Below are positions 1-64,000 of a DNA stretch of 64,000 nt, piece after piece (the stretch's first letter is position 1; each line of letters begins with the position of its first letter). Below the pieces are notes generated by a model that had not been told where the DNA came from, ran no database searches, and saw only the letters and a program-made list of their open reading frames with translations. The translations under genes and the position numbers were made by a program. The stretch lies in the NCBI RefSeq assembly GCF_030733545.1, contig NZ_JASHIU010000001.1, positions 124,001-188,000 on the forward strand, written 5' to 3'. The stretch is from Oceanicaulis sp. MMSF_3324 (GTDB lineage Bacteria > Pseudomonadota > Alphaproteobacteria > Caulobacterales > Maricaulaceae).

Positions 1-2201
1 GCGCAGCCCAGCTGCTGGCGGCTTTCGTCATTACAGCGGCGCGCGCTGTTATAGGCGTAGACGCCCAGCACCTCGAACTCGGAGCCATTGGACAGGGCCC
101 AGGTCTGGCTGGCGCCGGTCGAGATCGACCATTCGGGCGTCCCTGTGGGCTGGCCCGACAGGTCCGCGCCCGCACGGGTGATCCGCTCGTCGAACGTCAC
201 ATCGATATATTGCAGGTTCAGATAGGTCTCGAACCCGGCCAGCGGCGCCCAGTCCACCTGGAAGTCCACACCGGTCCCGGTCTCGTCAGAGGTCTCGACC
301 ACATATTGCGGCACGCCAGACCCGCCGACATTGCCGACAAGCCGCACCGCCTGCTTGTCCTTGTACAGGTAATGAAAGAGCGAGGCCGCGACCCGCATGG
401 TGTTATCCGGCGCCGTCCATTTCAGGCCGGCTTCGAAATTGTCCACATCCTCGTTCTCGAACCGGGAGCCGACCTCGACCGAATTGTACCCGCCTGCCTT
501 GTAGCCCTGGGTATAGGACGCAAAGAGCAGCAGATTGTCCATGGCGCGGTAGTTCGCGACGAGGCGCGGGCTGATGTCATTCCAGCTGTCGGAGCGCTCG
601 CACACAACGCCCTCGGCGACGGTCACGCCGTTATCGCAGGCGAGCCCGGCCGCGCTTGAAAGATCGAACACCACGTCAAAATCAAAGGCGGCGGGGCTGA
701 CGCCCGCCAGGGCCAGCACGCCCAGCGCATCCAGCTCCGCCAGCGCCTGATCGAGCTCGGGCGCCTGGCGCGGCCCGTTGAGCCAGCTGAAGGTCTTTTC
801 ATCGCGGGTATAGCGCGCCCCACCGATCAGGGAGAAGCGGTCGGAGATGCGCCATTCCACGTCCGCAAACGCAGCGAAGGCGGAGAAACCCCCGCGATTA
901 TGCATGGACTCATCCCAGCTCAGCCCCAGAAGGCGCTGCGGCAAGCCGAAGGGGATGAGCAGGCCGTTCTGAAGATCCGAAAACGGGGTTCCCGCCCCGA
1001 GATTGAACAGAACCGTCTCGATGGAGTCGGTGAAGGCGTCGGTTTCGCTGACCTGAGTGGCGTTCTCGTCGTAATAGCTCACGCCTGCGACCCAGTCGAA
1101 ACGGTCATTGGCGCCGGAAAGACGAAACTCCTGATACCAGCTCTGGTTCTGTTCGATATTGTTGGTGTCGAAATACAGATCGATCCGGTTCGTGCCGTCC
1201 TCATCCTGACGATTGGAGGTCTCGAAATAGCGAAAGGCCGAGATCGATTGCAGGGTGAATGCCCCGAAATCATGAGTGACGTGCAAGGACGCCTCATCCA
1301 GGTCGCGCTGTTCGATATTGCGCGTCACATCATTGGTGATGGGCGTGTCGAACGGATTGAGCAAGGTGGACGGGTCCACCGGCAGGGCCGGCCGCGCAGG
1401 CGCGGCGGGTAAGGGCGTGATGCCGATCGCCGGACGCGCATCTTCATCCAGCTTCTCGCGCGTATAGCGGAACACCACATCGGTCAGCGCCGTCGGCTCC
1501 CAGCCAACCGCGCCCCGTACGGCCCAGTTATCCTGGCGGTCATAGTCCTCGCCCGTGGCCGCATCGGTCAGAAGTCCGTCGCGCTGGTTCACCACCATGT
1601 TCATGCGCAATGCGAAGGTTTCGGCGAAGGGAATGTTCAGCAGGCCTTCGAACCGGCGCAGATTGTTCTCGCCCACGCGCAGGGCCAGCTCGGCTTCCAC
1701 ATCATCCACATTGGGATCGTTGGAAGTGACCGAGATTGCGCCCGCCGCCGAATTGCGGCCGAACAGCGTGCCCTGCGGCCCCTTGATCACTTCCACGCGG
1801 CTGACGTCATTGAACGCCAGAAGCGAGGCGCCGGAGCGAGCGGCATAGATGCCGTCCACATAAACCCCGACCGCCGGATCGGTGCCGACGCCGAAATCCG
1901 ACGTCGAGACGCCGCGGATGGAAAAGCGCGGCTGGGTCGGACTGCCGCCGCTGACATCCAGCCCCGGCACGAACTGATCAAGATCGCTGAGACTGGTCGC
2001 GGCGATGGCGTCGATATTGTCCGCCGTGACGACTTCGATGGCCAACGGCACATCCTGAATGCTTTGCGTGCGTCGCTGCGCCGTGACGGTGATGGTGTCC
2101 ACGCCTGTATTGGACACGCCTTCCTGAGCCACGACCGTCGCGTGTGGCGCGGCCAGGGCCAGCACCCCCGCCGAAACGCCGATAAAGAGCGCCTGTTTCA
2201 T
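1..2201 (-). CDS. TonB-dependent outer-membrane receptor (C-terminus cut by window edge)
   Basis: The reading frame is open from the ATG at 2201 to the window edge, so at least 733 codons are present and the C-terminal strands of the barrel are missing. The start MKQALFIGV is followed by a hydrophobic stretch and an AQ-type cleavage region, as expected for a signal peptide. A TonB-box-like segment (DTITVTAQRR) comes next. The plug domain contains the family motifs FSIRGVS and VEVIKGPQGTLFGRNSAAG. Such receptors import siderophores, vitamins or glycans across the outer membrane using TonB energy; the substrate cannot be told from sequence. A GGGGGAG ribosome site lies just upstream. A TetR-type gene is divergent, and palindromes sit between the two (2259..2285), so repression by that neighbour is likely. 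Confidence 0.95.
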   Translation of the reverse strand, partial: MKQALFIGVSAGVLALAAPHATVVAQEGVSNTGVDTITVTAQRRTQSIQDVPLAIEVVTADNIDAIAATSLSDLDQFVPGLDVSGGSPTQPRFSIRGVSTSDFGVGTDPAVGVYVDGIYAARSGASLLAFNDVSRVEVIKGPQGTLFGRNSAAGAISVTSNDPNVDDVEAELALRVGENNLRRFEGLLNIPFAETFALRMNMVVNQRDGLLTDAATGEDYDRQDNWAVRGAVGWEPTALTDVVFRYTREKLDEDARPAIGITPLPAAPARPALPVDPSTLLNPFDTPITNDVTRNIEQRDLDEASLHVTHDFGAFTLQSISAFRYFETSNRQDEDGTNRIDLYFDTNNIEQNQSWYQEFRLSGANDRFDWVAGVSYYDENATQVSETDAFTDSIETVLFNLGAGTPFSDLQNGLLIPFGLPQRLLGLSWDESMHNRGGFSAFAAFADVEWRISDRFSLIGGARYTRDEKTFSWLNGPRQAPELDQALAELDALGVLALAGVSPAAFDFDVVFDLSSAAGLACDNGVTVAEGVVCERSDSWNDISPRLVANYRAMDNLLLFASYTQGYKAGGYNSVEVGSRFENEDVDNFEAGLKWTAPDNTMRVAASLFHYLYKDKQAVRLVGNVGGSGVPQYVVETSDETGTGVDFQVDWAPLAGFETYLNLQYIDVTFDERITRAGADLSGQPTGTPEWSISTGASQTWALSNGSEFEVLGVYAYNSARRCNDESRQQLGC

Positions 2202-2258
2202 ACTGTTTTCTCCCCCAGAGACCGGCGGGGATTTGTCCCTCTGTCCGGTTTTAGAAAC

Positions 2259-2291
2259 AGAATACTATTCTCATTTTGCAAAATGGATCAA
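2259..2291. promoter_or_regulatory. Candidate operator/promoter between TonB receptor and TetR gene
   Basis: Two perfect inverted repeats lie side by side: AGAATA-C-TATTCT (2259..2271) and CATTTTGCAAAATG (2272..2285). On the minus strand a plausible sigma-70 promoter for the receptor overlaps them: TTGATC (2286..2291), an 18-base spacer, then TAGTAT (2262..2267). Palindromes covering the spacer and -10 element are what a dimeric TetR-type repressor would occupy. The repeats are seen directly; the promoter call and the assignment to the adjacent TetR protein are inferences. Confidence 0.55.
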
Positions 2292-2331
2292 GCCGCACTA
2301 GTTAAACCGTGAGGACAGCAAGGACTTCATT

Positions 2332-3021
2332 GTGCCCGGAACACCCGCCAACGACACAGCGCCGCGGCAATCGCGCCTGCGCGACAAGCCCCAGCAACGC
2401 CGGGCCCGCCAGCGTCTCGACGCCATCCTGAACGCCGCCGAAGCGCTGGTGGAGGAGCTGGAGGCGGAGGCGATCACCACCAATCTGATCGCGGAACGCG
2501 CAGGCGTGCCCGTCAGCTCGGTCTATCGCTATTTCAAGAATGTCTCGGCGGTGTTCGCCTATCTGTTCGAGGATCTCAACGAAGAGATCATCGCCGTGAT
2601 CGAGGAATGCCTCGCCAATTCCCAGCCCGGCTGGGATGACTGGCGCGAGGTGACCGGCGCGATCATCACCCGGCTGCATCTCTTCCTGGTGGACAATCCG
2701 GGCTATTGGAAACTGCTGCTGGTCATGCAGACCAGCCAGGACTTGCGTGCGGCCAAGGCCGACATGATCGGCCAGGTGGCGGACATGCTCAGCGCACGCT
2801 GGCGACAGGGCTATGACGGGTTCGCCGGCGGCGATCCGGATCTGGTGGCCCGGTTCACCGTCGAGATCTTCATGTCGATCGAAACCCGCTGCGCCCAGAT
2901 CCAGGACCCCAAGACCCTCAGCGAAATGTTCGCCGAACTGGTCAAGGCGCTCGAGGCCTATCTGTCGCTTTATCTCAACAAGGTTTCCCCCGAAGATCTT
3001 GGCAACGGCTCCCCGGACTGA
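2332..3021 (+). CDS. TetR/AcrR-family transcriptional regulator
   Basis: The 229-residue protein begins at a GTG with AAGGA about 8 bases upstream. Residues about 25-75 form a TetR helix-turn-helix: the stretch with RARQRLDAILNAAEALVEE, then NLIAERAGVPVSSVYRYF, which contains the typical recognition helix and the following YRYFKN motif. The rest is an all-helical ligand-binding and dimer domain with no assignable ligand. The gene is divergent from a TonB-dependent receptor and shares a 130-base intergenic region containing two palindromes. The most economical reading is a local repressor of the receptor gene that responds to the imported compound or its breakdown product. Confidence 0.92.
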   Translation: MPGTPANDTAPRQSRLRDKPQQRRARQRLDAILNAAEALVEELEAEAITTNLIAERAGVPVSSVYRYFKNVSAVFAYLFEDLNEEIIAVIEECLANSQPGWDDWREVTGAIITRLHLFLVDNPGYWKLLLVMQTSQDLRAAKADMIGQVADMLSARWRQGYDGFAGGDPDLVARFTVEIFMSIETRCAQIQDPKTLSEMFAELVKALEAYLSLYLNKVSPEDLGNGSPD

Positions 3022-3027
3022 ACCGGA

Positions 3028-3735
3028 CTAGCCCGAGGCCAGAACCAGCAAGACATAGAAGACAAAGGGCAGGGCCAGGAAGGCGGGGATCACCAGGACG
3101 GAGAACCCGAACAGCGCCACCAGCACGCCCATCAGAAGCGCCAGATTCAACAGCAGCATCGGCACGCCGCGATGGGGGTCGCGCCCCGCCTCACGCAGCA
3201 GGCCGCCGAGGATCGGCACATACAGAAGCGCCCGGCCCAGCCCCATCACGAGGGCGTCCAGCCATTCACCCGGCCGCACATGCAGCACCGCCGAGCGGGT
3301 GGGACGCCGCGCGGCGACCATGACGCCCGCCATCACCAGACCGCCCAGCCCGACCGCCAGCGCCGTCATCCAGCCCTCGCCGGCGGTGTTGAGAAACACC
3401 ACGGCCAGTATGGACATCACCACGGTCAGCGGCGGCATGGCCCGCTGCACCCAGCGCGCCGGCCCCCAGACCGGCAGGACTTCGCCTGCCTGTCCGCTCA
3501 TGGAATTGGCCACAAAGCCCAGGCCCGCAATGTAGTGAAACAACACCAGCGGCAAGGAGACCGCCACCAGAGCCGCCGTCAGCGGGGAGTCCGTAATGCC
3601 GGGCTTGTCGCCCGGAAACGCCAGGAACATCCCGGCCCAGAGCACGAAGGGCAGCAGCATGAAGCCACCGACCCAATAGGGGAGGTATCGCATGGGATCG
3701 TCCAACATCTGTTCTTGTTGGCGATCTGAGTACAA
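3028..3735 (-). CDS. Integral membrane protein of unknown function
   Basis: The frame gives 235 residues from a TTG; an internal ATG (MLDDPMRYL) at about residue 10 may be the true start. About six hydrophobic segments are visible, including GGFMLLPFVLWAGMFLAF near the N-terminus, AMPPLTVVMSILAVVFL in the middle, and a long C-terminal pair ending VFYVLLVLASG. The overall look is of a Yip1-type or other small polytopic membrane protein, but no signature was recognised and no function is proposed. It converges on the TetR gene, with the stops only 7 bases apart. Confidence 0.75.
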   Translation of the reverse strand: MYSDRQQEQMLDDPMRYLPYWVGGFMLLPFVLWAGMFLAFPGDKPGITDSPLTAALVAVSLPLVLFHYIAGLGFVANSMSGQAGEVLPVWGPARWVQRAMPPLTVVMSILAVVFLNTAGEGWMTALAVGLGGLVMAGVMVAARRPTRSAVLHVRPGEWLDALVMGLGRALLYVPILGGLLREAGRDPHRGVPMLLLNLALLMGVLVALFGFSVLVIPAFLALPFVFYVLLVLASG

Positions 3736-3820
3736 GCGGCGCGCGCGGCGGGGAATGCGACCCCGGCGCGCTTACAAAAAGTGGGGATTTGTAAGCGTGA
3801 ACGCCGCCTCACAGATAAAT

Positions 3821-4651
3821 TTAGGTGGAGGCTTCGCACTCAAGGGACCGCACCCGGTCCAGCCATCCCCGGGCGCGAACCCCATCAAGGCGCGAGCGCG
3901 CAACAGGCGCCTGTTCACCAGTCGACAAGACCAGCTTGTAATCGCGCCCGTCCCGGATTGCATGAGACACGGCGCGGTCTGCGACCCACCAGGATCGGTG
4001 AACCTGCAGCCCCGGTTCGTCGTTCAGGCGCTCTATCCAGTCCGCCAGACGGTCCCGCCGGAAATGCCGGCCATGATCGGTGATGATTTCAAGATAATGG
4101 TCGCGCGCCCTCACCCATAAGACGCCGGTTTCGAAGGCGGTGGCGCGTGAAGGCCGGTGAGGATCAGCGCGCGCCGTGTCTGCGGGATCCTGCCCACTCA
4201 AAAAGGCGCGCTCCCACATCAGGCGCAGCGCAAACGTAAACCCGCCGATCGCCAACACTGGCGGCGCGACGAACGGGATGAACTCGACCCATGGATCGGG
4301 CGCTTTTGGCAGGATCGGCGTGAACTTCAGTGCGTGCAGCTCAACCGCGATGACCGGAATGCTGATCAGGATCGCCAGCGCTTTGCCCGCCCAGCGACCC
4401 AATTGCGTATCAGGGAGCACGCGCGCCAAGACCAGTTCGAGCCCGATAGGCTGAAACACCATCAACGCACTCACCACCAGCCAGAGCCCGAGCCGGTGCG
4501 CAAGCCCCAGATCATCGGTGTCAAACGCGCCTGAAAGCGTCAACACAACCGCCAGGAACACGCTCAGCATCGTCAGCAAAACGATATTGCGATGCCAGGG
4601 GTTCGCGCTCCAGTCGGGCACGCTGCGACCGTTCACGTCTATCGCGGACAT
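3821..4651 (-). CDS. LytTR-family regulator with N-terminal membrane segments
   Basis: This 276-residue protein has about four hydrophobic helices in residues 20-155 (for example NIVLLTMLSVFLAVVLTLSG and IGLELVLARVL). A C-terminal LytTR DNA-binding domain covers about residues 175-268. Family features seen there are LWVRARDHYLEIIT, the LQVHRSWWV segment and the final RDYKLVLSTGEQAPVARSR strand region. No receiver domain is present, so it is a membrane-anchored LytTR protein rather than a classical response regulator. Family members bind direct repeats upstream of their targets. It is divergent from the small secreted protein at 4753, which is a plausible but unproved target. Confidence 0.9.
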   Translation of the reverse strand: MSAIDVNGRSVPDWSANPWHRNIVLLTMLSVFLAVVLTLSGAFDTDDLGLAHRLGLWLVVSALMVFQPIGLELVLARVLPDTQLGRWAGKALAILISIPVIAVELHALKFTPILPKAPDPWVEFIPFVAPPVLAIGGFTFALRLMWERAFLSGQDPADTARADPHRPSRATAFETGVLWVRARDHYLEIITDHGRHFRRDRLADWIERLNDEPGLQVHRSWWVADRAVSHAIRDGRDYKLVLSTGEQAPVARSRLDGVRARGWLDRVRSLECEAST

Positions 4652-4752
4652 TTCACGACAAGCTCCTGTTCTTACAGCGTTAGGCGCGGCATCGACCGGT
4701 CATCGCCTGCGTTCTGGCGATCAGTGATGACAGACTTTTTTGGAGACAAGCA

Positions 4753-5283
4753 ATGAAAAACCCCGTGACCGTGACCGCAATCGCCCTGTGTGCGCTGATC
4801 GCGTCCACCCCCATGGCGCAGGCCCAGGAACGGCGCGAGATCCCGGCCTACCGGGAGGTGGGGCTGGCCGAGAACACCGCCGCCCGCCGCGCCCTCGCAG
4901 AGTGGTTTGACGCCTTTCGCGACGCCTGGGCGCGCGAGGACAGCGCAGGCCTAGCGGCGCTGCACACCGCCGACACCGAATGGATCAACGCCTATGCCCG
5001 CCTGTTCCAGGATGCGGGGTCTCTCGAACAGTTTCTCGAGGATCGCCTGTTCCCGCAGTTTGACCCGCAGGTTTCCGCCACCGAAGCCGCCAACATGCAG
5101 CTGGTTTCCATGCGCCTCCTGGGCGACGACGCCGCAGTGATCCATGTCTACACCGACGGCAATCGCGGCCTGTCGCGCAATTCAGGCGAAACCGCACGCC
5201 GCACGCATATTCATTTGGTGCTCACGCTGACGGTAGACGGCTGGAAAGCGGCGCACACAGCCATCATGGATGCACGCCGCTAA
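4753..5283 (+). CDS. Secreted SnoaL/DUF4440-like (NTF2-fold) protein
   Basis: The 176-residue product starts with a signal peptide (MKNPVTVTAIALCALIAS, cleavage after AQA). A GGAG ribosome site lies 8 bases before the ATG. The mature part resembles the NTF2-like SnoaL/SgcJ/DUF4440 fold: a helix with WFDAFRDAWAREDSAGLAALH, the strand-forming DTEWINAYA, and C-terminal strands with HIHLVLTL and WKAAHTAIMDARR. These folds can be enzymes or simple ligand pockets, so substrate is unknown. It is divergent from a membrane LytTR regulator, suggesting a regulator-target pair. Confidence 0.8.
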   Translation: MKNPVTVTAIALCALIASTPMAQAQERREIPAYREVGLAENTAARRALAEWFDAFRDAWAREDSAGLAALHTADTEWINAYARLFQDAGSLEQFLEDRLFPQFDPQVSATEAANMQLVSMRLLGDDAAVIHVYTDGNRGLSRNSGETARRTHIHLVLTLTVDGWKAAHTAIMDARR

Positions 5284-5296
5284 GCCAGACGGCCTG

Positions 5297-7246
5297 TTAC
5301 TGACCGGTCGCGATCTTGTGGCCCTCGATGAGATCCTCCACCACGCCGGGATCGGCGAGGGTGGAGGTATCTCCGAGCTTGTCGTACTCGCCCTCGGCGA
5401 TTTTCCGGAGAATGCGGCGCATGATCTTGCCCGAGCGGGTCTTGGGAAGGCCCGGCGCGAACTGGATGATGTCCGGCGTCGCCACCGGCCCGATATCGGT
5501 GCGCACATGCGCCTTGAGGGTCTTCTCGGTGTCTTCGGTCGGCTCCAGCCCCGCCACGAGCGTGACATAGCAATAGATGCCCTGCCCCTTGAGATCGTGG
5601 GGGTAGCCCACCACGGCGGCTTCCGCGACCAGCTCATGGGCCACCAGCGCGCTCTCGATCTCGGCGGTGCCCAGCCGGTGGCCGGACACGTTCAGGACGT
5701 CATCCACCCGGCCCGTGATCCACCAATAGCCATCTTCATCCCGACGTGCGCCGTCGCCGGTGAAGTACATGTTTTCATAGGTGGAGAAATAGGTCTCCAC
5801 AAAGCGCTGATGGTCGCCATAGACCGTGCGCATCTGCCCCGGCCAGCTGCCCAGCAGAACGAGATTGCCTTCCTGCGCGCCATCATCGGGCAGGCGATTG
5901 CCTTCCGCATCCATCAGGGCGGGCTGGACGCCGAACATGGGAAAGCTGGCAGAGCCGGGCTTGAGGTCATGGGCGCCCGGCAGCGGCGTGATCAGATGGC
6001 CGCCTGTCTCGGTCTGCCACCAGGTGTCCACGATCGGGCACCGCTTGTCGCCCACCACTTCATGATACCAGCGCCAGGCCTCGGGATTGATCGGCTCGCC
6101 CACCGATCCCAGAAGCCGCAGCGAGGAGCGATCATGCTTGCTGACCGGCTCGTCGCCCTCGCGCATCAGGGCGCGAATGGCGGTGGGCGCGGTGTAGATG
6201 GTCGTCACCTTGTGCTTGGCGACGATGCGCCAGCAGCGGTCCGGACCCGGCCAGGTGGGCACGCCCTCATACATCAGGGTCGTCGCGCCGTTGGCGAGCG
6301 GGCCATAGACGATGTAGGTGTGGCCCGTAACCCAACCCACATCGGCCGTGCACCAGAACACATCGTCCTCGCGATGATCGAACGTGTATTCATGGGTCAT
6401 GGACGCCCAGACAAGATAGCCGCCCGTGGTGTGCAGCACGCCCTTGGGTTTGCCCGTCGAGCCCGACGTGTAGAGGATGAAGAGCGGGTCTTCCGCCTTC
6501 ATGGGCTCGGGTTCGCACTTGGCGTCCACTTCCAGCGCCAGGTCGTGGTGCCAGAAATCGCGACCCTCGACCCAGGGCACCTGGGCGCCGGTATGGCGGA
6601 TGCACAGCACCGCCTTCACGCCCGGCGCATGCTCGATCGCCTTGTCCACATTGGCCTTGAGCGGCACGCCCTTGTTTCCGCGCACGCCCTGGTCGGCGGT
6701 GACGATGAATTCGGACTGGCAGTCATTGATCCGGCCCGCGAGCGCTTCAGGGCTGAAGCCGCCAAACACCACCGAATGCACCGCGCCAATGCGCGTACAG
6801 GCCAGCATGGCGTAGGCCGCCTCGGGGATCATCGGCATGTACAGCGTGACCCGGTCACCCTTCTTCACCCCGATCTTCTTCAGCTCGTTGGCGAAACGGC
6901 AGACATGGTTGTGCAGCTGGGCGTAGGTGATCGAATGGTGGAAGGCGGGATTATCGCCTTCCCAGATCAGCGCGACCTTGTTGGCGCGCTCGGGCAGGTG
7001 GCGATCAATGCAGTTATGGCTGACATTCAGGACGCCATCCTCGAACCAGCGGATGTGCAGATCATCCTTGGCGAAGGACACGTCGGAGATCTTCGTCGGC
7101 TCGGTATACCAATCCAGGCGCTTGGCTTCATCGGCCCAGAATCCGTCCGGATCCTTGATGGAGCGCTCGTACATCTGCTTGTAACGCTCAAGGGTGATCT
7201 CGGCGTCGGCAAAGCTTTTCGGAACCGGAACAACGGTCTCGGACAT
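5297..7246 (-). CDS. acs: Acetyl-CoA synthetase (AMP-forming)
   Basis: At 649 residues this is full length for Acs, which makes acetyl-CoA from acetate, ATP and CoA through an acetyl-adenylate. Visible motifs include the P-loop-like [11 protein letters not shown], the adenylate motif in [10 protein letters not shown], the hinge region [18 protein letters not shown], and the C-terminal TRSGKIMRR in which Lys607 is the usual acetylation-controlled catalytic lysine. The gene stands alone and is transcribed toward the SnoaL-like gene, with stops about 13 bases apart. The ATG has a GGGAGGA ribosome site just upstream. It allows growth on acetate and recycles acetate. Confidence 0.97.
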
Positions 7247-7397
7247 GGTCGCTTTCCTCCCTCGGAAGTCTTCTTTGGTCTAGATGTGCGTCACCCGCCG
7301 GGCCATCGCAAGGCAGACGAACGTGTTACGCCCCCTTGTGAAGCGCGTCGGTCTGGTATCCAGTCTCGCCCTATCTTGATGGTTGGAGTGATCATTC

Positions 7398-8135
7398 ATG
7401 CTGCTGCACACTGCCGCCTGGCCCGAAGTCGAAGCCTATCTCAAGACCCAGAAGGGCATCATCATCCCGATTGGCTCGACCGAGCAGCATGGTCCGAACG
7501 GATTGGTGGGCACCGACGCGATCTGTCCCGAAGTCATCGCCCGTGAAGCCGGCGCCGAGGCCGGCATCCTGGTGGGCCCCACCTTCAATGTGGGTGTCGC
7601 CCAGCACCATCTGGGCTTTCCCGGCTCCATGACCCTGCGTCCGACCACGATGATCGCGGCGCTCAATGACTGGATCGACTCCCTGGCCCGGCACGGGTTC
7701 GAGAAGATCTACTTCCTCAACGGTCATGGCGGGAATATCGCCACCATCGCCGCCGCGTTCGCCGAGAGCTACGCCAACTGGTCCTTCGACGCCGAGGCCT
7801 GCCCCTATGAGCTCAAGCAGATGAACTGGTGGGAGCTTCCCGGCGTGATGGATGTGTGCCGCTCACTCTTCCCCGTCGGCGATGGCAGTCACGCCACCGC
7901 ATCGGAAGTGGCGGTGACCTATTACGCCTATCCCGAACACGTCAAAACCGTCAAAATGGATCCCAAGATCGCGCCGAATGGCCGGTTCACGGATGCGGAC
8001 AATTACCGCAAGACCTTCCCTGATGGCCGGATCGGCTCCGACCCCGCCCAGGCCACGCCGGAAAAGGGCGAAACCATCGTCGCCGCCGCCCGGAAGGCAT
8101 TGATCAGCGACGCGAAGACCTTCTTCAGCCGCTAG
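7398..8135 (+). CDS. Creatininase-family metal-dependent amidohydrolase
   Basis: The 245-residue protein carries the metal-binding signatures of the creatininase/MftE family: GSTEQHGPNGLVGTDA near residue 32, YFLNGHGGN near residue 110, and DGSHATASEVA near residue 160. Length fits the family. Members hydrolyse cyclic or linear amides (creatinine, formamidopyrimidines) or process the mycofactocin peptide. No mycofactocin or creatine genes are nearby, so the substrate is open. It is divergent from acs across about 150 bases in which no clear promoter was recognised. A strong terminator follows at 8181. Confidence 0.9.
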   Translation: MLLHTAAWPEVEAYLKTQKGIIIPIGSTEQHGPNGLVGTDAICPEVIAREAGAEAGILVGPTFNVGVAQHHLGFPGSMTLRPTTMIAALNDWIDSLARHGFEKIYFLNGHGGNIATIAAAFAESYANWSFDAEACPYELKQMNWWELPGVMDVCRSLFPVGDGSHATASEVAVTYYAYPEHVKTVKMDPKIAPNGRFTDADNYRKTFPDGRIGSDPAQATPEKGETIVAAARKALISDAKTFFSR

Positions 8136-8180
8136 AGCTTGAAGCTTCAGCGACAGGGCGTGTTTTCACTCCCGCCGTGC

Positions 8181-8213
8181 AAAAGGCTGGGCTAGATTTT
8201 GGCCCGGCCTTTT
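8181..8213 (+). terminator. Bidirectional-looking rho-independent terminator after the creatininase-family gene
   Basis: AAAAGGCTGGGC pairs with GCCCGGCCTTTT over 12 positions with one G-T wobble and a 9-base loop. The T-run follows the stem, and the A-run precedes it on the other strand. It begins 45 bases after the upstream stop and ends 16 bases before the next ATG. Confidence 0.8.
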
Positions 8214-8229
8214 CATCTGGAGACGTCTC

Positions 8230-8802
8230 ATGAACCCTTTGCGTTTTCTCAGCGTGTCCGCTCTCGCCCTGATGATCGTCGCCTGCGGCGAGCCCCAGGA
8301 GCCGGACCTGTCGCCCTATGCCGGACAATCAGATGCGGCGACGCAAACCGACTCTGATCTCGCCGAAGAAGCGGGCGAGGATGCGAGCGAAGCGGAAACG
8401 GATGACGACGAGGTCGAACTGCGTCCCACCGACCAGAAGGCGCGTGAGCTGTGCAATGCGGTGGAGGGCGACTTCGCCGAAAGGCTCGATCCGGGCACGG
8501 CCTTCGCCGCACGCGGCGGGGATGGCCGGGTCTTTGTGGGCTGGAATTATGACGGCGCAGTCGAACAGCATGTGGTCTTCACGCCGGATGTGGACGTGGA
8601 CGCCCGCCTGCCCTTCGATCTGGCGGTGGGCGATTTCCAGCGCTGGAACATGGAGCGAGACGCCCCGAACCGCGATCTCACCGGCGCTGACCGCAGACGT
8701 GACGGCGGCTTGTGCGTGCTTCAGACCGAACGCGACGCCATCGACCCGCTGATTTCGGCCTGGCGTACGTTGGCGCCTCAGCTCGAAGACGCGTCAGAAT
8801 AA
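8230..8802 (+). CDS. Putative lipoprotein, acidic linker, unknown function
   Basis: The 190-residue product begins MNPLRFLSVSALALMIVACGE, a type II signal peptide whose lipobox (IVAC) would lipidate Cys19. Residues about 30-65 are a very acidic low-complexity linker rich in Asp, Glu and Ala. The C-terminal domain (about 75-190) contains a single NLYG-free globular region with FVGWNYDGAVEQHVVF and a Cys near residue 157. CTGG-AGACG precedes the ATG. No family was recognised. It likely sits in the periplasmic leaflet of a membrane. Confidence 0.75.
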   Translation: MNPLRFLSVSALALMIVACGEPQEPDLSPYAGQSDAATQTDSDLAEEAGEDASEAETDDDEVELRPTDQKARELCNAVEGDFAERLDPGTAFAARGGDGRVFVGWNYDGAVEQHVVFTPDVDVDARLPFDLAVGDFQRWNMERDAPNRDLTGADRRRDGGLCVLQTERDAIDPLISAWRTLAPQLEDASE

Positions 8803-8817
8803 GCCACGGTGGCGGCC

Positions 8818-9168
8818 TCAGGCCCCCACCACCTGCCCGTTCTCGACCTTGACCGGCACGGCTTTCAGCACCGCGCTGCCAGCCGGACCGCCGACGCAGG
8901 CGCCCGATTTGACGTCAAAGCTCGCCCCGTGAAACGGGCAGACGAGATACTGGCCTTCGCTGACCAGTGTCTTGCCCGACGGCAAGGAAAACGGCCGACC
9001 CGCATGCGGGCAGACATTGAGGTACGCCGTCACCGTCTCGCCCGATCGCAGCACCACAATGGGGGTCGGCTCGAAATCGGCGGGCAGGCCGCCCGGATCG
9101 GGAATGTCGGCGAGGGTTTTGAGCACCGTGCCCGGCTCGGGCATGACGGTTTCGGTCTCCTCTGACAT
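8818..9168 (-). CDS. Rieske [2Fe-2S] ferredoxin-like protein
   Basis: The 116-residue protein has the two-part Rieske motif: C-P-H in LNVCPHAGRPFSL and C-x2-H in YLVCPFHGASFD, the His/Cys pairs that ligate a 2Fe-2S cluster. It has no signal peptide or membrane anchor, so it is a soluble ferredoxin type, as in NirD-like or dioxygenase ferredoxins. It is the last gene of a minus-strand run tsaD-gpsA-yciI-Rieske, its start directly abutting the stop of the YciI gene, so the two are probably translationally coupled. Confidence 0.93.
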   Translation of the reverse strand: MSEETETVMPEPGTVLKTLADIPDPGGLPADFEPTPIVVLRSGETVTAYLNVCPHAGRPFSLPSGKTLVSEGQYLVCPFHGASFDVKSGACVGGPAGSAVLKAVPVKVENGQVVGA

Positions 9169-9459
9169 CTACAGCCCCTCCGGCGCCTTCACCGTCCATT
9201 TGAACGGAATCCAGAACACGTCCGAGAACAGGTCCGCCTTGGCGTAGGGATCGGTGGCAAGGATCTCGCGCAGCGCCGCTTCATCCTCAGCCTCAACCAC
9301 CAGAAGCGAGCCGACCGGTTCGCCTTCGCCCCCCAGCAAGGGCCCCGCCATCTTGACCGGCGAGCTCTCATCAGACGCCCACAGAAGGTGTTCGGAACGG
9401 TGTTGCAGGCGCACATCCAGCGCGCCCTGGCGGTCAGTACAGGTGACGGCAAACAGCAT
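9169..9459 (-). CDS. YciI-family protein
   Basis: The 96-residue product matches the YciI/YCII ferredoxin-like fold: MLFAVTCTDRQGALDVR at the start, then LWASDE, the AGPLLG segment and a C-terminal DPYAKADLFSDVFWIPFKW. The conserved His-Asp pair of YciI is partly recognisable as R-x-H-LLW and DPYAKADL. The function of the family is poorly known; some members are dehydrochlorinase-like enzymes. It sits 15 bases downstream of gpsA and abuts the Rieske gene. Confidence 0.88.
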   Translation of the reverse strand: MLFAVTCTDRQGALDVRLQHRSEHLLWASDESSPVKMAGPLLGGEGEPVGSLLVVEAEDEAALREILATDPYAKADLFSDVFWIPFKWTVKAPEGL

Positions 9460-9474
9460 GGGAATTCCTGTCGT

Positions 9475-10476
9475 CTAGTAGGTTTCAGGTCCGAACGGAC
9501 GGGTCAGAAGCGCCGTGATCGCCTGATCCACGCTCATTCGGCCCGCCAGCACCGCATCAACGGCGGCGCAGATCGGCATTTCGACATTGTGTTGTTTCGC
9601 CAAGGCGACCACGGCGGGCGCTGTGGCGACCCCTTCGGTGACCGCCTTGCGCGCGCCCAGCACCGCGTCCAGCGTCTGGCCCTGCCCCAGCGCCAGTCCG
9701 CAGGACATGTTGCGCGATTGCGGCGAGGAACAGGTCAGCACCAGATCCCCCAGCCCGCACAGGCCGGTCAGGGTTTCGCGCTGCGCGCCCAGGGCCAGGC
9801 CGAGCCGGGTCATCTCCGCAAAGCCGCGCGCGATCAGCGCCGCATGAGCCGACTTGCCCAGTTCGCGGCCTTCCACGATGCCGGCGGCGATGGCGAGCAC
9901 ATTCTTGATCGAGCCGCCCACTTCCGCGCCGACAAGGTCACTGGACCAGTACGGGCGGAAGGTTGGTGACCCGACCGCCTCCATGAGCGCCTCGCCCATC
10001 TCCGGGTCTTCACACGCCAGGGTCACGGCGGTGGGCAGGCCCTTGGCCACATCAATCGCGAAGCTTGGGCCGGACAGGACCGCAGGGACGGCGTGCGGCA
10101 CGGTTTCGCGCAGAACATCAGTCATCAAGGCCAGGCTCTCGCGCTCAAAACCCTTGGCGCACAGAAGGACCGGGACGCCCTGGGCGATATGCGGAGCAAA
10201 CTGGGTGAGGATGGACCGCGCATGCTGGGCGGGCGCCACCATCAGAACCGCATCGCAGCCAGACAGGTCCGCCGGATCGGAGCTGGCGGTGATGGCCGGG
10301 TTCAGGGGCGCGCCGGGCAGGAAGACCGTGTTCTCGTTCTGGGCGTTGATCGCCTCGACCACTTCGGCCTCATACGCCCAGAGCGTCACCTTGCGGCCCG
10401 CCTGGGCGGCGGACTGGGCGAGCGCCGTGCCCCAGGCGCCGGCGCCAATCACGCCAATGGATTGATACTCCGCCAT
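9475..10476 (-). CDS. gpsA: Glycerol-3-phosphate dehydrogenase [NAD(P)+]
   Basis: This 333-residue cytoplasmic enzyme makes sn-glycerol 3-phosphate from dihydroxyacetone phosphate for phospholipid synthesis. The N-terminal dinucleotide motif [15 protein letters not shown], the middle AKGFE and VLSGPSFA motifs, and the catalytic-lysine region [14 protein letters not shown] are all present, followed by the helical substrate domain. Length equals that of typical GpsA. It lies 21 bases downstream of tsaD, an arrangement common in alphaproteobacteria. Confidence 0.97.
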
Positions 10477-10497
10477 ATCCTCCCCTTCCGGCCGGGC

Positions 10498-11649
10498 TTA
10501 CGCCTTCGGCCCCTTGCGCCCGGACCCGCTGGCGGGGTCCTGGGCGGCGGCGTCCTGATCCAGCGGCCAGCGCGGCCGGGCGGCGGCGTCCAGACCATCG
10601 GTCTGGCCCAGCGCCAGTCGTTCCACGCCCGCCAATGCGATCATCGCCGCATTATCGGTGCAGTATTTCAAGGGCGGCGCAATCAGCTCGAAGCCATGCG
10701 CCTGCGCTTCGGACTGGAGCGCCTGGCGCACCGCCGTATTGGCCGCCACCCCGCCCGCGGCGACCAGCGGCAAGGGCCCTTCAAGTTCGGCGAAGCGATC
10801 GCGGAAAATCTCCATCGCCCGCCCGGCGCGCTGCGCCAGATGGCGCGCAATCGCGCTTTGCATGGACGCGGCGAGGTCAGCGCGGTCCTGATCATTGGGC
10901 GCCGCAAGGCTGTCCCAATGCCGCCGCGCCGCGGTCTTCAGACCCGCGAACGAGAAATTGCACGACTTGTCGCGCGCCAGCATCAAGGGCAGCGCGAAGC
11001 GTTTGGGGTCTTGGGCGTCCTGGGCATGGCGCTCCACCGCCGGGCCGCCAGGAAAGCCCAGCCCCATGACCTTGGCGGTCTTGTCGAACGCCTCGCCCGC
11101 CGCATCGTCGATGGTGGAGCCCAAACGCGTCATCCGGCCCACGCCCTCCACGATCACGAGCTGGGTGTGCCCGCCGGACACCAGCAGCAGCAGATAGGGA
11201 AAGGCCAGCTTATGGGTCAGGCGCGGTGACAGGGCGTGGCCTTCAAGGTGGTTCACCGCCACCAGCGGAATGTCCGCGCCCAAAGCAATGCCCTTGGCGG
11301 TCATCAGCGCCGCCATCACGCCGCCAATCAGGCCCGGCCCCGCGGTCGCGGCGACAGCATCCAGATCAGCCGACTTCAACCCGGCCTCCTTGAGCACGCC
11401 TTCGGCCAGCGCATCCATGCGCTCGGCATGGGCGCGGGCGGCAATCTCGGGCACCACGCCGCCAAAGGGCGCATGGGCGCTATTCTGTCCCATCACCGCT
11501 TCGGCGAGAATCTCCACCTGCCCGTCGCCATGGCGACGCAGCACAGCGGCGGCTGTATCATCGCAGCTCGATTCAAGACCGAGCACGGTCAGAGCGCCCT
11601 GCGGCGCCGCGCCCGGTTGCGGGTGGACTTGATCATGGGATAACGCCAT
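10498..11649 (-). CDS. tsaD: tRNA N6-adenosine threonylcarbamoyltransferase
   Basis: TsaD transfers threonylcarbamoyl to A37 of ANN-decoding tRNAs. The start chosen is the ATG at 11649 (MALSHDQVHPQPG), giving 383 residues; the open frame continues upstream to 12132 but that part lies opposite hemC and has no family match. Motifs seen are the N-terminal VLGLESSCDDTAAAV, the metal-binding VNHLEGHALSP (HxxxH), LLVSGGHTQL and the C-terminal GGVAANTAVR. The C-terminal tail is somewhat longer than in E. coli. First gene of the tsaD-gpsA-yciI-Rieske run, divergent from hemC. Confidence 0.95.
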   Translation of the reverse strand: MALSHDQVHPQPGAAPQGALTVLGLESSCDDTAAAVLRRHGDGQVEILAEAVMGQNSAHAPFGGVVPEIAARAHAERMDALAEGVLKEAGLKSADLDAVAATAGPGLIGGVMAALMTAKGIALGADIPLVAVNHLEGHALSPRLTHKLAFPYLLLLVSGGHTQLVIVEGVGRMTRLGSTIDDAAGEAFDKTAKVMGLGFPGGPAVERHAQDAQDPKRFALPLMLARDKSCNFSFAGLKTAARRHWDSLAAPNDQDRADLAASMQSAIARHLAQRAGRAMEIFRDRFAELEGPLPLVAAGGVAANTAVRQALQSEAQAHGFELIAPPLKYCTDNAAMIALAGVERLALGQTDGLDAAARPRWPLDQDAAAQDPASGSGRKGPKA

Positions 11650-11737
11650 GACCTTGCAGTACCCTCGCTGGCGTTTCGGCGCAATCTTCAGCCTCTGCTG
11701 GCGAGACCTTGAAAGCGCGTGAAGGAGTGCGTCTGTC

Positions 11738-12700
11738 GTGAACCTGTTCAATATGCCGATTGCGACCCGCACCTCGCCCCTGGCCATGGCGCAGACGCTG
11801 GATGTCCAGGCGCGCCTCGCCCAGGCCCATGGCGAACCGGAGCCCGATGAGAGCTTTCCCATCATGGGGATGACCACCACGGGCGACCGCATCACCGACC
11901 GGGCGCTGCTGCTGGCCGGCGGCAAGGGCCTGTTCACGAAAGAGCTTGAACGCGCGCTTCTGGACGGGAAGGCCCGCTTCGCCGTGCACTCCATGAAGGA
12001 TGTGCCCACCGCCCTGCCCGACGGCCTGGAAATCGCCTGCGTTCTCGAACGCGAGGATCCGCGCGACACGCTGCTGACCCGCGACGGGATCAGCCGCATC
12101 GAGGATTTGCCTGAGGGCGCGACACTGGGCACGGCCTCGATCCGCCGTCAGTCCCAGGCGCTGGCGCTGCGCCCCGACCTCAATGTGGTGCTGTTGCGCG
12201 GCAATGTGGACACCCGGCTTGAAAAGCTGAATTCGGGCGAGGTGGACGCCACCTTCCTGGCCCGCGCCGGCTTGCGGCGCCTGGGCCGTGAACAGGGCGA
12301 ATTGCCGCCGCTGGAACTGAGCGCCGTCATCCCCGCCCCCGCCCAGGGCGCAGTGGGGATCGAGATCCGCTCGGACGATGTCGAGGCGCGCAAGGCGCTG
12401 GAACCGCTCAACCATTTGCCGACCCGCATCTGCATCGCCGCCGAGCGCGGCTTCCTGCAAGCGCTCGACGGCTCATGCCGCACCCCGATCGCGGCGCACG
12501 CGACCCTGGACGGCGCCGAAGTGCATTTGCGCGGCGAAGCGTTGATGCCCGACGGCTCCAAACGCTGGGGCAATGAAACCCGCGCGCAACTGCCCGAGTT
12601 GGACCCCGATGCGGCCCGCCTGCTGGGCTATGAACTGGGCCTTGAGGTGAAACGCGCCGGCGGGGACACGCTGGCGCGCATCGTGGCGGAAACCGGCTGA
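11738..12700 (+). CDS. hemC: Porphobilinogen deaminase (hydroxymethylbilane synthase)
   Basis: HemC joins four porphobilinogen units into hydroxymethylbilane. The 320-residue product shows IATRTSPLAMAQ, FAVHSMKDVP, LGTASIRRQSQ, LRGNVDTRL, and the dipyrromethane-cofactor site LDGSCRTP with Cys247. The start is a GTG with GAAGGAG upstream; an in-frame ATG five codons later is an alternative. It opens a plus-strand heme operon and is only 4 bases from hemD. The intergenic gap to divergent tsaD is 88 bases. Confidence 0.97.
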   Translation: MNLFNMPIATRTSPLAMAQTLDVQARLAQAHGEPEPDESFPIMGMTTTGDRITDRALLLAGGKGLFTKELERALLDGKARFAVHSMKDVPTALPDGLEIACVLEREDPRDTLLTRDGISRIEDLPEGATLGTASIRRQSQALALRPDLNVVLLRGNVDTRLEKLNSGEVDATFLARAGLRRLGREQGELPPLELSAVIPAPAQGAVGIEIRSDDVEARKALEPLNHLPTRICIAAERGFLQALDGSCRTPIAAHATLDGAEVHLRGEALMPDGSKRWGNETRAQLPELDPDAARLLGYELGLEVKRAGGDTLARIVAETG

Positions 12701-12703
12701 TCC

Positions 12704-13429
12704 ATGAGCTCGATCCTGCGCCCCAAAGTGCTTGTAACCCGCGCCGAACCCGGCGCGACGCGGACCTGCACGGCGCTGTCAGATCGGGGGTTTGACGCCC
12801 TGAACGCCGCCACAGCGATCCTCAGGGCCAGACCTGTCACGCTGTCGCTTGAAGGCGTGGGGCTGATCGCGGTCACCAGCCCGTTTGGAGCCAGCTGTCT
12901 GGCGCACGCCACGACAGAGCGCCGCCTGCCCGTCATTGCGGTGGGCGATGTCACCGCCAACCGGTTGCGAGAGGCCGGTTTCGAGCGGGTCAACAACGCC
13001 AGCGGGGATGCACGGGACTTGTTGGCGATGATCCGCGAGCGGGCGCCCGAAGGCGCGGTCCTGCATGTGCGCGGCGTCGATCAGACCGGCGATCTCAGCG
13101 CCGAGCTCAACGCCCATGGCGTTCGCGCCCGGTCCGAAATTCTCTATGCCGCCGAGCCGGTTCCGGCCCTGCCAGACCCGGTCTGGGCCGCCTTGTCAGA
13201 GGGCGCTTGCGTCCTGATCCACTCCGCCAAGGGCGCGGAGCGGTTTGCAGACCTGGCCAAAGCCGCCGGACAGGTCGCAGCCCTGCGGGCGGCGCCCCTC
13301 ATCGCCATCTCAGAGACGGCCGCCGAACCTTTGAAGAGCCTGGGCGTTGCAAGGCTGACGATCGCCAAGCGCCCGGATGAAGCGGCGCTGTTTGACGCAC
13401 TCGAAAACCGCCCCTCAGCCCGTGCTTGA
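12704..13429 (+). CDS. hemD: Uroporphyrinogen-III synthase
   Basis: The 241-residue protein follows hemC by 4 bases. HemD families are poorly conserved; the recognisable parts are VLVTRAEPGA at the N-terminus, the AVGDVTANRLREAGF segment, VLHVRGVD in the middle, and VLIHSAKGAERFAD near residue 167 with the usual ISETAA motif after it. It closes and inverts hydroxymethylbilane to uroporphyrinogen III. Position between hemC and the mitofilin gene supports the call. Confidence 0.9.
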   Translation: MSSILRPKVLVTRAEPGATRTCTALSDRGFDALNAATAILRARPVTLSLEGVGLIAVTSPFGASCLAHATTERRLPVIAVGDVTANRLREAGFERVNNASGDARDLLAMIRERAPEGAVLHVRGVDQTGDLSAELNAHGVRARSEILYAAEPVPALPDPVWAALSEGACVLIHSAKGAERFADLAKAAGQVAALRAAPLIAISETAAEPLKSLGVARLTIAKRPDEAALFDALENRPSARA

Positions 13430-13497
13430 GGTGGCGCTGCGCTGCAACGCAGCCTAGACTCGCACCCGATGCTTTGGCCCTGCGCCCCGAGGACAGT

Positions 13498-14754
13498 ATG
13501 AGCGCCGACAAATCCCGCCCTGACGCCGCCGAACCCGTGGACGCCGAGTTCGAACCCGCGCCCGATAGCGGCGGATCAACCGCCAAGTCGAAATCGAAAA
13601 AGTCCAAGCCCAGCACAAAGGGCAAGGGCGGGACGCCCGTCCTGGCCTTTATCGGCCTGACCGTTCTGGCGGCAGGCGTGGGCGGCGGCGCCGGCTGGCT
13701 GATCGGCCATTATACGCCCTCATCCGGCGACACGGCGCCCAATGCCGAGCTTGTCAATCGGATCGAAGCGCTGGAAAACCAGACAGTCACTACCGATCAG
13801 CTGAACGCCCTTCAGGCCCGTCTGGAAGCGGTCGAGGACACCACCGCGGGCGCCCCGTTGCGCACCGATGCGTTTGAACAGCTGATCCGCGACGTGGCCG
13901 ATCTGCGCAATGATCTTGAAGCGATCGAGACCAGCGGCGGCTCGACTGAGCTGTCCGCCGTCACCACGCGGTTGTCCACCATCGAACGACGGCTGGACAC
14001 CATCGCCAGCGACGCCGAGACCGCGCTCGCCACGGCGGAGACCACGCAATCCGCGCTTCAGCAGATGCGCAATCAGTCGGCATCCGGTTCCAATGACACA
14101 AGCGCCAGCCTGCCGTCCGACCAGATTTCGTCCCTAAGACGGGACATCGCGAGCATGCAGGCCGATATCCGCGCCCTGCAAGACGGTCAGGGAGATCTGG
14201 ATAGCCTGACCTCGCGTCTTGCAGCACTTGAAGCTGTGGTTTCAGGTCTGCCCGCCGAGACGGGCGCCGCCGCTTCACCGGCCGCCTCGACAAGTCTTGC
14301 CCGACAGGCTCTGGCGTTTTCCGATCTGGCCCAGGCTGCGGCGCACTCCCAGCCCTTCGCCATGGAGTACGCCATGCTGAGCCAGGTCTGGCCCGATCGC
14401 CGTGAGATCAATGCCCTGACCGAAGCGGCCCGCACCGGCGCGCCAACCCTGGATGATCTCGCCGACAGCTTCCCCGCTCAGCAGGTCCGCGAGGCCCTGG
14501 GCCAGACCCAGCGCCTTTGGGGCGTGATCGAGGTGCGGCGCACCGGTGATGATCAGGGAATCGCCGACCAGATCCTCACCCATCTCGAACAGGGCGAGCT
14601 GAGCGCCGCGATCAATCTCGCGGACAGCATTGACGCCGACGCCGGGCTCGCGCCCTGGCTCGTGGATGCCCGCAAACGCGAAGCGCTGGACGCCGCACTA
14701 GAAGACATGCGCCAGACGCTGGCGCGTCAGGCTGACGCCAATGGGGAGCGCTAG
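13498..14754 (+). CDS. Mitofilin-family (Mic60-like, COG4223) inner-membrane protein
   Basis: The preferred start is the ATG at 13498 (MSADKSRPDAAEP), preceded by GAGGA, giving 418 residues. An acidic then lysine/serine-rich N-terminus leads to one membrane segment (VLAFIGLTVLAAGVGGGAGWLIG, about residues 46-68). A long coiled-coil follows with repeated heptads and the words RIEALE, LQARLEAVE and STIERRLD. The C-terminal mitofilin-signature-like domain includes QALAFSDLAQAA and ALGQTQRLWGVIEVRR. Alphaproteobacterial Mic60 homologues typically sit between hemD and hemY, as here, and are linked to intracytoplasmic membrane shaping. Confidence 0.88.
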   Translation: MSADKSRPDAAEPVDAEFEPAPDSGGSTAKSKSKKSKPSTKGKGGTPVLAFIGLTVLAAGVGGGAGWLIGHYTPSSGDTAPNAELVNRIEALENQTVTTDQLNALQARLEAVEDTTAGAPLRTDAFEQLIRDVADLRNDLEAIETSGGSTELSAVTTRLSTIERRLDTIASDAETALATAETTQSALQQMRNQSASGSNDTSASLPSDQISSLRRDIASMQADIRALQDGQGDLDSLTSRLAALEAVVSGLPAETGAAASPAASTSLARQALAFSDLAQAAAHSQPFAMEYAMLSQVWPDRREINALTEAARTGAPTLDDLADSFPAQQVREALGQTQRLWGVIEVRRTGDDQGIADQILTHLEQGELSAAINLADSIDADAGLAPWLVDARKREALDAALEDMRQTLARQADANGER

Positions 14755-14757
14755 ACC

Positions 14758-16221
14758 ATGATCCGCCTCATCCTCGCCGTCATCGCCTGCGTCTTCACCG
14801 CCACCCTGGCCGTGTTCCTGACCCTCAATCCCGGCCTGGTGACCATTGAGTTCCTGGGCCAAACGCTGGAAGCGCCTTTTGCGCTGGCCATGGGCGCTTT
14901 GATCCTCGCCGCCTTCGTGCTGGTGGTCGCCTGGTGGGTCATCGCCAAGCTCTGGTCCGCGCCGGATGCCTGGAAACGCTTTTCCCTGCGCCGGCGCCGT
15001 GATCAGGGCTTTGACGCGCTCGAACGCGCGCTGATCGCTTCGGCCGCCGGACAGGGCGATCTCGCCGTCCGTCAGGCCGCCCGCGCAGAAGCCCTTCTGG
15101 ACCGTCCAGCTTTGTCGCGCCTTTTGGCGGCGCGCGCCGCCGAGGCCGCTGGTGATCTGGAAAGCGCGCAAATCCATTATGAAGCCATGCTGGCGGACGC
15201 CAAGACGCGACTGGTGGCCCAGCGCGGGCTCGTGGGTATTGCGCAATCGCGCTCGGACTCGCCCTCGCTGCTGACCCATGCCTCGGACGCCTTTGATCAG
15301 GCCGGTCAAGCCCGCTGGGCGTTTGACGCGCTCTTCGAGGCTCAGGTGAACGCCGCCCAATGGGCGAAAGCCGAGGCCACTCTCACCGAGGGCGAGCGAC
15401 GCGGTCATGTGGATCGGGCCGTGTCCGCCCGCATGCGCGGCGTCCTCCTGACGGCCGAAGCTCGGCGCCTGGAAAACACCGACCCCGAAACCGCCGCGAA
15501 ACTCGCGGACCGCGCCGCTTCGGCGTCGCCCGCCTTCGCCCCGGCCGCCGAGCTGGCCGGACGTCTGCTCGCTGAACAGCGTCGCCATCGCCGGGCGGTC
15601 GACATACTGGAAGACGCCTGGAAGACCGCGCCTCACCCGGCGCTCGCACGCGCTTTCGCGACCTTGCGGCGCTCAGACACCAAGGCCAAGCGGGCCGAAC
15701 GGCTGCGCGGTCTGGCGGCGCTCAACCCCGATCATCGCGAGAGTCGCTTGCTGCTGGTGGAAACGGCGCTGGAGCAAGGCAATCGCGAAGCCGCGCACGC
15801 AGCCCTGAACCCGGTTCTCGATACCAGCCCGGTGTCCGCCCGCGCCTGCGCGCTCGCGGCGCGCCTCGCCCGGCTGGAGGATCGGCCCGAAGACGCCCAG
15901 CGCTGGATGGCGCGTGCCTCCCATGCCCCGGCCGAGGCGGACTGGTCGGATATCGACGAGGGCGGACAGGCATTCAATTACACCGATGCAGACTGGAAAC
16001 GCATGGTGGACAGCTGGGGCCGGGACGCGGTCCTGATCCATCCGCGCCATGAGCGGTATGAAGTCGCCGCCGCCGCTGCGCCCGAAACCGTCCTGATCGA
16101 TGCGCGCCCCACTGCAGAGCGATCCGCCAAGCGCAGTGAAGCGGGCGACAAACAGGGCCCGAACTTTTATGTACCCGGGCCGGCGCCGGATGATCCGGGC
16201 GCCTCTGATCCCGACACCTAG
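14758..16221 (+). CDS. hemY: HemY-like TPR membrane protein
   Basis: This 487-residue protein starts 3 bases after the mitofilin stop. Two membrane helices occupy residues 1-60 (LILAVIACVFTATLAVFLTLNPG and LAMGALILAAFVLVVAWWVIAK). Helical TPR-like repeats follow to about residue 390, rich in Ala, Arg and Glu. The HemY_N features LNPGLVTIEFLGQTLEAPF and RRRDQGFDALERALIA are typical. Its exact biochemical role in heme synthesis is not established. The C-terminal 60 residues are proline and acid rich and probably disordered. Confidence 0.9.
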   Translation: MIRLILAVIACVFTATLAVFLTLNPGLVTIEFLGQTLEAPFALAMGALILAAFVLVVAWWVIAKLWSAPDAWKRFSLRRRRDQGFDALERALIASAAGQGDLAVRQAARAEALLDRPALSRLLAARAAEAAGDLESAQIHYEAMLADAKTRLVAQRGLVGIAQSRSDSPSLLTHASDAFDQAGQARWAFDALFEAQVNAAQWAKAEATLTEGERRGHVDRAVSARMRGVLLTAEARRLENTDPETAAKLADRAASASPAFAPAAELAGRLLAEQRRHRRAVDILEDAWKTAPHPALARAFATLRRSDTKAKRAERLRGLAALNPDHRESRLLLVETALEQGNREAAHAALNPVLDTSPVSARACALAARLARLEDRPEDAQRWMARASHAPAEADWSDIDEGGQAFNYTDADWKRMVDSWGRDAVLIHPRHERYEVAAAAAPETVLIDARPTAERSAKRSEAGDKQGPNFYVPGPAPDDPGASDPDT

Positions 16222-16236
16222 CCTTGTTCGCGCCCC

Positions 16237-16914
16237 ATGACCGCATCTGATACCGCTCGCCCCCGTCTCATCATCGGCGTCACCGGCGGCTCCGCCTCCG
16301 GCAAGACCGAGATTGCCCGATCGGCGGCTCGCGCCGCTGCGCCCCTGAGCGCGCTGGTCCTGTCCGAAGACGACTATTATGCGGACCATGGCTCGAAACC
16401 GGACTTTGATCCGTCCGACTTCAATTTCGACCATCCCCAATCGCGCGACCACGCGCTGCTGGCCAAGCATCTGGCGGCCCTCAAAACCGGCAAGACGATC
16501 AAGGGCCCGATCTATGACTTCACGATCCACCGCCGGCGCAGCGACACACGCTCCATCGCGCCCGCCGACGTGATCATCGTGGAGGGCATCCACCTGTTCT
16601 GTGACGAACGGGTGCGCGATTGTCTTGATCTGAAAGTCTATGTCTCAGCGCCCGATGACATCCGGCTGGCCCGCCGCCTGTTGCGCGATGTGAACGAACG
16701 CGGCCGGACCTCTCATTCGGTGGTGCACCAGTATCTGCGCACCGTGCGGCCCATGCACCATGAGTGGACCTCGCCGAACAAGGAATACGCCGATATCCTG
16801 ATCCGCAATGATGCCGCCGCGGCGCGCCCGGCGGATCATCTGAGCAATTTCTTCGACGCCCTGGCCGCCCCGATCGTGGACAAGGTCAAAGCCTTCGGCC
16901 AGGTTCAGCCCTGA
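16237..16914 (+). CDS. udk: Uridine kinase
   Basis: The 225-residue protein has the P-loop GVTGGSASGKTEIA (residues about 11-24), the SEDDYYAD substrate segment, the FDHP motif, VEGIHLF, and the lid with RRLLRDVNERGRTSHSVVHQYL. These match uridine/cytidine kinase, which phosphorylates uridine to UMP in pyrimidine salvage. It follows hemY by 15 bases and may be cotranscribed. A tRNA-Thr gene is downstream. Confidence 0.93.
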   Translation: MTASDTARPRLIIGVTGGSASGKTEIARSAARAAAPLSALVLSEDDYYADHGSKPDFDPSDFNFDHPQSRDHALLAKHLAALKTGKTIKGPIYDFTIHRRRSDTRSIAPADVIIVEGIHLFCDERVRDCLDLKVYVSAPDDIRLARRLLRDVNERGRTSHSVVHQYLRTVRPMHHEWTSPNKEYADILIRNDAAAARPADHLSNFFDALAAPIVDKVKAFGQVQP

Positions 16915-17004
16915 CGCAGGTGAGCTGGCAAAACCGTCTTGCCCCCGTCGCCGTTCGAGGCTAGTTTCCGCGCCCTCCGAGGCAGGCTTCCGCCTGCTCC
17001 GAGC

Positions 17005-17080
<76 letters not shown>

Positions 17081-17196
17081 TTTCTTCTCTCATTTTATTG
17101 TTCTCCCTCGCCTCCGCTCGGTCGATCCTCGCTGTCGCTGCGGGCGCGCAGTTGCGCTTGCGGACCTGTGGTCCGGCGCCTGTTCTCACAAATCGC

Positions 17197-19254
17197 TCAG
17201 GCGGTTTTGCGTTGATGCTTTTTCAGGGTGCGCTCACACGTGTCCAACAGCTCGGCTTCATCAATGGGTTTGGCGATATAGTCGTCCATCCCCATGGCCA
17301 GGAAGCGCGCCCGCTCCCCCGCGCCGGCATGCGCCGTCACCGCAATGACCGGGGTGTTGGCGCCAGCGTCGTTCAGCGCACGCAATCGTTTAAGCGTCTC
17401 CTCGCCCGACATGACCGGCATGCTGGCGTCCAGAAGCACCAGATCAAAGCTCTGCTCTTCAAACACGGACAGAGCCTGCGCGCCGGACTCTGCTTCCGTG
17501 ACGGCCGCTCCTTCAGGTTCGAGCATGTAGCGGGCGACCATGCGATTGATGGCGTTGTCATCCACCAGGAGGACGCGGGCGCCGGACAAACGCCCGTGCT
17601 CGGCGTGAACCGTTTCTGGCGCAGACGCCGAAATCGCGCCGCCATTCGTCAGACGCGCCACAACGCTCAAGGTGAAGTGCGAGCCTTCCCCGGGTGCGCT
17701 TTTCACCGCGACATCACCCCCCATGCGGCGCGCCAGCTCCCGGGTAATGACAAGCCCAAGGCCAGAGCCGCTCTTGCCCACGGCGCCCATGGCGCCGCCC
17801 TGCTCGTAGCGGTGAAACAATTTGTCGAGCTGGTCTTTTGTCATGCCGGGCCCGGTGTCGGACACCGTGACATTGAGCGTGCAGGCGGCGGAATTGAGAC
17901 GTTCAACTCCGGCTTCAAGCCGGACAGACCCGGTGTCGGTAAACTTGATCGCATTGGACAACAGGTTGGACACGCACTGGCGCAGACGGGTCGCATCGAT
18001 CTCGACCTGAGCGGGCAATTCCGAAAACGCCTCTTCAAGCGCCAATCCCTTTTCCTCGGCATTAGCGTGGAACAGAAGACAGGTCTCCGTCAGCAGGCGC
18101 GCCGGATCCACAGTTTCAGGCTGGAGCTGGAACCGCCCCGCTTCCAGCTTTGATAGGTCGAGCAAGTCATTGAGAAGGCTCATCAACTGATCGCTCGCCA
18201 CTTTCAGCAGCGCAACCTGTTCATTCAGGGGCGCTTCAAGCTCGGCCTCGGACAGCAGACGAACCAGGCCCAGCATGCCGTTCAGCGGGGTGCGCAGTTC
18301 ATGGCTCACATTGGCGACAAATTCCGTCTTGGCTTCATTGGTGCGCTCAGCAACCGCCTGGGCGTCGCGGGCGCTCTGGGTCAGCTTGCGCGCATTGAGA
18401 ACCAGCTCGGCGACCACGATGTAATTGGCCAGCGCGTAGATCAGAGACAGCTCTTCCGGGGTCCAGACATGAAGCTCGCCCCCTTTGTAGACGCTCAGCA
18501 CCCCACTCACGCTGTCCTGCTGCACCACCGGCGCGGCCAATAACGCGCCCGATTGCGCGGCATGAAGCGCCCCGCCCAGACGGCGCTCGACAGATCCGGC
18601 GCTGCGCAGATCACTGACTTCGACGAAGCCGCCCTTGATCACAAAGTCGAACGCGTCCGGCGCACCCAATTGGGTGACCGGCTCGCGCTTAAGCCGTTCG
18701 CCTTCGGACCGCGACCAGGCGCATTGAAGCTGCAAGGCTGTGCGATCCTGGGTGAACAGCCACAGGCACGCTTCATCCGCATCCAGAGACGCCACCAGGC
18801 GTTCCACGACCTTGCGCGTCATCAGGTCGTAATCCCATCCATTGTTGAGATGGTCCTGGGCCAGCTCGCGCTTGAGCTGGTTGAGCTGGCGAGAGCGCTC
18901 CAGCGTCTGCAGCAGGGTCTGCTCGGCGGTTTCCCGAGCCCGCACCTCCGCATCGACCCGGCGCAACATCGGCAGCCAGCGGAAGAAGCCCACACTGATC
19001 AGGAACACACCGATGGCATCGCCGATATAGGAAATCGCCTCGATCAGGTCGTGGGTCGGCTCGAGCTGGCCCGGTTCGTAGGGCACGAAACCATTGCTGG
19101 AATCGATCAGGGCCGACACGCCGATCACCACCAGCCCGCTGACCACGAAGCGACTGCCCTTCCGCAGCCGGGTCGTGTGACGCAGGTTGAGATACAGAAC
19201 CAGACCGGCCGTCAAACTGGTCAGGGCGATCAGAATTTCAAAAAGACCGCTCAA
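17197..19254 (-). CDS. Membrane hybrid histidine kinase (GAF, HisKA, HATPase, receiver)
   Basis: The 685-residue sensor has three hydrophobic segments in residues 1-95, a short coiled-coil, then a GAF-like domain at about 140-285. The HisKA box FVANVSHELRTPL contains the phosphorylated His318. The ATP-binding domain shows NLLSNAIKF, DTGPGM and SGLGLVI. A C-terminal receiver (about 560-680) has the acidic pair VDDN, phospho-acceptor Asp609 in LLDASMP, and the conserved KPID lysine. It would therefore pass phosphate internally or to an unlinked phosphotransferase. No partner regulator is adjacent. Confidence 0.93.
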   Translation of the reverse strand: MSGLFEILIALTSLTAGLVLYLNLRHTTRLRKGSRFVVSGLVVIGVSALIDSSNGFVPYEPGQLEPTHDLIEAISYIGDAIGVFLISVGFFRWLPMLRRVDAEVRARETAEQTLLQTLERSRQLNQLKRELAQDHLNNGWDYDLMTRKVVERLVASLDADEACLWLFTQDRTALQLQCAWSRSEGERLKREPVTQLGAPDAFDFVIKGGFVEVSDLRSAGSVERRLGGALHAAQSGALLAAPVVQQDSVSGVLSVYKGGELHVWTPEELSLIYALANYIVVAELVLNARKLTQSARDAQAVAERTNEAKTEFVANVSHELRTPLNGMLGLVRLLSEAELEAPLNEQVALLKVASDQLMSLLNDLLDLSKLEAGRFQLQPETVDPARLLTETCLLFHANAEEKGLALEEAFSELPAQVEIDATRLRQCVSNLLSNAIKFTDTGSVRLEAGVERLNSAACTLNVTVSDTGPGMTKDQLDKLFHRYEQGGAMGAVGKSGSGLGLVITRELARRMGGDVAVKSAPGEGSHFTLSVVARLTNGGAISASAPETVHAEHGRLSGARVLLVDDNAINRMVARYMLEPEGAAVTEAESGAQALSVFEEQSFDLVLLDASMPVMSGEETLKRLRALNDAGANTPVIAVTAHAGAGERARFLAMGMDDYIAKPIDEAELLDTCERTLKKHQRKTA

Positions 19255-19323
19255 GCCGCCCCCCTTTGAACCCGTTCATCAAAGCGCAGTTGGGTAAAGA
19301 TCAGGTTGTCGAAAGCGCATCAT

Positions 19324-19336
19324 AGGGGTTTCCCCT
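19324..19336. promoter_or_regulatory. AGGGG-TTT-CCCCT inverted repeat upstream of the hydrolase gene
   Basis: A perfect 5-3-5 inverted repeat lies in the 190-base gap between the hybrid kinase start and the isochorismatase-like gene. It is not followed by a T-run on either strand, so it is not a terminator. It may be a binding site for a dimeric regulator; which one is unknown. Confidence 0.4.
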
Positions 19337-19444
19337 TAGGCACAAAAACGAATTATCCCGGCTCGCTTGCTTGCGTATCTGTCGTTCCAGAGCAGTCACC
19401 GCCTCCCCCCGGCGCTCCTTGCTCACAGAACAAAGGATACGACC

Positions 19445-20206
19445 ATGCGTGCTTTTAAAACCGTCTCCCGCTCCGTGCTTCTCGGCGCCGCCGCCGGCGT
19501 GGCGCTGTTCAGCGGCCAGGCCCTGGCGCAGCTGCCCGATCCGGGCATGCAGATCGAGCCCGGCATCACCGCTCTCGTCGTCACCGACCCGCAAAACGAC
19601 TTTCTCAGCCCCGATGGCGTGACCTGGGGCGTTGTCGGTGAAAACGTCACCGAGAACGGCACGGTCGAGAATATCGGCCGCCTGTTCGAAACCGCCCATG
19701 ATGTGGGCATGCCGGTGTTCGTGTCCCCGCACTATTATTTCGAGCACGACCATGAATGGCGGTTCGAGGGCGCCCTGGAGGCGCTGATGCACCAGATCGG
19801 CATGTTCGATCGCGCCGGCCCGCTGAACCTTGAAGGCTTTGAAGGCTCCGGTGCGGACTGGCTGGAAGAGTACCGTCCGCATATCGAGCACGACCACACC
19901 GTCGTCACCTCCCCGCACAAGGTCTATGGCCCCGAGACCAATGATCTCGTCCTGCAATTGCGCAAGCAGAATGTGGACCGCGTGATCCTGGCGGGCATGT
20001 CGGCGAACCTGTGCACCGAATCCCATATGCGCGAGCTGATCGAGCAGGGGTTTGAAGTGCTGGTGGTCACAGACGCCACCGCCGCCGCCCAGGTGCCCGG
20101 CTATGACGGCTACGCCGCCGCCATGACCAATTTCCGCATGATCGCAAACCATGTGGGCGACACCGACGAGACCGTCGCCGCCATGACCGCGGCCTACAGC
20201 CGCTAA
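19445..20206 (+). CDS. Secreted isochorismatase-family cysteine hydrolase
   Basis: From the ATG at 19445 (AAAGGA 10 bases upstream) the product is 253 residues with a clear signal peptide (ending GQALAQ). The three catalytic positions of the family are present: Asp in VVTDPQNDF, Lys in SPHKVYG and Cys in [10 protein letters not shown]. Members hydrolyse isochorismate, nicotinamide or N-carbamoyl substrates. Export to the periplasm is unusual for nicotinamidases but seen in the broader family, so substrate remains open. A strong terminator follows. Confidence 0.9.
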
Positions 20207-20255
20207 CCCACCCCGCACCCGTGTTGTCTGCCCCTCCACACGGGTCGGGTCACCT

Positions 20256-20297
20256 GAGGGTCCGGCGGTTCGCCCCCATCTCCGCCGGACCCTCTTT
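20256..20297 (+). terminator. Rho-independent terminator after the isochorismatase-like gene
   Basis: GAGGGTCCGGCGG pairs perfectly with CCGCCGGACCCTC (13 bp, 13-base loop), followed by TTT. A second weaker hairpin (ACCCGTGT/ACACGGGT, 20217..20245) comes just before it. The stem ends 25 bases before the next start. Confidence 0.75.
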
Positions 20298-20319
20298 CAG
20301 CTTCAAGAACAACAAGAAA

Positions 20320-20733
20320 ATGATGACCCCGAAACTCGTCCCCCCGTTCACGGCGGAAACCGCGCGCGCCAAGGTCCAGTTCGCAGAAGACGCCTGGAAC
20401 AGCCGTGATCCCGAGCGCGTGGCGCTCGCCTATTCCGAAGACTCCGAATGGCGCAATCGCGACCAGTTCTTCAAGGGTCGCGAGGCCATCAAGGCCTTCC
20501 TGCGCCACAAATGGGCCCGCGAAGCCGACTACAAGCTCAAGAAGCATTTGTGGGCCTTCACCGGAAACCGGATCTCCGTCGCCTTTTTCTATGAATGGCA
20601 GGACGCCTCGAGCGGTCAGTGGTTCCGCTCCCATGGCAATGAACAATGGGAATTCGATCGCGACGGGCTGATGGCGCGCCGCGAATCCAGCGTCAACGAC
20701 ATACCGATCAAGGAGGAGGAGCGGCGGCTCTAG
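20320..20733 (+). CDS. DUF1348 (nuclear transport factor 2-like) protein
   Basis: Starting at the ATG-ATG pair (20320/20323) the protein has about 137 residues. It matches the DUF1348 family: a first helix with [49 protein letters not shown], the strand [14 protein letters not shown], and the ending [14 protein letters not shown]. The NTF2 fold suggests a small-molecule pocket but no activity is known. Ribosome site is poor. It lies just after a terminator, so a separate promoter within or right after it is implied. Confidence 0.88.
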
Positions 20734-20762
20734 TCCCGTCGCCTCCCTCTGGGAGCCCCGTC

Positions 20763-21425
20763 ATGCCCCGTCCCGCACAGCCCGCAGATCTCCGGTTTGA
20801 ACGCGCCTATCGGCGCTGGATGCTGTTGCACGCCCTGACCCTGCCTGCAGCCCTTGTGGTCTATGCCCTGTTGGTCGTGGCGCTGCTCGCCCTGGGCCAG
20901 GAAGTGCGCGCTGCAGTACTGATCGCGGCGGGGGCGAGCGCGCTTGTCCTGGCGCTGAGCGAGGGCGCGGTCTGGCTGGAAACCCATACCGGGCTCGACC
21001 GCCTGTTCCGACGCGTGAACATGCGCGCCTCGATCGCAGCCGAGCGTCTGGCGCGTGATGAAGACCAGTACGTCATTGAAGGCGTCAAGGACGTGGTCTT
21101 TGAATGGCGCCATGTGGAAGTCATTCAGCGCGACCGGGACTGGGCCGGCCTCTCGCTGGCGGCCCTGACGCTGGTCAGTCTGGCTGCGGGACTTGTGCTG
21201 AGCGCACTCGTGATCCGGTTCTGGGGGTGGAATTTCGCAGCGCCCCTGAGCCTGCTCACCCTGGCCTCGGCCGCGATCGGCTTCGCGCTGGCGCGGTCGG
21301 TCATGCGCTATCACTGCTTCACCGATCGCAATTTCGATCCCACCGACATTCTTCAGAACCGGCTTCTGGACCTGCTTTCAGAAGTCAAAGCCCTGCGTCG
21401 CGCCGGTGTGCGCAGCTCGGCCTGA
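20763..21425 (+). CDS. Four-helix membrane protein of unknown function
   Basis: The ATG at 20763 follows GGGAGCC and gives 220 residues. Hydrophobic helices are seen at about 20-50, 52-70, 135-160 and 165-185. Between pairs lies a soluble loop of about 60 residues with RLARDEDQYVIEGVKDVVFEW. A short C-terminal tail has FDPTDILQNRLLDLLSEVKALRR, which could be a coiled coil. No known family was recognised. It is 19 bases upstream of the flavoprotein gene and probably cotranscribed. Confidence 0.75.
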   Translation: MPRPAQPADLRFERAYRRWMLLHALTLPAALVVYALLVVALLALGQEVRAAVLIAAGASALVLALSEGAVWLETHTGLDRLFRRVNMRASIAAERLARDEDQYVIEGVKDVVFEWRHVEVIQRDRDWAGLSLAALTLVSLAAGLVLSALVIRFWGWNFAAPLSLLTLASAAIGFALARSVMRYHCFTDRNFDPTDILQNRLLDLLSEVKALRRAGVRSSA

Positions 21426-21444
21426 TCTTCCCCTGGAGCCCCTC

Positions 21445-22794
21445 ATGACCCATCACTCCGATCTTCTTGTTCTGGGCACCGGCAATGCCGGCATGGCCGC
21501 CGCTGGCGTCGCCCAGCGCGCCGGCCAATCCGTCACCCTGGTGGAATCTGGCGATGTAGGCGGCACCTGCGCCATTCGCGGCTGCGTGCCCAAGAAAGTG
21601 CTGGTCGCCGCCGCAGCCAATCTGGACGCCATCGCGCGAGCCAGCGATCACGCCATTTCCGTCGGCGAGGTCAAGCTGGACTGGCCTGCGCTGATCAAGC
21701 GCGAGCGGACCTTTGTGGAGGGCGTGCCCGACATGTTTCGCTCCTCCATCACCAGTCGCGGGATGACGCTGGTGACGGGCGAAGCGGTCTTCACTGGCGC
21801 CAACTCGGTGTCCGTTGATGGCGAAACCTACACCGCCGACAAGATCGTCATCGCCACCGGCTCCAGACCCGCCCAGCTTCCGATTGAGGGCTGGGCGCTC
21901 ACGGCCACCAGCGATGATCTTCTGACCCTGGAACACCTGCCTGAAGAAGTCGTGTTCGTAGGCGGCGGCGTGATTGCGCTCGAATTCGCCCATGTCATGG
22001 TGCGCGCGGGCGCCAAGGTCACCATTCTCGAAGCCGCGCCGCGGGTTCTGCCGCGTCTCGACCCGGACATGGTGGACACGCTCATCGCGTATACGCGCTC
22101 GCTCGGCGTCACCATCCATACCGGCGTCAACGTCAAGGCGATCCGCGAAGAAGGCCCGCACCGCACTGTGGACGTCGTCATCAATGGCGAGACCCTGTCG
22201 CTGAGCGCCGATCTGGTCGTGAACGGCGCCGGGCGCCGCCCTGCGGTGGAGGCTCTGAATCTGGATGCCGCCGGCATCCGGGCCGAACGCGGTCATATTG
22301 ACGTGGACGTGACCTTGCGCAGCCTGACCAATCCTTGCGTCTATGTGGCCGGGGACGCGCTGGCGGCTTCACCGCAACTCAGCCCGGTGGCGAGCTATGA
22401 AGGCCGCATCGTCGGCGAGAACGCCATCCATGACGCCCAGCAAAGCCCGGACTATTCCTCCATCCCCTCTGCGGTCTACACCGTGCCCGCCATCGCCAGC
22501 GTCGGCCTGGATGAAGCCGGCGCCAAAGCGGCGGGTCTGGAGCCGGTGGTGAAGGTCAATGACTTGCGCGACTGGCGGTCGGCGAAGACCTATGCCGAGC
22601 AGGTCGCGTTCGCCAAGGTGTTGATCGATCCTGAGACCGATCGCATTCTGGGCGCTCATCTGGCGGGCCACGGCGCAGAGGAAGTCATCCATCTGTTTAC
22701 GCTGGCGATGAAGACCCAGCTGACCGCAACCGAGCTGGCCACCATGACTTACGCCTATCCCACCTTCTCCTCTGACCTTAAGTTTCTGGTGTGA
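21445..22794 (+). CDS. Glutathione-reductase-like FAD/NAD(P) disulfide oxidoreductase
   Basis: The ATG at 21445 (GGAGCC upstream) gives 449 residues. FAD motif LLVLGTGNAGMAAA, redox-active disulfide GGTCAIRGCVPKK (Cys42, Cys47), NAD(P) motif VVFVGGGVIALEFAHV and the second FAD motif CVYVAGDAL are all present. The C-terminal dimer domain ends TYAYPTFSSDLKF. In glutathione reductase this position has His-Pro-Thr with a Glu partner; here His is Tyr438. The protein may thus use another acid or act on an unusual thiol or metal. It precedes the FixLJ-like pair by 24 bases. Confidence 0.9.
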   Translation: MTHHSDLLVLGTGNAGMAAAGVAQRAGQSVTLVESGDVGGTCAIRGCVPKKVLVAAAANLDAIARASDHAISVGEVKLDWPALIKRERTFVEGVPDMFRSSITSRGMTLVTGEAVFTGANSVSVDGETYTADKIVIATGSRPAQLPIEGWALTATSDDLLTLEHLPEEVVFVGGGVIALEFAHVMVRAGAKVTILEAAPRVLPRLDPDMVDTLIAYTRSLGVTIHTGVNVKAIREEGPHRTVDVVINGETLSLSADLVVNGAGRRPAVEALNLDAAGIRAERGHIDVDVTLRSLTNPCVYVAGDALAASPQLSPVASYEGRIVGENAIHDAQQSPDYSSIPSAVYTVPAIASVGLDEAGAKAAGLEPVVKVNDLRDWRSAKTYAEQVAFAKVLIDPETDRILGAHLAGHGAEEVIHLFTLAMKTQLTATELATMTYAYPTFSSDLKFLV

Positions 22795-22818
22795 GACGCA
22801 CGATGAGGGGGCGCATTC

Positions 22819-24345
22819 ATGTCTGAAGCAGGGACCGGCCAGAACGCTGATCCGGCGGATGTGTTCCGCCGGCAGCGTGATCTGATCCTGATGGCGTCCG
22901 GCGACGGCATTTACGGGATCAACTGCCAGGGCATTTCCACCTTCGTGAACCCGGCCGCAGCCCGCATGTCGGGATACACGGTCGAGGAGATGGTGGGCCG
23001 TGACCTGCATAAGCTGGTGCATCATTCGCGCCCGGACGGCTCCCATTTCCCCGGCACGGAATGCCCCATTCACGAAGCCACGCGCGACGGCAAGGTGCAC
23101 CGCATTTATGACGATGTGTTCTGGCGCAAGGACGGCACCAGCTTTCCGGTCGAATACGTCTCCACGCCCATCTGGGATGGCGGCAAGATTGCGGGCGCTG
23201 TGGTCTCCTTCCGCGACATCACCGAACGCAAGCGCGCCGAGCAGGATTTGCGCGATAGCGAGCAACGCTATCGCGCGATGTTCGATGGCTCGAACGCGGC
23301 CGGTTTCCTGATTGATGCGGAAACCTGTTACGTCCTGGATGAAAACAAGCGCACCTGCGCGCTCTTTGGCTATGACGAAGTGCAATTGCGACGTTTGCGC
23401 GCCGAGGACCTGTTTATCGGCGCGCCCGGCGAAATCCCCGCCTTCTGGGACAAGGTCCAGCGCGAAGGCGCGGCGGAAACCGAAACCTCCTACGCCATCA
23501 CCGCCACCGGAGAACGCATTCCGGTCCGGCTGTCGGCCAGCCGTATCCGGTATGCAGACCGCACGGGTCTTCTGGTGCTGGCGACCGATTTGCGCGTGCG
23601 TCGCGAAATGGAGGCGCGCACCCGCGCCCTGCAGAGCGAGCTGCACCATGTCTCCCGGGTCAGCGCCATGGGAGAGATGGCGTCCGCCATGGCCCATGAG
23701 CTGAACCAGCCCCTGTCAGCGGTGATGAATTATCTGGGCGCGGCCCGGCGCCTGTCCAAGACCGAGTTCGAAGGCGAGTCCCGCACCGTGCAGATGGTTG
23801 AAAAGGCCATGTCCCAGGCGGCGCGGGCCGGCGAGATCATTCGCAGCCTGCGCACCTTCCTGGACAAGGGCGAATCCGAAACCGAGTTCGCCAGCCCCTA
23901 TGACGTCATTCACGACACCTTGCCGCTGATCGAGCCGGCCGTCTCGGCGGCGGGCCTGTCCTTGTCCTGCGAGCTCGATCCGGATGTGCCTCACACCCTG
24001 CTGCAGCGGGTGAACATCCAGCAGGTGCTGCTCAACCTGATCCGCAATGCGGCGGAAGCCATGAGCGAGCATGGCGGCGGCGCGATCAATGTGGCGTGCT
24101 GGAGCAGCCAGGAGCAGATCTGGGTCGAGGTGGCCGATCAGGGGCCGGGCCTGTCAGACACCCAGCAGGCGCGCCTGTTTCAGCCCTTCAATACGAGCAA
24201 GTCCGACGGCATGGGGGTCGGACTGTCCATCTGTCATTCCATCATTTCAGACCATGACGGCGCGATCACCGCGGAAAACCGCCCGGACGGCGGCGCGGTG
24301 TTCCGGTTTTCCCTGCCCGTCATTACGCCAGGAGACAAGGCATGA
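22819..24345 (+). CDS. PAS-domain sensor histidine kinase, FixL-like
   Basis: The 508-residue soluble kinase has two PAS domains (about 18-135 and 148-262). The kinase core contains the box SAMAHELNQPLSAVMNYL with His293 and an ATPase domain with NLIRNAAEAM, DQGPGL and GVGLSICHSI. The HELNQPL type of box is that of FixL/DctB/TodS-like kinases. The first PAS has a His-rich turn (LHKLVHHSRPDGSHF), but no obvious FixL heme-His context was verified. Its stop overlaps the start of the response regulator (ATGA), indicating a coupled pair. Confidence 0.92.
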   Translation: MSEAGTGQNADPADVFRRQRDLILMASGDGIYGINCQGISTFVNPAAARMSGYTVEEMVGRDLHKLVHHSRPDGSHFPGTECPIHEATRDGKVHRIYDDVFWRKDGTSFPVEYVSTPIWDGGKIAGAVVSFRDITERKRAEQDLRDSEQRYRAMFDGSNAAGFLIDAETCYVLDENKRTCALFGYDEVQLRRLRAEDLFIGAPGEIPAFWDKVQREGAAETETSYAITATGERIPVRLSASRIRYADRTGLLVLATDLRVRREMEARTRALQSELHHVSRVSAMGEMASAMAHELNQPLSAVMNYLGAARRLSKTEFEGESRTVQMVEKAMSQAARAGEIIRSLRTFLDKGESETEFASPYDVIHDTLPLIEPAVSAAGLSLSCELDPDVPHTLLQRVNIQQVLLNLIRNAAEAMSEHGGGAINVACWSSQEQIWVEVADQGPGLSDTQQARLFQPFNTSKSDGMGVGLSICHSIISDHDGAITAENRPDGGAVFRFSLPVITPGDKA

Positions 24346-24962
24346 GCGAGATTTCAACCATGGTGTACGTCGTTGACGATGATGCGGCGGCGCGGGAATC
24401 CCTTGAGGCCCTGCTGCTGTCGGCGGGCCATGATGTTCAGACCTTCGAGAATGGCGAAACGTTTCTGGAGGCCTACTCCCCCGACTGGGCGGGTTGCGCG
24501 GTGCTGGATGTCAGAATGCCCGGCCTGTCAGGCCTGCAAGTCCAGGAAGAACTTGTGAACCGCCAGTCGACCCTGCCGGTCATCATTGTCACCGGTCATG
24601 GCGATCTGCCCATGGCGGTCCGGGCCATGCAGGCCGGCGCCCTCGACTTCATCGAGAAGCCCTATGACGAGGAGCGCCTGTTCGAAAGCGTCGAGCTGGC
24701 GGTCCAGACCGGCCAGCAACAGGCTGAAGCCAGCCAGGCGCTCACAGCCCTGAAGGAGCGCTTTGATCAATTGACGCCGCGCGAACGCGAAGTCCTGGTC
24801 GAAGTGGCCTATGGCCACCCCAACAAGGTCGTCGCCCACAAGCTGGGGATCAGCGCCCGGACGGTCGAAATCCATCGCGCCCGGGTGGTGGAGAAGATGC
24901 AGGCGCGCAGCCTCTCTCACCTTGTGCGCATGGCGATCCAGCTGGGATTGCTGAGCGAATAG
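24342..24962 (+). CDS. FixJ-like response regulator (receiver + LuxR HTH)
   Basis: A 206-residue regulator: receiver domain residues 5-120 with VVDDDAAARES, phospho-acceptor Asp56 in VLDVRMPGLSG, Thr in IIVTGHGDLPMAV, and Lys in FIEKPYD. A short linker leads to the LuxR/FixJ helix-turn-helix (about 140-200: LTPREREVLVEVAYGHPNK, ISARTVEIHRARVVEKM). Its ATG overlaps the kinase stop by 4 bases. Cognate partner is the PAS kinase upstream. No fixK gene is in the window. Confidence 0.94.
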   Translation: MSEISTMVYVVDDDAAARESLEALLLSAGHDVQTFENGETFLEAYSPDWAGCAVLDVRMPGLSGLQVQEELVNRQSTLPVIIVTGHGDLPMAVRAMQAGALDFIEKPYDEERLFESVELAVQTGQQQAEASQALTALKERFDQLTPREREVLVEVAYGHPNKVVAHKLGISARTVEIHRARVVEKMQARSLSHLVRMAIQLGLLSE

Positions 24963-24963
24963 A

Positions 24964-25383
24964 TCAGCTGAATTCGGAAATCAGATCAAGCGGCGTGTGC
25001 CGGATCAGGCGGCTGTCGAGCACGGCGGCCTGACGGTGCGGCACCGCCTCGTTCTGATAGACCGGGTCGGTGACCATTTCGAGAAAGGCGGCCGCGCTGG
25101 GATAGGCGGCGACAAAGGACAGGTGCCAGTTTTCCTCGGACGGACCGATCAGGGTCAACTTGGGCGCGCCGCGCCAGACAATGGTCCCGCCCACGCGTTT
25201 GAACACCGGCCCCGACGTCTGGCCATAGGTCTTGTACGCTTCAAATCCACTCACATCACGGCCGTCAGGATAGGCAGCCTTCTCGCGCAGACGCAGAAGA
25301 TTGAGCATTTGTATGGGCTCGTCGCGCGGCAGTTCCTTGAACAGCTTGAAGGCTTCGCGTTCGGGATCGATATGGCCGGTCAT
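24964..25383 (-). CDS. DUF1330-family protein
   Basis: The 139-residue product fits DUF1330, a dimeric alpha-beta barrel-like fold: PIQMLNLLRLREKA, FEAYKTYGQTSGPVFKRVGG, the strand WHLSFVAAYPSAAAFLEM, and DPVYQNEAVPHRQAAVLDSRL. Function is unknown; some members are proposed to be small monooxygenase-like. It converges on the FixJ-like gene with only one base between stops. Confidence 0.88.
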   Translation of the reverse strand: MTGHIDPEREAFKLFKELPRDEPIQMLNLLRLREKAAYPDGRDVSGFEAYKTYGQTSGPVFKRVGGTIVWRGAPKLTLIGPSEENWHLSFVAAYPSAAAFLEMVTDPVYQNEAVPHRQAAVLDSRLIRHTPLDLISEFS

Positions 25384-25445
25384 GAGTGTCCTCCCTGAGT
25401 CATTTGTCAGGCAGGAAAACGCTTCAGACGCAAAAGCTCAAGCCC

Positions 25446-26201
25446 TTAAGGATCGATAATCTCGCCCGCCCAGTCAAAAACGCATCCGCTCTGCTCGGGC
25501 CGCACCTGGTCGATCACATCGAGCAGGCGTTCAGCGCTATAGGCCGGCGTGAAGAGCTTGCCCTCGGGCACATTGCCCTGAAACGGCTCTGACAGCCCCG
25601 TGTCCACCGTGCCCGGATGCAGCCCGATGCACGCCGCATGCGGGCGTTTGCGCGCCAGTTCGATGGCGCAGGTCTTCAGGATCTGGTTGAGGGCCGCCTT
25701 GGAGGCGCGATAGCTGTGCCAGCCGCCCAGACGGTTATCCGAGATCGAGCCCACCCGCGCCGACAACGCTGCGAAGACCGCTTTCTCCGGCGTTTCCTTG
25801 TTCCCGCGCGCCAAAGCGTCCAGAGCATGACCCGCAATCAGCGCCGGACCGATCGTATTGATCCGGAAAAGCTCGGACATGTACGCAGCGTCGATATGCC
25901 GCCAGGTCTTTTCCGGGCCTCGGCCCGCCTCGTCCACAAGCACGCCGGTGGCCACGACCACAAGATGCAGGGGCCCGGTCTCTGACGCGGCGGCGACCGC
26001 ATCCTTGATGGAATCGGGCGCATCGAAATCCAGCTTCAGGGCGTGCGCGCCTGTGATGGAGACCGCGGACCGGCTGGCCGCGTACACGGCGCCGGAGCGC
26101 GGGTCATCCACAAGCTGCTCGGTCAGCGCGCGGCCCACACCGCCGGACGCGCCAACGATCAGGGCGCGATAGCCTTCGGGAAAAGTCGATAAACTTGCCA
26201 T
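25446..26201 (-). CDS. Short-chain dehydrogenase/reductase (CsgA-like SDR)
   Basis: This 251-residue SDR has the Rossmann motif LIVGASGGVGRALTEQL, the catalytic serine region FAALSARVGSISDN, and the Tyr-Lys pair in YRASKAALNQ. The NNAG motif is altered to VVVATGVL, which is usual in the CsgA-like subgroup. It probably reduces a carbonyl with NAD(P)H; substrate is unknown. The start is 60 bases from the stop of the DUF1330 gene direction, and the two may be cotranscribed. Confidence 0.93.
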   Translation of the reverse strand: MASLSTFPEGYRALIVGASGGVGRALTEQLVDDPRSGAVYAASRSAVSITGAHALKLDFDAPDSIKDAVAAASETGPLHLVVVATGVLVDEAGRGPEKTWRHIDAAYMSELFRINTIGPALIAGHALDALARGNKETPEKAVFAALSARVGSISDNRLGGWHSYRASKAALNQILKTCAIELARKRPHAACIGLHPGTVDTGLSEPFQGNVPEGKLFTPAYSAERLLDVIDQVRPEQSGCVFDWAGEIIDP

Positions 26202-26260
26202 ATACGCGCAGATAGGCTGCGCCAGAGGACTGGCCAGTCTTTAGAAGGACATGCGCACCA

Positions 26261-26707
26261 TCAGATCTTGAAGGTGCCTGTCATGTCGTCAAGAACGACG
26301 CCGTCTGACGGGGCGCTGCCGGCGGCGCTTTGCACCCAGAACAGCAATTCGCGACTTTTTTCGTCGAGACCCTTCTGGAAATAGTCGTTCTTGTCCAGAA
26401 ACTTGACGGCTTCTCCCGCCCAGTCGGGCTGCACATTGGCCGCCCCGGTCAGCACCAGGATCGGCGTGCCCTTGGCCTGTCGCTCCAACAGCCCAACAGT
26501 GTCCTTGGGCTGGGTGGAATCGGGCAGGCGCAAATCCGCGATGATCAGGTCATAGGACTGGCGGGACAGCTTCTGACGCGCGTCATGAAGCGTGCGCACC
26601 ACCTGCAGATCCATGTCATAGCCCCCGGCGTCGCAGAGCGCATGCTGGAGCAACATCGCGTCCGCGAAGTCATCTTCAACATGAAGGACAGACAGGGGTT
26701 GCGGCAT
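26261..26707 (-). CDS. Single-domain response regulator
   Basis: A 148-residue stand-alone receiver: VLHVEDDFADAMLL with the acidic pair, phospho-acceptor Asp58 in DLIIADLRLPDS, Thr in LVLTGAAN, and a Lys in KFLDKNDYFQKG near residue 108. No DNA-binding or output domain is present, as in DivK or CheY-like phosphate carriers. Its C-terminus (FWVQSAAG onward) has about 25 extra residues. A perfect CtrA-type box lies 40 bases upstream of the ATG, so cell-cycle control is likely. Confidence 0.9.
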   Translation of the reverse strand: MPQPLSVLHVEDDFADAMLLQHALCDAGGYDMDLQVVRTLHDARQKLSRQSYDLIIADLRLPDSTQPKDTVGLLERQAKGTPILVLTGAANVQPDWAGEAVKFLDKNDYFQKGLDEKSRELLFWVQSAAGSAPSDGVVLDDMTGTFKI

Positions 26708-26746
26708 GGTCCTCTCCAGATGGGCACTAAACTACCGGATGTATGC

Positions 26747-26762
26747 TTAATCAGGTTTTAAC
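26747..26762. promoter_or_regulatory. CtrA-type binding box
   Basis: TTAA-TCAGGTT-TTAAC is an exact match to the CtrA consensus TTAA-N7-TTAA(C). It lies about 40 bases upstream of the stand-alone receiver start and overlaps the folD stop codon (26758..26760). On the minus strand it falls where CtrA boxes usually replace a -35 element. The match is seen; CtrA control is inference from established alphaproteobacterial biology. Confidence 0.7.
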
Positions 26763-27690
26763 CCGGCAAAACATCACCGACGGATGCGGGCACCGGCAAG
26801 CTAGCACGCCGTGCAGCCGCCGCAACCGTGTTGGCGAGCAACATGGCGATTGTCATGGGGCCGACCCCTCCGGGGACCGGCGTGACAAAACCTGCGATTT
26901 CAATTGCCTGGTCAAAATCAACATCACCGACCAGACGGCCCTTGCCGGTCTCGCTCTCGACCCGGTTGATTCCCACATCGATGACGCACGCGCCCGGCTT
27001 GATCCAATCGCCCTTAACGAGGTTTGGACGGCCCACGGCGGCGATGATGATATCCGCCTCGCGACAGACCGCTGGCAGATCGCGCGTGCGCGAGTGCGCC
27101 AGCGTGACCGTGCAGTTTTCCGCCAGGAAGAGCAGTGCGGCCGGCTTGCCCACCAGAATGGAGCGTCCGATCACCACGACGGATTTGCCCGACAGATCGC
27201 CCAGAGCCTGTTTGGCCAGGAACACGCTGCCCGACGGCGTGCAGGGCCGCATGCCCGGCGCGCCCAGCACCAGGGCGCCGGCGCTTTGCGCGGTCAGCCC
27301 GTCCACATCCTTGTCGGGACGAATGGTCTGGACCACTTCGGTTTCATCCAGGCCCTTGGGAAGCGGCAATTGGACGAGAATGCCGTCCACGCCGTCATCT
27401 TCATTGAGCCCGCGCACCAAAGCGAGCAGGTCGGCCTGGCTGACATCGGCGGGCAGGATATGCTCAACCGAACGCATGCCCGCCGCTTCGGTCCGGCGCA
27501 CCTTGTTGCGCACATAGACCTGGCTTGCAGGGTCCTCGCCCACCAGAACAACGGCCAGGCAAGGCGCGCGGCCCAGTTGCGGTTCAAGCTGACGCGCGCC
27601 ATCAGCGGCGGCGGCGTCAACAGCGGCGGCGGCGGCCTTGCCGTCAATCAGCTTGGCGGTCGCACGGGAGGGCGTGATGATGTCGGTCAT
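26758..27690 (-). CDS. folD: Bifunctional methylenetetrahydrofolate dehydrogenase / methenyltetrahydrofolate cyclohydrolase
   Basis: The 310-residue protein carries FolD motifs: [19 protein letters not shown] with the catalytic Tyr-Lys, [34 protein letters not shown], and the final [17 protein letters not shown]. It supplies 10-formyl-THF for purine and Met-tRNA formylation. It overlaps the DUF167 gene upstream by ATGA, so folD, DUF167 and yggT form one operon on the minus strand. Confidence 0.96.
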
Positions 27691-28007
27691 GAGCCGGGGT
27701 GATGGAGCAAGCCCGAGACCACGTCAAGCAGCGGATTTGTCGCGGCTGTGCGCACCAGAAGGGTTTTCTCCCGCTGGGTCGCGCCCGCAATGACGCTGAC
27801 GGTGGATTTGGGCACGCCCAGCGCCTTGGCGATGAGCGCGCACAGCTCGGTATTGGCTGCGCCCTTGTCCGGCGCCGATCGGACTTTGGCGACCAGCCGC
27901 ACCCGGCCATCAGCCCCTTCGCGCCCGCCGCCGAGATGAGCGCGCGCAGCCTTGGGCTGGACCCTGACGAACAGGCGCAAACCGTCCTCGACCGTCTGCG
28001 CCGGCAT
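27687..28007 (-). CDS. DUF167 (YggU-like) protein
   Basis: The 106-residue product has the YggU features [35 protein letters not shown] (here [14 protein letters not shown]) and [15 protein letters not shown]. Length fits the family, whose biochemical role is unknown. It starts 4 bases after the YggT stop and overlaps folD by 4 bases. Confidence 0.93.
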
Positions 28008-28011
28008 GGTG

Positions 28012-28326
28012 TCAGCCCAGCCGGGGGAAGATCTGTCCGAGGATCAGCCAGTTACGAACGAACATGATCACCAGAAGCAGAACCAGGGGCGACAGGTCCA
28101 GACCGCCCAGGGGCGGCAGAATATTACGGATCGGCCGCAGCAAGGGCTCGGTGATCGTGCCGGTGAGACGCCAGATCGTGCTGACAAGCTGATTGTTCGG
28201 ATTAACAACGTTAAACGAGATCAGCCAGCTCAGGATCACCCCGACAAAGATGACATAGACCAGCAATTGCAGGGGGATCAGGATGAACAGGTACACAAGG
28301 ACCTGCGCCAGAGACATGTATTCCAT
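28012..28326 (-). CDS. YggT-family membrane protein
   Basis: A 104-residue protein with two hydrophobic regions and the YggT motif: YLFILIPLQLLVYVIFVGVILSWLI, then LTGTITEPLLRPIRNILPPLGGLDLSPLVLLLVI. YggT proteins are linked to membrane or division functions and osmotic stress in other bacteria. It is first in the yggT-DUF167-folD operon. Confidence 0.93.
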   Translation of the reverse strand: MEYMSLAQVLVYLFILIPLQLLVYVIFVGVILSWLISFNVVNPNNQLVSTIWRLTGTITEPLLRPIRNILPPLGGLDLSPLVLLLVIMFVRNWLILGQIFPRLG

Positions 28327-28413
28327 GGGTGTCAGCGCTCTCGTTCGAAACTCTTCTCACTCATGCTGGTCTAGCCCTCACCGGCCCGGGCTGACAAGCA
28401 GCTTCGCTCACGC

Positions 28414-29526
28414 TCAGGGCGCTGCCGGCAGCGTCATCACGAAGCGGGCTCCGTTTTCATATCCCGTATCGAGCCAGATCCGGCCGCCATCCGCCTCTAT
28501 TATGTGCTTGCACAAGGCCAGGCCCAGCCCCACGCCCTCGACCGGTCCGGTGGACATGCGGAACAGCACGTCAAAGATCATCTCGCTCTGGCGCGGATCG
28601 ATGCCGGGCCCGTCATCCTCCACCACGATCTCCACCCAGCCGTCCTCGACGCCGCGCGCATAGATCCGCACAACAGGAACGTCCTTGGAGAATTTAAGCG
28701 CGTTATCGAGCAGATGACTGAAGACCAGGGTCATCAAGCGCTCATCCGCCCAGACCACCGGCAGGGGGGCGATCTCGATCTGCGCGCCCTGGCTGTCGAT
28801 CTCGACCTTCATCGCATCCCGGACGGTCTTGAGAACCGCCTTCAGATCGAGCCGGACAGGATCATGATCCGCACTGATGGCGCGCACATATTCAACCAGC
28901 GCGCTGGTCAGGTCCTGCATCCGCTCCACCGACCCGTTCAGGCGTTCAAGATAATCGCGGCCAGTGGGGCTGAGCGTGTCGGCTTCCTCGCGTTCAATCA
29001 GGCCGGCGAACACCGAAATATGGCGCAAGGGCGCGCGCAGATCGTGGGATGCGGCGGTGGCGAAGCGCTGCAGCCCGGCATGGGTGTTCTCGATCTTCTT
29101 CTGGAGCGCCTGATAATCCTCGCGCTTGACCGTGTTTACGGGCGTCAGACGTCGTTCCTGCGCCATGGCCAGCATTTGCGGCATCCAGTACCAGAGCAGG
29201 ATCGCGCCGCAGAGGCCGAAGGCCGCGCTGGTCAGATAGACCATGCCGTCTATGACCGGGTGGGGCGTGTTGATCGAGACAAGCCGCGCCAGATGCGCGA
29301 TCGCCGCCAGGGCGGCAAGCACCGTGATGGACCGCACCATCTTCAGACGCAGGAGGGATTTGTTGCAGCGCATCTGCCAGATCAGCGTGCCGGCGATCAG
29401 CGCATAGGCCAGGAAGATCAGGCTATGGGACAGCATCTGGAAAAACACGCTCTGCGCGTGTTCTCCCATGCCGAACAGATGGAGGTGTGTCCCCTCCGTA
29501 TGCCCTGACCCCTCATCCATGCGCAT
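28414..29526 (-). CDS. Membrane sensor histidine kinase
   Basis: The 370-residue kinase has three hydrophobic helices in residues 28-125 and then a coiled coil. The phospho-acceptor box TAASHDLRAPLRHISVF holds His161. The ATPase region shows LLDNALKF, DDGPGID and VGLGLALCKHIIEADGG. The HDLRAPL box and the DUF-free N-terminus resemble phytochrome/CBCR-type or orphan kinases. No receiver is fused or adjacent. An ATG-near GAGGGGTCA precedes the start. Its partner is unknown; the stand-alone receiver 1.7 kb away is a candidate. Confidence 0.92.
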   Translation of the reverse strand: MRMDEGSGHTEGTHLHLFGMGEHAQSVFFQMLSHSLIFLAYALIAGTLIWQMRCNKSLLRLKMVRSITVLAALAAIAHLARLVSINTPHPVIDGMVYLTSAAFGLCGAILLWYWMPQMLAMAQERRLTPVNTVKREDYQALQKKIENTHAGLQRFATAASHDLRAPLRHISVFAGLIEREEADTLSPTGRDYLERLNGSVERMQDLTSALVEYVRAISADHDPVRLDLKAVLKTVRDAMKVEIDSQGAQIEIAPLPVVWADERLMTLVFSHLLDNALKFSKDVPVVRIYARGVEDGWVEIVVEDDGPGIDPRQSEMIFDVLFRMSTGPVEGVGLGLALCKHIIEADGGRIWLDTGYENGARFVMTLPAAP

Positions 29527-29628
29527 GTTTTATAACGAAGCGCAGTTTACGCAAACGTCAATCATATGTCGGTGGCGTCCATGCTTGACAATCGCGGACG
29601 TGATACGTACCTCCCCAGTCTCTGGAAC

Positions 29629-29704
<76 letters not shown>

Positions 29705-29777
29705 GATCCTCTTTGATTTCAGCAACAAACGACAACGCCGCCCGAAGGCGGCGCGTCCAGTTCGTCATCTCAAAACC

Positions 29778-30596
29778 CTAGAAACGGCGACCGATCGCGA
29801 GCCCGAGAAAGACCTGATCCTCGCTGCCGCGTTCGGCAACGATGGGGCTGTCCGCGTAATCGCCCAGAAGGCGCGAATACCCCGCAACGCCGGTCACCGA
29901 CCAGCTCCGGCTCACCGCCACATCCAGTATGGCCGTCACGCCCACATCGCGCACGCCGCCCTCGGCGGTGTAGAGCGACAGGCCGGTCGCGGCGGCGTCA
30001 ACGGCATCCACAGAAAACAAGGTGTCGGCATAATCGTCTGAAAACCCGCTCACAGAGGCGGACAGCGCCGCGAAGACGCCGCGGGAGACCATGACGCCGT
30101 AATCGGCCGAGGCGCTCCAGGCGATGCCGTCGAAATTACCCAGCGCATCAAGGCCTGCATCCACACCAATGCCGAACCGATCGCGCTCCGCCAGCACGTT
30201 CTCGGCCAAGGTCAGATCTACATAACCGCCCGTGATGAGGGAGGAATCCACATCCCGCATACGGTCGACGATCTCATCCTCCACGTCGTCTCGACCGCCG
30301 GACCAGCGCACATAGGCGCCCAGTTCCCACGGACCGGTTTCGTAAAGCGTGGCCGCCAGACCCGGTCCGTTGGTGCGGAAGGAGACGCCGCCCAGTTCAA
30401 AGCGCGCCGCGCCGAACGGAATGACGCGGTAATCGTCTGATCCGGCATAGTCAGGCAGCATGGCCGCGCCGCCTGCGACATAATTGCGCGGCACAGGGCT
30501 GGATTGAGAGCCCTCGGCGATCTGAGCGTGGGCCGCGCCCTGTCCCGCAATCATGGCGGCGCAGAAAACCGATGTCGCCAGAAGAACTTGTTTCAT
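29778..30596 (-). CDS. MipA/OmpV-family outer-membrane protein
   Basis: The ATG at 30596 (MKQVLLATSVFCAAM, with GAGGGGG upstream) gives 272 residues and a signal peptide cleaved after AHA. The mature protein is beta-rich and follows the MipA pattern: YVAGGAAMLPDYAGSDDYRVIPFGAARFE, WELGAYVRWSGGRDD, ADYGVMVSRGVF, and the C-terminal YSRLLGDYADSPIVAERGSEDQVFLGLAIGRRF ending in Phe. MipA links murein hydrolases and synthases in E. coli; others of this family are porin-like. Confidence 0.9.
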   Translation of the reverse strand: MKQVLLATSVFCAAMIAGQGAAHAQIAEGSQSSPVPRNYVAGGAAMLPDYAGSDDYRVIPFGAARFELGGVSFRTNGPGLAATLYETGPWELGAYVRWSGGRDDVEDEIVDRMRDVDSSLITGGYVDLTLAENVLAERDRFGIGVDAGLDALGNFDGIAWSASADYGVMVSRGVFAALSASVSGFSDDYADTLFSVDAVDAAATGLSLYTAEGGVRDVGVTAILDVAVSRSWSVTGVAGYSRLLGDYADSPIVAERGSEDQVFLGLAIGRRF

Positions 30597-30700
30597 TCCA
30601 TACCCCCTCAAGGTCACAAGCCCTCAATGCTAGATCACACAAGGCCGAGAGCAAGCGTGTTCATACGATTTCTTTACCTCGACAGCGTAGTCTGAGCGCT

Positions 30701-31162
30701 ATGAAAACCTTGCGTCACATTCTGGGTCTGGGACTCACATGCGCCCTTCTGGGCGCGGCTCCGGCATGGGCTCTGGGCGGGGGCGGCGGCAGTGCGCCTC
30801 CGGCGGAAGAAGCGCCCGAAGAATCCATGGGCCGCACCCTGAGCCACGCCAACAGCTATGTCCGCATGGAACCGGTACGCGCCTCGGTGCAAGCCGATTT
30901 CCGCATGCGGGGCCTGTTGCAGGTGGGCCTGGCGCTGGATGCGCCGCACAGCCGCACGCGCCAGGTGATCGCCGAGCGCCAGATCTGGCTGCGCGACGCC
31001 TATTCGCAGGCCATGCTGCTCTATTCGGGCCGGATGTATCGCTGGGGCCAGATCCCGGATGCGGACATCATCGCGCGCCTGTTGCAGGAAGAGACCGATC
31101 GTGTGATCGGACCGGGCCAGGCGACGGTGGTGCTCGATACGGTGATCGTTCACGCCACCTGA
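30701..31162 (+). CDS. Secreted protein of unknown function, FliL-like pattern possible
   Basis: The ATG at 30701 gives 153 residues with a signal peptide cleaved near PAWA and a glycine-rich GGGGG stretch right after it. The core (YVRMEPVRASVQADFRMRGLL through TVVLDTVIVHAT) has the strand-helix-strand spacing reminiscent of FliL, including QVIAERQIWLRDA and ADIIARLLQEETDRVIGPG. FliL normally has an N-terminal membrane anchor, not a cleaved signal, so the resemblance may be structural only. No flagellar gene is nearby. Confidence 0.7.
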   Translation: MKTLRHILGLGLTCALLGAAPAWALGGGGGSAPPAEEAPEESMGRTLSHANSYVRMEPVRASVQADFRMRGLLQVGLALDAPHSRTRQVIAERQIWLRDAYSQAMLLYSGRMYRWGQIPDADIIARLLQEETDRVIGPGQATVVLDTVIVHAT

Positions 31163-31172
31163 CCCCAAGGGC

Positions 31173-31469
31173 CTAGCTCTTGTTCAGGACCGCCGCGCGT
31201 TCTTCGATGAATTGCGCCAGCTCAAGGTCCAGCTGGGTCACTCCGCCCGCATCATGGGTGGAGAGCGTCACATCCACAGTGTTGTAGACATTGAACCATT
31301 CAGGGTGATGGTCCATCTGCTCGGCCTTCATCGCCACCTGCGTCATCAGGGCGAAAGCGCTCTTGAAGTCGTCAAACTTGAAGACCTTGCGCACCGCATC
31401 CCGTTTTTCGACGGCTTCCCAGCCGGCAAGCTGATCGATCAGGGTCTGTGCGCCAATTTTATCCGCCAT
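31173..31469 (-). CDS. phhB: 4a-hydroxytetrahydrobiopterin dehydratase
   Basis: PhhB (pterin-4a-carbinolamine dehydratase) regenerates biopterin after aromatic hydroxylases. From the second of two ATGs (31469, five bases after AGGAGG) the product is 98 residues, the usual length. Seen are [39 protein letters not shown] with the catalytic His cluster, and the [18 protein letters not shown] strand-helix. No phhA (phenylalanine hydroxylase) is within the window. It converges on the secreted-protein gene. Confidence 0.93.
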
Positions 31470-31604
31470 CATGTCCTCCTTGGTGTCTGGCCTGAAAGCT
31501 GGCCGCAAACCGCTTGCGCTTCAAGGCCACCCCCCTGCGTTTACTAAAAATGAGGGGGTGTTGGGGCAGACTTCAGGCTCTGATTGTAAATCACGGAGGC
31601 GGCC

Positions 31605-31877
31605 ATGACCCGCTATCTGGTGTCTGAAGAAAACCCGACCGGTCGCAAGCTGGAAGACATCCTGATCGAATTGCGCGCGGATGTGCTGATCCGCTGCACC
31701 AAGATCTCCAATGATCTGCGTCCCGAGGCGCTGCATGTGCTGGCCAATAACGTCAAAGTGCTCGAGCACCTGACCGAAGCGGTCGAGCTGGCGCAGGACA
31801 GTACGAATCTGCTCAATCGCGCCTTTGGCCCCAGCCAGGCCGACCAGGGCGGCCCGCCGCGCATCGGCGAAGCCTAG
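31605..31877 (+). CDS. Small conserved-looking protein of unknown function
   Basis: A 90-residue product from an ATG preceded by ACGGAGG. It is mostly helical: KLEDILIELRADVLIRCTKI, RPEALHVLANNVKVLEHLTEAVEL, followed by a short glycine- and proline-rich tail. Base composition and codon use match neighbours and the ribosome site is good, so it is likely real. No domain was recognised. The TAG stop overlaps that of queG on the other strand as CTAG. Confidence 0.75.
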   Translation: MTRYLVSEENPTGRKLEDILIELRADVLIRCTKISNDLRPEALHVLANNVKVLEHLTEAVELAQDSTNLLNRAFGPSQADQGGPPRIGEA

Positions 31878-32992
31878 GCGCTCCGCCATTCAAGACGCAC
31901 GTCCGGGCTGGCCTCGATGCCGGCCCGTTGCGTCTTCTCGGCGTCAAACCGCACCCGGTCCAGCTGCGCCAGCGCCCAGATCGCCGCGCCGCGCACAAGC
32001 TCTGAAGGGTCATCCAGCAAGGCGACCGCCTTGTCCGCCAACGCGCGGTCATCGCTATTGCCCAGCGCGATCAGAACATTTCTGACAAACCGGTCCCGGC
32101 CCACCCGCTTGATGGGCGAGCCGCGAAAGAATTCGCGAAACGCCGCATCATCCAGCGTCGCCAGCTCGGCCAGCTTGGGCCCGGTCAGCGCTTCGCGCGG
32201 GTGAAACGCCGCTTCTGAACTGGCTTGCGCGAACTTGTTCCACGGACACACCGCCAGACAGTCATCACAGCCATAGATCCGGTTGCCCATCGGCTTACGG
32301 AACTCGAGCGGGATCGGGCCCTTGTTCTCGATGGTCAGATACGAGATGCAGCGCCGCGCATCGATCTGGTAGGGCGCGGGAAAGGCGTTGGTCGGGCAGA
32401 TATCCAGACAGGCCCGGCACGAGCCGCAATGGTCGGTTTCGGGCGCATCGGGCGCCAGCTCCGCCGCGGTCAGCATCACCCCCAGAAACAGCCAGCTGCC
32501 ATGGGTGCGACTGACGAGATTGGTGTGCTTGCCCTGCCAGCCGAGGCCCGATTTGTGCGCCAGCGGCTTTTCCATCAGGGGCGCGGTGTCGACGAACACC
32601 TTCACCTCGGCCCCGGTTTCGCGGTGAAACGCGCCCGCAAAACGCTTGAGGCGCTTTTTCAGGACGTCGTGATAGTCCTTGTTCTGGGCATAGACGCTGA
32701 TGGCGGCTTCATCGCGCCGGTCCAGGATCTCCAGCGGATCGTGCTCGGGCCCGTAATCGAGCCCCACCACCACCGCCGATTTCGCATCCGGCCACATATG
32801 GGTGGGGTGAGCGCGGCGCTCCAGCGTGTCTTCCATCCACGCCATATCGCCATGCCGGCCCTCGCCGACAAAGCGCTTGAGCCGTTCTCCGGCCTCCCAC
32901 GGCTCATCGGCGCGAGTGACGCGCACGACGGAAAAGCCGGCCTCCAGCGCCAGCGCCTTGACCCGCTCGGCCTGCTCGTCCGGCGTCGTCAT
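31874..32992 (-). CDS. queG: Epoxyqueuosine reductase
   Basis: QueG performs the last step of queuosine synthesis in tRNA. The ATG at 32992 (MTTPDEQAERVK) gives 372 residues. The two iron-sulfur binding blocks are visible, CGSCRACLDICP and CDDCLAVCPW, after the cobalamin domain with VVGLDYG, the VDTAPLMEKPLA catalytic stretch and GWQGKHTNLVSR. The C-terminus ends in one HEAT-type repeat (LADKAVALLDDPSELVRGAAIWAL). The frame continues upstream over the GST stop but without family similarity. It lies 2 bases downstream of the GST stop. Confidence 0.95.
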   Translation of the reverse strand: MTTPDEQAERVKALALEAGFSVVRVTRADEPWEAGERLKRFVGEGRHGDMAWMEDTLERRAHPTHMWPDAKSAVVVGLDYGPEHDPLEILDRRDEAAISVYAQNKDYHDVLKKRLKRFAGAFHRETGAEVKVFVDTAPLMEKPLAHKSGLGWQGKHTNLVSRTHGSWLFLGVMLTAAELAPDAPETDHCGSCRACLDICPTNAFPAPYQIDARRCISYLTIENKGPIPLEFRKPMGNRIYGCDDCLAVCPWNKFAQASSEAAFHPREALTGPKLAELATLDDAAFREFFRGSPIKRVGRDRFVRNVLIALGNSDDRALADKAVALLDDPSELVRGAAIWALAQLDRVRFDAEKTQRAGIEASPDVRLEWRSA

Positions 32993-32994
32993 GT

Positions 32995-33672
32995 CTAGAA
33001 ATCCAGATCCTGATAGCCATCCACGGGCGGGCAGCCCGGCAGGCGATCGGCCAGAATGCCTCGGAAGGACGGGCGGCACTTGATGCGCTGGTACCAGGCC
33101 TTCGCCGCCGGGAAATCATCCCACGGCATATCGCCCAGATAATCGACACAGGACAGGTGCGCCGCAGCGACAAGATCGGCCAGCGTGAATCGCGGCCCGG
33201 CCAGACCGTCGCGCTGATCAAGCAGCCCGCACATATAGTCGAGATGCCAGCGCAGCATGTCGCGGCCGATCCGGATCGCCTCCATGTCCGGCGCGCCGAG
33301 CGACTGCACCCGCTTTTCCAGCTTTTCATGGAGCAGATAGGCGTTCACTTCGGCGTTGAACTTCACATCGAACCAGGCCGCCAGCCGCCTCGCCTCGGCG
33401 CGGTCCGCCGCGCCGCCCGGCAACAGCGCGGGGTCGGGATGGGTCTCTTCCAGATATTCCAGGATCGCCCGGGTCTCGCACAGGGCCGTTCGCCCCTTGT
33501 CGGTCTCTTCAACCAGGACCGGGGGCAGACCGGTGGGATTGAGCGCGACCAGATCATCCGGCAAATCCCAGAAACGCTGATACTCGGCCTCGAAATCGAG
33601 CTTCTTCTCGGCGAGCGCGAGGCGGACCTGTCGGGACCAGGGATCGAGGGGCCAATGGTGCAAGATACGCAT
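32995..33672 (-). CDS. Glutathione S-transferase family protein
   Basis: The 225-residue protein starts MRILHHWPLDPWSRQVRLALAEK, the thioredoxin-fold N-terminal domain with Ser in the active-site position, and has the FLVEE-like LPPVLVEETDKG and CETRAILEYLEE motif. A helical C-terminal domain follows (about 85-220) with RFTLADLVAAAHLSCVDYLG. The best general match is a GST of the plant-like/Ure2 sort; substrate unknown. It is positioned between CDF and queG genes in one minus-strand run. Confidence 0.92.
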   Translation of the reverse strand: MRILHHWPLDPWSRQVRLALAEKKLDFEAEYQRFWDLPDDLVALNPTGLPPVLVEETDKGRTALCETRAILEYLEETHPDPALLPGGAADRAEARRLAAWFDVKFNAEVNAYLLHEKLEKRVQSLGAPDMEAIRIGRDMLRWHLDYMCGLLDQRDGLAGPRFTLADLVAAAHLSCVDYLGDMPWDDFPAAKAWYQRIKCRPSFRGILADRLPGCPPVDGYQDLDF

Positions 33673-33703
33673 GGCCCCACCCTAACCGTTATCGGCCCAT
33701 GGC

Positions 33704-34684
33704 TTAAGCCGGATCATCCGCTGGACCTGCACTCGACGCGCCGTCCCGGCCGAAATAGGCATTGCCATGCGGGGCCGCACGCCCCTTGGGATCGGGGTGA
33801 ATGAGCACGTCAGCCGCCGGATAGGCCGCCATCACCCGCGCTTCGGCCGCCACCAGTATGGCGTGGGCCTGGGTCAGGGTCAGCTCGGGCTCCAGCTCCA
33901 TATGCATCTGGATATGGATGAACGGCCCCGAGGCGCGCGTACGCAGCTGGTGCACGCCCAGGACCCGCGGATCGTCCGCGGCCAGCGCCTTGATCTGCTC
34001 GCGCTCTTCATCGGGCAGCTCCCGGTCCATCAGGGCGGAGATCGCCTCACGCCCCACCGTGAAGGCTGTCCAGAACAGCCACAGCACCACGATGAAGCCC
34101 ATGATCGGGTCGGCGCGCTCGATTCCCACCAGCGCCAGCACGAGGCCGACCACGACTACCATGTTCGAGCTGAGATCGGCGAAATAGTGCGCCCGGTCAC
34201 CCGTCACAGCGAGCGAACCGGTCTGCTTCACCGCGCGCGTCTGCGCCCAGACCAGCCCCAGCGTCAGGGCGATGGACAGCCCCATGACCGATAACGCGAT
34301 CGCGCCTGCATCCAGAGGCTGGGGGTCAACGAACCGGTTCCAGGATTCATGGATCAGATAGCCTGCGGAGAGGGCCACCAGCAGGGCTTGCAGCAGGCTG
34401 GCCAGCGCTTCCGCCTTGCCATGGCCGTAACGATGCTCGGCATCCGCCGGGGTCGCTGCATAGCGCACCGCGAAAAACGTCGTCAGAGACGCCACCAGGT
34501 CCAGCGAGGAATCCGCCAGCGACGCCAGCATGGCGATGGAGCCTGAGAGGATCCAGGCGATCAGCTTGGCGATGACCAGCGTCGCGGCCACCATCACCGA
34601 CAGCCGGGTGACATGACCGGTGATCTTGCGGGCCTCCGCGGGGGCGAGCTTGCCCGGACCGGCTTCAAGCGCGTCGTGCGGCAT
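33704..34684 (-). CDS. Cation diffusion facilitator (Zn/Fe/Cd efflux, FieF-like)
   Basis: The 326-residue transporter has about six membrane helices in residues 25-215. Metal-site motifs LASLADSSLDLVAS and DRAHYFADLSSNMVV give the two DxxxD/HxxxD sites in helices II and V. A cytoplasmic C-terminal domain (about 220-300) contains HQLRTRASGPFIHIQMHMELEP and HAILVAAEARV. CDF proteins export divalent metal ions by proton antiport. It heads the CDF-GST-queG run, divergent from uppP. Confidence 0.94.
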   Translation of the reverse strand: MPHDALEAGPGKLAPAEARKITGHVTRLSVMVAATLVIAKLIAWILSGSIAMLASLADSSLDLVASLTTFFAVRYAATPADAEHRYGHGKAEALASLLQALLVALSAGYLIHESWNRFVDPQPLDAGAIALSVMGLSIALTLGLVWAQTRAVKQTGSLAVTGDRAHYFADLSSNMVVVVGLVLALVGIERADPIMGFIVVLWLFWTAFTVGREAISALMDRELPDEEREQIKALAADDPRVLGVHQLRTRASGPFIHIQMHMELEPELTLTQAHAILVAAEARVMAAYPAADVLIHPDPKGRAAPHGNAYFGRDGASSAGPADDPA

Positions 34685-34783
34685 GGCGTTCTTTCATTAT
34701 GTGTTGTCCAGACGGTATTGGCTCTTGGCGATCGCAGCAATCCCGCGCACTCTGCCGCCGAACCAGCGGGGGAAAGTGACGCC

Positions 34784-35584
34784 ATGGGCCTTCTTCATCT
34801 CATTATTCTGGCGATCGTCCAAGGGATCACCGAGTTTCTCCCCATTTCCTCCTCGGCCCACCTGATCCTTGCGCCGCAAGTGCTGGGCGATGCGGATCAG
34901 GGCCCGCTGATCGATGTGATGGCGCATCTGGGCACGCTGTTCGCCGTGCTGGTCTATTTTCGCGCTGACGTGGTGAATGTGGCGACCGGCAAGCTGGCGC
35001 TGTTACAGGGCCGGATCACGCCGGGCGGAAAGCTGGCGCTGCTGATCGCCGTCGCCACCCCGCCCGTGCTGATCGCTGGCGGCGGACTCTATCTGTCAGG
35101 GATGGCGGATGCGCTGCGGTCGCCGCTGGTGATCGCCTGGGCGACGCTGATCCTGGCCCTGCCGCTCTGGCTGGCGGACCATTTCGGCAAGCAGACCGTA
35201 ACCACCGAGACCCTGAGCTGGCGCAGCGCCATCCTGATCGGACTGGCGCAGATGTTCGCGCTGATCCCCGGATCCTCGCGGTCGGGCGTGACCATGACGG
35301 CGGCGCGTGCGCTCGGCATGGCGCGCAGCGAGGCGGCGCGCTTTTCCATGCTGATGTCCGTGCCGGTCCTGGCCGCGTTCGGGCTTCTGGCGGTGATCGA
35401 GCTGGCGCGCGGCGCAGACACCGCCCACTCGCTGACCGACGGCCTGATCGTCGCCGCCCTGTCCTTTGTCGCCGCCCTCGCCTCGATCGCCGTGCTGATG
35501 CGCGTGGTGGACCGTCTGGGCTTCCTGCCCTTCGTGATCTACCGGCTGGGCCTGGCGGCGCTGTTGTTCTGGTGGGCGCTTTAG
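34784..35584 (+). CDS. uppP: Undecaprenyl-diphosphatase
   Basis: The ATG at 34784 gives 266 residues. Seen are IVQGITEFLPISSSAH (the first catalytic Glu/Ser block), DVMAHLGTLFAVLVYF, and IPGSSRSGVTMTAARALG (second block), plus eight or so membrane helices. UppP (BacA) recycles undecaprenyl diphosphate to the phosphate carrier for peptidoglycan. Upstream frames extend further but overlap the CDF gene. It converges on the LolA-like gene with three bases between stops. Confidence 0.95.
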   Translation: MGLLHLIILAIVQGITEFLPISSSAHLILAPQVLGDADQGPLIDVMAHLGTLFAVLVYFRADVVNVATGKLALLQGRITPGGKLALLIAVATPPVLIAGGGLYLSGMADALRSPLVIAWATLILALPLWLADHFGKQTVTTETLSWRSAILIGLAQMFALIPGSSRSGVTMTAARALGMARSEAARFSMLMSVPVLAAFGLLAVIELARGADTAHSLTDGLIVAALSFVAALASIAVLMRVVDRLGFLPFVIYRLGLAALLFWWAL

Positions 35585-35587
35585 CGC

Positions 35588-36331
35588 CTAGCGACCGCGA
35601 CGACGGCGATCCCCGCCCATCACGTCCTCATCATCGAGGATGAACTGGCGCGGACTGATCCGCACGCCGGTCTCGACCTCTGACAGGCTCACCTCGGTCA
35701 GGCCACCCATGGCGTCCACCGTGTACCAGCCTGCGAGGGTCATGGAATCCGGCGCGGCGTCCGGATCGGCATCGTCGAACACCAGCGTCAGGCGCCCCTG
35801 GACCTCGCCCTCAGGGTCTTCCAGCGTCACATAGAGTCGGCCGTCATACCGGCCCGCATCCACAACGGCGCCGGACTCCGCCAGATCCAGATCCGCCTCC
35901 AGCAAAAAGCGCAGCGGCGTCGCGCCAATGGGCGCGCGGTCAATGGTTTCAAGATCGAAATCGGCGATGGCGACAGTCGAGCCGTCCGCCACGACCAGCA
36001 CCGGATTGGGATCGTCATAGTCGAACCGCGCCCGGCCCGGACGGTCGATCTCCAGAACACCGGCGGTTTCGGAATTGTCCGCTGCAACCTGCTGGAACCG
36101 GGCGCGCAGCGTGTCGAGCCCGTTCAGCCAGGCTTCCGCCCGCTCCGCACCCGCTTCAGGCGTGATCTGGCCCGGCGCCGCCTCGACCGGCTGGGCCTCG
36201 GGCAGAGCCTCTTCAATGACGCGCGAGGCGTTCGCGGCCGGCTCGGCCGGAGCCTGCGCAGGCGTTTCGGTTTGCTGGGCGCCGGAGATCAGCGTCAGCG
36301 CGGCGGAGAGGAGAAAAGCTGTCGTGTTCAT
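35588..36331 (-). CDS. LolA-like outer-membrane lipoprotein carrier
   Basis: The 247-residue protein has a signal peptide (MNTTAFLLSAALTLISG), a long Ala/Pro/Glu-rich linker to about residue 60, then a LolA-type domain: LRARFQQVAADNSETAGVLEIDRPGRARFDY, the strand VVADGSTVAIADFDLETIDR, and LRFLLE. The C-terminal tail is Arg/Asp-rich (GDRRRRGR). LolA carries lipoproteins across the periplasm. The extended N-terminal linker is unusual for LolA, and a pseudo-LolA role cannot be excluded. Confidence 0.85.
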   Translation of the reverse strand: MNTTAFLLSAALTLISGAQQTETPAQAPAEPAANASRVIEEALPEAQPVEAAPGQITPEAGAERAEAWLNGLDTLRARFQQVAADNSETAGVLEIDRPGRARFDYDDPNPVLVVADGSTVAIADFDLETIDRAPIGATPLRFLLEADLDLAESGAVVDAGRYDGRLYVTLEDPEGEVQGRLTLVFDDADPDAAPDSMTLAGWYTVDAMGGLTEVSLSEVETGVRISPRQFILDDEDVMGGDRRRRGR

Positions 36332-36475
36332 GGGTCCTGTCTAGACCGGGAATTGGGCGTGAGAAAGGCCGACCCGTTCATCTTCGTGACAGGCTTCAGT
36401 GGGCGATGCTTGCCCTGATGGGCCGGTTCGGGCTTGATGCCGCACACCTGTCCGCCTCCCAGCCTGTGAGTCCCC

Positions 36476-37264
36476 ATGTCCATCGCCCAGCTGCTCGCGC
36501 ACCACGATTTCTCGGCCACGACCTTCACGCTGGATGTCCCGGATCAGTGGAAACAGGGCCGCACCGTTTACGGCGGCCTGTCCGCCGGGTTGTGCTTGCA
36601 AGCCGCCTTGCCACACGCGCAGGATCGCCCCCTGCGCAGCGCCATGATCAGCTTTGTCGGCCCCAGCGCCGGGCGCCTCAGCGTGGACGCGGAAAAACTG
36701 CGCGAAGGCCGCACGGCCTGTTCGGTGCGCGCGCGTCTGAGCGGCGAGGCGGGCATCGGCGTGGAAACCGTGTTCACCTTCGCCGGGGAACGGGAGTCCG
36801 CCTATCTGATGGAGCCCGCCCCCATGCCCGAACGGGCCCGGGCGCCCGAGGCGGACGCCGAAACGCTGCAGTTTCCAGAGGGCGCGCCGGTCTTCACCCG
36901 CAATTTCGAGTTCATCTGGGCGGGCGGCGGCGTGCCGTTCACCCAGAGCGACAAACCCGTCATCCGCATGTGGGTCCGCCATGCCGACCCCGACGCCCGT
37001 GACATGCCGATCGCCTTGATGACGCTGGGTGATGCGCTGGCTCCCGCCCTGGCGCCGCTATTGAGCACCCCGACCCCGCTCTCATCCATGACCTGGATGG
37101 TGGATCTTCTGACCGACCACCCCCGAACCCGGGATGGCTGGTGGCTTCTGGAAAGCCGGGCGGATCATGTGCGTGGCGGCTTCTCGACCCAGGACATGAC
37201 CATCTGGAACACGGACGGCGCTTGCGTGGCCAAGGGCCGCCAGATGGTGACCGTGTTCGGATAG
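36476..37264 (+). CDS. Acyl-CoA thioesterase, double-hotdog (TesB-like) family
   Basis: A 262-residue protein with two HotDog halves. Part one: RTVYGGLSAGLCLQAALPHA and AMISFVGPSAGRLSVDAEKLREGRTACSVRARL. Part two: PIALMTLGDALAPALAPLL, MTWMVDLLTDHP, and the ending LLESRADHVRGGFSTQDMTIWNTDGACVAKGRQMVTVFG. The arrangement matches the DUF4442/TesB thioesterases that cleave long-chain acyl-CoAs. ATG is preceded by CCCCATGTCC with a weak ribosome site. No operon partner is evident. Confidence 0.88.
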   Translation: MSIAQLLAHHDFSATTFTLDVPDQWKQGRTVYGGLSAGLCLQAALPHAQDRPLRSAMISFVGPSAGRLSVDAEKLREGRTACSVRARLSGEAGIGVETVFTFAGERESAYLMEPAPMPERARAPEADAETLQFPEGAPVFTRNFEFIWAGGGVPFTQSDKPVIRMWVRHADPDARDMPIALMTLGDALAPALAPLLSTPTPLSSMTWMVDLLTDHPRTRDGWWLLESRADHVRGGFSTQDMTIWNTDGACVAKGRQMVTVFG

Positions 37265-37310
37265 ACGCCTGAACTGGCCAAGGCCTGATCCGCGCCCTAT
37301 TTTGCCGCTC

Positions 37311-37877
37311 ATGGAACGACGTCGGCTGATAGAGACCTGGCCTTCAGACCATGCCGCCCCGCCTCTGGCGGAGGGCGAACAGCTTTATATGGACGCCCAG
37401 GTCCGCCCCAATCGCTCCTTGCCCAATCCCGGTTTCATCGCCCTGATGATCGCCATGGGCGTTATCAGCTTTTCCGCTGGGATCGCCTTCATGGTCATGG
37501 GCGCCTGGCCGGTGATGGGCTTTTTCGGGCTCGATGTCCTGTTGATCTGGCTGGGCTTCAGGCTGTCCTACCGGGACGGGCGGCGCATGGAATCCATCAA
37601 GATCACGAGCCGGGAAATTCGTGTCATCCGCCGCTTCCCCACCGGCCATCTGACCCAGTTCATCCTGCCCAGCGCCTGGACCCGGGTCATTGTCGAGGGC
37701 GAAGGCGAGCCCGATGTGCAGGCCAGGCTGACCGCCATGGGCAAGAGCCTGATCGTGGGCAGCTGGCTGTCCCCGAAAGAACGCGAAAGCCTGGCCGATG
37801 CGATCCGCGCTGCGCTGGACGACGCCCGCCGCGGGCGCGGACCGCAGCTGGCGCAAGAATCAGGTGGCGAAGCCTGA
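37311..37877 (+). CDS. DUF2244 membrane protein
   Basis: From the ATG at 37311 the product is 188 residues (a TTG three codons earlier is possible). Pattern typical of DUF2244: PNRSLPNPGFIALMIAMG, one long hydrophobic hairpin (residues about 42-90), then a soluble part with RRFPTGHLTQFILPSAWTRVIVEGEGEPDVQARLTAMG and LSPKERESLADAIRAALDDARR. Function unknown. It may be cotranscribed with the AraC-Ogt gene 22 bases downstream. Confidence 0.88.
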   Translation: MERRRLIETWPSDHAAPPLAEGEQLYMDAQVRPNRSLPNPGFIALMIAMGVISFSAGIAFMVMGAWPVMGFFGLDVLLIWLGFRLSYRDGRRMESIKITSREIRVIRRFPTGHLTQFILPSAWTRVIVEGEGEPDVQARLTAMGKSLIVGSWLSPKERESLADAIRAALDDARRGRGPQLAQESGGEA

Positions 37878-37899
37878 CCGGGCGCGGCACGCTGCGCCC

Positions 37900-38772
37900 A
37901 TGACCGCTGATTTAAACACCCTTTCCTCGCCCGACCGGCTGAAACTTCGCTCCGAAGATTATGACCGCGTGGTCTCTGCGCTGGACTATCTGTCCGAGCA
38001 CTGGCGCGAACAGCCCGATCTCGCTTCTGCGGCGCAGGCGGCGGGTCTGTCCCCGCATCATTTCCAGCGCGTCTTCACCCGCTGGACCGGCGCCAGCCCG
38101 AAAAAACTGGTGCAGGCCCTGACCCATGCCAGCGCCCGCAAGCTGCTGGTGGATGGGGCGAGCGTTCTGGACGCGGCGCTGGAGAGCGGCCTGTCCGGCC
38201 CATCCCGCCTGCATGACATCTTCATCGCCGAAGAGGCGACGACGCCGGGCGACGTGAAAGCGGGCGGATCCGGGCTCGACTTCCGGTACGGGTTCGCCCC
38301 CTCTCCCTTTGGCGTGGCGGTTTTCGTCATCGCGCCACGCGGGCTGTCCGGCCTCGCCTTTTGCAATCGGGGCGAGGAAGAGGAAGCCTTTGGCGATCTC
38401 GCCCGGCGTTTCCCGCAGGCGCGGTATGAGCGCGATGATTCCCTGGCGGCCGATTGGGCCGGGCGGGTCTTTGACGCCAATGCTGGAGACACGACCTTGC
38501 CGCTGGCGCTTTATGGCGCCCCTTTCCGGCGCCAGGTCTGGAGGGCCCTGCTCAGCATTCCGTCAGCGCGCACCGTCAGCTATGGCGATATCGCCGCAGC
38601 CGCCGGCAAGACCGGCGCCGCCCGCGCGACCGGCGCCGCGGTGGGCGCGAACCCGATCAGCTGGCTCATTCCCTGTCACCGCGTGCTCGCGGCGGACGGG
38701 CGACTGACCGGGTATCACTGGGGGCTGGATCGTAAGCGCGCAATGCTCGCCTATGAGGCCGCAACGGGTTAA
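37900..38772 (+). CDS. AraC-type HTH fused to O6-alkylguanine DNA methyltransferase (Ada-like)
   Basis: The ATG at 37900 gives 290 residues. The N-terminal AraC helix-turn-helix (about 15-105) shows LASAAQAAGLSPHHFQRVFTRWTGASPKK. The C-terminal Ogt domain has RRQVWRALLSIPSARTVSYGDIA and the active-site IPCHRV with Cys259, followed by GYHWGLDRKRAMLAYE. The Zn-binding methylphosphotriester domain of Ada is absent, so it resembles the shortened Ada form that repairs alkylated guanine and may also regulate transcription. Confidence 0.92.
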   Translation: MTADLNTLSSPDRLKLRSEDYDRVVSALDYLSEHWREQPDLASAAQAAGLSPHHFQRVFTRWTGASPKKLVQALTHASARKLLVDGASVLDAALESGLSGPSRLHDIFIAEEATTPGDVKAGGSGLDFRYGFAPSPFGVAVFVIAPRGLSGLAFCNRGEEEEAFGDLARRFPQARYERDDSLAADWAGRVFDANAGDTTLPLALYGAPFRRQVWRALLSIPSARTVSYGDIAAAAGKTGAARATGAAVGANPISWLIPCHRVLAADGRLTGYHWGLDRKRAMLAYEAATG

Positions 38773-38781
38773 AAGCCCCCT

Positions 38782-39339
38782 ATGTTCGATCTGTCTCTTT
38801 TCATCCTCGGGGGCGTCTTCGTCCTCTTCATCCTGGCGTGCCTGGCGCGATGGACCATCGCCGTGCGGGGGTTGTCCCGGGAAGCCCACGCCGAATACCA
38901 GACCCGGCAGGCGGAAAAGCCCGCCACCATCAAGGGTGTCAGCGAGGCGGAATTCGTCCGCCTGTATGTGACGAGCTTTCAGCCGCGCTGGACGCTCTAT
39001 GCCGCCGCCGCCGCCGGGGCCGCCATTCTCATCAGCCCGGTCGCCCTGTTGGCGGTGCCTGCCCTGTATGACGTGATCTGGCGCATGAATGGCGCGCCCG
39101 ATTGGGGCGGCCGGACAGGCTATGTCTTCATGTTCGCCCTGTTCTTCGGCGTCGTGTTCATCTGGGCGGCTTTCGCGGCGGTCATCGCACGCCTACATCA
39201 TCTGCGTGCGCCGGAACCGTTCAACCATGCCCTCGCCCGCGCCCGCGGCGAGCCCATTGAGGATACAGGCTGGCGACCGCGTCCCAAATGGGCGCGCAAG
39301 ATCAAGATCGATACCGCCTCGTCCAACTCTGACAGCTGA
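38782..39339 (+). CDS. Small membrane protein with three hydrophobic segments
   Basis: 185 residues: an N-terminal membrane segment (LFILGGVFVLFILACLAR), a charged stretch, a longer hydrophobic pair (YAAAAAGAAILISPVALLAVPALYDVIW and YVFMFALFFGVVFIWAAFAAVIA), and a basic C-terminal tail of about 40 residues. No family recognised. It starts 9 bases after the Ogt stop and precedes gloA by 20 bases, so it is likely cotranscribed with them. Confidence 0.72.
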   Translation: MFDLSLFILGGVFVLFILACLARWTIAVRGLSREAHAEYQTRQAEKPATIKGVSEAEFVRLYVTSFQPRWTLYAAAAAGAAILISPVALLAVPALYDVIWRMNGAPDWGGRTGYVFMFALFFGVVFIWAAFAAVIARLHHLRAPEPFNHALARARGEPIEDTGWRPRPKWARKIKIDTASSNSDS

Positions 39340-39359
39340 GCCCTGACAAGGAGCGTTAC

Positions 39360-39824
39360 ATGCACTTTCTGCACACCATGGTGCGCGTCACCGATATTGA
39401 CGCGTCGCTGAAATTCTATTGCGACGGCCTGGGCCTGAAAGAAGTGCGCCGCACCGAGAATGAAGAGGGGCGCTTCACCCTGATTTTCCTGGCGAGCCGG
39501 GAAGACATGGCCAAGTCCGGCGTGATCGGGGAATCCAAGATCCTGCCCAAGGGCGCGCCCATGATCGAGCTGACCTATAACTGGGATCCGGAAACCTATT
39601 CCACCGGCCGCAATTTCGGCCATATCGCCTATGAAGTGCAGGACGTGTACGCACTGTGCGGGCGTCTGGCCGCCATGGGCTATGTCATTCACCGTCCGCC
39701 GCGCGATGGCCGCATGGCGTTTGTCAAAAGCCCCGATGGCATTTCCATCGAGCTTCTGCAGGAAGGCGAGGCCCTCGAGCCGGCCGAGCCCTGGCTCAGC
39801 ATGGAAAACACCGGCAGTTGGTAA
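39360..39824 (+). CDS. gloA: Lactoylglutathione lyase (glyoxalase I)
   Basis: The 154-residue protein starts MHFLHTMVRVTDIDASLKFYCDGLGL, with metal-ligand His5 as in E. coli GloA. Further metal positions are visible in FGHIAYEV and GISIELLQ. It detoxifies methylglyoxal as its glutathione adduct. GGAGCG is 6 bases upstream of the ATG. A terminator follows at once. Confidence 0.95.
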   Translation: MHFLHTMVRVTDIDASLKFYCDGLGLKEVRRTENEEGRFTLIFLASREDMAKSGVIGESKILPKGAPMIELTYNWDPETYSTGRNFGHIAYEVQDVYALCGRLAAMGYVIHRPPRDGRMAFVKSPDGISIELLQEGEALEPAEPWLSMENTGSW

Positions 39825-39840
39825 AATCACCAACCCTCGA

Positions 39841-39867
39841 AGGCCCGCCCGCAAGGCGGGCCTTTTT
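39841..39867 (+). terminator. Rho-independent terminator after gloA
   Basis: AGGCCCGCC pairs with GGCGGGCCT (9 bp) across a 5-base loop, followed by TTTTT. It begins 16 bases after the gloA stop. Confidence 0.88.
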
Positions 39868-39876
39868 GAAACTGCC

Positions 39877-39905
39877 TTGACGAGAACAGATGTTCCGTTT
39901 ATGTT
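39877..39905 (+). promoter_or_regulatory. Sigma-70-type promoter for the small SANT-like gene
   Basis: TTGACG (39877..39882), 17-base spacer, TATGTT (39900..39905): a good vegetative promoter about 22 bases upstream of the ATG at 39927, with AAGGAG (39918..) as ribosome site. A LexA box overlaps the -10 element. Confidence 0.65.
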
Positions 39906-39906
39906 C
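39892..39906 (+). promoter_or_regulatory. LexA/SOS box (GTTC-N7-GTTC)
   Basis: GTTC-CGTTTAT-GTTC is an exact match to the alphaproteobacterial LexA consensus GTTC-N7-GTTC and lies across the -10 element of the promoter above, where a repressor would block initiation. A further GAAC-AGAT-GTTC palindrome (39885..) overlaps its left half. The match is seen; SOS control is inference. Confidence 0.7.
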
Positions 39907-39926
39907 CACCCTGTAAGGAGTGGAAC

Positions 39927-40232
39927 ATGGCCTATGCAACCAAATCTGCCGGATATGCCCGAAACGCTGGCAAGCGCTGGCGTGGCGAGGATGTGAAGCT
40001 GCTCAAGGCGCTGGCCCGCCAGGGCGCGAGCTTGCGCTTGATAAGCCTGAAGCTGGGGCGTCCTGATAGCGCCATTCGCGCCAAGGCCACGACTTTGGGC
40101 CTGACCCTGAACGCCCCTTCCCCGGTTGTCGCTCCGCCGCCCAGCCGCACGCTCTCGCGGTTGCGGCGCCCGGCCCAGCGCACCGATTTTGAAAGCCTGA
40201 CCCGTCAGCCCGACCTGTTCGGCCACGCCTGA
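39927..40232 (+). CDS. Small SANT/Myb-like putative DNA-binding protein, SOS-boxed
   Basis: 101 residues. The core about residues 17-60 (KRWRGEDVKLLKALARQGAS, then LISLKLGRPDSAIRAKATTLGL) follows the SANT/Myb-like helix-turn-helix pattern found in small alphaproteobacterial proteins: Trp, acidic, leucine repeat, Arg-Leu-Gly-Arg and an Ala/Lys helix. The C-terminal 35 residues are proline and arginine rich. AAGGAG precedes the ATG. A perfect LexA box on its promoter suggests induction by DNA damage. The role is unknown; it might regulate transcription or act on DNA. Confidence 0.85.
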   Translation: MAYATKSAGYARNAGKRWRGEDVKLLKALARQGASLRLISLKLGRPDSAIRAKATTLGLTLNAPSPVVAPPPSRTLSRLRRPAQRTDFESLTRQPDLFGHA

Positions 40233-40234
40233 GT

Positions 40235-41284
40235 TTATGTGAAGCGGTTGAGCACCAGCTCCGCCGCCGCCGAGCCGAACCAGGCCAGCACCGGGATCAG
40301 GCCGTACAGCGCCAGGCGCCGAGTGACCGGCGCCGAAATCGGCCAGACCGGCAATTTCTCCAGCCAGCTTTCATATGCGACCAGCTCGGAAACCGGCGTT
40401 GCTGAGGCTTCGCCGTTCACTGCGGCGGTTCCGTTTCGCGTGATCTGTTCGCGGACCGCCTGCAAGGCGCCATCGCGCACGCCGGCGCATTTGCGCACGA
40501 CAGGCCCGATGGTGGACGCGAACGCATACCCGGCCGATATCAGGGCGAACACCAGAGCTGTCGCTGAAATGAAGACAGGTGTTGAATCCACAAAGAACAG
40601 CAAGATTACTGCCGTCATGACCAGCCAGGCCAAGGCGCCCCTCAAGGCCAGACGTCCAAAAATTTGGTTGCGCTCAAGATGCGCCAGATCAATCTGAAGA
40701 TGGTCTTCCACCAGCGCCCGCATCTCTTGATCCTCGTAGCGCACCATATAGCCGCCACGGGTCGCCAGTCCGAACACCACTGAATTCATGAACGCGAAAT
40801 AGGGTGAGATCGAAGTCCAATAGTCCTGCCAAGACAGGGTTGATGGATTGAGCAGCCACGCATTGAGAAGGAGCCCGCCAGCCGCTCCTATGGCGAATGC
40901 GATCAAGGAGCGCCGCGATTGACGGCGCGTCGGACCGACCGCGATCGCCTCCGCCTTCAGCCGCCCCGGTTTGTCGAGCACCGCGTACAGCTCTGAAAGC
41001 GAGGCCCGCCATTGCCGCTGCGTGATGGCAGGCATGGTGGTCGCCACCCCAAAGATCAAGGAGATGACCAATGCGGCCCATGCCGCGCTATTGAAACGAG
41101 CCCCCGTGGACGACGCCTCGACAATGGGCTGGCCGACTTGAACAGAGATGAACAGATAGAGACTGTAGACCAGAACTGTGACCAGAACGCCGTTCAGGAC
41201 GGGCGGCAATGGCGACTTATCATGAAGCCAGACTTCCAGATAAGGGCCGCGCCGCTCTGAAGGCTCTCCAGCGACTTCAGCCAC
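40235..41284 (-). CDS. Polytopic membrane protein of unknown function
   Basis: A 349-residue protein from a GTG whose first codons overlap the end of dapB (GTGGCTGA), indicating coupled translation. About seven hydrophobic helices are visible, with one C-terminal to residue 330 (LALYGLIPVLAWFGSAAAEL). A soluble middle portion (about 185-215) has GGYMVRYEDQEMRALVEDHLQIDLAHLERNQ. No motif known. Position downstream of dapB does not suggest function. Confidence 0.75.
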   Translation of the reverse strand: MAEVAGEPSERRGPYLEVWLHDKSPLPPVLNGVLVTVLVYSLYLFISVQVGQPIVEASSTGARFNSAAWAALVISLIFGVATTMPAITQRQWRASLSELYAVLDKPGRLKAEAIAVGPTRRQSRRSLIAFAIGAAGGLLLNAWLLNPSTLSWQDYWTSISPYFAFMNSVVFGLATRGGYMVRYEDQEMRALVEDHLQIDLAHLERNQIFGRLALRGALAWLVMTAVILLFFVDSTPVFISATALVFALISAGYAFASTIGPVVRKCAGVRDGALQAVREQITRNGTAAVNGEASATPVSELVAYESWLEKLPVWPISAPVTRRLALYGLIPVLAWFGSAAAELVLNRFT

Positions 41285-42095
41285 TCAGGACGTCCTGCAT
41301 GGTGTACAGCCCCGGCGCGCGTCCCTTGATCCAGCGCGCCGCGGCAAGCGCGCCCTGGGCGAAGATGAACCGGTCATAGGCCTTGTGCGATATGCTGACT
41401 TCTTCAAAGGCGGAGAGGAAGCGCGCCTCATGCTCGCCCACGACGCCGCCGCCGCGGATCGCGCTGAAACCGATGGCGCCCACCGGGCGATGGCCCTCAT
41501 GGCGGGGACGCTCGAACTGGGCGACTTCATCGAGCTCGACGCCTCGCGCCTTGGCCGCCGCCTTGCCCAAGCTCAACGCCGTGCCTGACGGAGCGTCTGC
41601 TTTACGCTTGTGATGGGTTTCCACGATCTCGAGATCGAAATGGTCATCGCTGAGCGCCTTGGCGGCCTGGCTCACAAGACGCTCCACCAGCGCCACACCC
41701 AGCGAGAAATTGCTCGCCTGGAGCACCGGAATGGTTTCAGACGCCTGGTCCAGCGCGGCCTGTTGTTCAGCATCCAGCCCGGTCACGCCCGTTACAAGCG
41801 CCCGGTTGCCCATCGCGGCGAGCCGCGGCGCGATGGCGCCGGTCACCTTGGGCAGGGACGCGTCAATCAGGACATCCGCCTGGTCCGCCGCCTGTTCCAG
41901 CGCAACCACGGTCTCGATGCCCAGAAAGCCCGACGCGCACAATTCGCCCAGGTCCACGCCCAGATTGGCGGAGTCCGAACTGACCATCCCGCCAACCAGC
42001 GACAGATCGCCAGCGCGGATGATTTCCGTGGCGATTGTGCGGCCCAGCCGGCCAGAAATGCCTGTAACGGCGATATGAATGCTCGAACCCGACAT
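41277..42095 (-). CDS. dapB: 4-hydroxy-tetrahydrodipicolinate reductase
   Basis: The ATG at 42095 (MSGSSIHIAVTG, GAGGGG upstream) gives 272 residues. Family motifs are GISGRLGRTIATEI (dinucleotide), VTGVTGLDAEQQAAL, IVETHHKRKADAPSGTAL (catalytic His/Lys block) and VGAIGFSAIRGGGVVGEHEA. It reduces the dapA product in lysine and meso-diaminopimelate synthesis for peptidoglycan. It lies downstream of dnaJ with a 77-base gap. Confidence 0.96.
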   Translation of the reverse strand: MSGSSIHIAVTGISGRLGRTIATEIIRAGDLSLVGGMVSSDSANLGVDLGELCASGFLGIETVVALEQAADQADVLIDASLPKVTGAIAPRLAAMGNRALVTGVTGLDAEQQAALDQASETIPVLQASNFSLGVALVERLVSQAAKALSDDHFDLEIVETHHKRKADAPSGTALSLGKAAAKARGVELDEVAQFERPRHEGHRPVGAIGFSAIRGGGVVGEHEARFLSAFEEVSISHKAYDRFIFAQGALAAARWIKGRAPGLYTMQDVLSG

Positions 42096-42172
42096 GACGC
42101 CCCTCGCAACCTGACACACTGTCATCGCGCGTTTAGGTGAAAAAAGCGTAAGTCCGGCCGTGAACCGCCGTG

Positions 42173-43354
42173 TCAGGCGTCCGGGCGCGGCCCATGTTCA
42201 TCATCGCCGCTGATATCATCCCAGAAGCGCTTGACCTTGTTGAAGAAGCCATCGCTTTCGGGATTGCAGCCCGCGCCGGAAATCTCGCAGAACTCGCGCA
42301 GGATTTCCTTCTGACGATCGGTCATCTTGCGGGGCGTCTCGACAAAGAGCTCCACATACATGTCGCCGCGGGCGCCGCCGCCATTGAGCTTGACCATGCC
42401 CTTGTTGCGCAAGCGCATGCGCTCGCCCGTCTGGGCGCCTTCGGGGATGCGGATCTTGACCTTGCCGCCATCAATCGTCGGCGCATCAATCTCGCCGCCC
42501 AGCGCCGCCGTCACCATGGAGACGGGCGCCCGGCAGTACAGATTGGGGCCATCGCGTTCGAACAGGTCGTGATGCCCCACCGAGACGAAGATATACAGAT
42601 CGCCCTTGGGACCGCCGCGTGCGCCTGCTTCGCCTTCGCCGGCGAGACGAATGCGCATGCCGTCCTCAACCCCGGCCGGGATCTGGACCCGCAGGTCGCG
42701 CGTCTTGCGGACCCGTCCGGCGCCATCGCATTCCTGGCACGGCGTCTCCACATAGGAGCCGCGCCCGCCACAGGTCGGGCAGGTCTGCTCCATGGTGAAG
42801 AAGCCCTGGGTGCGTCGGATACGGCCGGCGCCCGCGCAGGTTTCACAGGTGGTGACGCCCGTGCCAGGCTCGGCCCCGTCGCCTTCGCAGCGTTCGCAAT
42901 TGACCGTGGTGGGCACGCGGATGCTGGCATCCTTGCCGTGATAGGCCTCTTCCAGGCTGATCTGCATGTCATAGCGCAGATCCGAGCCGCGGGCCGGACC
43001 ATTGCGACGCCCGCCGCGACGACCGCCGCCCATGCCGAAAGCATCGCCGAATACCTGTTCAAAGATGTCCGCGAAGTCGGCTGCGCCCGCGCCGCCGCCA
43101 AAGGGTCCGCCGGCGCCACCCCCGCCTTGTTGAAAGGCGGCATGGCCCATGCGGTCATAGGCGGCGCGCTTGTCTGCGTCTGACAGGATGGCGTACGCCT
43201 CGCCGACTTCCTTGAACTTGGTCTCGGCTTCGGCGTCATCAGGGTTCTGGTCGGGGTGGTATTTCATCGCCAGCTTGCGGTAGGCGGATTTGATCGCCTT
43301 CGCGTCGGCATCCTTGGCGACGCCCAGAACCTCATAATAATCGCGTTTGCTCAT
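42173..43354 (-). CDS. dnaJ: Chaperone DnaJ (Hsp40)
   Basis: The 393-residue co-chaperone has the J domain with YHPDQNP (HPD), a Gly/Phe-rich linker (residues about 75-110), four CxxCxGxG zinc repeats ([32 protein letters not shown]) and a C-terminal substrate domain ending [16 protein letters not shown]. It stimulates DnaK ATPase and delivers substrates. A 90-base gap containing a strong hairpin separates it from dnaK. Confidence 0.97.
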
Positions 43355-43391
43355 GCGTGCGGTCCGGTGTTTGGAGTGACAGGCTGAAGCA

Positions 43392-43427
43392 ATGCGGCCC
43401 CGCCCCTGGTGCGGGACGGGGCCGCAT
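43392..43427 (-). other. Strong hairpin in the dnaK-dnaJ gap
   Basis: ATGCGGCCCCG (43392..43402) pairs perfectly with CGGGGCCGCAT (43417..43427), 11 bp with a 14-base loop that can pair further. There is no T-run on the minus strand after it. It may be an mRNA stabiliser or processing site that lowers dnaJ relative to dnaK; a partial terminator is possible. Confidence 0.5.
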
Positions 43428-43445
43428 GCCTCGTCTGATTAAGCC

Positions 43446-45362
43446 TTAGGCGCTTTTCTTGTCGTCATCGTCGTCGTTCACCTCGGTGAACTCGGCGTCG
43501 ACCACGCCTTCCTCGGCTTCGGAGTCCGCTTTGGCAGCCGCTTCGCCGCCATCAGCCTGTTGCGCGGCGTACATCGCCTCGCCCAGCTTCATGGCCGCCT
43601 GCATCAACGCTTGGGTTTTCTGCTGGATGGCTTCAGGGTCTTCACCCTCTTTCACGCTTTCCAGCTCCTTGATCGCGTCCTCGATGGCGGACTTGTCTTC
43701 CGCGGAGACCTTGTCGCCGAACTCCTCGACTTGTTTCTGGGTCTGGTGGATCAGCGCTTCGGCATTGTTCTTCGCGTCAACAAGCTCACGGCGCTTCTTG
43801 TCCGCATCCGCATTGGACTCGGCATCCTTGACCATCTGCTCGATATCGCTGTCGGACAGACCGCCAGAAGCCTGAATGCGGATCGCCTGCTCCTTGCCGG
43901 TGGCCTGGTCCTTGGCGGACACGTTCACAAGGCCGTTGGCGTCGATGTCGAAAGTCACCTCGATCTGCGGCATGCCGCGCGGCGCCGGCGGGATGCCGAC
44001 CAGATCGAACTGACCCAGCAGCTTGTTGTCGGCCGCCATCTCGCGCTCGCCCTGGAAGACCCGGATCGTCACGGCGGTCTGGTTGTCGTCCGCGGTGGAG
44101 AAGGTCTGGGACTTCTTGGTCGGGATCGTGGTGTTGCGATCGATCAGACGGGTGAACACGCCGCCCAGGGTCTCGATGCCCAGGCTCAGCGGGGTCACGT
44201 CCAGCAGCAGCACGTCTTTCACATCGCCCTGCAGCACGCCGGCCTGGATGGCGGCGCCCATGGCGACCACTTCGTCCGGGTTCACGCCCTTGTGCGGCTC
44301 ACGCCCGAAGAAGCCTTTCACCGCTTCCTGGACCTTCGGCATGCGGGTCATGCCGCCGACCAGCACCACGTCATCGATCTCGGACGCAGACACGCCCGCA
44401 TCCTTGAGCGCGTTCTTGCACGGCTCGATGGTGCGCTTGATCAGGTCTTCCACAAGGCTTTCCAGCTTGGCGCGGGAGAGCTTCATGTTCAGGTGTTTCG
44501 GGCCGGACGCGTCCGCCGTGATGAAGGGCAGGTTCACTTCATAGGACGAGGCGGAGGAGAGCTCTTTCTTGGCTTTCTCCGCTTCCTCTTTCAGACGCTG
44601 CAGGGCCAGCTTGTCCTGGCGCAGGTCGATGGAGGATTCCTTTTTGAACTCGTCGGCAAGGTATTCGACGATGCGCAGGTCAAAGTCTTCGCCGCCCAGG
44701 AAGGTGTCGCCATTGGTGGCCTTCACCTCGAATACGCCGTCGCCGATCTCCAGCACGGAGACGTCGAAGGTGCCGCCGCCCAGGTCATAGACCACGATGG
44801 TGCGGTTATCGCCCTTGTCGAGACCATAGGCGAGCGCGGCCGCGGTCGGCTCGTTGATGATGCGCAGCACTTCCAGACCGGCGATCTTGCCCGCATCCTT
44901 GGTCGCCTGGCGTTGGGCGTCATTGAAGTAGGCCGGCACGGTGATGACGGCTTTTTCAACGCTGGCGCCCAGATAGCTCTCGGCGGTTTCCTTCATTTTC
45001 TGAAGGATGAAGGCGGAAATTTCGCTCGGCGCGTATTTCTTGTCGCGGCCTTGCACCCAGGCGTCGCCATTGGGGCCCTCGGTGATGGTGTAGGGCACCA
45101 TGTCCACGTCTTTTTTCACGGTCGGATCGCTCATGGTCCGGCCGATCAGGCGTTTGATGGCGAAGAAGGTGTGGTCCGGGTTGGTCACGGCCTGGCGCTT
45201 GGCGGGCTGGCCGATCAGGCGCTCGCCATCTTCGGTGAAGGCCACCACGGACGGGGTGGTCCGCATGCCTTCAGCGTTCTCGATCACTTTCGCCTGGTCA
45301 CCGTCCATGACGGCGACGCAGGAGTTGGTGGTCCCAAGGTCGATCCCGATAACTTTGCTCAT
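43446..45362 (-). CDS. dnaK: Molecular chaperone DnaK (Hsp70)
   Basis: From the conserved start [15 protein letters not shown] (45362; an ATG three codons earlier is an alternative that fits the AGGAG site less well) the protein has 638 residues. It shows the ATPase motifs [15 protein letters not shown] and the [14 protein letters not shown] block, the substrate domain with [13 protein letters not shown] and [16 protein letters not shown], and the acidic C-terminal tail. It folds stress-damaged proteins. With dnaJ downstream and hrcA/grpE about 6 kb away, the core heat-shock machine is grouped in this window. Confidence 0.97.
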
Positions 45363-45714
45363 CGCGTGCATCTCTCCTGTTTAGCGGCGGGGCGGGGCGG
45401 TGGTGAGAAGCCCGAAGCGCTTCCCTCTCGCCGGGAGCCGCCCCCCTATTGGCTCGCGTTCAAAATTTCAACAATTAGACCCTCAAGCGCCTGCTCTCGG
45501 ACCTGTTCGATGGTCTTCACTTTCACGGCTTTGTGAAAAGCCATGCGTGTCATGGGGCGATTTAGGAAGGCGGTTGCGGGGACGCAAGGGCTGCTTACGC
45601 ATTCAGGCGGTTATGCCGCCAGACTTGATGCAGTAGAGCGCGCCGCACAGGGCCCAAATGACAGAACCCAGCGAACAGGCCGCCGGGCTCAAGCGTCGGG
45701 ATAAAGACAATCGG
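45363..45714. other. Gap upstream of dnaK: promoter-like sequence and two small open frames
   Basis: Holds the dnaK leader, a possible minus-strand heat-shock-type promoter (TTGAA at 45467..45471, 14 bases, CCAATA at 45447..45452), and two small minus-strand open frames. Frame 45446..45553 encodes 35 residues (MTRMAFHKAVKVKTIEQVRE...) with no ribosome site. Frame 45603..45731 encodes 42 residues with one hydrophobic segment and overlaps the next gene. Neither can be called a gene from sequence alone. Confidence 0.4.
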
Positions 45715-46140
45715 TCAGGCGCGACACGCATTGAAGAAGATGTTGAAGCGGTGTCCCGGCCCGTCCGCATCCAGAGCGACAATGGTGCTGGCGAGCAATT
45801 CAAACAGGGTGCAGGGCTTGTCCTGTGTGAAACCCTCAAGGCTCACCAGCGTCGTATCGGCCCCGACCAGCAGGGACCCGCTGACATATTTGGGATCTCC
45901 CAAATCCCAGAGTTGGAAATTGACGACCTCTTCTCCGGGCGTATTGGTGTGAACGACCATCTTTTCGGCCTCTTCGATCAGGCCCTTGTTGAGGACCTGA
46001 TAGATCGAGACGGACAAATCCCAGTCCAGAATCTCGCCCGACGCGCAGAAGAATTTGTAGGCGTACCCGGCCGGGGCCTTGAAGGTCTGCCCGCCCGGAT
46101 TCTGAGCGTGTGCGGAGATCTGAATGTTGTAAGTGGCCAT
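45715..46140 (-). CDS. Small protein of unknown function
   Basis: From the ATG at 46140 (MATYNIQISAHAQNPGG) the product is 141 residues, mixed strand and helix: GYAYKFFCASGEILDWDLSV, KMVVHTNTPGEEVVNFQLWDLG, and VSLEGFTQDKPCTLFELLASTIVALD. There is no signal peptide or membrane segment. No family was recognised. It sits downstream of the FMN-binding glutamate-synthase-like gene by 64 bases and may share its transcript. Confidence 0.72.
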   Translation of the reverse strand: MATYNIQISAHAQNPGGQTFKAPAGYAYKFFCASGEILDWDLSVSIYQVLNKGLIEEAEKMVVHTNTPGEEVVNFQLWDLGDPKYVSGSLLVGADTTLVSLEGFTQDKPCTLFELLASTIVALDADGPGHRFNIFFNACRA

Positions 46141-46204
46141 GGCGGGGCTCCGTGAGTGAAACGCTGCGGACAGTGTCCCGACCGGCTCGGGATGGCCAAT
46201 CGCG

Positions 46205-47704
46205 TCAGTGTCGCTGTTCCATTTGCGGATAGGGCATGATCTCGTCCAGCGGTCGCGTGCGCCCGTCCGCCTCGACAATACGCACATGCTTGCGCTTGAG
46301 AGCGCGCGGTTCGGGCACGCCGCACGAGTGGGCGATCATCTCCACATCCTTGATGATCGCCTTGGCGTATTCCGCCGCCTTGACGGATTTCTGTTTGGGC
46401 TGAAGCCCGCGCTGGAGTGACTTCTTGTGCGTGGTGACGCCGGTCGGACAGGTGTTCTTGTCGCATTTGAGCGACTGGATGCAGCCGATCGAGAACATGA
46501 AGCCGCGTGCGGAGACCACGGCGTCCGCCCCCACCGCCAGCGCCCAGGCGACGCCGGCCGGGGTGATCATCTTGCCCGAGACAATCAGGCGAATGCGGTC
46601 CTTCAATCCCTTGCGGATCAGGATATCGCACACCAGCGGCAGGGCCTCGCGTACGGTCAGGCCCACATTGTCCATCAGCGGCATGGGCGCCGCGCCCGTG
46701 CCGCCATCCGCGGAATCGATGGTGATGAAATCGGGCGCGCTTTCAATCCCGCGCTCGTTGATCTCGTCACACAGCTCTTCCAGCCAGCCATAGGCGCCGA
46801 TCACGGTCTTGATGCCGGTGGGCTTGCCGGTAACGCTGCGCACATGGGCGATGAAGTCCAGGAGCGAGCCATTGTCGTGTATCTCGGGATGGCGATTGGG
46901 CGACAGGGAATCCCGGCCCTGTTCGATGCCGCGAATCTTCGCGATCTCCCGGGTCACCTTCTCGCCCGGCAGGAGCCCGCCCTTGCCCGGCTTGGCGCCC
47001 TGGGCGAGCTTGACCTCGAACATGCGCACCTGCTCATGAGCGGCGATCTCGCGCAGCTTGTCATCAGACAATCCGCCGCTCGGGTCGCGGACGCCATATT
47101 TCGCCGTGCCGATCTGGAAGACGATGTCACCGCCGCCTTCCAGATGCATCGGGCTCAGCCCGCCTTCCCCCGTATTCATCCAGATCCCGGCCTTCGCCGC
47201 GCCCAGCGACAGCGCGCGCACCGCCGGCTTGGACAAGGCGCCATAGCTCATCCCCGAAATATTGAAGACCGAGGGAGCGTGATACGGCTTGTCCGCATAG
47301 GGGCCGAACTCGCAGGGCTGGGTTTCGGCCACATCCTGCTCCAGCACGGGATAGGCGCAGTTCACGAACAAAACGGTGCCCGGCGGGGTCAGCAGCTTGG
47401 TGGAACCGAACGGAATGATATTGCCATGGCCCTTGGCCATGCGCGCCACGGCTTCCCGCTCGGCGCGATTGAAGGGCATTTCCTCGCGATCCAGCGCGAA
47501 CATGTAGGTGCGGAAGAATTCGCCCAGACGGATGAAGAGGGCGCGGAACCGGCCCACGACCGGATAATTGCGTCGCACCGCATCCGAGCGCTGATTGGAA
47601 TCGATCAGCCACATGAGCAGGATCAGGGCGGCGAACAGCCCGACCAATAGTATGAAGAGCTGGGCCATCACCCCCAGAACATCCAGCGCCCAGGACGGAA
47701 CCAT
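46205..47704 (-). CDS. FMN-binding glutamate-synthase-family protein with N-terminal membrane segment
   Basis: This 499-residue protein corresponds to the FMN/iron-sulfur part of glutamate synthase. It has one hydrophobic segment (residues 9-35), then the FMN barrel with FNISGMSYGALSKPA, GEGGLSP, IAKIRGIEQGRDSLSPNRHPEI, and the ITIDSADGGTGAAP block, and a Cys cluster CIQSLKCDKNTCPTG that would bind a 3Fe-4S centre. The glutaminase domain and GltD are absent. Such stand-alone proteins lack an assigned reaction; glutamate synthesis cannot be assumed. Confidence 0.9.
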   Translation of the reverse strand: MVPSWALDVLGVMAQLFILLVGLFAALILLMWLIDSNQRSDAVRRNYPVVGRFRALFIRLGEFFRTYMFALDREEMPFNRAEREAVARMAKGHGNIIPFGSTKLLTPPGTVLFVNCAYPVLEQDVAETQPCEFGPYADKPYHAPSVFNISGMSYGALSKPAVRALSLGAAKAGIWMNTGEGGLSPMHLEGGGDIVFQIGTAKYGVRDPSGGLSDDKLREIAAHEQVRMFEVKLAQGAKPGKGGLLPGEKVTREIAKIRGIEQGRDSLSPNRHPEIHDNGSLLDFIAHVRSVTGKPTGIKTVIGAYGWLEELCDEINERGIESAPDFITIDSADGGTGAAPMPLMDNVGLTVREALPLVCDILIRKGLKDRIRLIVSGKMITPAGVAWALAVGADAVVSARGFMFSIGCIQSLKCDKNTCPTGVTTHKKSLQRGLQPKQKSVKAAEYAKAIIKDVEMIAHSCGVPEPRALKRKHVRIVEADGRTRPLDEIMPYPQMEQRH

Positions 47705-47775
47705 GTCATTTCCCCTATCGTTTCCGCCGCAGCTTACCGGCTAACCTTAAAAAGCTGAACTCAGCTGGCGAAGAC

Positions 47776-48417
47776 GTGAAACCCTGTGATGATGCGATGA
47801 TCGAAACTGCGGACGGCTTCAGACTGCTGACGGGCTATTTTGACCGGGATGCCCAGACCCGTCTGGTGTCAGACGTGCTCGAACGCGTCGCACGGGCGCC
47901 GCTTTACCAGCCCGCCATGCCGCGCACCGGCAAGCCCCTGAGCGTGCGGATGACCAATCTGGGCCCTTTGGGCTGGATGACCGACAAGGCTGGCGGCTAT
48001 CGCTATCAGGATCACCACCCGGTCACCGGAAATCCCTGGCCAGACATGCCCGACAGCCTTTTGGACCTCTGGGGCGCGGTTTCAGGCTGGCCCGATCCGC
48101 CCCAGGCCTGTCTTGTGAACTGGTATGGCCCGGATGCGCGCATGGGCCTGCATGTGGATGCGGATGAAGATGCGCGAGAGGCCCCCGTCGTCTCGGTTTC
48201 ACTGGGCGATACGGCGCGCTTCCGTCTGGGCGGGCCTGAACGCAAGGGATCCACACAATCGGTGCGGCTACATTCGGGCGATGTCGTCGTTCTGGGCGGG
48301 GCCAGCCGGCATTTCCACCACGGTGTGGACCGGATTTATCCCGAAAGTTCCACACTTCTGCCCGAGGATTGGCGGCCGGGACGGATCAACCTGACCCTGA
48401 GGCGGGTGCGGGATTAA
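47776..48417 (+). CDS. alkB: AlkB-type 2-oxoglutarate/Fe(II) DNA repair dioxygenase
   Basis: A 213-residue protein (GTG start at 47776; an ATG at 47797 is possible). Iron ligands appear as H-x-D in GLHVDADED and the His in HHGVDRI; the 2-oxoglutarate-binding Arg lies in GRINLTLRR. Substrate-region residues LVNWYGPDARMG and SVSLGDTARFRLGG match AlkB. It removes alkyl groups from DNA or RNA bases by oxidation. No ada gene is adjacent; the AraC-Ogt gene is 9 kb upstream. Confidence 0.92.
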   Translation: MKPCDDAMIETADGFRLLTGYFDRDAQTRLVSDVLERVARAPLYQPAMPRTGKPLSVRMTNLGPLGWMTDKAGGYRYQDHHPVTGNPWPDMPDSLLDLWGAVSGWPDPPQACLVNWYGPDARMGLHVDADEDAREAPVVSVSLGDTARFRLGGPERKGSTQSVRLHSGDVVVLGGASRHFHHGVDRIYPESSTLLPEDWRPGRINLTLRRVRD

Positions 48418-48528
48418 TTGTCAAAGTTTCACGCTCTGGCCTTTTTTCCGCCTCGGTCTGCAACACAATCACGGTTAAAGCGTTTGTCCGTGAAGGCGCG
48501 GCTTCGCGCTCTGAAAGGGAGACTGGGC

Positions 48529-48897
48529 ATGAAAAAGCTTCTGATTACCGTAATCGCCGCTGCGCCGCTGGCGCTTAGCGCGTGCGCCACCAACCAGGGC
48601 GTCCAAGGCGCCGGGATCGGTGCAGGCGTGGGCGCTGTCGCCGGCGCCGTCATCGGCAATAATGTGGGCTCGGGCAATGCCGAGACCGGCGCGCTGATCG
48701 GCGCGGGCGTCGGCGCAGCGGCCGGCGCGGCTTATGGTTGCTCGCGCCCGGGCGGTTGCGGCCACAGCCCCAACAATCCGAACCATTCCGAGCTGGTCTA
48801 CGACCAGTATAGCGGTCGGTATTATTATACCGACTACCGGACCGGCGCGACGTTTTGGCAGAACGGTGAGCCGCGCACGCGCCCACAGCGTCGCTAG
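48529..48897 (+). CDS. Glycine-zipper lipoprotein (17 kDa antigen-like)
   Basis: From the ATG at 48529 (AAGGGAGAC upstream) the protein has 122 residues. The signal peptide ends in a lipobox (LSAC) with lipidation Cys19. It is followed by two glycine zippers (GAGIGAGVGAVAGAVIG and GALIGAGVGAAAGAAYG). The C-terminal part is Tyr/Asn-rich (YDQYSGRYYYTDYRTG). These outer-membrane lipoproteins are often stress induced. A terminator lies 24 bases after the stop. Confidence 0.88.
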   Translation: MKKLLITVIAAAPLALSACATNQGVQGAGIGAGVGAVAGAVIGNNVGSGNAETGALIGAGVGAAAGAAYGCSRPGGCGHSPNNPNHSELVYDQYSGRYYYTDYRTGATFWQNGEPRTRPQRR

Positions 48898-48920
48898 GCC
48901 ACACACCGAAACCAGATCAG

Positions 48921-48946
48921 GGGCGGCCCGTCGGGCCGCCCTTTTT
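48921..48946 (+). terminator. Rho-independent terminator after the glycine-zipper gene
   Basis: GGGCGGCCC pairs with GGGCCGCCC (9 bp, 3-base loop), followed by TTTTT. Confidence 0.9.
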
Positions 48947-49159
48947 CGTATCCGCCTGACGGGGCGCGCATCGACGGCGTCCAGAATCGTCACCGCGCCT
49001 GACCAGGCAACGCAAAACGGCCAACAATCAGTTGCTTATCAAAAATCGATCATGCGGGTCGCATGGCCAGGGTTGATTACAATTCTCTCATGACTTGAGT
49101 TTCACTTGTACGGACGGTCAGCGTCTCTAGCGTTCCCATGTTCATTTTGGGGGAACGCT

Positions 49160-50521
49160 ATGCCTGTCAGCCTTGTGACCACCCTGGCGCTCATGTCCCT
49201 GACAACGGCTCAGGGCGACACATCCAATACGGCCGACGCCTTGAGAATTGAAATCGAGGCCATGCGCGCCGCGTATGATGTCTCGGGCCTGGCTGTCAGC
49301 ATTGTCGACGGGGACGCAGTGGTCCTGTCCGAAGGCTTTGGCGCGTATGACAGCGGCCTCGTCTCTGAGCGCACGCAGTGCGGGCTGTTCTCCGCCACCA
49401 AAGCCCTGACCGCGTTCACCCTCGCCGACCTGGCCGAAGACGGCGCGATCGATCTCGATGCGCCCTTGGGATCCGTGCTGCCAGACAGCCCCGAGGACTG
49501 GCGCGATATCCCGCTCTGGCGGCTGTACAATCACACCAGCGGCATTGCGATGATCGTCAATCAGGAGGCTTTCGGCGCAATCGCGGAAGATCCCGAAGGC
49601 GACAACGCCGCCATTTACGAGGTCGTGCGCACCCAGCCGCTCGATTTTGAGCCCGGCGCGCATTCGCGCTACCAGCAGAGCGGCTACGCCATTGCAGAAA
49701 TGATCGCTGAGGCGCGGCTGGGACAAACCTGGCCTGCGCTTGTCGCGCACCATCTGACAGGACCGGCCGGCGCGGCCGACACCGTCTATGGCCCGCTGTC
49801 AGATGGCAGCAAGACCGTCCCCATGATCGCGTCGGCAGGCGGGTATCTGACCACCGCCGCGGATATGGCGGCGCTGTTCCAGGCCTTGAACGCAGAACGC
49901 ATCATGGACCGCACTGCCCTGACGGACCGGCTCTCTGACCCGCGCTATATTCAGGATGGATACGGGCTGGGTCTCATCATCAACGAGGTGAATGGCGAGG
50001 TGACGCTGGGCCATCGAGGCGGCGGCGCCCGGGCCAATCTGCGCTATGCGCCCAATTCCGGGGTCGGCGTGATGGCGTGCACCGATCAGGTCGGCAATCG
50101 CGAGCTGACCATTCATGTCGCAGATATGGTGATGAACGCCCTTCTGACAGGCGAGGCGCCGCGCCCGCACATCGCCAGCCTGCTCTACGCCTCAGATGAC
50201 GCGACTGCGGGCACGCTTGTTCGCCTGTTTGAAGCGGAATGGTCCGATTCCGACACCCGCTACGGGTTTGGCGGCGCGGAAGCGGTGATCAATGCGATGG
50301 GCTATGACCGGCTGGCGGACAGCCCGGATGAAGCGCGGATGCTGTTCGAACTGAATGCACGCACCTATCCGGACTCGGCCAATGTCTGGGATTCGCTGGC
50401 GGATGCGCAACTGGCGCTTGGTGAAGACGCCGCCGCGCTTGAGAGCATGCGGCGCGCGCTCGATCTGCAGCCCGGAAATCCATACTTCCAGGGCCGTGTC
50501 GCCGAGCACGCGCCGGATTAA
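49160..50521 (+). CDS. Serine hydrolase, beta-lactamase/PBP-like, with C-terminal helical repeat
   Basis: From the ATG at 49160 (GGGGGAA upstream) the protein has 453 residues with a probable signal peptide. The S-x-x-K motif is in CGLFSATKALTAFT. The second motif is YQQSGYAIAEM instead of Y-x-N, and the third is HRGGG, so it is a class C-like family member. The last 100 residues form one or two TPR-like helices (ARMLFELNARTYPDSANVWDSL, ALGEDAAALESMRRALDLQPGN). It could be a peptidase, esterase or lactamase-like enzyme in the periplasm. Confidence 0.88.
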   Translation: MPVSLVTTLALMSLTTAQGDTSNTADALRIEIEAMRAAYDVSGLAVSIVDGDAVVLSEGFGAYDSGLVSERTQCGLFSATKALTAFTLADLAEDGAIDLDAPLGSVLPDSPEDWRDIPLWRLYNHTSGIAMIVNQEAFGAIAEDPEGDNAAIYEVVRTQPLDFEPGAHSRYQQSGYAIAEMIAEARLGQTWPALVAHHLTGPAGAADTVYGPLSDGSKTVPMIASAGGYLTTAADMAALFQALNAERIMDRTALTDRLSDPRYIQDGYGLGLIINEVNGEVTLGHRGGGARANLRYAPNSGVGVMACTDQVGNRELTIHVADMVMNALLTGEAPRPHIASLLYASDDATAGTLVRLFEAEWSDSDTRYGFGGAEAVINAMGYDRLADSPDEARMLFELNARTYPDSANVWDSLADAQLALGEDAAALESMRRALDLQPGNPYFQGRVAEHAPD

Positions 50522-50529
50522 GGCTCTGC

Positions 50530-51150
50530 CTAGGCGCTGACATCCACGCCGCCGCCGGTCTCACCCCCGCTTTCGGGCGGGGTGGCGGGGCCGGCGCTGA
50601 CCACGACCATGGCGGCGCGCAGGGTGCGGTCGCCGATCTTGTATCCCGGCTGCATGACGTGCGCGATCGCGCCCTTGGGCTGATCGGCGGGAATTTGCGC
50701 AGCAGCCTGGTGCAGGTTCGGGTCCAGCGCTTCACCGGGCTCGGGCTCGACCTTCATCACGCCATGACGCTCCAGGGTCGAGAGCAGACGACGCTCGGTC
50801 ATCTCCACGCCTTCCAGCAGGGTCTGAAGCGCTTCGCCCGCTTCGGCCTTGGCTTCATCGCTGATCGAGGACAGGGCGCGCGACAGATTGTCGGCCACAT
50901 CCAGCATGTCACGGGCGAAGCCGCTGACAGCATAGGCGCGCGTGTCCTTCACCTCGCGCTCGGCGCGCTTCTTGGTGTTTTCCATCTCCGCCAGAGCGCG
51001 CAGCAGCTGATCGCGAAGCTTGGATGCTTCTTCAGCCGGATCGGCCTCTTCGCTCGCGGGCGCTTCGGCTTCTGCCTCGGCGGCCGCCTGGGCCTCCTCG
51101 GCGTTCAGGTCAGCGTCTTCGGTTTCAGGGGTCTGGTTTTCGTTGCTCAT
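50530..51150 (-). CDS. grpE: Nucleotide exchange factor GrpE
   Basis: The ATG at 51150 (MSNENQTPETED) gives 206 residues. It has an acidic, Ala/Glu-rich N-terminus, the long coiled coil with LRDQLLRALAEMENTKKRAEREV, and the C-terminal beta region PGEALDPNLHQAAAQIPADQP, MQPGYKIGDRTLRAAMVVVSAGP. It releases ADP from DnaK. It follows hrcA by 62 bases on the minus strand, a classical order hrcA-grpE. Confidence 0.95.
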   Translation of the reverse strand: MSNENQTPETEDADLNAEEAQAAAEAEAEAPASEEADPAEEASKLRDQLLRALAEMENTKKRAEREVKDTRAYAVSGFARDMLDVADNLSRALSSISDEAKAEAGEALQTLLEGVEMTERRLLSTLERHGVMKVEPEPGEALDPNLHQAAAQIPADQPKGAIAHVMQPGYKIGDRTLRAAMVVVSAGPATPPESGGETGGGVDVSA

Positions 51151-51211
51151 GCGTGCGGTCATTCAAGGCTAGAGGGTTATCCGTCAACCCGGAGACTCAC
51201 CCGGTCGGGAC

Positions 51212-52279
51212 TTAACGGGGGCCGGCCAGCAAGCGGCCGACCAGTTGTGCGGTGTAGTCTACAATGGGAATGATGCGGGCATAGTTCAAACGCGTGGGGC
51301 CGATCACCCCGATAGCGCCGATGATCTGGTTCTCTTTATTGCGATAGGGCGCGACGATCACCGACGAGCCCGACAGCGAGAAAAGCGGGTTTTCAGAGCC
51401 GATGAACAGGCGCACGCCCTGGGCCTGGCGCGCTTCATCCAGCAGCGACAACAGGCCTTCCTGCCGTTCGATATCGTCAAACAGCATGCGAATGCGCTCA
51501 AGGTCCTCCGCCGCATCCACGCTTTCGAGCAGGCGCGACTGGCCCCGCACGATCAAGGTGCGCTGCTCGGGCCCCGCCCAGTCCGCGAGCCCGGCCTCCA
51601 CCAGCGCCGACGCGGCGCTGTCGAGCTGGGCCTGCTTGGCGGAAATTTCCTCACGGATCGCGCTCAGCGCTTCAGACAGGGTCCGCCCCCGCAAACGCGC
51701 GGACAGGTAATTGCCCGCTTCGATCAGCGCCGCCGGCGGCAGGCCGGGCGGTGGGCGCATCAGGCGATTTTCGACATTGCCGTCCTCGGTGACGAGAACC
51801 GCCAGCACCTCTGTGGGCGACAGATTGACGAACTCCACATGGCGCAGGGGCGCATCATGGGCCGGACTGGCCACAAGGCCCGCCCCGCCCGCGAGGCCGG
51901 ACAAGAGGTTGGAGGCTTCGGTCAGCACATCCTCGGGGCGCTTGCCGGCGGCGGAGACGCGCGTATCGATCGCGCTGCGGTCATCCGCTTCGAGATCGCC
52001 CAGCTGCAACAGCCCGTCCACGAACAGGCGCAGTCCGGCATGGGTCGGCATGCGGCCCGCCGAAACGTGCGGCGAGGCCAGAAGACCCGCCGCGGTCAGG
52101 TCCGCCAGCGTATTGCGGATCGAGGCGGGCGACAGGTTCAAGCCCGAGGTTTTCGACAGGGTGCGCGAGCCCACCGGCTCTCCGGTGTCGAGATAGGTCT
52201 CCACCAGATCGCGAAAGATCGAGCGGGAACGTTCATCGAGCGCCATCAGGCTGGAGGGTGAAGACGTCGAATGGGTCAT
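51212..52279 (-). CDS. hrcA: Heat-inducible transcription repressor HrcA
   Basis: The 355-residue protein has the N-terminal winged helix with TYLDTGEPVGSRTLSKTSGLNLSPASIRNTLADL, HVSAGRMPTHAGLRLFVDGL, and the C-terminal segments NVENRLMRPPPGLPP, LFIGSENPL and GAIGVIGPTRLNYARIIPIVDY. HrcA represses groESL and sometimes dnaK operons through CIRCE. No good CIRCE element was found before dnaK or hrcA in this window. Confidence 0.96.
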   Translation of the reverse strand: MTHSTSSPSSLMALDERSRSIFRDLVETYLDTGEPVGSRTLSKTSGLNLSPASIRNTLADLTAAGLLASPHVSAGRMPTHAGLRLFVDGLLQLGDLEADDRSAIDTRVSAAGKRPEDVLTEASNLLSGLAGGAGLVASPAHDAPLRHVEFVNLSPTEVLAVLVTEDGNVENRLMRPPPGLPPAALIEAGNYLSARLRGRTLSEALSAIREEISAKQAQLDSAASALVEAGLADWAGPEQRTLIVRGQSRLLESVDAAEDLERIRMLFDDIERQEGLLSLLDEARQAQGVRLFIGSENPLFSLSGSSVIVAPYRNKENQIIGAIGVIGPTRLNYARIIPIVDYTAQLVGRLLAGPR

Positions 52280-52401
52280 GGCGCCTCAAGAGTTAGTGTC
52301 GCCCCGCTGGGAGTGCAATCGGCAAAAACGGGTGCAAAGCGCTTTGCGCCGAAAGCCTGGCTCGGTTAACACAAGAGCCAAATCAGAACCTGGAGAACAC
52401 C

Positions 52402-53118
52402 ATGCGCCCTGAAGGCCGCCAACCTGACGCCCTGCGTCCGCTCAGCTTCGAAATGGGCTGGTCCCCCTATGCCGAAGGCTCGTGCCTGATCAGCTTCGGG
52501 AACACCAAGGTGCTGTGCACCGCCAGCGTGGAGGACAATGTCCCGCCCTGGCTGCGCGGTCAGGGCAAGGGCTGGGTGACGGGCGAGTATTCCATGCTGC
52601 CCCGCGCCACCCACCAGCGCACCCGGCGCGAGGTCCAGTCGGGCAAGCCGTCCGGCCGCACCCAGGAAATCCAGCGCCTGATCGGCCGCTCCCTGCGCGC
52701 TGCGGTCGACCTCAAGGCGCTCGGCGAGCGTCAGATCGTGGTCGATTGTGATGTGCTGCAGGCCGATGGCGGCACCCGCACCGCCGCCATTACCGGCGCC
52801 TGGCTCGCGACCAAGGCCGCCATCGCCTATCTGATGGAAGAAGAGGTGCTCAAGACCGACCCCGTCATCGCCCAGATCGCCGCCGTCTCCGCCGGCGTCG
52901 TGAACGGCGAATGCGTGCTCGATCTTGAATATGAAGAAGATCGCGTGGCCGAAACCGACGCCAATTTCGTCCTCACCTCCACCGGCGGGGTGATCGAGGT
53001 GCAAGCGACGGCGGAAGACGCGCCGATGACCCAGGACCAGTTCGACCAGATCTTCGCCCTGGCGCGCAAGGGCGTCAGCGATCTGTGCGCGGCCCAGCTC
53101 AAGGCGCTCGGTCAGTAA
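52402..53118 (+). CDS. rph: Ribonuclease PH
   Basis: The 238-residue enzyme trims tRNA 3' ends with phosphate. It begins [14 protein letters not shown] and shows [68 protein letters not shown] and [18 protein letters not shown]. Length is normal. It is divergent from hrcA with a GGAG ribosome site. The gap contains a sequence weakly like CIRCE that was not accepted. Confidence 0.97.
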
Positions 53119-53138
53119 TATGGGGTCAGGCGGGCGGT

Positions 53139-53369
53139 CTAGTCGCCGTCCGCTTCATCCTCATCGCCATCCTCAAACACCAGAAGGTCGGCGGGCTGGC
53201 AGTCGAGCTCGCGACACAGCGCTTCAAGGGTCGAGAAACGAACGGCCTTCGCCTTGCCGGTCTTCAGGATCGACAGATTGGCCATGGTGATGCCGACACG
53301 ATCACACAGCTCGGTCAGCGACATCCGACGGTCGAGCAGCATGCGGTCCAGGGTGACGCGAATGGGCAT
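53139..53369 (-). CDS. XRE-family helix-turn-helix regulator
   Basis: A 76-residue protein consisting mainly of a Cro/XRE helix-turn-helix: MLLDRRMSLTELCDRVGITMANLSILKTGKAKAVRFSTLEALCRELDCQPADLLVFEDGDEDE. The tail is acidic. It follows the DUF2975 membrane gene by 17 bases on the same strand, the usual pairing of these two families (as in B. subtilis YozG/YoaS). An AT-rich palindrome about 0.9 kb upstream is a candidate site for it. Confidence 0.92.
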   Translation of the reverse strand: MPIRVTLDRMLLDRRMSLTELCDRVGITMANLSILKTGKAKAVRFSTLEALCRELDCQPADLLVFEDGDEDEADGD

Positions 53370-53386
53370 GTAAGGTTCCGCGCTCC

Positions 53387-53938
53387 CTAAATCGTGAGTT
53401 TCTGTTCTTCACGCATGCGCGTGCCTTCGCGGAAAATCTCCGCCAACACAAGCATGGCAAGCACAGCAAACCAGGCGCCCAGATTCAGGCTGAATTCGGG
53501 AACAACGCGGGCGCCGCCTTCAATCGGGCGGCCCAGAAGCGTGATCATCAGCGACAGCACGCCGTGCGCGCCGTAATGCAGCAGCTGATAGACCGCGATG
53601 CCAATGGCGATCGCACGCAAATGATTGGAATTCTCTTCAACGAAGGGGTCACCCGCGATCAAGGTCGCCATGATCCGCCGCAGGCGGTCGACGACAAACG
53701 TCACAGCGGCCAGCGCCGCGATCGCAAGCGGCAGGGCCAGAACCACATCCATCGCCAGGAACTGGCGAATGCTCTCGGGCAAGTCCGAGCCAAAGCCCAG
53801 AAGGCGGTAAAGGCCGCCAAACACAATGATGACGATAATGAGACTGGCCAGTCCCAATACCGCCCAAAGCAGGTAATAGACGATGTCGAGGAGGATCTTC
53901 AGCAGTGAGGCCAGCGATCCCTGACCAAGCGTCTTCAT
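53387..53938 (-). CDS. DUF2975 membrane protein
   Basis: 183 residues with four hydrophobic helices: DIVYYLLWAVLGLASLIIVIIVFGG, MDVVLALPLAIAALAAVTFVV, GIAVYQLLHYGAHGVLSLMITLL, and LGAWFAVLAMLVLAEIFREG. The C-terminal motif LAEIFREGTRMREEQKLTI and the middle RLRRIMATLIAGDPFVEENSNHLRAI match DUF2975. It is always found next to an XRE regulator, as here. Function is unknown. Confidence 0.9.
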   Translation of the reverse strand: MKTLGQGSLASLLKILLDIVYYLLWAVLGLASLIIVIIVFGGLYRLLGFGSDLPESIRQFLAMDVVLALPLAIAALAAVTFVVDRLRRIMATLIAGDPFVEENSNHLRAIAIGIAVYQLLHYGAHGVLSLMITLLGRPIEGGARVVPEFSLNLGAWFAVLAMLVLAEIFREGTRMREEQKLTI

Positions 53939-54047
53939 GCGTCCCCCAAGGGTTTGTTTGTCGGACCTTCAGCCGGGCGGCGAGACGTCATCCGCGAGGG
54001 GAGGAACGGCGCGTCTCGTCTCACCCGGCCTACGATCCGGACCTTCA

Positions 54048-54164
54048 TTAACCGACCATCGAGGTGATCGCTGCGGCCATGCCGGCGAAAACACCTGCGA
54101 CCAGAGCCAGATTGATCACCATCGCGATTGCGCTGTGACCGGCATTGTTTTTGGACCTGACCAT
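54048..54164 (-). CDS. 38-residue single-span membrane peptide
   Basis: From the ATG at 54164, with AGGAGAG 6 bases upstream, the product is MVRSKNNAGHSAIAMVINLA plus one hydrophobic helix ending ITSMVG. The frame remains open upstream to a GTG at 54269, but that extension is unlikely because it spans the leader. The peptide precedes the DUF2975-XRE pair by about 110 bases on the same strand and has its own sigma-70-type promoter. It may belong to the module; function unknown. Confidence 0.6.
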   Translation of the reverse strand: MVRSKNNAGHSAIAMVINLALVAGVFAGMAAAITSMVG

Positions 54165-54276
54165 CTCATACTCTCCTAAGTCTCTTGTTTGACCAACCAG
54201 TTTCCGAAGCCTTTCCGATCCTTTAGCGCCGGGGGTCTTCGGTGTGGCGGGGTGTTTCCCCCTCGCCACGAGTATT

Positions 54277-54305
54277 TATGTAGACCACGTCCTATCGCTT
54301 CGCAA
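54277..54305 (-). promoter_or_regulatory. Sigma-70-type promoter for the membrane peptide/DUF2975/XRE genes
   Basis: Read on the minus strand: TTGCGA (54300..54305), 17-base spacer, TACATA (54277..54282). It would start transcription near 54270, giving a leader of about 105 bases before the peptide ATG at 54164. Confidence 0.55.
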
Positions 54306-54312
54306 CAAAAAA

Positions 54313-54350
54313 ATATCGAAAATCGATATGAATTTTTCGAAAGGCGATAT
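54313..54350. promoter_or_regulatory. AT-rich operator-like repeats (ATATCG / CGATAT)
   Basis: A perfect inverted repeat ATATCG-AAAAT-CGATAT (54313..54329) is followed by a third CGATAT (54345..54350) placed exactly 21 bases, two helical turns, after the second. It lies just upstream of the minus-strand promoter at 54277 and just upstream of rdgB. The XRE regulator of the same module is a plausible binder. Confidence 0.45.
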
Positions 54351-54374
54351 GTACGGATGAAAGGACCCCCTCAG

Positions 54375-54980
54375 ATGACCCTCTTCGCCAGTGCGCCCAA
54401 ATGGGCGATTGCGAGCCATAACAAAGGCAAAATCAAAGAGATAGCTGAGCTGATCGCCCCCTATGGACTGGCTGCGGAGGGGGCGGAATCCCTGGGTTTG
54501 CCCGAGCCTGAAGAGACTGAAAAAACTTTCACCGGCAATGCGCTTTTAAAGGCGCGCGCCAGCGCAGAGGCCTGCGGACTGGTGTCTCTGGCCGATGATT
54601 CCGGGCTGGAGGTGACCGCTCTGGACGGCGCGCCGGGCATCTACTCGGCTCGCTGGGCCGGCGAGCCGCGCGATTTTTACGCGGCCATGGACAAGGTCCG
54701 CACCGAGCTCGAAGCGAAAAGCGCCACCGACTACAGCGCGCGCTTTGTCTGCGCCCTGGCGCTGGCGCACCCCGATGGCGAAACCCGGGTCTATGAGGGT
54801 GAGGTTCGCGGCCAGTTGAACTTCCCGCCGCGGGGCGAGAAGGGGTTCGGCTATGATCCGATCTTCGTGCCGGACGGTCACACGCTGACCTTTGCGGAGA
54901 TGGACCCGGCGATCAAACACGCCATGAGCCATCGCGCCCACGCCTTCAAACTGCTGGTCGAGGATATCTTCGGCGCATGA
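54375..54980 (+). CDS. rdgB: XTP/dITP diphosphatase (HAM1/RdgB)
   Basis: The ATG at 54375 (AAGGA 9 bases upstream) gives 201 residues; an ATG six codons earlier is an alternative. Motifs: [11 protein letters not shown] at the N-terminus, [39 protein letters not shown], and [18 protein letters not shown] with [11 protein letters not shown]. The enzyme removes deaminated purine triphosphates from the pool. Its stop overlaps the hemW start (ATGA). Confidence 0.95.
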
Positions 54981-56137
54981 CCCGAACGCCTGCCCGTCTC
55001 GGCCTCTATATCCACTGGCCGTATTGCGCGCGCATCTGTCCGTATTGTGACTTCAACGTCTACAAGGCCGCCCATGCGCAGCCCGAGGCGTTGCTGCAGG
55101 CCATGCTGACGGATCTGGCGCACTGGCGGGACCGTCTGGGCGCCAGACCCATTCACAGCGTCCATTTTGGCGGGGGCACGCCGTCGCTGATGGCGCCCGA
55201 CGCCATTGCCGCTCTCCTTGAAAAGGCGGATGCGCTGTTCGGCTTTGCGCCCGGCGCCGAAATCGGGCTGGAAGCCAATCCGATGGAGCACGAGCGCTTT
55301 GCCGGCATCGCGTCAGCGGGCGTCGAGCGGATGTCACTGGGGGTCCAGGCGCTGGACGATGACAGCCTGAAGCGTCTGGGTCGGGACCATGACGCCCGCA
55401 CGGGCCTGGAAGCGCTCGACAAGGCGCAGACCCTGTTCGACCGGGTCTCGCTCGACCTGATCTATGCGCGTGAAGGACAGACGCCCCAGGCCTGGCGCAC
55501 CGAGCTGGAGGCCGCTCTGGGGTTCGGCACAGGGCACATGTCGCTCTATCAGCTGACCATCGAGCCGGGCACGGCCTTCGCCCGCAAGCTCAAACGCGGC
55601 GCGCTGACGCCGCCGCCCGATGACGCTGCAGCGGACATGTACGCGCTCACCCAGGACGTCTGCGCCGGCGCGGGCCTGCCCTCTTATGAGATCTCCAACC
55701 ACGCCCGTACGCCAACGGATCAGTCCGTGCACAACCGGCTCTACTGGGAGGGCGAGGACTGGATCGGCATCGGTCCGGGCGCGCATTCGCGGGTCGGCGC
55801 CCATGCGCGGGGCGGACGCACAGGGGCTGCCGCCCAACGGCGTCCGGAGCAGTATATAGAGACGGTCGAGGCCGGCGACGGCCATGACCGTGAACGGCTG
55901 GACGCGGAAGCGGAGTTCATCGAACGCCTGCTCATGGGCATCCGCCTGACCGAAGCCGGGCTGGACATGGCGCGCCTCAAGGCGCTGACGGGTCTGACGC
56001 CGGACCGAAATGGGCTCGAGCGCATGCTGTCTCAGGATTTGCTCAGCCAGTCAGGCGATGCTCTGGTGCTCACCGAGAAGGGGCGCGCCTTCGCTGATCA
56101 CGTGGCCGAAACCCTGATCCCCGACTTTGACGCCTAG
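54977..56137 (+). CDS. hemW: Radical SAM heme chaperone HemW
   Basis: A 386-residue radical-SAM protein with the cluster motif [11 protein letters not shown] (CxxxCxxC), the glycine-rich [19 protein letters not shown] and [13 protein letters not shown]. The C-terminal HemN-like domain has [12 protein letters not shown] and [20 protein letters not shown]. HemW lacks the second N-terminal Cys arrangement of HemN, so it is likely a heme-delivery chaperone rather than an oxidase. It overlaps rdgB and its TAG stop overlaps that of the PBP activator as CTAG. Confidence 0.94.
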
Positions 56138-57618
56138 AACGCGGGTTCGTTAACCGGCTTGTCCTCGGTCATGTCCGCGTCGTCCTCGGGCATGCCGAAA
56201 CGTTGAGGCGCCGGGTCGAGCACGCGGAAACCGCTGCTGCGCACCGTATAGACCGCCAGTCCACGTTCGATCGTCCCGTCCGGGCGGAAGCGGAACAGGC
56301 CGTCAACGCCCATGAAACCGTCCGGCGTGCCCAGCTGGTCAGGACCATAGCCGGCATCCGCCAGCAACGCCGCCAGCGAGGCGGCGTCATAGCCCAGCCC
56401 GGCGAGCCGGGAGGGTTCAGACCCGTAATACTGCTCGAAGACCTCTTCGAACCGGGTGCGCGCTTCGGGGTCGGGACCCGCAAACCAGCCATTGGACAAG
56501 GCCGGTTCACGCACCAGCGAATTGTCGAGCCATTGGCCCGTGCCGATGAACTTGACCAGGAGCGGGTCAATGTCCTGATACAACAGAACCGGCGCCAGCA
56601 TGCGCAACTCATCGCCGCCCTCGGGCAGGAGCACGACCTGGAAAGCGGAGCCCGGCGAGGGGCTCCAGTCCGCGCCCGTCATCGTCGCCGCTTCGGCCGG
56701 GTCCAGTTCTTCCACGCCATAAGAGGCGAGGCGTGCGGCCGCTTCGGTCATGGCGGACACGCCGCCATCATAAAACTGGCTGGAGACAAGCCCGGTATCA
56801 AAGGTGCGCTCGACTGCAACCTCTTCAATGCCCTCAGCCTCGGCCTCATCCCTGTCTACGCCTTCGGGAAGCTCCATCAGGGTGACCGTTTCAGACATGG
56901 GGAATTCGCCCAGCATGTCCTCGATGGTCTGGGCGTAAGCGCCCTGGGTGACCTGACCATAGGCCGAGGCCGGCCCGATAAAGGCGAAGCGCGTGGCGCC
57001 CTGCGCGCCGACATATTCGGTCACGCGGCGCACCTCCTCATCCGGCGGGAAGCTCAGCTGATAGACGCCGTCCCCTACGATCGCACTCGAGGAGGACAGG
57101 CTGAGCAGGGGCACATCCGCTTCGCGCGCGATGTCCCCGGCCGCGGCAACCGCCTGCTGGAACAGCGGGCCGATGATCAGGTCCGCGCCATCGGAAATGG
57201 CCGATTGCGCGGCGCGACGTGCGGTTTCGGGCGTGCCGCCGGTATCCTTGGGCAGCAGCACCAGATTGGATCCGCCACGTTCGAACACCGCCAGCTCGGC
57301 CGCGCGCAGCAATTGCGTCGCCTCGCTGCGCGCCGCGGAAGAAGACGCGCTGAAAGGCAGCAGGAGCGCCACGCGCACCAGATCGCTCTCTCCTTCCAGG
57401 AAGGCGGGCGTATAGCCGCGATCGGCCAGCTCCACCGGCAAGGTTGCCGGCGCTGGCGGGGCGCCGACGACAGGGCGGTCAGGCGCGGTCTGGATCGGGG
57501 CGGATGGCGTGGATGCGGTGCAGGCGCTCAGGATGAGCGCGCCGCTGAAAACAGCGGCCCCGGCCAGGACTCGCGTGATGCCCGCTGCAGATGTAGTCTT
57601 TTCAACCATGACGGTCAC
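56134..57618 (-). CDS. Penicillin-binding protein activator (LpoA-like periplasmic-binding fold)
   Basis: The 494-residue protein has a lipoprotein signal (AGAAVFSGALILSAC, Cys33) and then a periplasmic-binding-protein type I domain: VRVALLLPFSASSSAARSEATQLLRAAELAVF, DGADLIIGPLFQQAVAAAGD, FAFIGPASAYGQ. The C-terminal half includes LVKFIGTGQWLDNSLV and AGLGYDAASLAALLAD. This family activates PBP1a in other bacteria. The start is a GTG at 57618; an ATG three codons on is possible. It is divergent from yraN. Confidence 0.88.
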   Translation of the reverse strand: MTVMVEKTTSAAGITRVLAGAAVFSGALILSACTASTPSAPIQTAPDRPVVGAPPAPATLPVELADRGYTPAFLEGESDLVRVALLLPFSASSSAARSEATQLLRAAELAVFERGGSNLVLLPKDTGGTPETARRAAQSAISDGADLIIGPLFQQAVAAAGDIAREADVPLLSLSSSSAIVGDGVYQLSFPPDEEVRRVTEYVGAQGATRFAFIGPASAYGQVTQGAYAQTIEDMLGEFPMSETVTLMELPEGVDRDEAEAEGIEEVAVERTFDTGLVSSQFYDGGVSAMTEAAARLASYGVEELDPAEAATMTGADWSPSPGSAFQVVLLPEGGDELRMLAPVLLYQDIDPLLVKFIGTGQWLDNSLVREPALSNGWFAGPDPEARTRFEEVFEQYYGSEPSRLAGLGYDAASLAALLADAGYGPDQLGTPDGFMGVDGLFRFRPDGTIERGLAVYTVRSSGFRVLDPAPQRFGMPEDDADMTEDKPVNEPAF

Positions 57619-57720
57619 CCTATCCCCCCGGCGGACGCTGGCGCGGCTCGCCCCTGTCGGAGCAGAAGCTAACCCTCGCCCGCCTCAGGGGCAAGCATGC
57701 GGACAGCGCGGGACGAACCC

Positions 57721-58107
57721 ATGACACAAGCCCGTCAGAATGCGGAAATCAGAGGCCGTCGGGCCGAAGCCCTGAGTGCACTCTGGTTACGGCTGACCGG
57801 CTGGCGAGTCCTGGACCAGCGCGTCCGGACCGGCGCAGGCGAGCTGGACCTGGTGGCCCGGCGCGGCGCAGTGCTCGCCTTCATCGAGGTCAAACATCGT
57901 CAGACCCTTGAACAGGCGCGACAGGCCATCCCCCAACGCCAACAGGATCGGCTGGTACGCGCCGCCAGCTTGTGGCGCAGTCATCACCCTGAATGCGCGT
58001 CCCTTCAGCCGCGTTTTGACATCATGCTCTGGAGCCGACGAAACTGGCCGCGTCATATTCAAGGCGCATTCGTTCTGGAAGATGCGTCCTTGAGTCGGCT
58101 TGTCTGA
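57721..58107 (+). CDS. YraN-family endonuclease-like protein
   Basis: From the ATG at 57721 the product is 128 residues with the UPF0102/YraN pattern: GRRAEALSALWLRLTGWRVLDQRVRTGAGELDLVARRGAVLAFIEVKHRQ. The E-x-D and E-x-K residues resemble a restriction-endonuclease-like active site. Function unproved. In many alphaproteobacteria rsmI lies between the PBP activator and yraN; here the gap is only about 100 bases, so rsmI is missing. Confidence 0.9.
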   Translation: MTQARQNAEIRGRRAEALSALWLRLTGWRVLDQRVRTGAGELDLVARRGAVLAFIEVKHRQTLEQARQAIPQRQQDRLVRAASLWRSHHPECASLQPRFDIMLWSRRNWPRHIQGAFVLEDASLSRLV

Positions 58108-58123
58108 GACGGGCCTGTCATTG

Positions 58124-58139
58124 GTAATACCCGGTTAAC
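58124..58139 (+). promoter_or_regulatory. Near-consensus CtrA-type box upstream of the BON lipoprotein
   Basis: GTAA-TACCCGG-TTAAC matches the CtrA consensus except for the first base. It lies about 65 bases upstream of the ATG at 58203. A candidate only. Confidence 0.4.
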
Positions 58140-58202
58140 CAATCTCTCACGCCCGACGCCTAGGCTGCCGCCTGACACCATCCTCTGAGAAAGACGCTTG
58201 TC

Positions 58203-58811
58203 ATGACCCTGTTGAGATATGCCGTTCTTGCGTTCCTCAGCCTCGCCCTGGCCAGCTGCGCCGCGTTTCAGCCGGGCCGGTCGGTCGGACGACAGGTGGA
58301 TGACTTCAACGCCTCTGTCTCCCTCAAATCCTCCATGTTGCGCGCCGAAGGCTACGCCCTGAACGGGGTGGATGTGGAAGTGACCGAGGGTGTCGCCCTG
58401 CTCAGTGGAACCGCGCCCCGGGCCGAGGATCGGGTCTATGCTGAATGTCTGGCCTGGTCGGTTCAGAGCGTCCGCTCTGTGTCAAACCAGATCGAGGTCG
58501 GTGGTCGCCGCGGCTTCACCAGCGCCACCCGGGATGGCTGGATCACCCAGCAGGTGCGCTCCCGGCTCGCCTCTGACAGCGCCATACGCAGCCTCAACTT
58601 CAATATCGAAACCCATTCCGGCGTCGTTTACCTGCTCGGTTACGCCCGTAGCAGCGCCGAAAGCGAACGCGCCGCCGCACACGCTTCGCTTGTAGAAGGC
58701 GTGGAGCGCGTGGTGGTTCTGACCCGGTCGCCGGATGAAACCGTGGCGCTGCCCGCGCGCGGCGCGCAACAGGCGCAGGTCTGTGAGCTGAACCCCGAGC
58801 CCACGCCCTAG
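58203..58811 (+). CDS. BON-domain lipoprotein (DolP/OsmY-like)
   Basis: The 202-residue protein begins MTLLRYAVLAFLSLALASCAA, a type II signal with lipidation Cys19. Two BON domains follow: residues about 40-105 (SLKSSMLRAEGYALNGVDVEVTEGVALLSGTA) and 110-175 (TQQVRSRLASDSAIRSLNFNIETHSGVVYLLGYARS). These periplasmic domains bind phospholipid in DolP. The acidic C-terminal tail is short. A near-consensus CtrA box lies upstream. Confidence 0.9.
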   Translation: MTLLRYAVLAFLSLALASCAAFQPGRSVGRQVDDFNASVSLKSSMLRAEGYALNGVDVEVTEGVALLSGTAPRAEDRVYAECLAWSVQSVRSVSNQIEVGGRRGFTSATRDGWITQQVRSRLASDSAIRSLNFNIETHSGVVYLLGYARSSAESERAAAHASLVEGVERVVVLTRSPDETVALPARGAQQAQVCELNPEPTP

Positions 58812-58888
58812 CCCTCACCCAAAGTCTTAAAAAACAAAGCTCTTTGGCTTCTCATTGATTGCAATTCCGACAGAGTTTCCCCTGTGGG

Positions 58889-58918
58889 TTGACCTGAGCG
58901 CGTCACATATTCTATTAA
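58889..58918 (+). promoter_or_regulatory. Possible promoter upstream of the ComM-like gene
   Basis: TTGACC (58889..58894), 18-base spacer, TATTAA (58913..58918) in a 200-base gap with above-average AT content. The -10 match is partial. Confidence 0.4.
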
Positions 58919-59011
58919 TGTTCTTGTTTTGAACGGGTCTGTTCCGGCCTTTGTGGATAACTCGCGTTAACCGTGTTTTTCGGCTGATTGCATTCATTGA
59001 ATGAGGGCGCC

Positions 59012-60565
59012 TTGGGTATACGCACATTCTCAGCCGCATTTGACGGAGCCCAGGCACGTCTGGTCGACGTTCAGGTGCAAATCGCAGGCGGCCTGCCAAA
59101 CTTCATGATTGTCGGCCTGGCGGACAAGGCCGTCGCGGAAAGCCGCGAACGGGTCCGCGCCGCCTTCGCCGCCGTCGGCCTGTCCTTGCCGTCCAAGCGG
59201 TTGATCGTCAACCTGGCGCCCGCTGATCGCCCCAAGGAAGGCGCGCATTACGATCTGCCGATCGCGCTGGGGCTGATGGCCGCCATGGGCGTGCTGCCCA
59301 CCGACATGCTGGCCGAGCATCTGGTGATGGGCGAGCTGGGCCTGGATGGGGCGCTTGCGCCCTCGCCCGGCGCCCTGCCCGCCGCCATGTTGGCCCAGGA
59401 ACGCGATCTGGGCTTCATCTGTCCGGAAAGCAGCGGTCCTGAGGCGGCCTGGGCCGGGGGAGAGCTGCCCATTCTGGCGCCCGCCTCCCTGATCCAGCTT
59501 GTGAACCATTTCAAGGGCAATCAGGTCCTGTCGCGCCCGGCGCCCGGCGACCTGATCGAAGACGGACCGCACAAGGACCTGCGGGATGTTCGGGGACAGG
59601 AGACCGCCAAGCGCGCGCTCGAAGTGGCGGCCGCCGGCGGACATAACCTGCTGATGGTGGGCCCGCCCGGCGCCGGTAAGTCCATGCTCGCCGCGCGTGC
59701 GCCCGGCCTTCTCCCCCCTCTGACGTCCCAGGAACTACTGGAAGTCTCCATGGTGCAATCCGTGGCGGGGCTTCTGGATCGCGGCCGCCTGTCGCGCAGC
59801 CGCCCTTTCCGGGCGCCCCATCATTCCGCCTCCATGGCGGCGATGGTCGGCGGCGGCACGCGCATCCGCCCCGGCGAAGCCTCGCTGGCCCATCATGGCG
59901 TCCTGTTTCTGGACGAACTGCCCGAATTTCATCCCCAGGTGCTCGACAGCCTGCGCCAGCCGCTGGAGACCGGCGAGATCGCCGTGGCCCGCGCCAATGC
60001 CCGCATCACCTTTCCGGCCCGCTTCCAGATGATCGCGGCGATGAATCCCTGCCGTTGCGGTTGGGCGGGCGAAAACGGTCAGGCCTGCGCGCGGGGTCCC
60101 AAATGCGCCCAGAGCTACCAGGCGCGGGTCTCGGGCCCGCTCCTGGACCGGATCGACCTTCAGATCGACATTCCCCCCGTCACGCCCGCCGATCTCGCCC
60201 TGCCGCCGGCCTCCGAAGGCACGGCGGAAGCGGCCGCCCGGATCGCCAATGCTCGCGCCATCCAGCATGAGCGCGGCGCGCTCAATGCGCATCTGACCGG
60301 GGACGCCTTTGACGCTCATGCCAGCCCGGATGAGCCCGGGCGCGCCCTGCTTCTTCGCGCGTGTGAAACCCTCGGCCTGACCGCTCGCGGATATCACCGC
60401 ATCCTGCGCGTGGCGCGCACCCTCGCCGATCTTGATCAATCCGAGCAGGTGCGCCGCATCCATGTGGCCGAGGCCTTGAGCGCCCGACGCGCCACCAGCC
60501 CGGGACAGGCCGTCTCCACGCCGCCCCAGCTGAAGACCGGACACGCCCTTTCGACGCTTCGTTAA
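59012..60565 (+). CDS. comM: YifB/ComM-like Mg-chelatase-type AAA+ ATPase
   Basis: From the TTG at 59012 (GAGGG 5 bases upstream; a TTG at 58988 is an alternative) the product has 517 residues. The N-terminal lon-like part has VDVQVQIAGGLPNFMIVGLADKAV and VNLAPADRPKEGAHYDLPIALGL. AAA+ motifs are MVGPPGAGKSMLAARAPG (Walker A) and LFLDELPEF (Walker B). A Cys-rich insert CRCGWAGENGQACARGPKC and the C-terminal ARTLADLDQSEQVRRIHVAEAL follow. ComM acts in branch migration during natural transformation. Confidence 0.93.
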   Translation: MGIRTFSAAFDGAQARLVDVQVQIAGGLPNFMIVGLADKAVAESRERVRAAFAAVGLSLPSKRLIVNLAPADRPKEGAHYDLPIALGLMAAMGVLPTDMLAEHLVMGELGLDGALAPSPGALPAAMLAQERDLGFICPESSGPEAAWAGGELPILAPASLIQLVNHFKGNQVLSRPAPGDLIEDGPHKDLRDVRGQETAKRALEVAAAGGHNLLMVGPPGAGKSMLAARAPGLLPPLTSQELLEVSMVQSVAGLLDRGRLSRSRPFRAPHHSASMAAMVGGGTRIRPGEASLAHHGVLFLDELPEFHPQVLDSLRQPLETGEIAVARANARITFPARFQMIAAMNPCRCGWAGENGQACARGPKCAQSYQARVSGPLLDRIDLQIDIPPVTPADLALPPASEGTAEAAARIANARAIQHERGALNAHLTGDAFDAHASPDEPGRALLLRACETLGLTARGYHRILRVARTLADLDQSEQVRRIHVAEALSARRATSPGQAVSTPPQLKTGHALSTLR

Positions 60566-60588
60566 CACGCCGCGCGTAGACAGGGTTT

Positions 60589-62436
60589 ATGGAGCGCGAC
60601 TGGGATCCCGATTCTGAACCAAGCCCCTTCGCCCAACGCACCCTTCTGGATGCGATGGCGGAGCTGGTGCTGGCGCGCGATTCCTCAGGCCGGGTCACGG
60701 AAGTCAACGCCGCGTTTCTCAATGCGTTCGGCGGATCACGACAGGACTGGATCGGGCGCTGGTTCGCCGTCGCTCCAGCGCCCAGCGCGTCTGGCCAGCC
60801 CCGTCGCTATGACGCCGCCATGCGTACGCGGGAGGGCGCGGCCTGGATCGAATGGTCGGAAACCACGCTCGAGGACGGCGGCACCATTGCCGTGGGACGC
60901 GATGTCAGCGAGGAACGACGCGAGCGGGCGGAGGCCAGCGAGGCGGCCAAGGGCAAATCGGTCTTCTTCGCCTCGGTCACCCATGAATTGCGCACGCCGC
61001 TCTCGGGCGCCTTGGGGGCGGCCGCGCTTTTAAAGGACAGCGGCCTGCACTCTGACCAGGCGGCCTATCTCGAAGCGGTCCGGTCGAGCGCCCAGCATGC
61101 CCTCAATCTGATTGACGATATTCTCGACCTGTCGCGTCTGGAGGCCGGGCGGCTCACCCTGCGGGCCGAGCCTGTGGATCTGCGCGGCCTGATCGAGGAT
61201 GCCTGCGAAATTCTGGCTACGCGCGCCGCCGAGAAGGGGCTGGCGCTGGCGCACGCCATCTCCGCTGATGTGCCCGCGGAAATACGCGCTGACCCCGCGC
61301 GCTTGCGCCAGATCCTCTTCAATCTGGGCGGAAACGCCGTGAAATTCACCGAAACCGGCGGCGTGCTCGTGCAGGCCAGCTATCATGACGGCGAGCTGAG
61401 CCTGGCGTTCAAGGACACAGGTCCCGGCATTTCCAAGACGGATCAGCCTACCTTGTTCAAGCATTTCGAACGCGGCGCCGCCGAACACAACGCCACCCCC
61501 GGCGCGGGTCTGGGGCTCGCCATGGTCAAGCGGCTCGCCGAAGCCATGGAGGGCGAGGTCGGCGTCAGTTCCGAGCCGGGCGCGGGCGCAATCTTCTGGA
61601 CACGTTTCCCGGCGCCCGCGCTGTCCCCGCCCCCTGCAGACAGGCCGCTGGCGGGCTGCACCATAATTGTCGCGTCGGATTCAGAAATCCGGCGCGAGGC
61701 CCTGACGCTGAAAGTCCAGGCGCTGGGCGGGCAAACCCTAGAGACCCGCTCCACTTATGCGATCCCGGATCTCGTCAGAGAAGCGGTCGGCCCGACCACG
61801 CTGATCCTTGACGCCGACTGGGCGGATCAGGCGCCGGCGATCAAGTCGGACGCACCGCAATTGCGCATTCTGGTGCTGGCCGAACCGCGCACCAAGGATC
61901 GCTTCACTCACAAGGATGGCCCGCCCGGCATTGATGGCTGGCTGGTCGCGCCGGTGCGGCTCAAATCCCTGGCCGCCTATGCCCAGGGCCTCGAAGTGAT
62001 CGACGAGATATCGCCTAAACCGGTCCATCATGGCCGGGCTCTGGAAGGCCTGACCGTGCTTGTGGCCGAAGATGACCCGGTCAACGCCATGATCGCGCGC
62101 ACGGTCCTGACCAAGCTGGGCGCCGGGGTCGAGGTGGTCGACACCGGCCGCGCGGCGCTGGAAGCGGCGTCCGGCGGCCTGTTTGACGCGGCTCTCCTGG
62201 ACATGCGCATGCCGGAAATGAGCGGCCTGGAAGCGGCGGTCGCCATTCGCAGCCTGAAAAGCCCGGTCGCCGCTCTGCCGCTGGTCGCGCTGACGGCCAA
62301 CGCCACAGAAGACGACCGCGCCGCCTGTCTGACTGCGGGCATGGACGCGTTTCTGACCAAGCCCTTGCAGCCCCAGGCGCTGATTGAAACCCTCACCGGC
62401 TTGTGCGCCCCGCAAAACCGGGCCAGTTTCGGGTGA
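60589..62436 (+). CDS. Hybrid histidine kinase with one degenerate and one intact receiver
   Basis: The 615-residue soluble kinase has a PAS-like N-terminus (about 15-105), a coiled linker, the box FASVTHELRTPLSGALG with His132, an ATPase domain with NLGGNAVKF, DTGPGI and GAGLGLAMVKRLAEA. It is followed by a receiver-like domain (about 355-475) lacking the usual acidic pair and conserved lysine, and a normal receiver (about 485-610) with AEDDPVNAMIA, Asp538 in LLDMRMPEMSG and TKPLQ. The first receiver-like part is probably non-phosphorylated. No partner gene is adjacent. Confidence 0.93.
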   Translation: MERDWDPDSEPSPFAQRTLLDAMAELVLARDSSGRVTEVNAAFLNAFGGSRQDWIGRWFAVAPAPSASGQPRRYDAAMRTREGAAWIEWSETTLEDGGTIAVGRDVSEERRERAEASEAAKGKSVFFASVTHELRTPLSGALGAAALLKDSGLHSDQAAYLEAVRSSAQHALNLIDDILDLSRLEAGRLTLRAEPVDLRGLIEDACEILATRAAEKGLALAHAISADVPAEIRADPARLRQILFNLGGNAVKFTETGGVLVQASYHDGELSLAFKDTGPGISKTDQPTLFKHFERGAAEHNATPGAGLGLAMVKRLAEAMEGEVGVSSEPGAGAIFWTRFPAPALSPPPADRPLAGCTIIVASDSEIRREALTLKVQALGGQTLETRSTYAIPDLVREAVGPTTLILDADWADQAPAIKSDAPQLRILVLAEPRTKDRFTHKDGPPGIDGWLVAPVRLKSLAAYAQGLEVIDEISPKPVHHGRALEGLTVLVAEDDPVNAMIARTVLTKLGAGVEVVDTGRAALEAASGGLFDAALLDMRMPEMSGLEAAVAIRSLKSPVAALPLVALTANATEDDRAACLTAGMDAFLTKPLQPQALIETLTGLCAPQNRASFG

Positions 62437-62453
62437 TCTGACGAGGGATCTTC

Positions 62454-63827
62454 ATGTCGCAGGACATTACCCAGCCCCGGCGCAGCTGGCGGCAAACGGT
62501 CCGGGTGTATTTCACCCCGGTCATGCTTTCCATGATTGTGCTGGGCTTTGCGTCCGGCCTGCCGCTCTACATGGTTTTCCAGAAACTGTCCTACTGGCTG
62601 CGGGACGCCGGGATCGAGCGCTCCACCATCGGTTTCTTTTACTGGGTGACGCTGTCCTACACCCTGAAATTCCTCTGGGCGCCCATTATCGACCGGGTGC
62701 AGATCCCTTTCCTCGCCAAGCTTCTGGGCCCGCGTCGCTCCTGGATCGTCACCGCCATTTCCGGCACGGTGATCGCGCTTGTGATCATTTCCCAGACCGA
62801 CCCGACCCAGGGCCTGGCGCCGGTGGCGATCGCGGCTTTTCTTCTGGGCTATTCCAGCGCCACCCTCGACGTCGCCATTGACGCCTGGCGCATCGAAAGC
62901 GCGCCCAATGACATGCAGGCGAACATGGCCGCGGGATACTCGCTGGGCTATCGCGTCGCCTATATGACGTCCGGACTGGGGCTCGCCATTTCCGAATGGG
63001 CGAACTGGAACTGGTCCTTCCTCGCCATGGCGGCGGCCATGGCGATCTCCGCCGGCCTCGTCTTCTTGATGAAAGAACCCGCCACGGGCGCGTACAAGCA
63101 CGCCCTGACCGGCACGCTGCCCCAGAAAATCGTCAAGGCCGTCGTGGACCCGTTCAAGCAATTCCTGGGACGGCTCGGCTGGTGGCTCCTGCCGGTCCTG
63201 CTGCTGGTGACCCTCTACCGGATCAGCGACTTCACCATGGGGGTGATGGCCGCTCCGCTCTATTCCGATCTGGGGTTTGCACGGGACGCCGTCGGCGGCA
63301 TCCAGGGCGGGCCCGGGCTCGTCTCCACCATGACCGGTCTGTTTCTGGGCGGGATCGCCAGCATGCGGTTCGGCCTGATGCGCGCGCTTGTGATCGGGCT
63401 CGTCATCACGCTGATCACCAATGGCGCCTATGCCTGGCTCGCGGCCACAGCAGGCCCGGATGATCTGGGCAAGCTGACCATTGCGGTGGTGGGCGACAAC
63501 CTCGCGGGCGGTTTTGTGACCACCGTGTTCATCGCCTATCTGTCGAGCCTTGTGGACCCTGACAATGCGGCGACCCAATACGCGCTCCTGAGCTCGTTCT
63601 ATGCCCTGGTGCCCAAATTCATGGCCGGCTTTTCCGGCGTGCTCGCCGACCAGGTGGGCTGGGTGTGGTTTTTCATCCTGACCGCAGGCTGGACCATCCC
63701 GGCCGCACTCTTGCTGGGGCTGGTTCTGGGATTGGGGCCGGCGGCGGCGAAGGGTCAGTTCAAGTTCGCCGAACGCCGGACCACACAAAACAGCTCTGAT
63801 GAAAACGCAGAGGGCCAGGCGGAGTAA
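62454..63827 (+). CDS. ampG: MFS transporter, AmpG-type muropeptide permease
   Basis: The 457-residue protein has about 12 hydrophobic segments. AmpG-like motifs are IVLGFASGLPLYMVFQKLSYWLRDAGI, TIGFFYWVTLSYTLKFLWAPIIDRV, RRSWI and LFLGGIASMRFGL. AmpG imports anhydro-muropeptides for cell-wall recycling, but related MFS carriers exist and no recycling enzymes are adjacent, so the substrate is likely but not certain. Its stop directly abuts that of the malic enzyme on the other strand. Confidence 0.88.
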   Translation: MSQDITQPRRSWRQTVRVYFTPVMLSMIVLGFASGLPLYMVFQKLSYWLRDAGIERSTIGFFYWVTLSYTLKFLWAPIIDRVQIPFLAKLLGPRRSWIVTAISGTVIALVIISQTDPTQGLAPVAIAAFLLGYSSATLDVAIDAWRIESAPNDMQANMAAGYSLGYRVAYMTSGLGLAISEWANWNWSFLAMAAAMAISAGLVFLMKEPATGAYKHALTGTLPQKIVKAVVDPFKQFLGRLGWWLLPVLLLVTLYRISDFTMGVMAAPLYSDLGFARDAVGGIQGGPGLVSTMTGLFLGGIASMRFGLMRALVIGLVITLITNGAYAWLAATAGPDDLGKLTIAVVGDNLAGGFVTTVFIAYLSSLVDPDNAATQYALLSSFYALVPKFMAGFSGVLADQVGWVWFFILTAGWTIPAALLLGLVLGLGPAAAKGQFKFAERRTTQNSSDENAEGQAE

Positions 63828-63837
63828 TTACTCCGCC
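63818..63837. other. Perfect 20-bp palindrome covering both convergent stop codons
   Basis: GGCGGAGTAA|TTACTCCGCC is a perfect palindrome in which each gene ends GCGGAG-TAA. It may act as a bidirectional terminator stem, although no T-run follows. Confidence 0.5.
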
Positions 63838-64000
63838 GCCTTCACCGCCCGTTCCTCGGACAGGTCGTGCGCCGCCAGCGCAGCGAGCGTCAGAATGTCG
63901 TTCACACTCGCGCCCAGACGCGCGATCTGCACCGGCTTCTCAAGCCCCACCAGCATCGGACCCAGCACGGTGGCGCCGCCCGCGGCGCGCATCAGCTTGG
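63828..64000 (-). CDS. maeB: NADP-dependent malic enzyme, C-terminal fragment (cut by window edge)
   Basis: The last 56 codons are visible, translating as KLMRAAGGATVLGPMLVG, LEKPVQIARLGASVNDILTL, then AALAAHDLSEERAVKAAE and TAA. This matches the phosphotransacetylase-like C-terminal domain of MaeB-type malic enzymes, which make pyruvate and NADPH from malate. The rest is beyond the window. The stop abuts that of the AmpG-type gene. Confidence 0.85.
   Translation of the reverse strand, partial: KLMRAAGGATVLGPMLVGLEKPVQIARLGASVNDILTLAALAAHDLSEERAVKAAE

Follow-up and report, generated by a model that had tools for sequence, protein, structure and literature searches.

We have found in the window (the whole stretch of 64,000 nucleotides that was analysed) a small gene which is very probably under LexA control. 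Its product, a protein of 101 residues, probably binds the DnaN sliding clamp through a candidate motif, Q-x-[DE]-L-F, located at its C-terminus. The protein also has a predicted DNA-binding domain of the GcrA type. The clamp motif is a new element, which the first-pass annotation of this DNA did not include. Its invariance likely shifts the function of the protein, as far as this can be judged from the sequence, from a transcription regulator to a replication or repair factor.

For many SOS-induced genes the function is not known. The gene described here yields a specific prediction, namely that five residues at the end of the protein bind the clamp. If true, a damage-induced protein would act on the sliding clamp with a DNA-binding domain of its own. 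Such a finding would be relevant to the question of how replication is slowed, or polymerases exchanged, when the DNA of a bacterium is damaged, here in a lineage where error-prone polymerases vary from species to species. SOS-induced proteins which interact with the clamp are known as a kind, but the combination of a GcrA-type domain with a clamp motif is unusual. A literature search, limited to a few queries in a partial collection, has found no description of a small SOS-induced protein which binds both the clamp and DNA.

The features of the locus are listed in Table 1. An exact LexA box overlapping the -10 element of a promoter had been described in the first-pass annotation, and both the sequence match and the promoter scan bear this out. 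The promoter, TTGACG-N17-TATGTT (39877-39905), is the only sigma70-like site that the scan detects between positions 39300 and 40400. The distance from the box to the ATG (39927) is indeed 20 bases, and the open reading frame has the length given before. The terminator placed between gloA and this gene is also present. By reading, its hairpin is AAGGCCCGCC-CGCAA-GGCGGGCCTT (39840-39864), and the two closest orthologues likewise have a terminator after gloA. It would have an insulating role, separating the SOS-boxed gene from gloA. The gene found on the 3' side is convergent and membrane-protein-like, so the SOS-boxed gene forms a single-gene unit.

Table 1. Features of the SOS-boxed locus, in window coordinates.
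Feature	Position	Strand	Basis
gloA (glyoxalase I family), upstream neighbour	39360..39824	+	ORF; Pfam Glyoxalase E 3.5e-21
Rho-independent terminator 3' of gloA (10-bp stem, 5-base loop, T run)	39840..39867	+	terminator scan and sequence
-35 element TTGACG	39877..39882	+	promoter scan
LexA box GTTC-N7-GTTC, GTTCCGTTTATGTTC	39892..39906	+	exact match
-10 element TATGTT, within the LexA box	39900..39905	+	promoter scan; kept in orthologues
Ribosome-binding site AAGGAG	39915..39920	+	sequence
SOS-boxed gene, 101 codons (residues)	39927..40232 (stop ends at 40232)	+	ORF; 23 orthologues; dN far below dS
Predicted GcrA-type helix-turn-helix domain, residues 9-60	39951..40106	+	AlphaFold2 model; structural match
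Variable, low-confidence linker (probably disordered), residues 61-93	40107..40205	+	low conservation, low pLDDT
C-terminal QPDLF, candidate beta-clamp (DnaN) binding motif, residues 94-98	40206..40220	+	Q, L and F invariant in 23/23 orthologues

A protein search of 137 genomes of the family Maricaulaceae gives 23 orthologues, including the one in the window. Those in named genera belong to Oceanicaulis, Alkalicaulis, Glycocaulis and Marinicauda. One genome of the same genus (G088) gives no match, but its gloA is terminal on a contig, which makes the absence uninformative. The ratio of substitutions is that of a coding sequence: dN is far below dS between orthologues (0.032 against 0.568, for example). 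The open reading frame is a real gene. On the other hand, the family is narrow. It covers only part of one bacterial family, and therefore does not belong to the core SOS response of Alphaproteobacteria.

The absence of the box from orthologues had been proposed as a reason to abandon SOS control. All 23 orthologues have an exact GTTC-N7-GTTC upstream of the start codon, placed on the -10 element. When the orthologues are aligned on the box, the eight bases of the half-sites are completely invariant, and the TTGAC of the -35 element, found at a fixed distance from the box, has a mean conservation of 96%. The bases around these two elements are conserved at about 50% on average. In eleven orthologues (L004-L012, L014, L015) a second, divergent LexA box, oppositely oriented, lies 34-36 bases upstream; the -35 element is then flanked by both boxes. 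In some pairs of orthologues synonymous sites are near saturation while dN is still low: both the gene and its box are thus under selection.

The end of the protein is equally constant. The sequence Q-x-[DE]-L-F, followed by zero to three residues, closes the protein in every orthologue, in the forms QPDLF, QGDLF, QMDLF or QLELF. Its Q, L and F are 100% conserved. Shuffling of the tails predicts 0.016 such endings among 23 proteins, against the 23 observed. The linker which precedes the motif is the least conserved part of the protein, the most frequent residue at each position reaching 38% on average. The motif itself lies in a low-confidence region of the AlphaFold2 model, consistent with an exposed and flexible position. 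Clamp motifs of bacteria follow the consensus QL(S/D)LF and are found at protein C-termini (PMC9690074). QASLF is present in the replicative polymerase, DnaE, of the same genome, and a comparable motif of Caulobacter HdaA is required for its interaction with DnaN (PMC3836487). Some features count against clamp binding. The second position is G in six orthologues and P in three, both less typical than L, and the third position is E in about half of the orthologues, outside the strict S/D consensus. Short motifs can also stay conserved for other reasons.

The first-pass annotation had labelled the protein SANT/Myb-like, a label which does not hold. Pfam gives no match above its cut-off, only sub-threshold ones to GcrA (E 0.03) and Myb (E 0.056). 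The Myb/SANT model scores 14 bits, with a cut-off of 24.4. No family is found in NCBIfam. A sequence search of solved structures returns nothing beyond a weak Myb domain and a helix-turn-helix that binds CRISPR repeats. The AlphaFold2 model, built with 16 orthologues, has four helices in residues 10-57, with a pLDDT of about 90 over residues 21-60 and a low-confidence tail. Its top structural match, according to VIA-align, is the DNA-binding domain of Caulobacter GcrA (5yiu), with 33% identity over 48 residues, rmsd 2.0 and Z 7.5; a Z of this size may reflect a common fold, but the sequence similarity also favours GcrA. Foldseek gives an rmsd of 1.0 over 44 columns against the same structure, but with E 0.47. 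From the fold and the weak sequence signal we infer a helix-turn-helix of the GcrA type, for which DNA binding is predicted. Any preference for methylated GANTC would be hypothetical.

The resemblance to GcrA extends to the layout, since a disordered linker follows the DNA-binding domain in both proteins (PMC7403470), but it does not extend to the second half. In GcrA this half is a sigma-binding domain (PMC7403470). In the protein described here it is absent: the Pfam match covers only positions 2-65 of the 155 of the GcrA profile, and all 23 orthologues have about 100 residues. A clamp-type motif is found instead, and the gene has a LexA box. These differences weigh on the reading of the protein as an SOS-induced transcription regulator or nucleoid protein, whose GcrA-like domain would bind specific promoters and whose C-terminal motif would be secondary. 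The predicted fold agrees with such a regulator, and so does a match, limited to the DNA-binding domain, to a D5-like phage transcription regulator in PHROG (E 4.8e-7). Nevertheless, we consider it unlikely: there is no sigma-binding domain in any orthologue, the Q..LF is invariant, and nearly all the homologues examined which lack Q..LF also lack the LexA box.

These homologues include short proteins of the sphingomonad type, GcrA proteins, and proteins from Pseudomonas phages and plasmids. The short sphingomonad-type and Pseudomonas phage proteins (about 70 residues, ending in SPYG or SPYN) have a homologous domain with about 50% identity, but they do not have the QxxLF tail. In fact, the Q-x-[DE]-L-F tail is absent from all the outside homologues that we have read, whether from relatives in the order and class, from phages or from plasmids. 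A LexA box in the right orientation is also absent near those examined, with the exception of L044, where a box-like match lies 88 bases before the matched stretch; this is a single case. A divergent homologue of 60 residues in another genus (L163, G004:C15:46498) occupies the same position between gloA and dapB; it lacks both the box and the clamp motif. Since homologues elsewhere lack the tail, and nearly all of them the box, both seem to have arisen, or to have been kept, together in this clade. We have rejected a phage origin: phage and plasmid matches are limited to the DNA-binding domain, and the two viral proteins that we have read have a different tail.

The explanation that we favour as a whole, and consider reasonably likely, is a LexA-repressed, damage-induced, GcrA-like DNA-binding protein which would be tethered to DnaN. 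LexA placed on the -10 element would block RNA polymerase, and its cleavage, triggered by RecA, would lift the repression after DNA damage. The product would bind DNA through the helix-turn-helix, while the C-terminal motif, carried by the flexible linker, would dock in the hydrophobic cleft of DnaN. At damaged forks or gaps the protein would thus sit on DNA beside DnaN, where the replicative polymerase and other proteins that bind the clamp would be its competitors. The outcome would be slower synthesis, or easier polymerase exchange and access for repair. Such competition or exchange could well be the main outcome, a suggestion that we make tentatively. Somewhat more tentatively still, we propose an SOS effector composed of a GcrA-type domain without the sigma arm and a clamp hook, present only under damage, which might hold the clamp at forks, or throttle it, whichever error-prone polymerase the species uses.

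There is a precedent in a related bacterium for a clamp-binding protein able to block elongation: Caulobacter crescentus SocB, which does so via its clamp-binding motif (PMC9690074; PMC12795458). Compared by their features, both proteins share a motif of this kind and a connection with SOS and replication. The protein described here, small, LexA-boxed and with the motif, might then be a brake of the same sort, a checkpoint or toxin which brings forks to a complete halt. We find this improbable. SocB is a toxin whose antitoxin is SocA, but no adjacent antitoxin gene of the SocAB type is present at our locus, where the gene stands alone between gloA and the convergent gene with a LexA box of its own. 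Moreover, it has a conserved DNA-binding domain of the GcrA type, which a pure plug would not need.

ImuB and other clamp-binding SOS proteins also share with our protein their SOS regulation and the expected docking on DnaN. They differ in that the small protein is not a relative of polymerases, has about 100 residues, and is present with or without a second DnaE. The genome of the window codes for a single DnaE. Its Y-family proteins are two in number, DinB and a divergent member, so that it has no DnaE2 and no evident ImuB. The divergent polymerase (G000:C11:407006-408250; L099, L171) is LexA-boxed. Eight other genomes of the genus have a second DnaE, and by reading we have found an imu-type cassette with an upstream LexA box in G009 and G094. 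Within the genus, five genomes have the divergent Y-family polymerase without a second DnaE, while the eight with a second DnaE do not have that polymerase. Some genomes of the Glycocaulis type have both. The small SOS-boxed protein is present in all these cases. Because it is found with each system alone and with both, it is not a dedicated partner of either, and we have rejected ImuB/DnaE2 and the LexA-boxed Y-family polymerase as exclusive partners. An adaptor that brings one of these SOS polymerases to the clamp would make sense in the genome of the window, whose LexA-boxed Y-family polymerase has, by reading, no strict clamp motif. A dedicated adaptor should track one polymerase, which this gene does not do, so such a role is very unlikely.

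The LexA box itself requires some caution. In Caulobacter, GTTC-N7-GTTC has been published as the LexA box (PMC12700426; PMC9578287). A search of the whole genome gives 75 exact matches, against 62 for a reversed-pattern control, and shuffles give a mean of 1.31 matches expected by chance in a 64-kb window. Most matches must be due to chance, and we have rejected their number as evidence for LexA control. A match taken alone is weak and not significant; the box described here becomes significant because it is placed on the -10 element and conserved in all orthologues. A chance match upstream of a constitutive gene, which the genome-wide counts would allow for any single site, is hardly credible for a box which all 23 orthologues keep at a fixed spacing, although some pairs of them are close to saturation at synonymous sites.

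The same genome also has exact boxes upstream of SOS genes identified by Pfam: 51 bases before the start of lexA, 86 before recA and 49 before ssb. Others are found upstream of uvrA, which is divergent from ssb, of mmcB (25 bases) and of a Y-family polymerase (47 bases). The proposal that this small DNA-binding protein is regulated by SOS through LexA, outside the usual SOS genes, is thus supported by the orthologous boxes and by the use of the same box at known SOS genes.

Exact matches are also found upstream of a few other genes in this genome. An AT-rich box of the LexA type lies 69 bases upstream of a gene for a C-5 cytosine DNA methyltransferase (L091, G000:C11:199253). A second box is found 43 bases upstream of a ROK-family gene followed by dinB, which codes for DNA polymerase IV (L112, L170, G000:C18:166075). 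Judging by this arrangement, both genes possibly form one SOS unit; a divK-like gene is located on the other side. A third box lies 171 bases upstream of mraZ (L088, G000:C9:32140), the gene with which the cell-division cluster usually begins.
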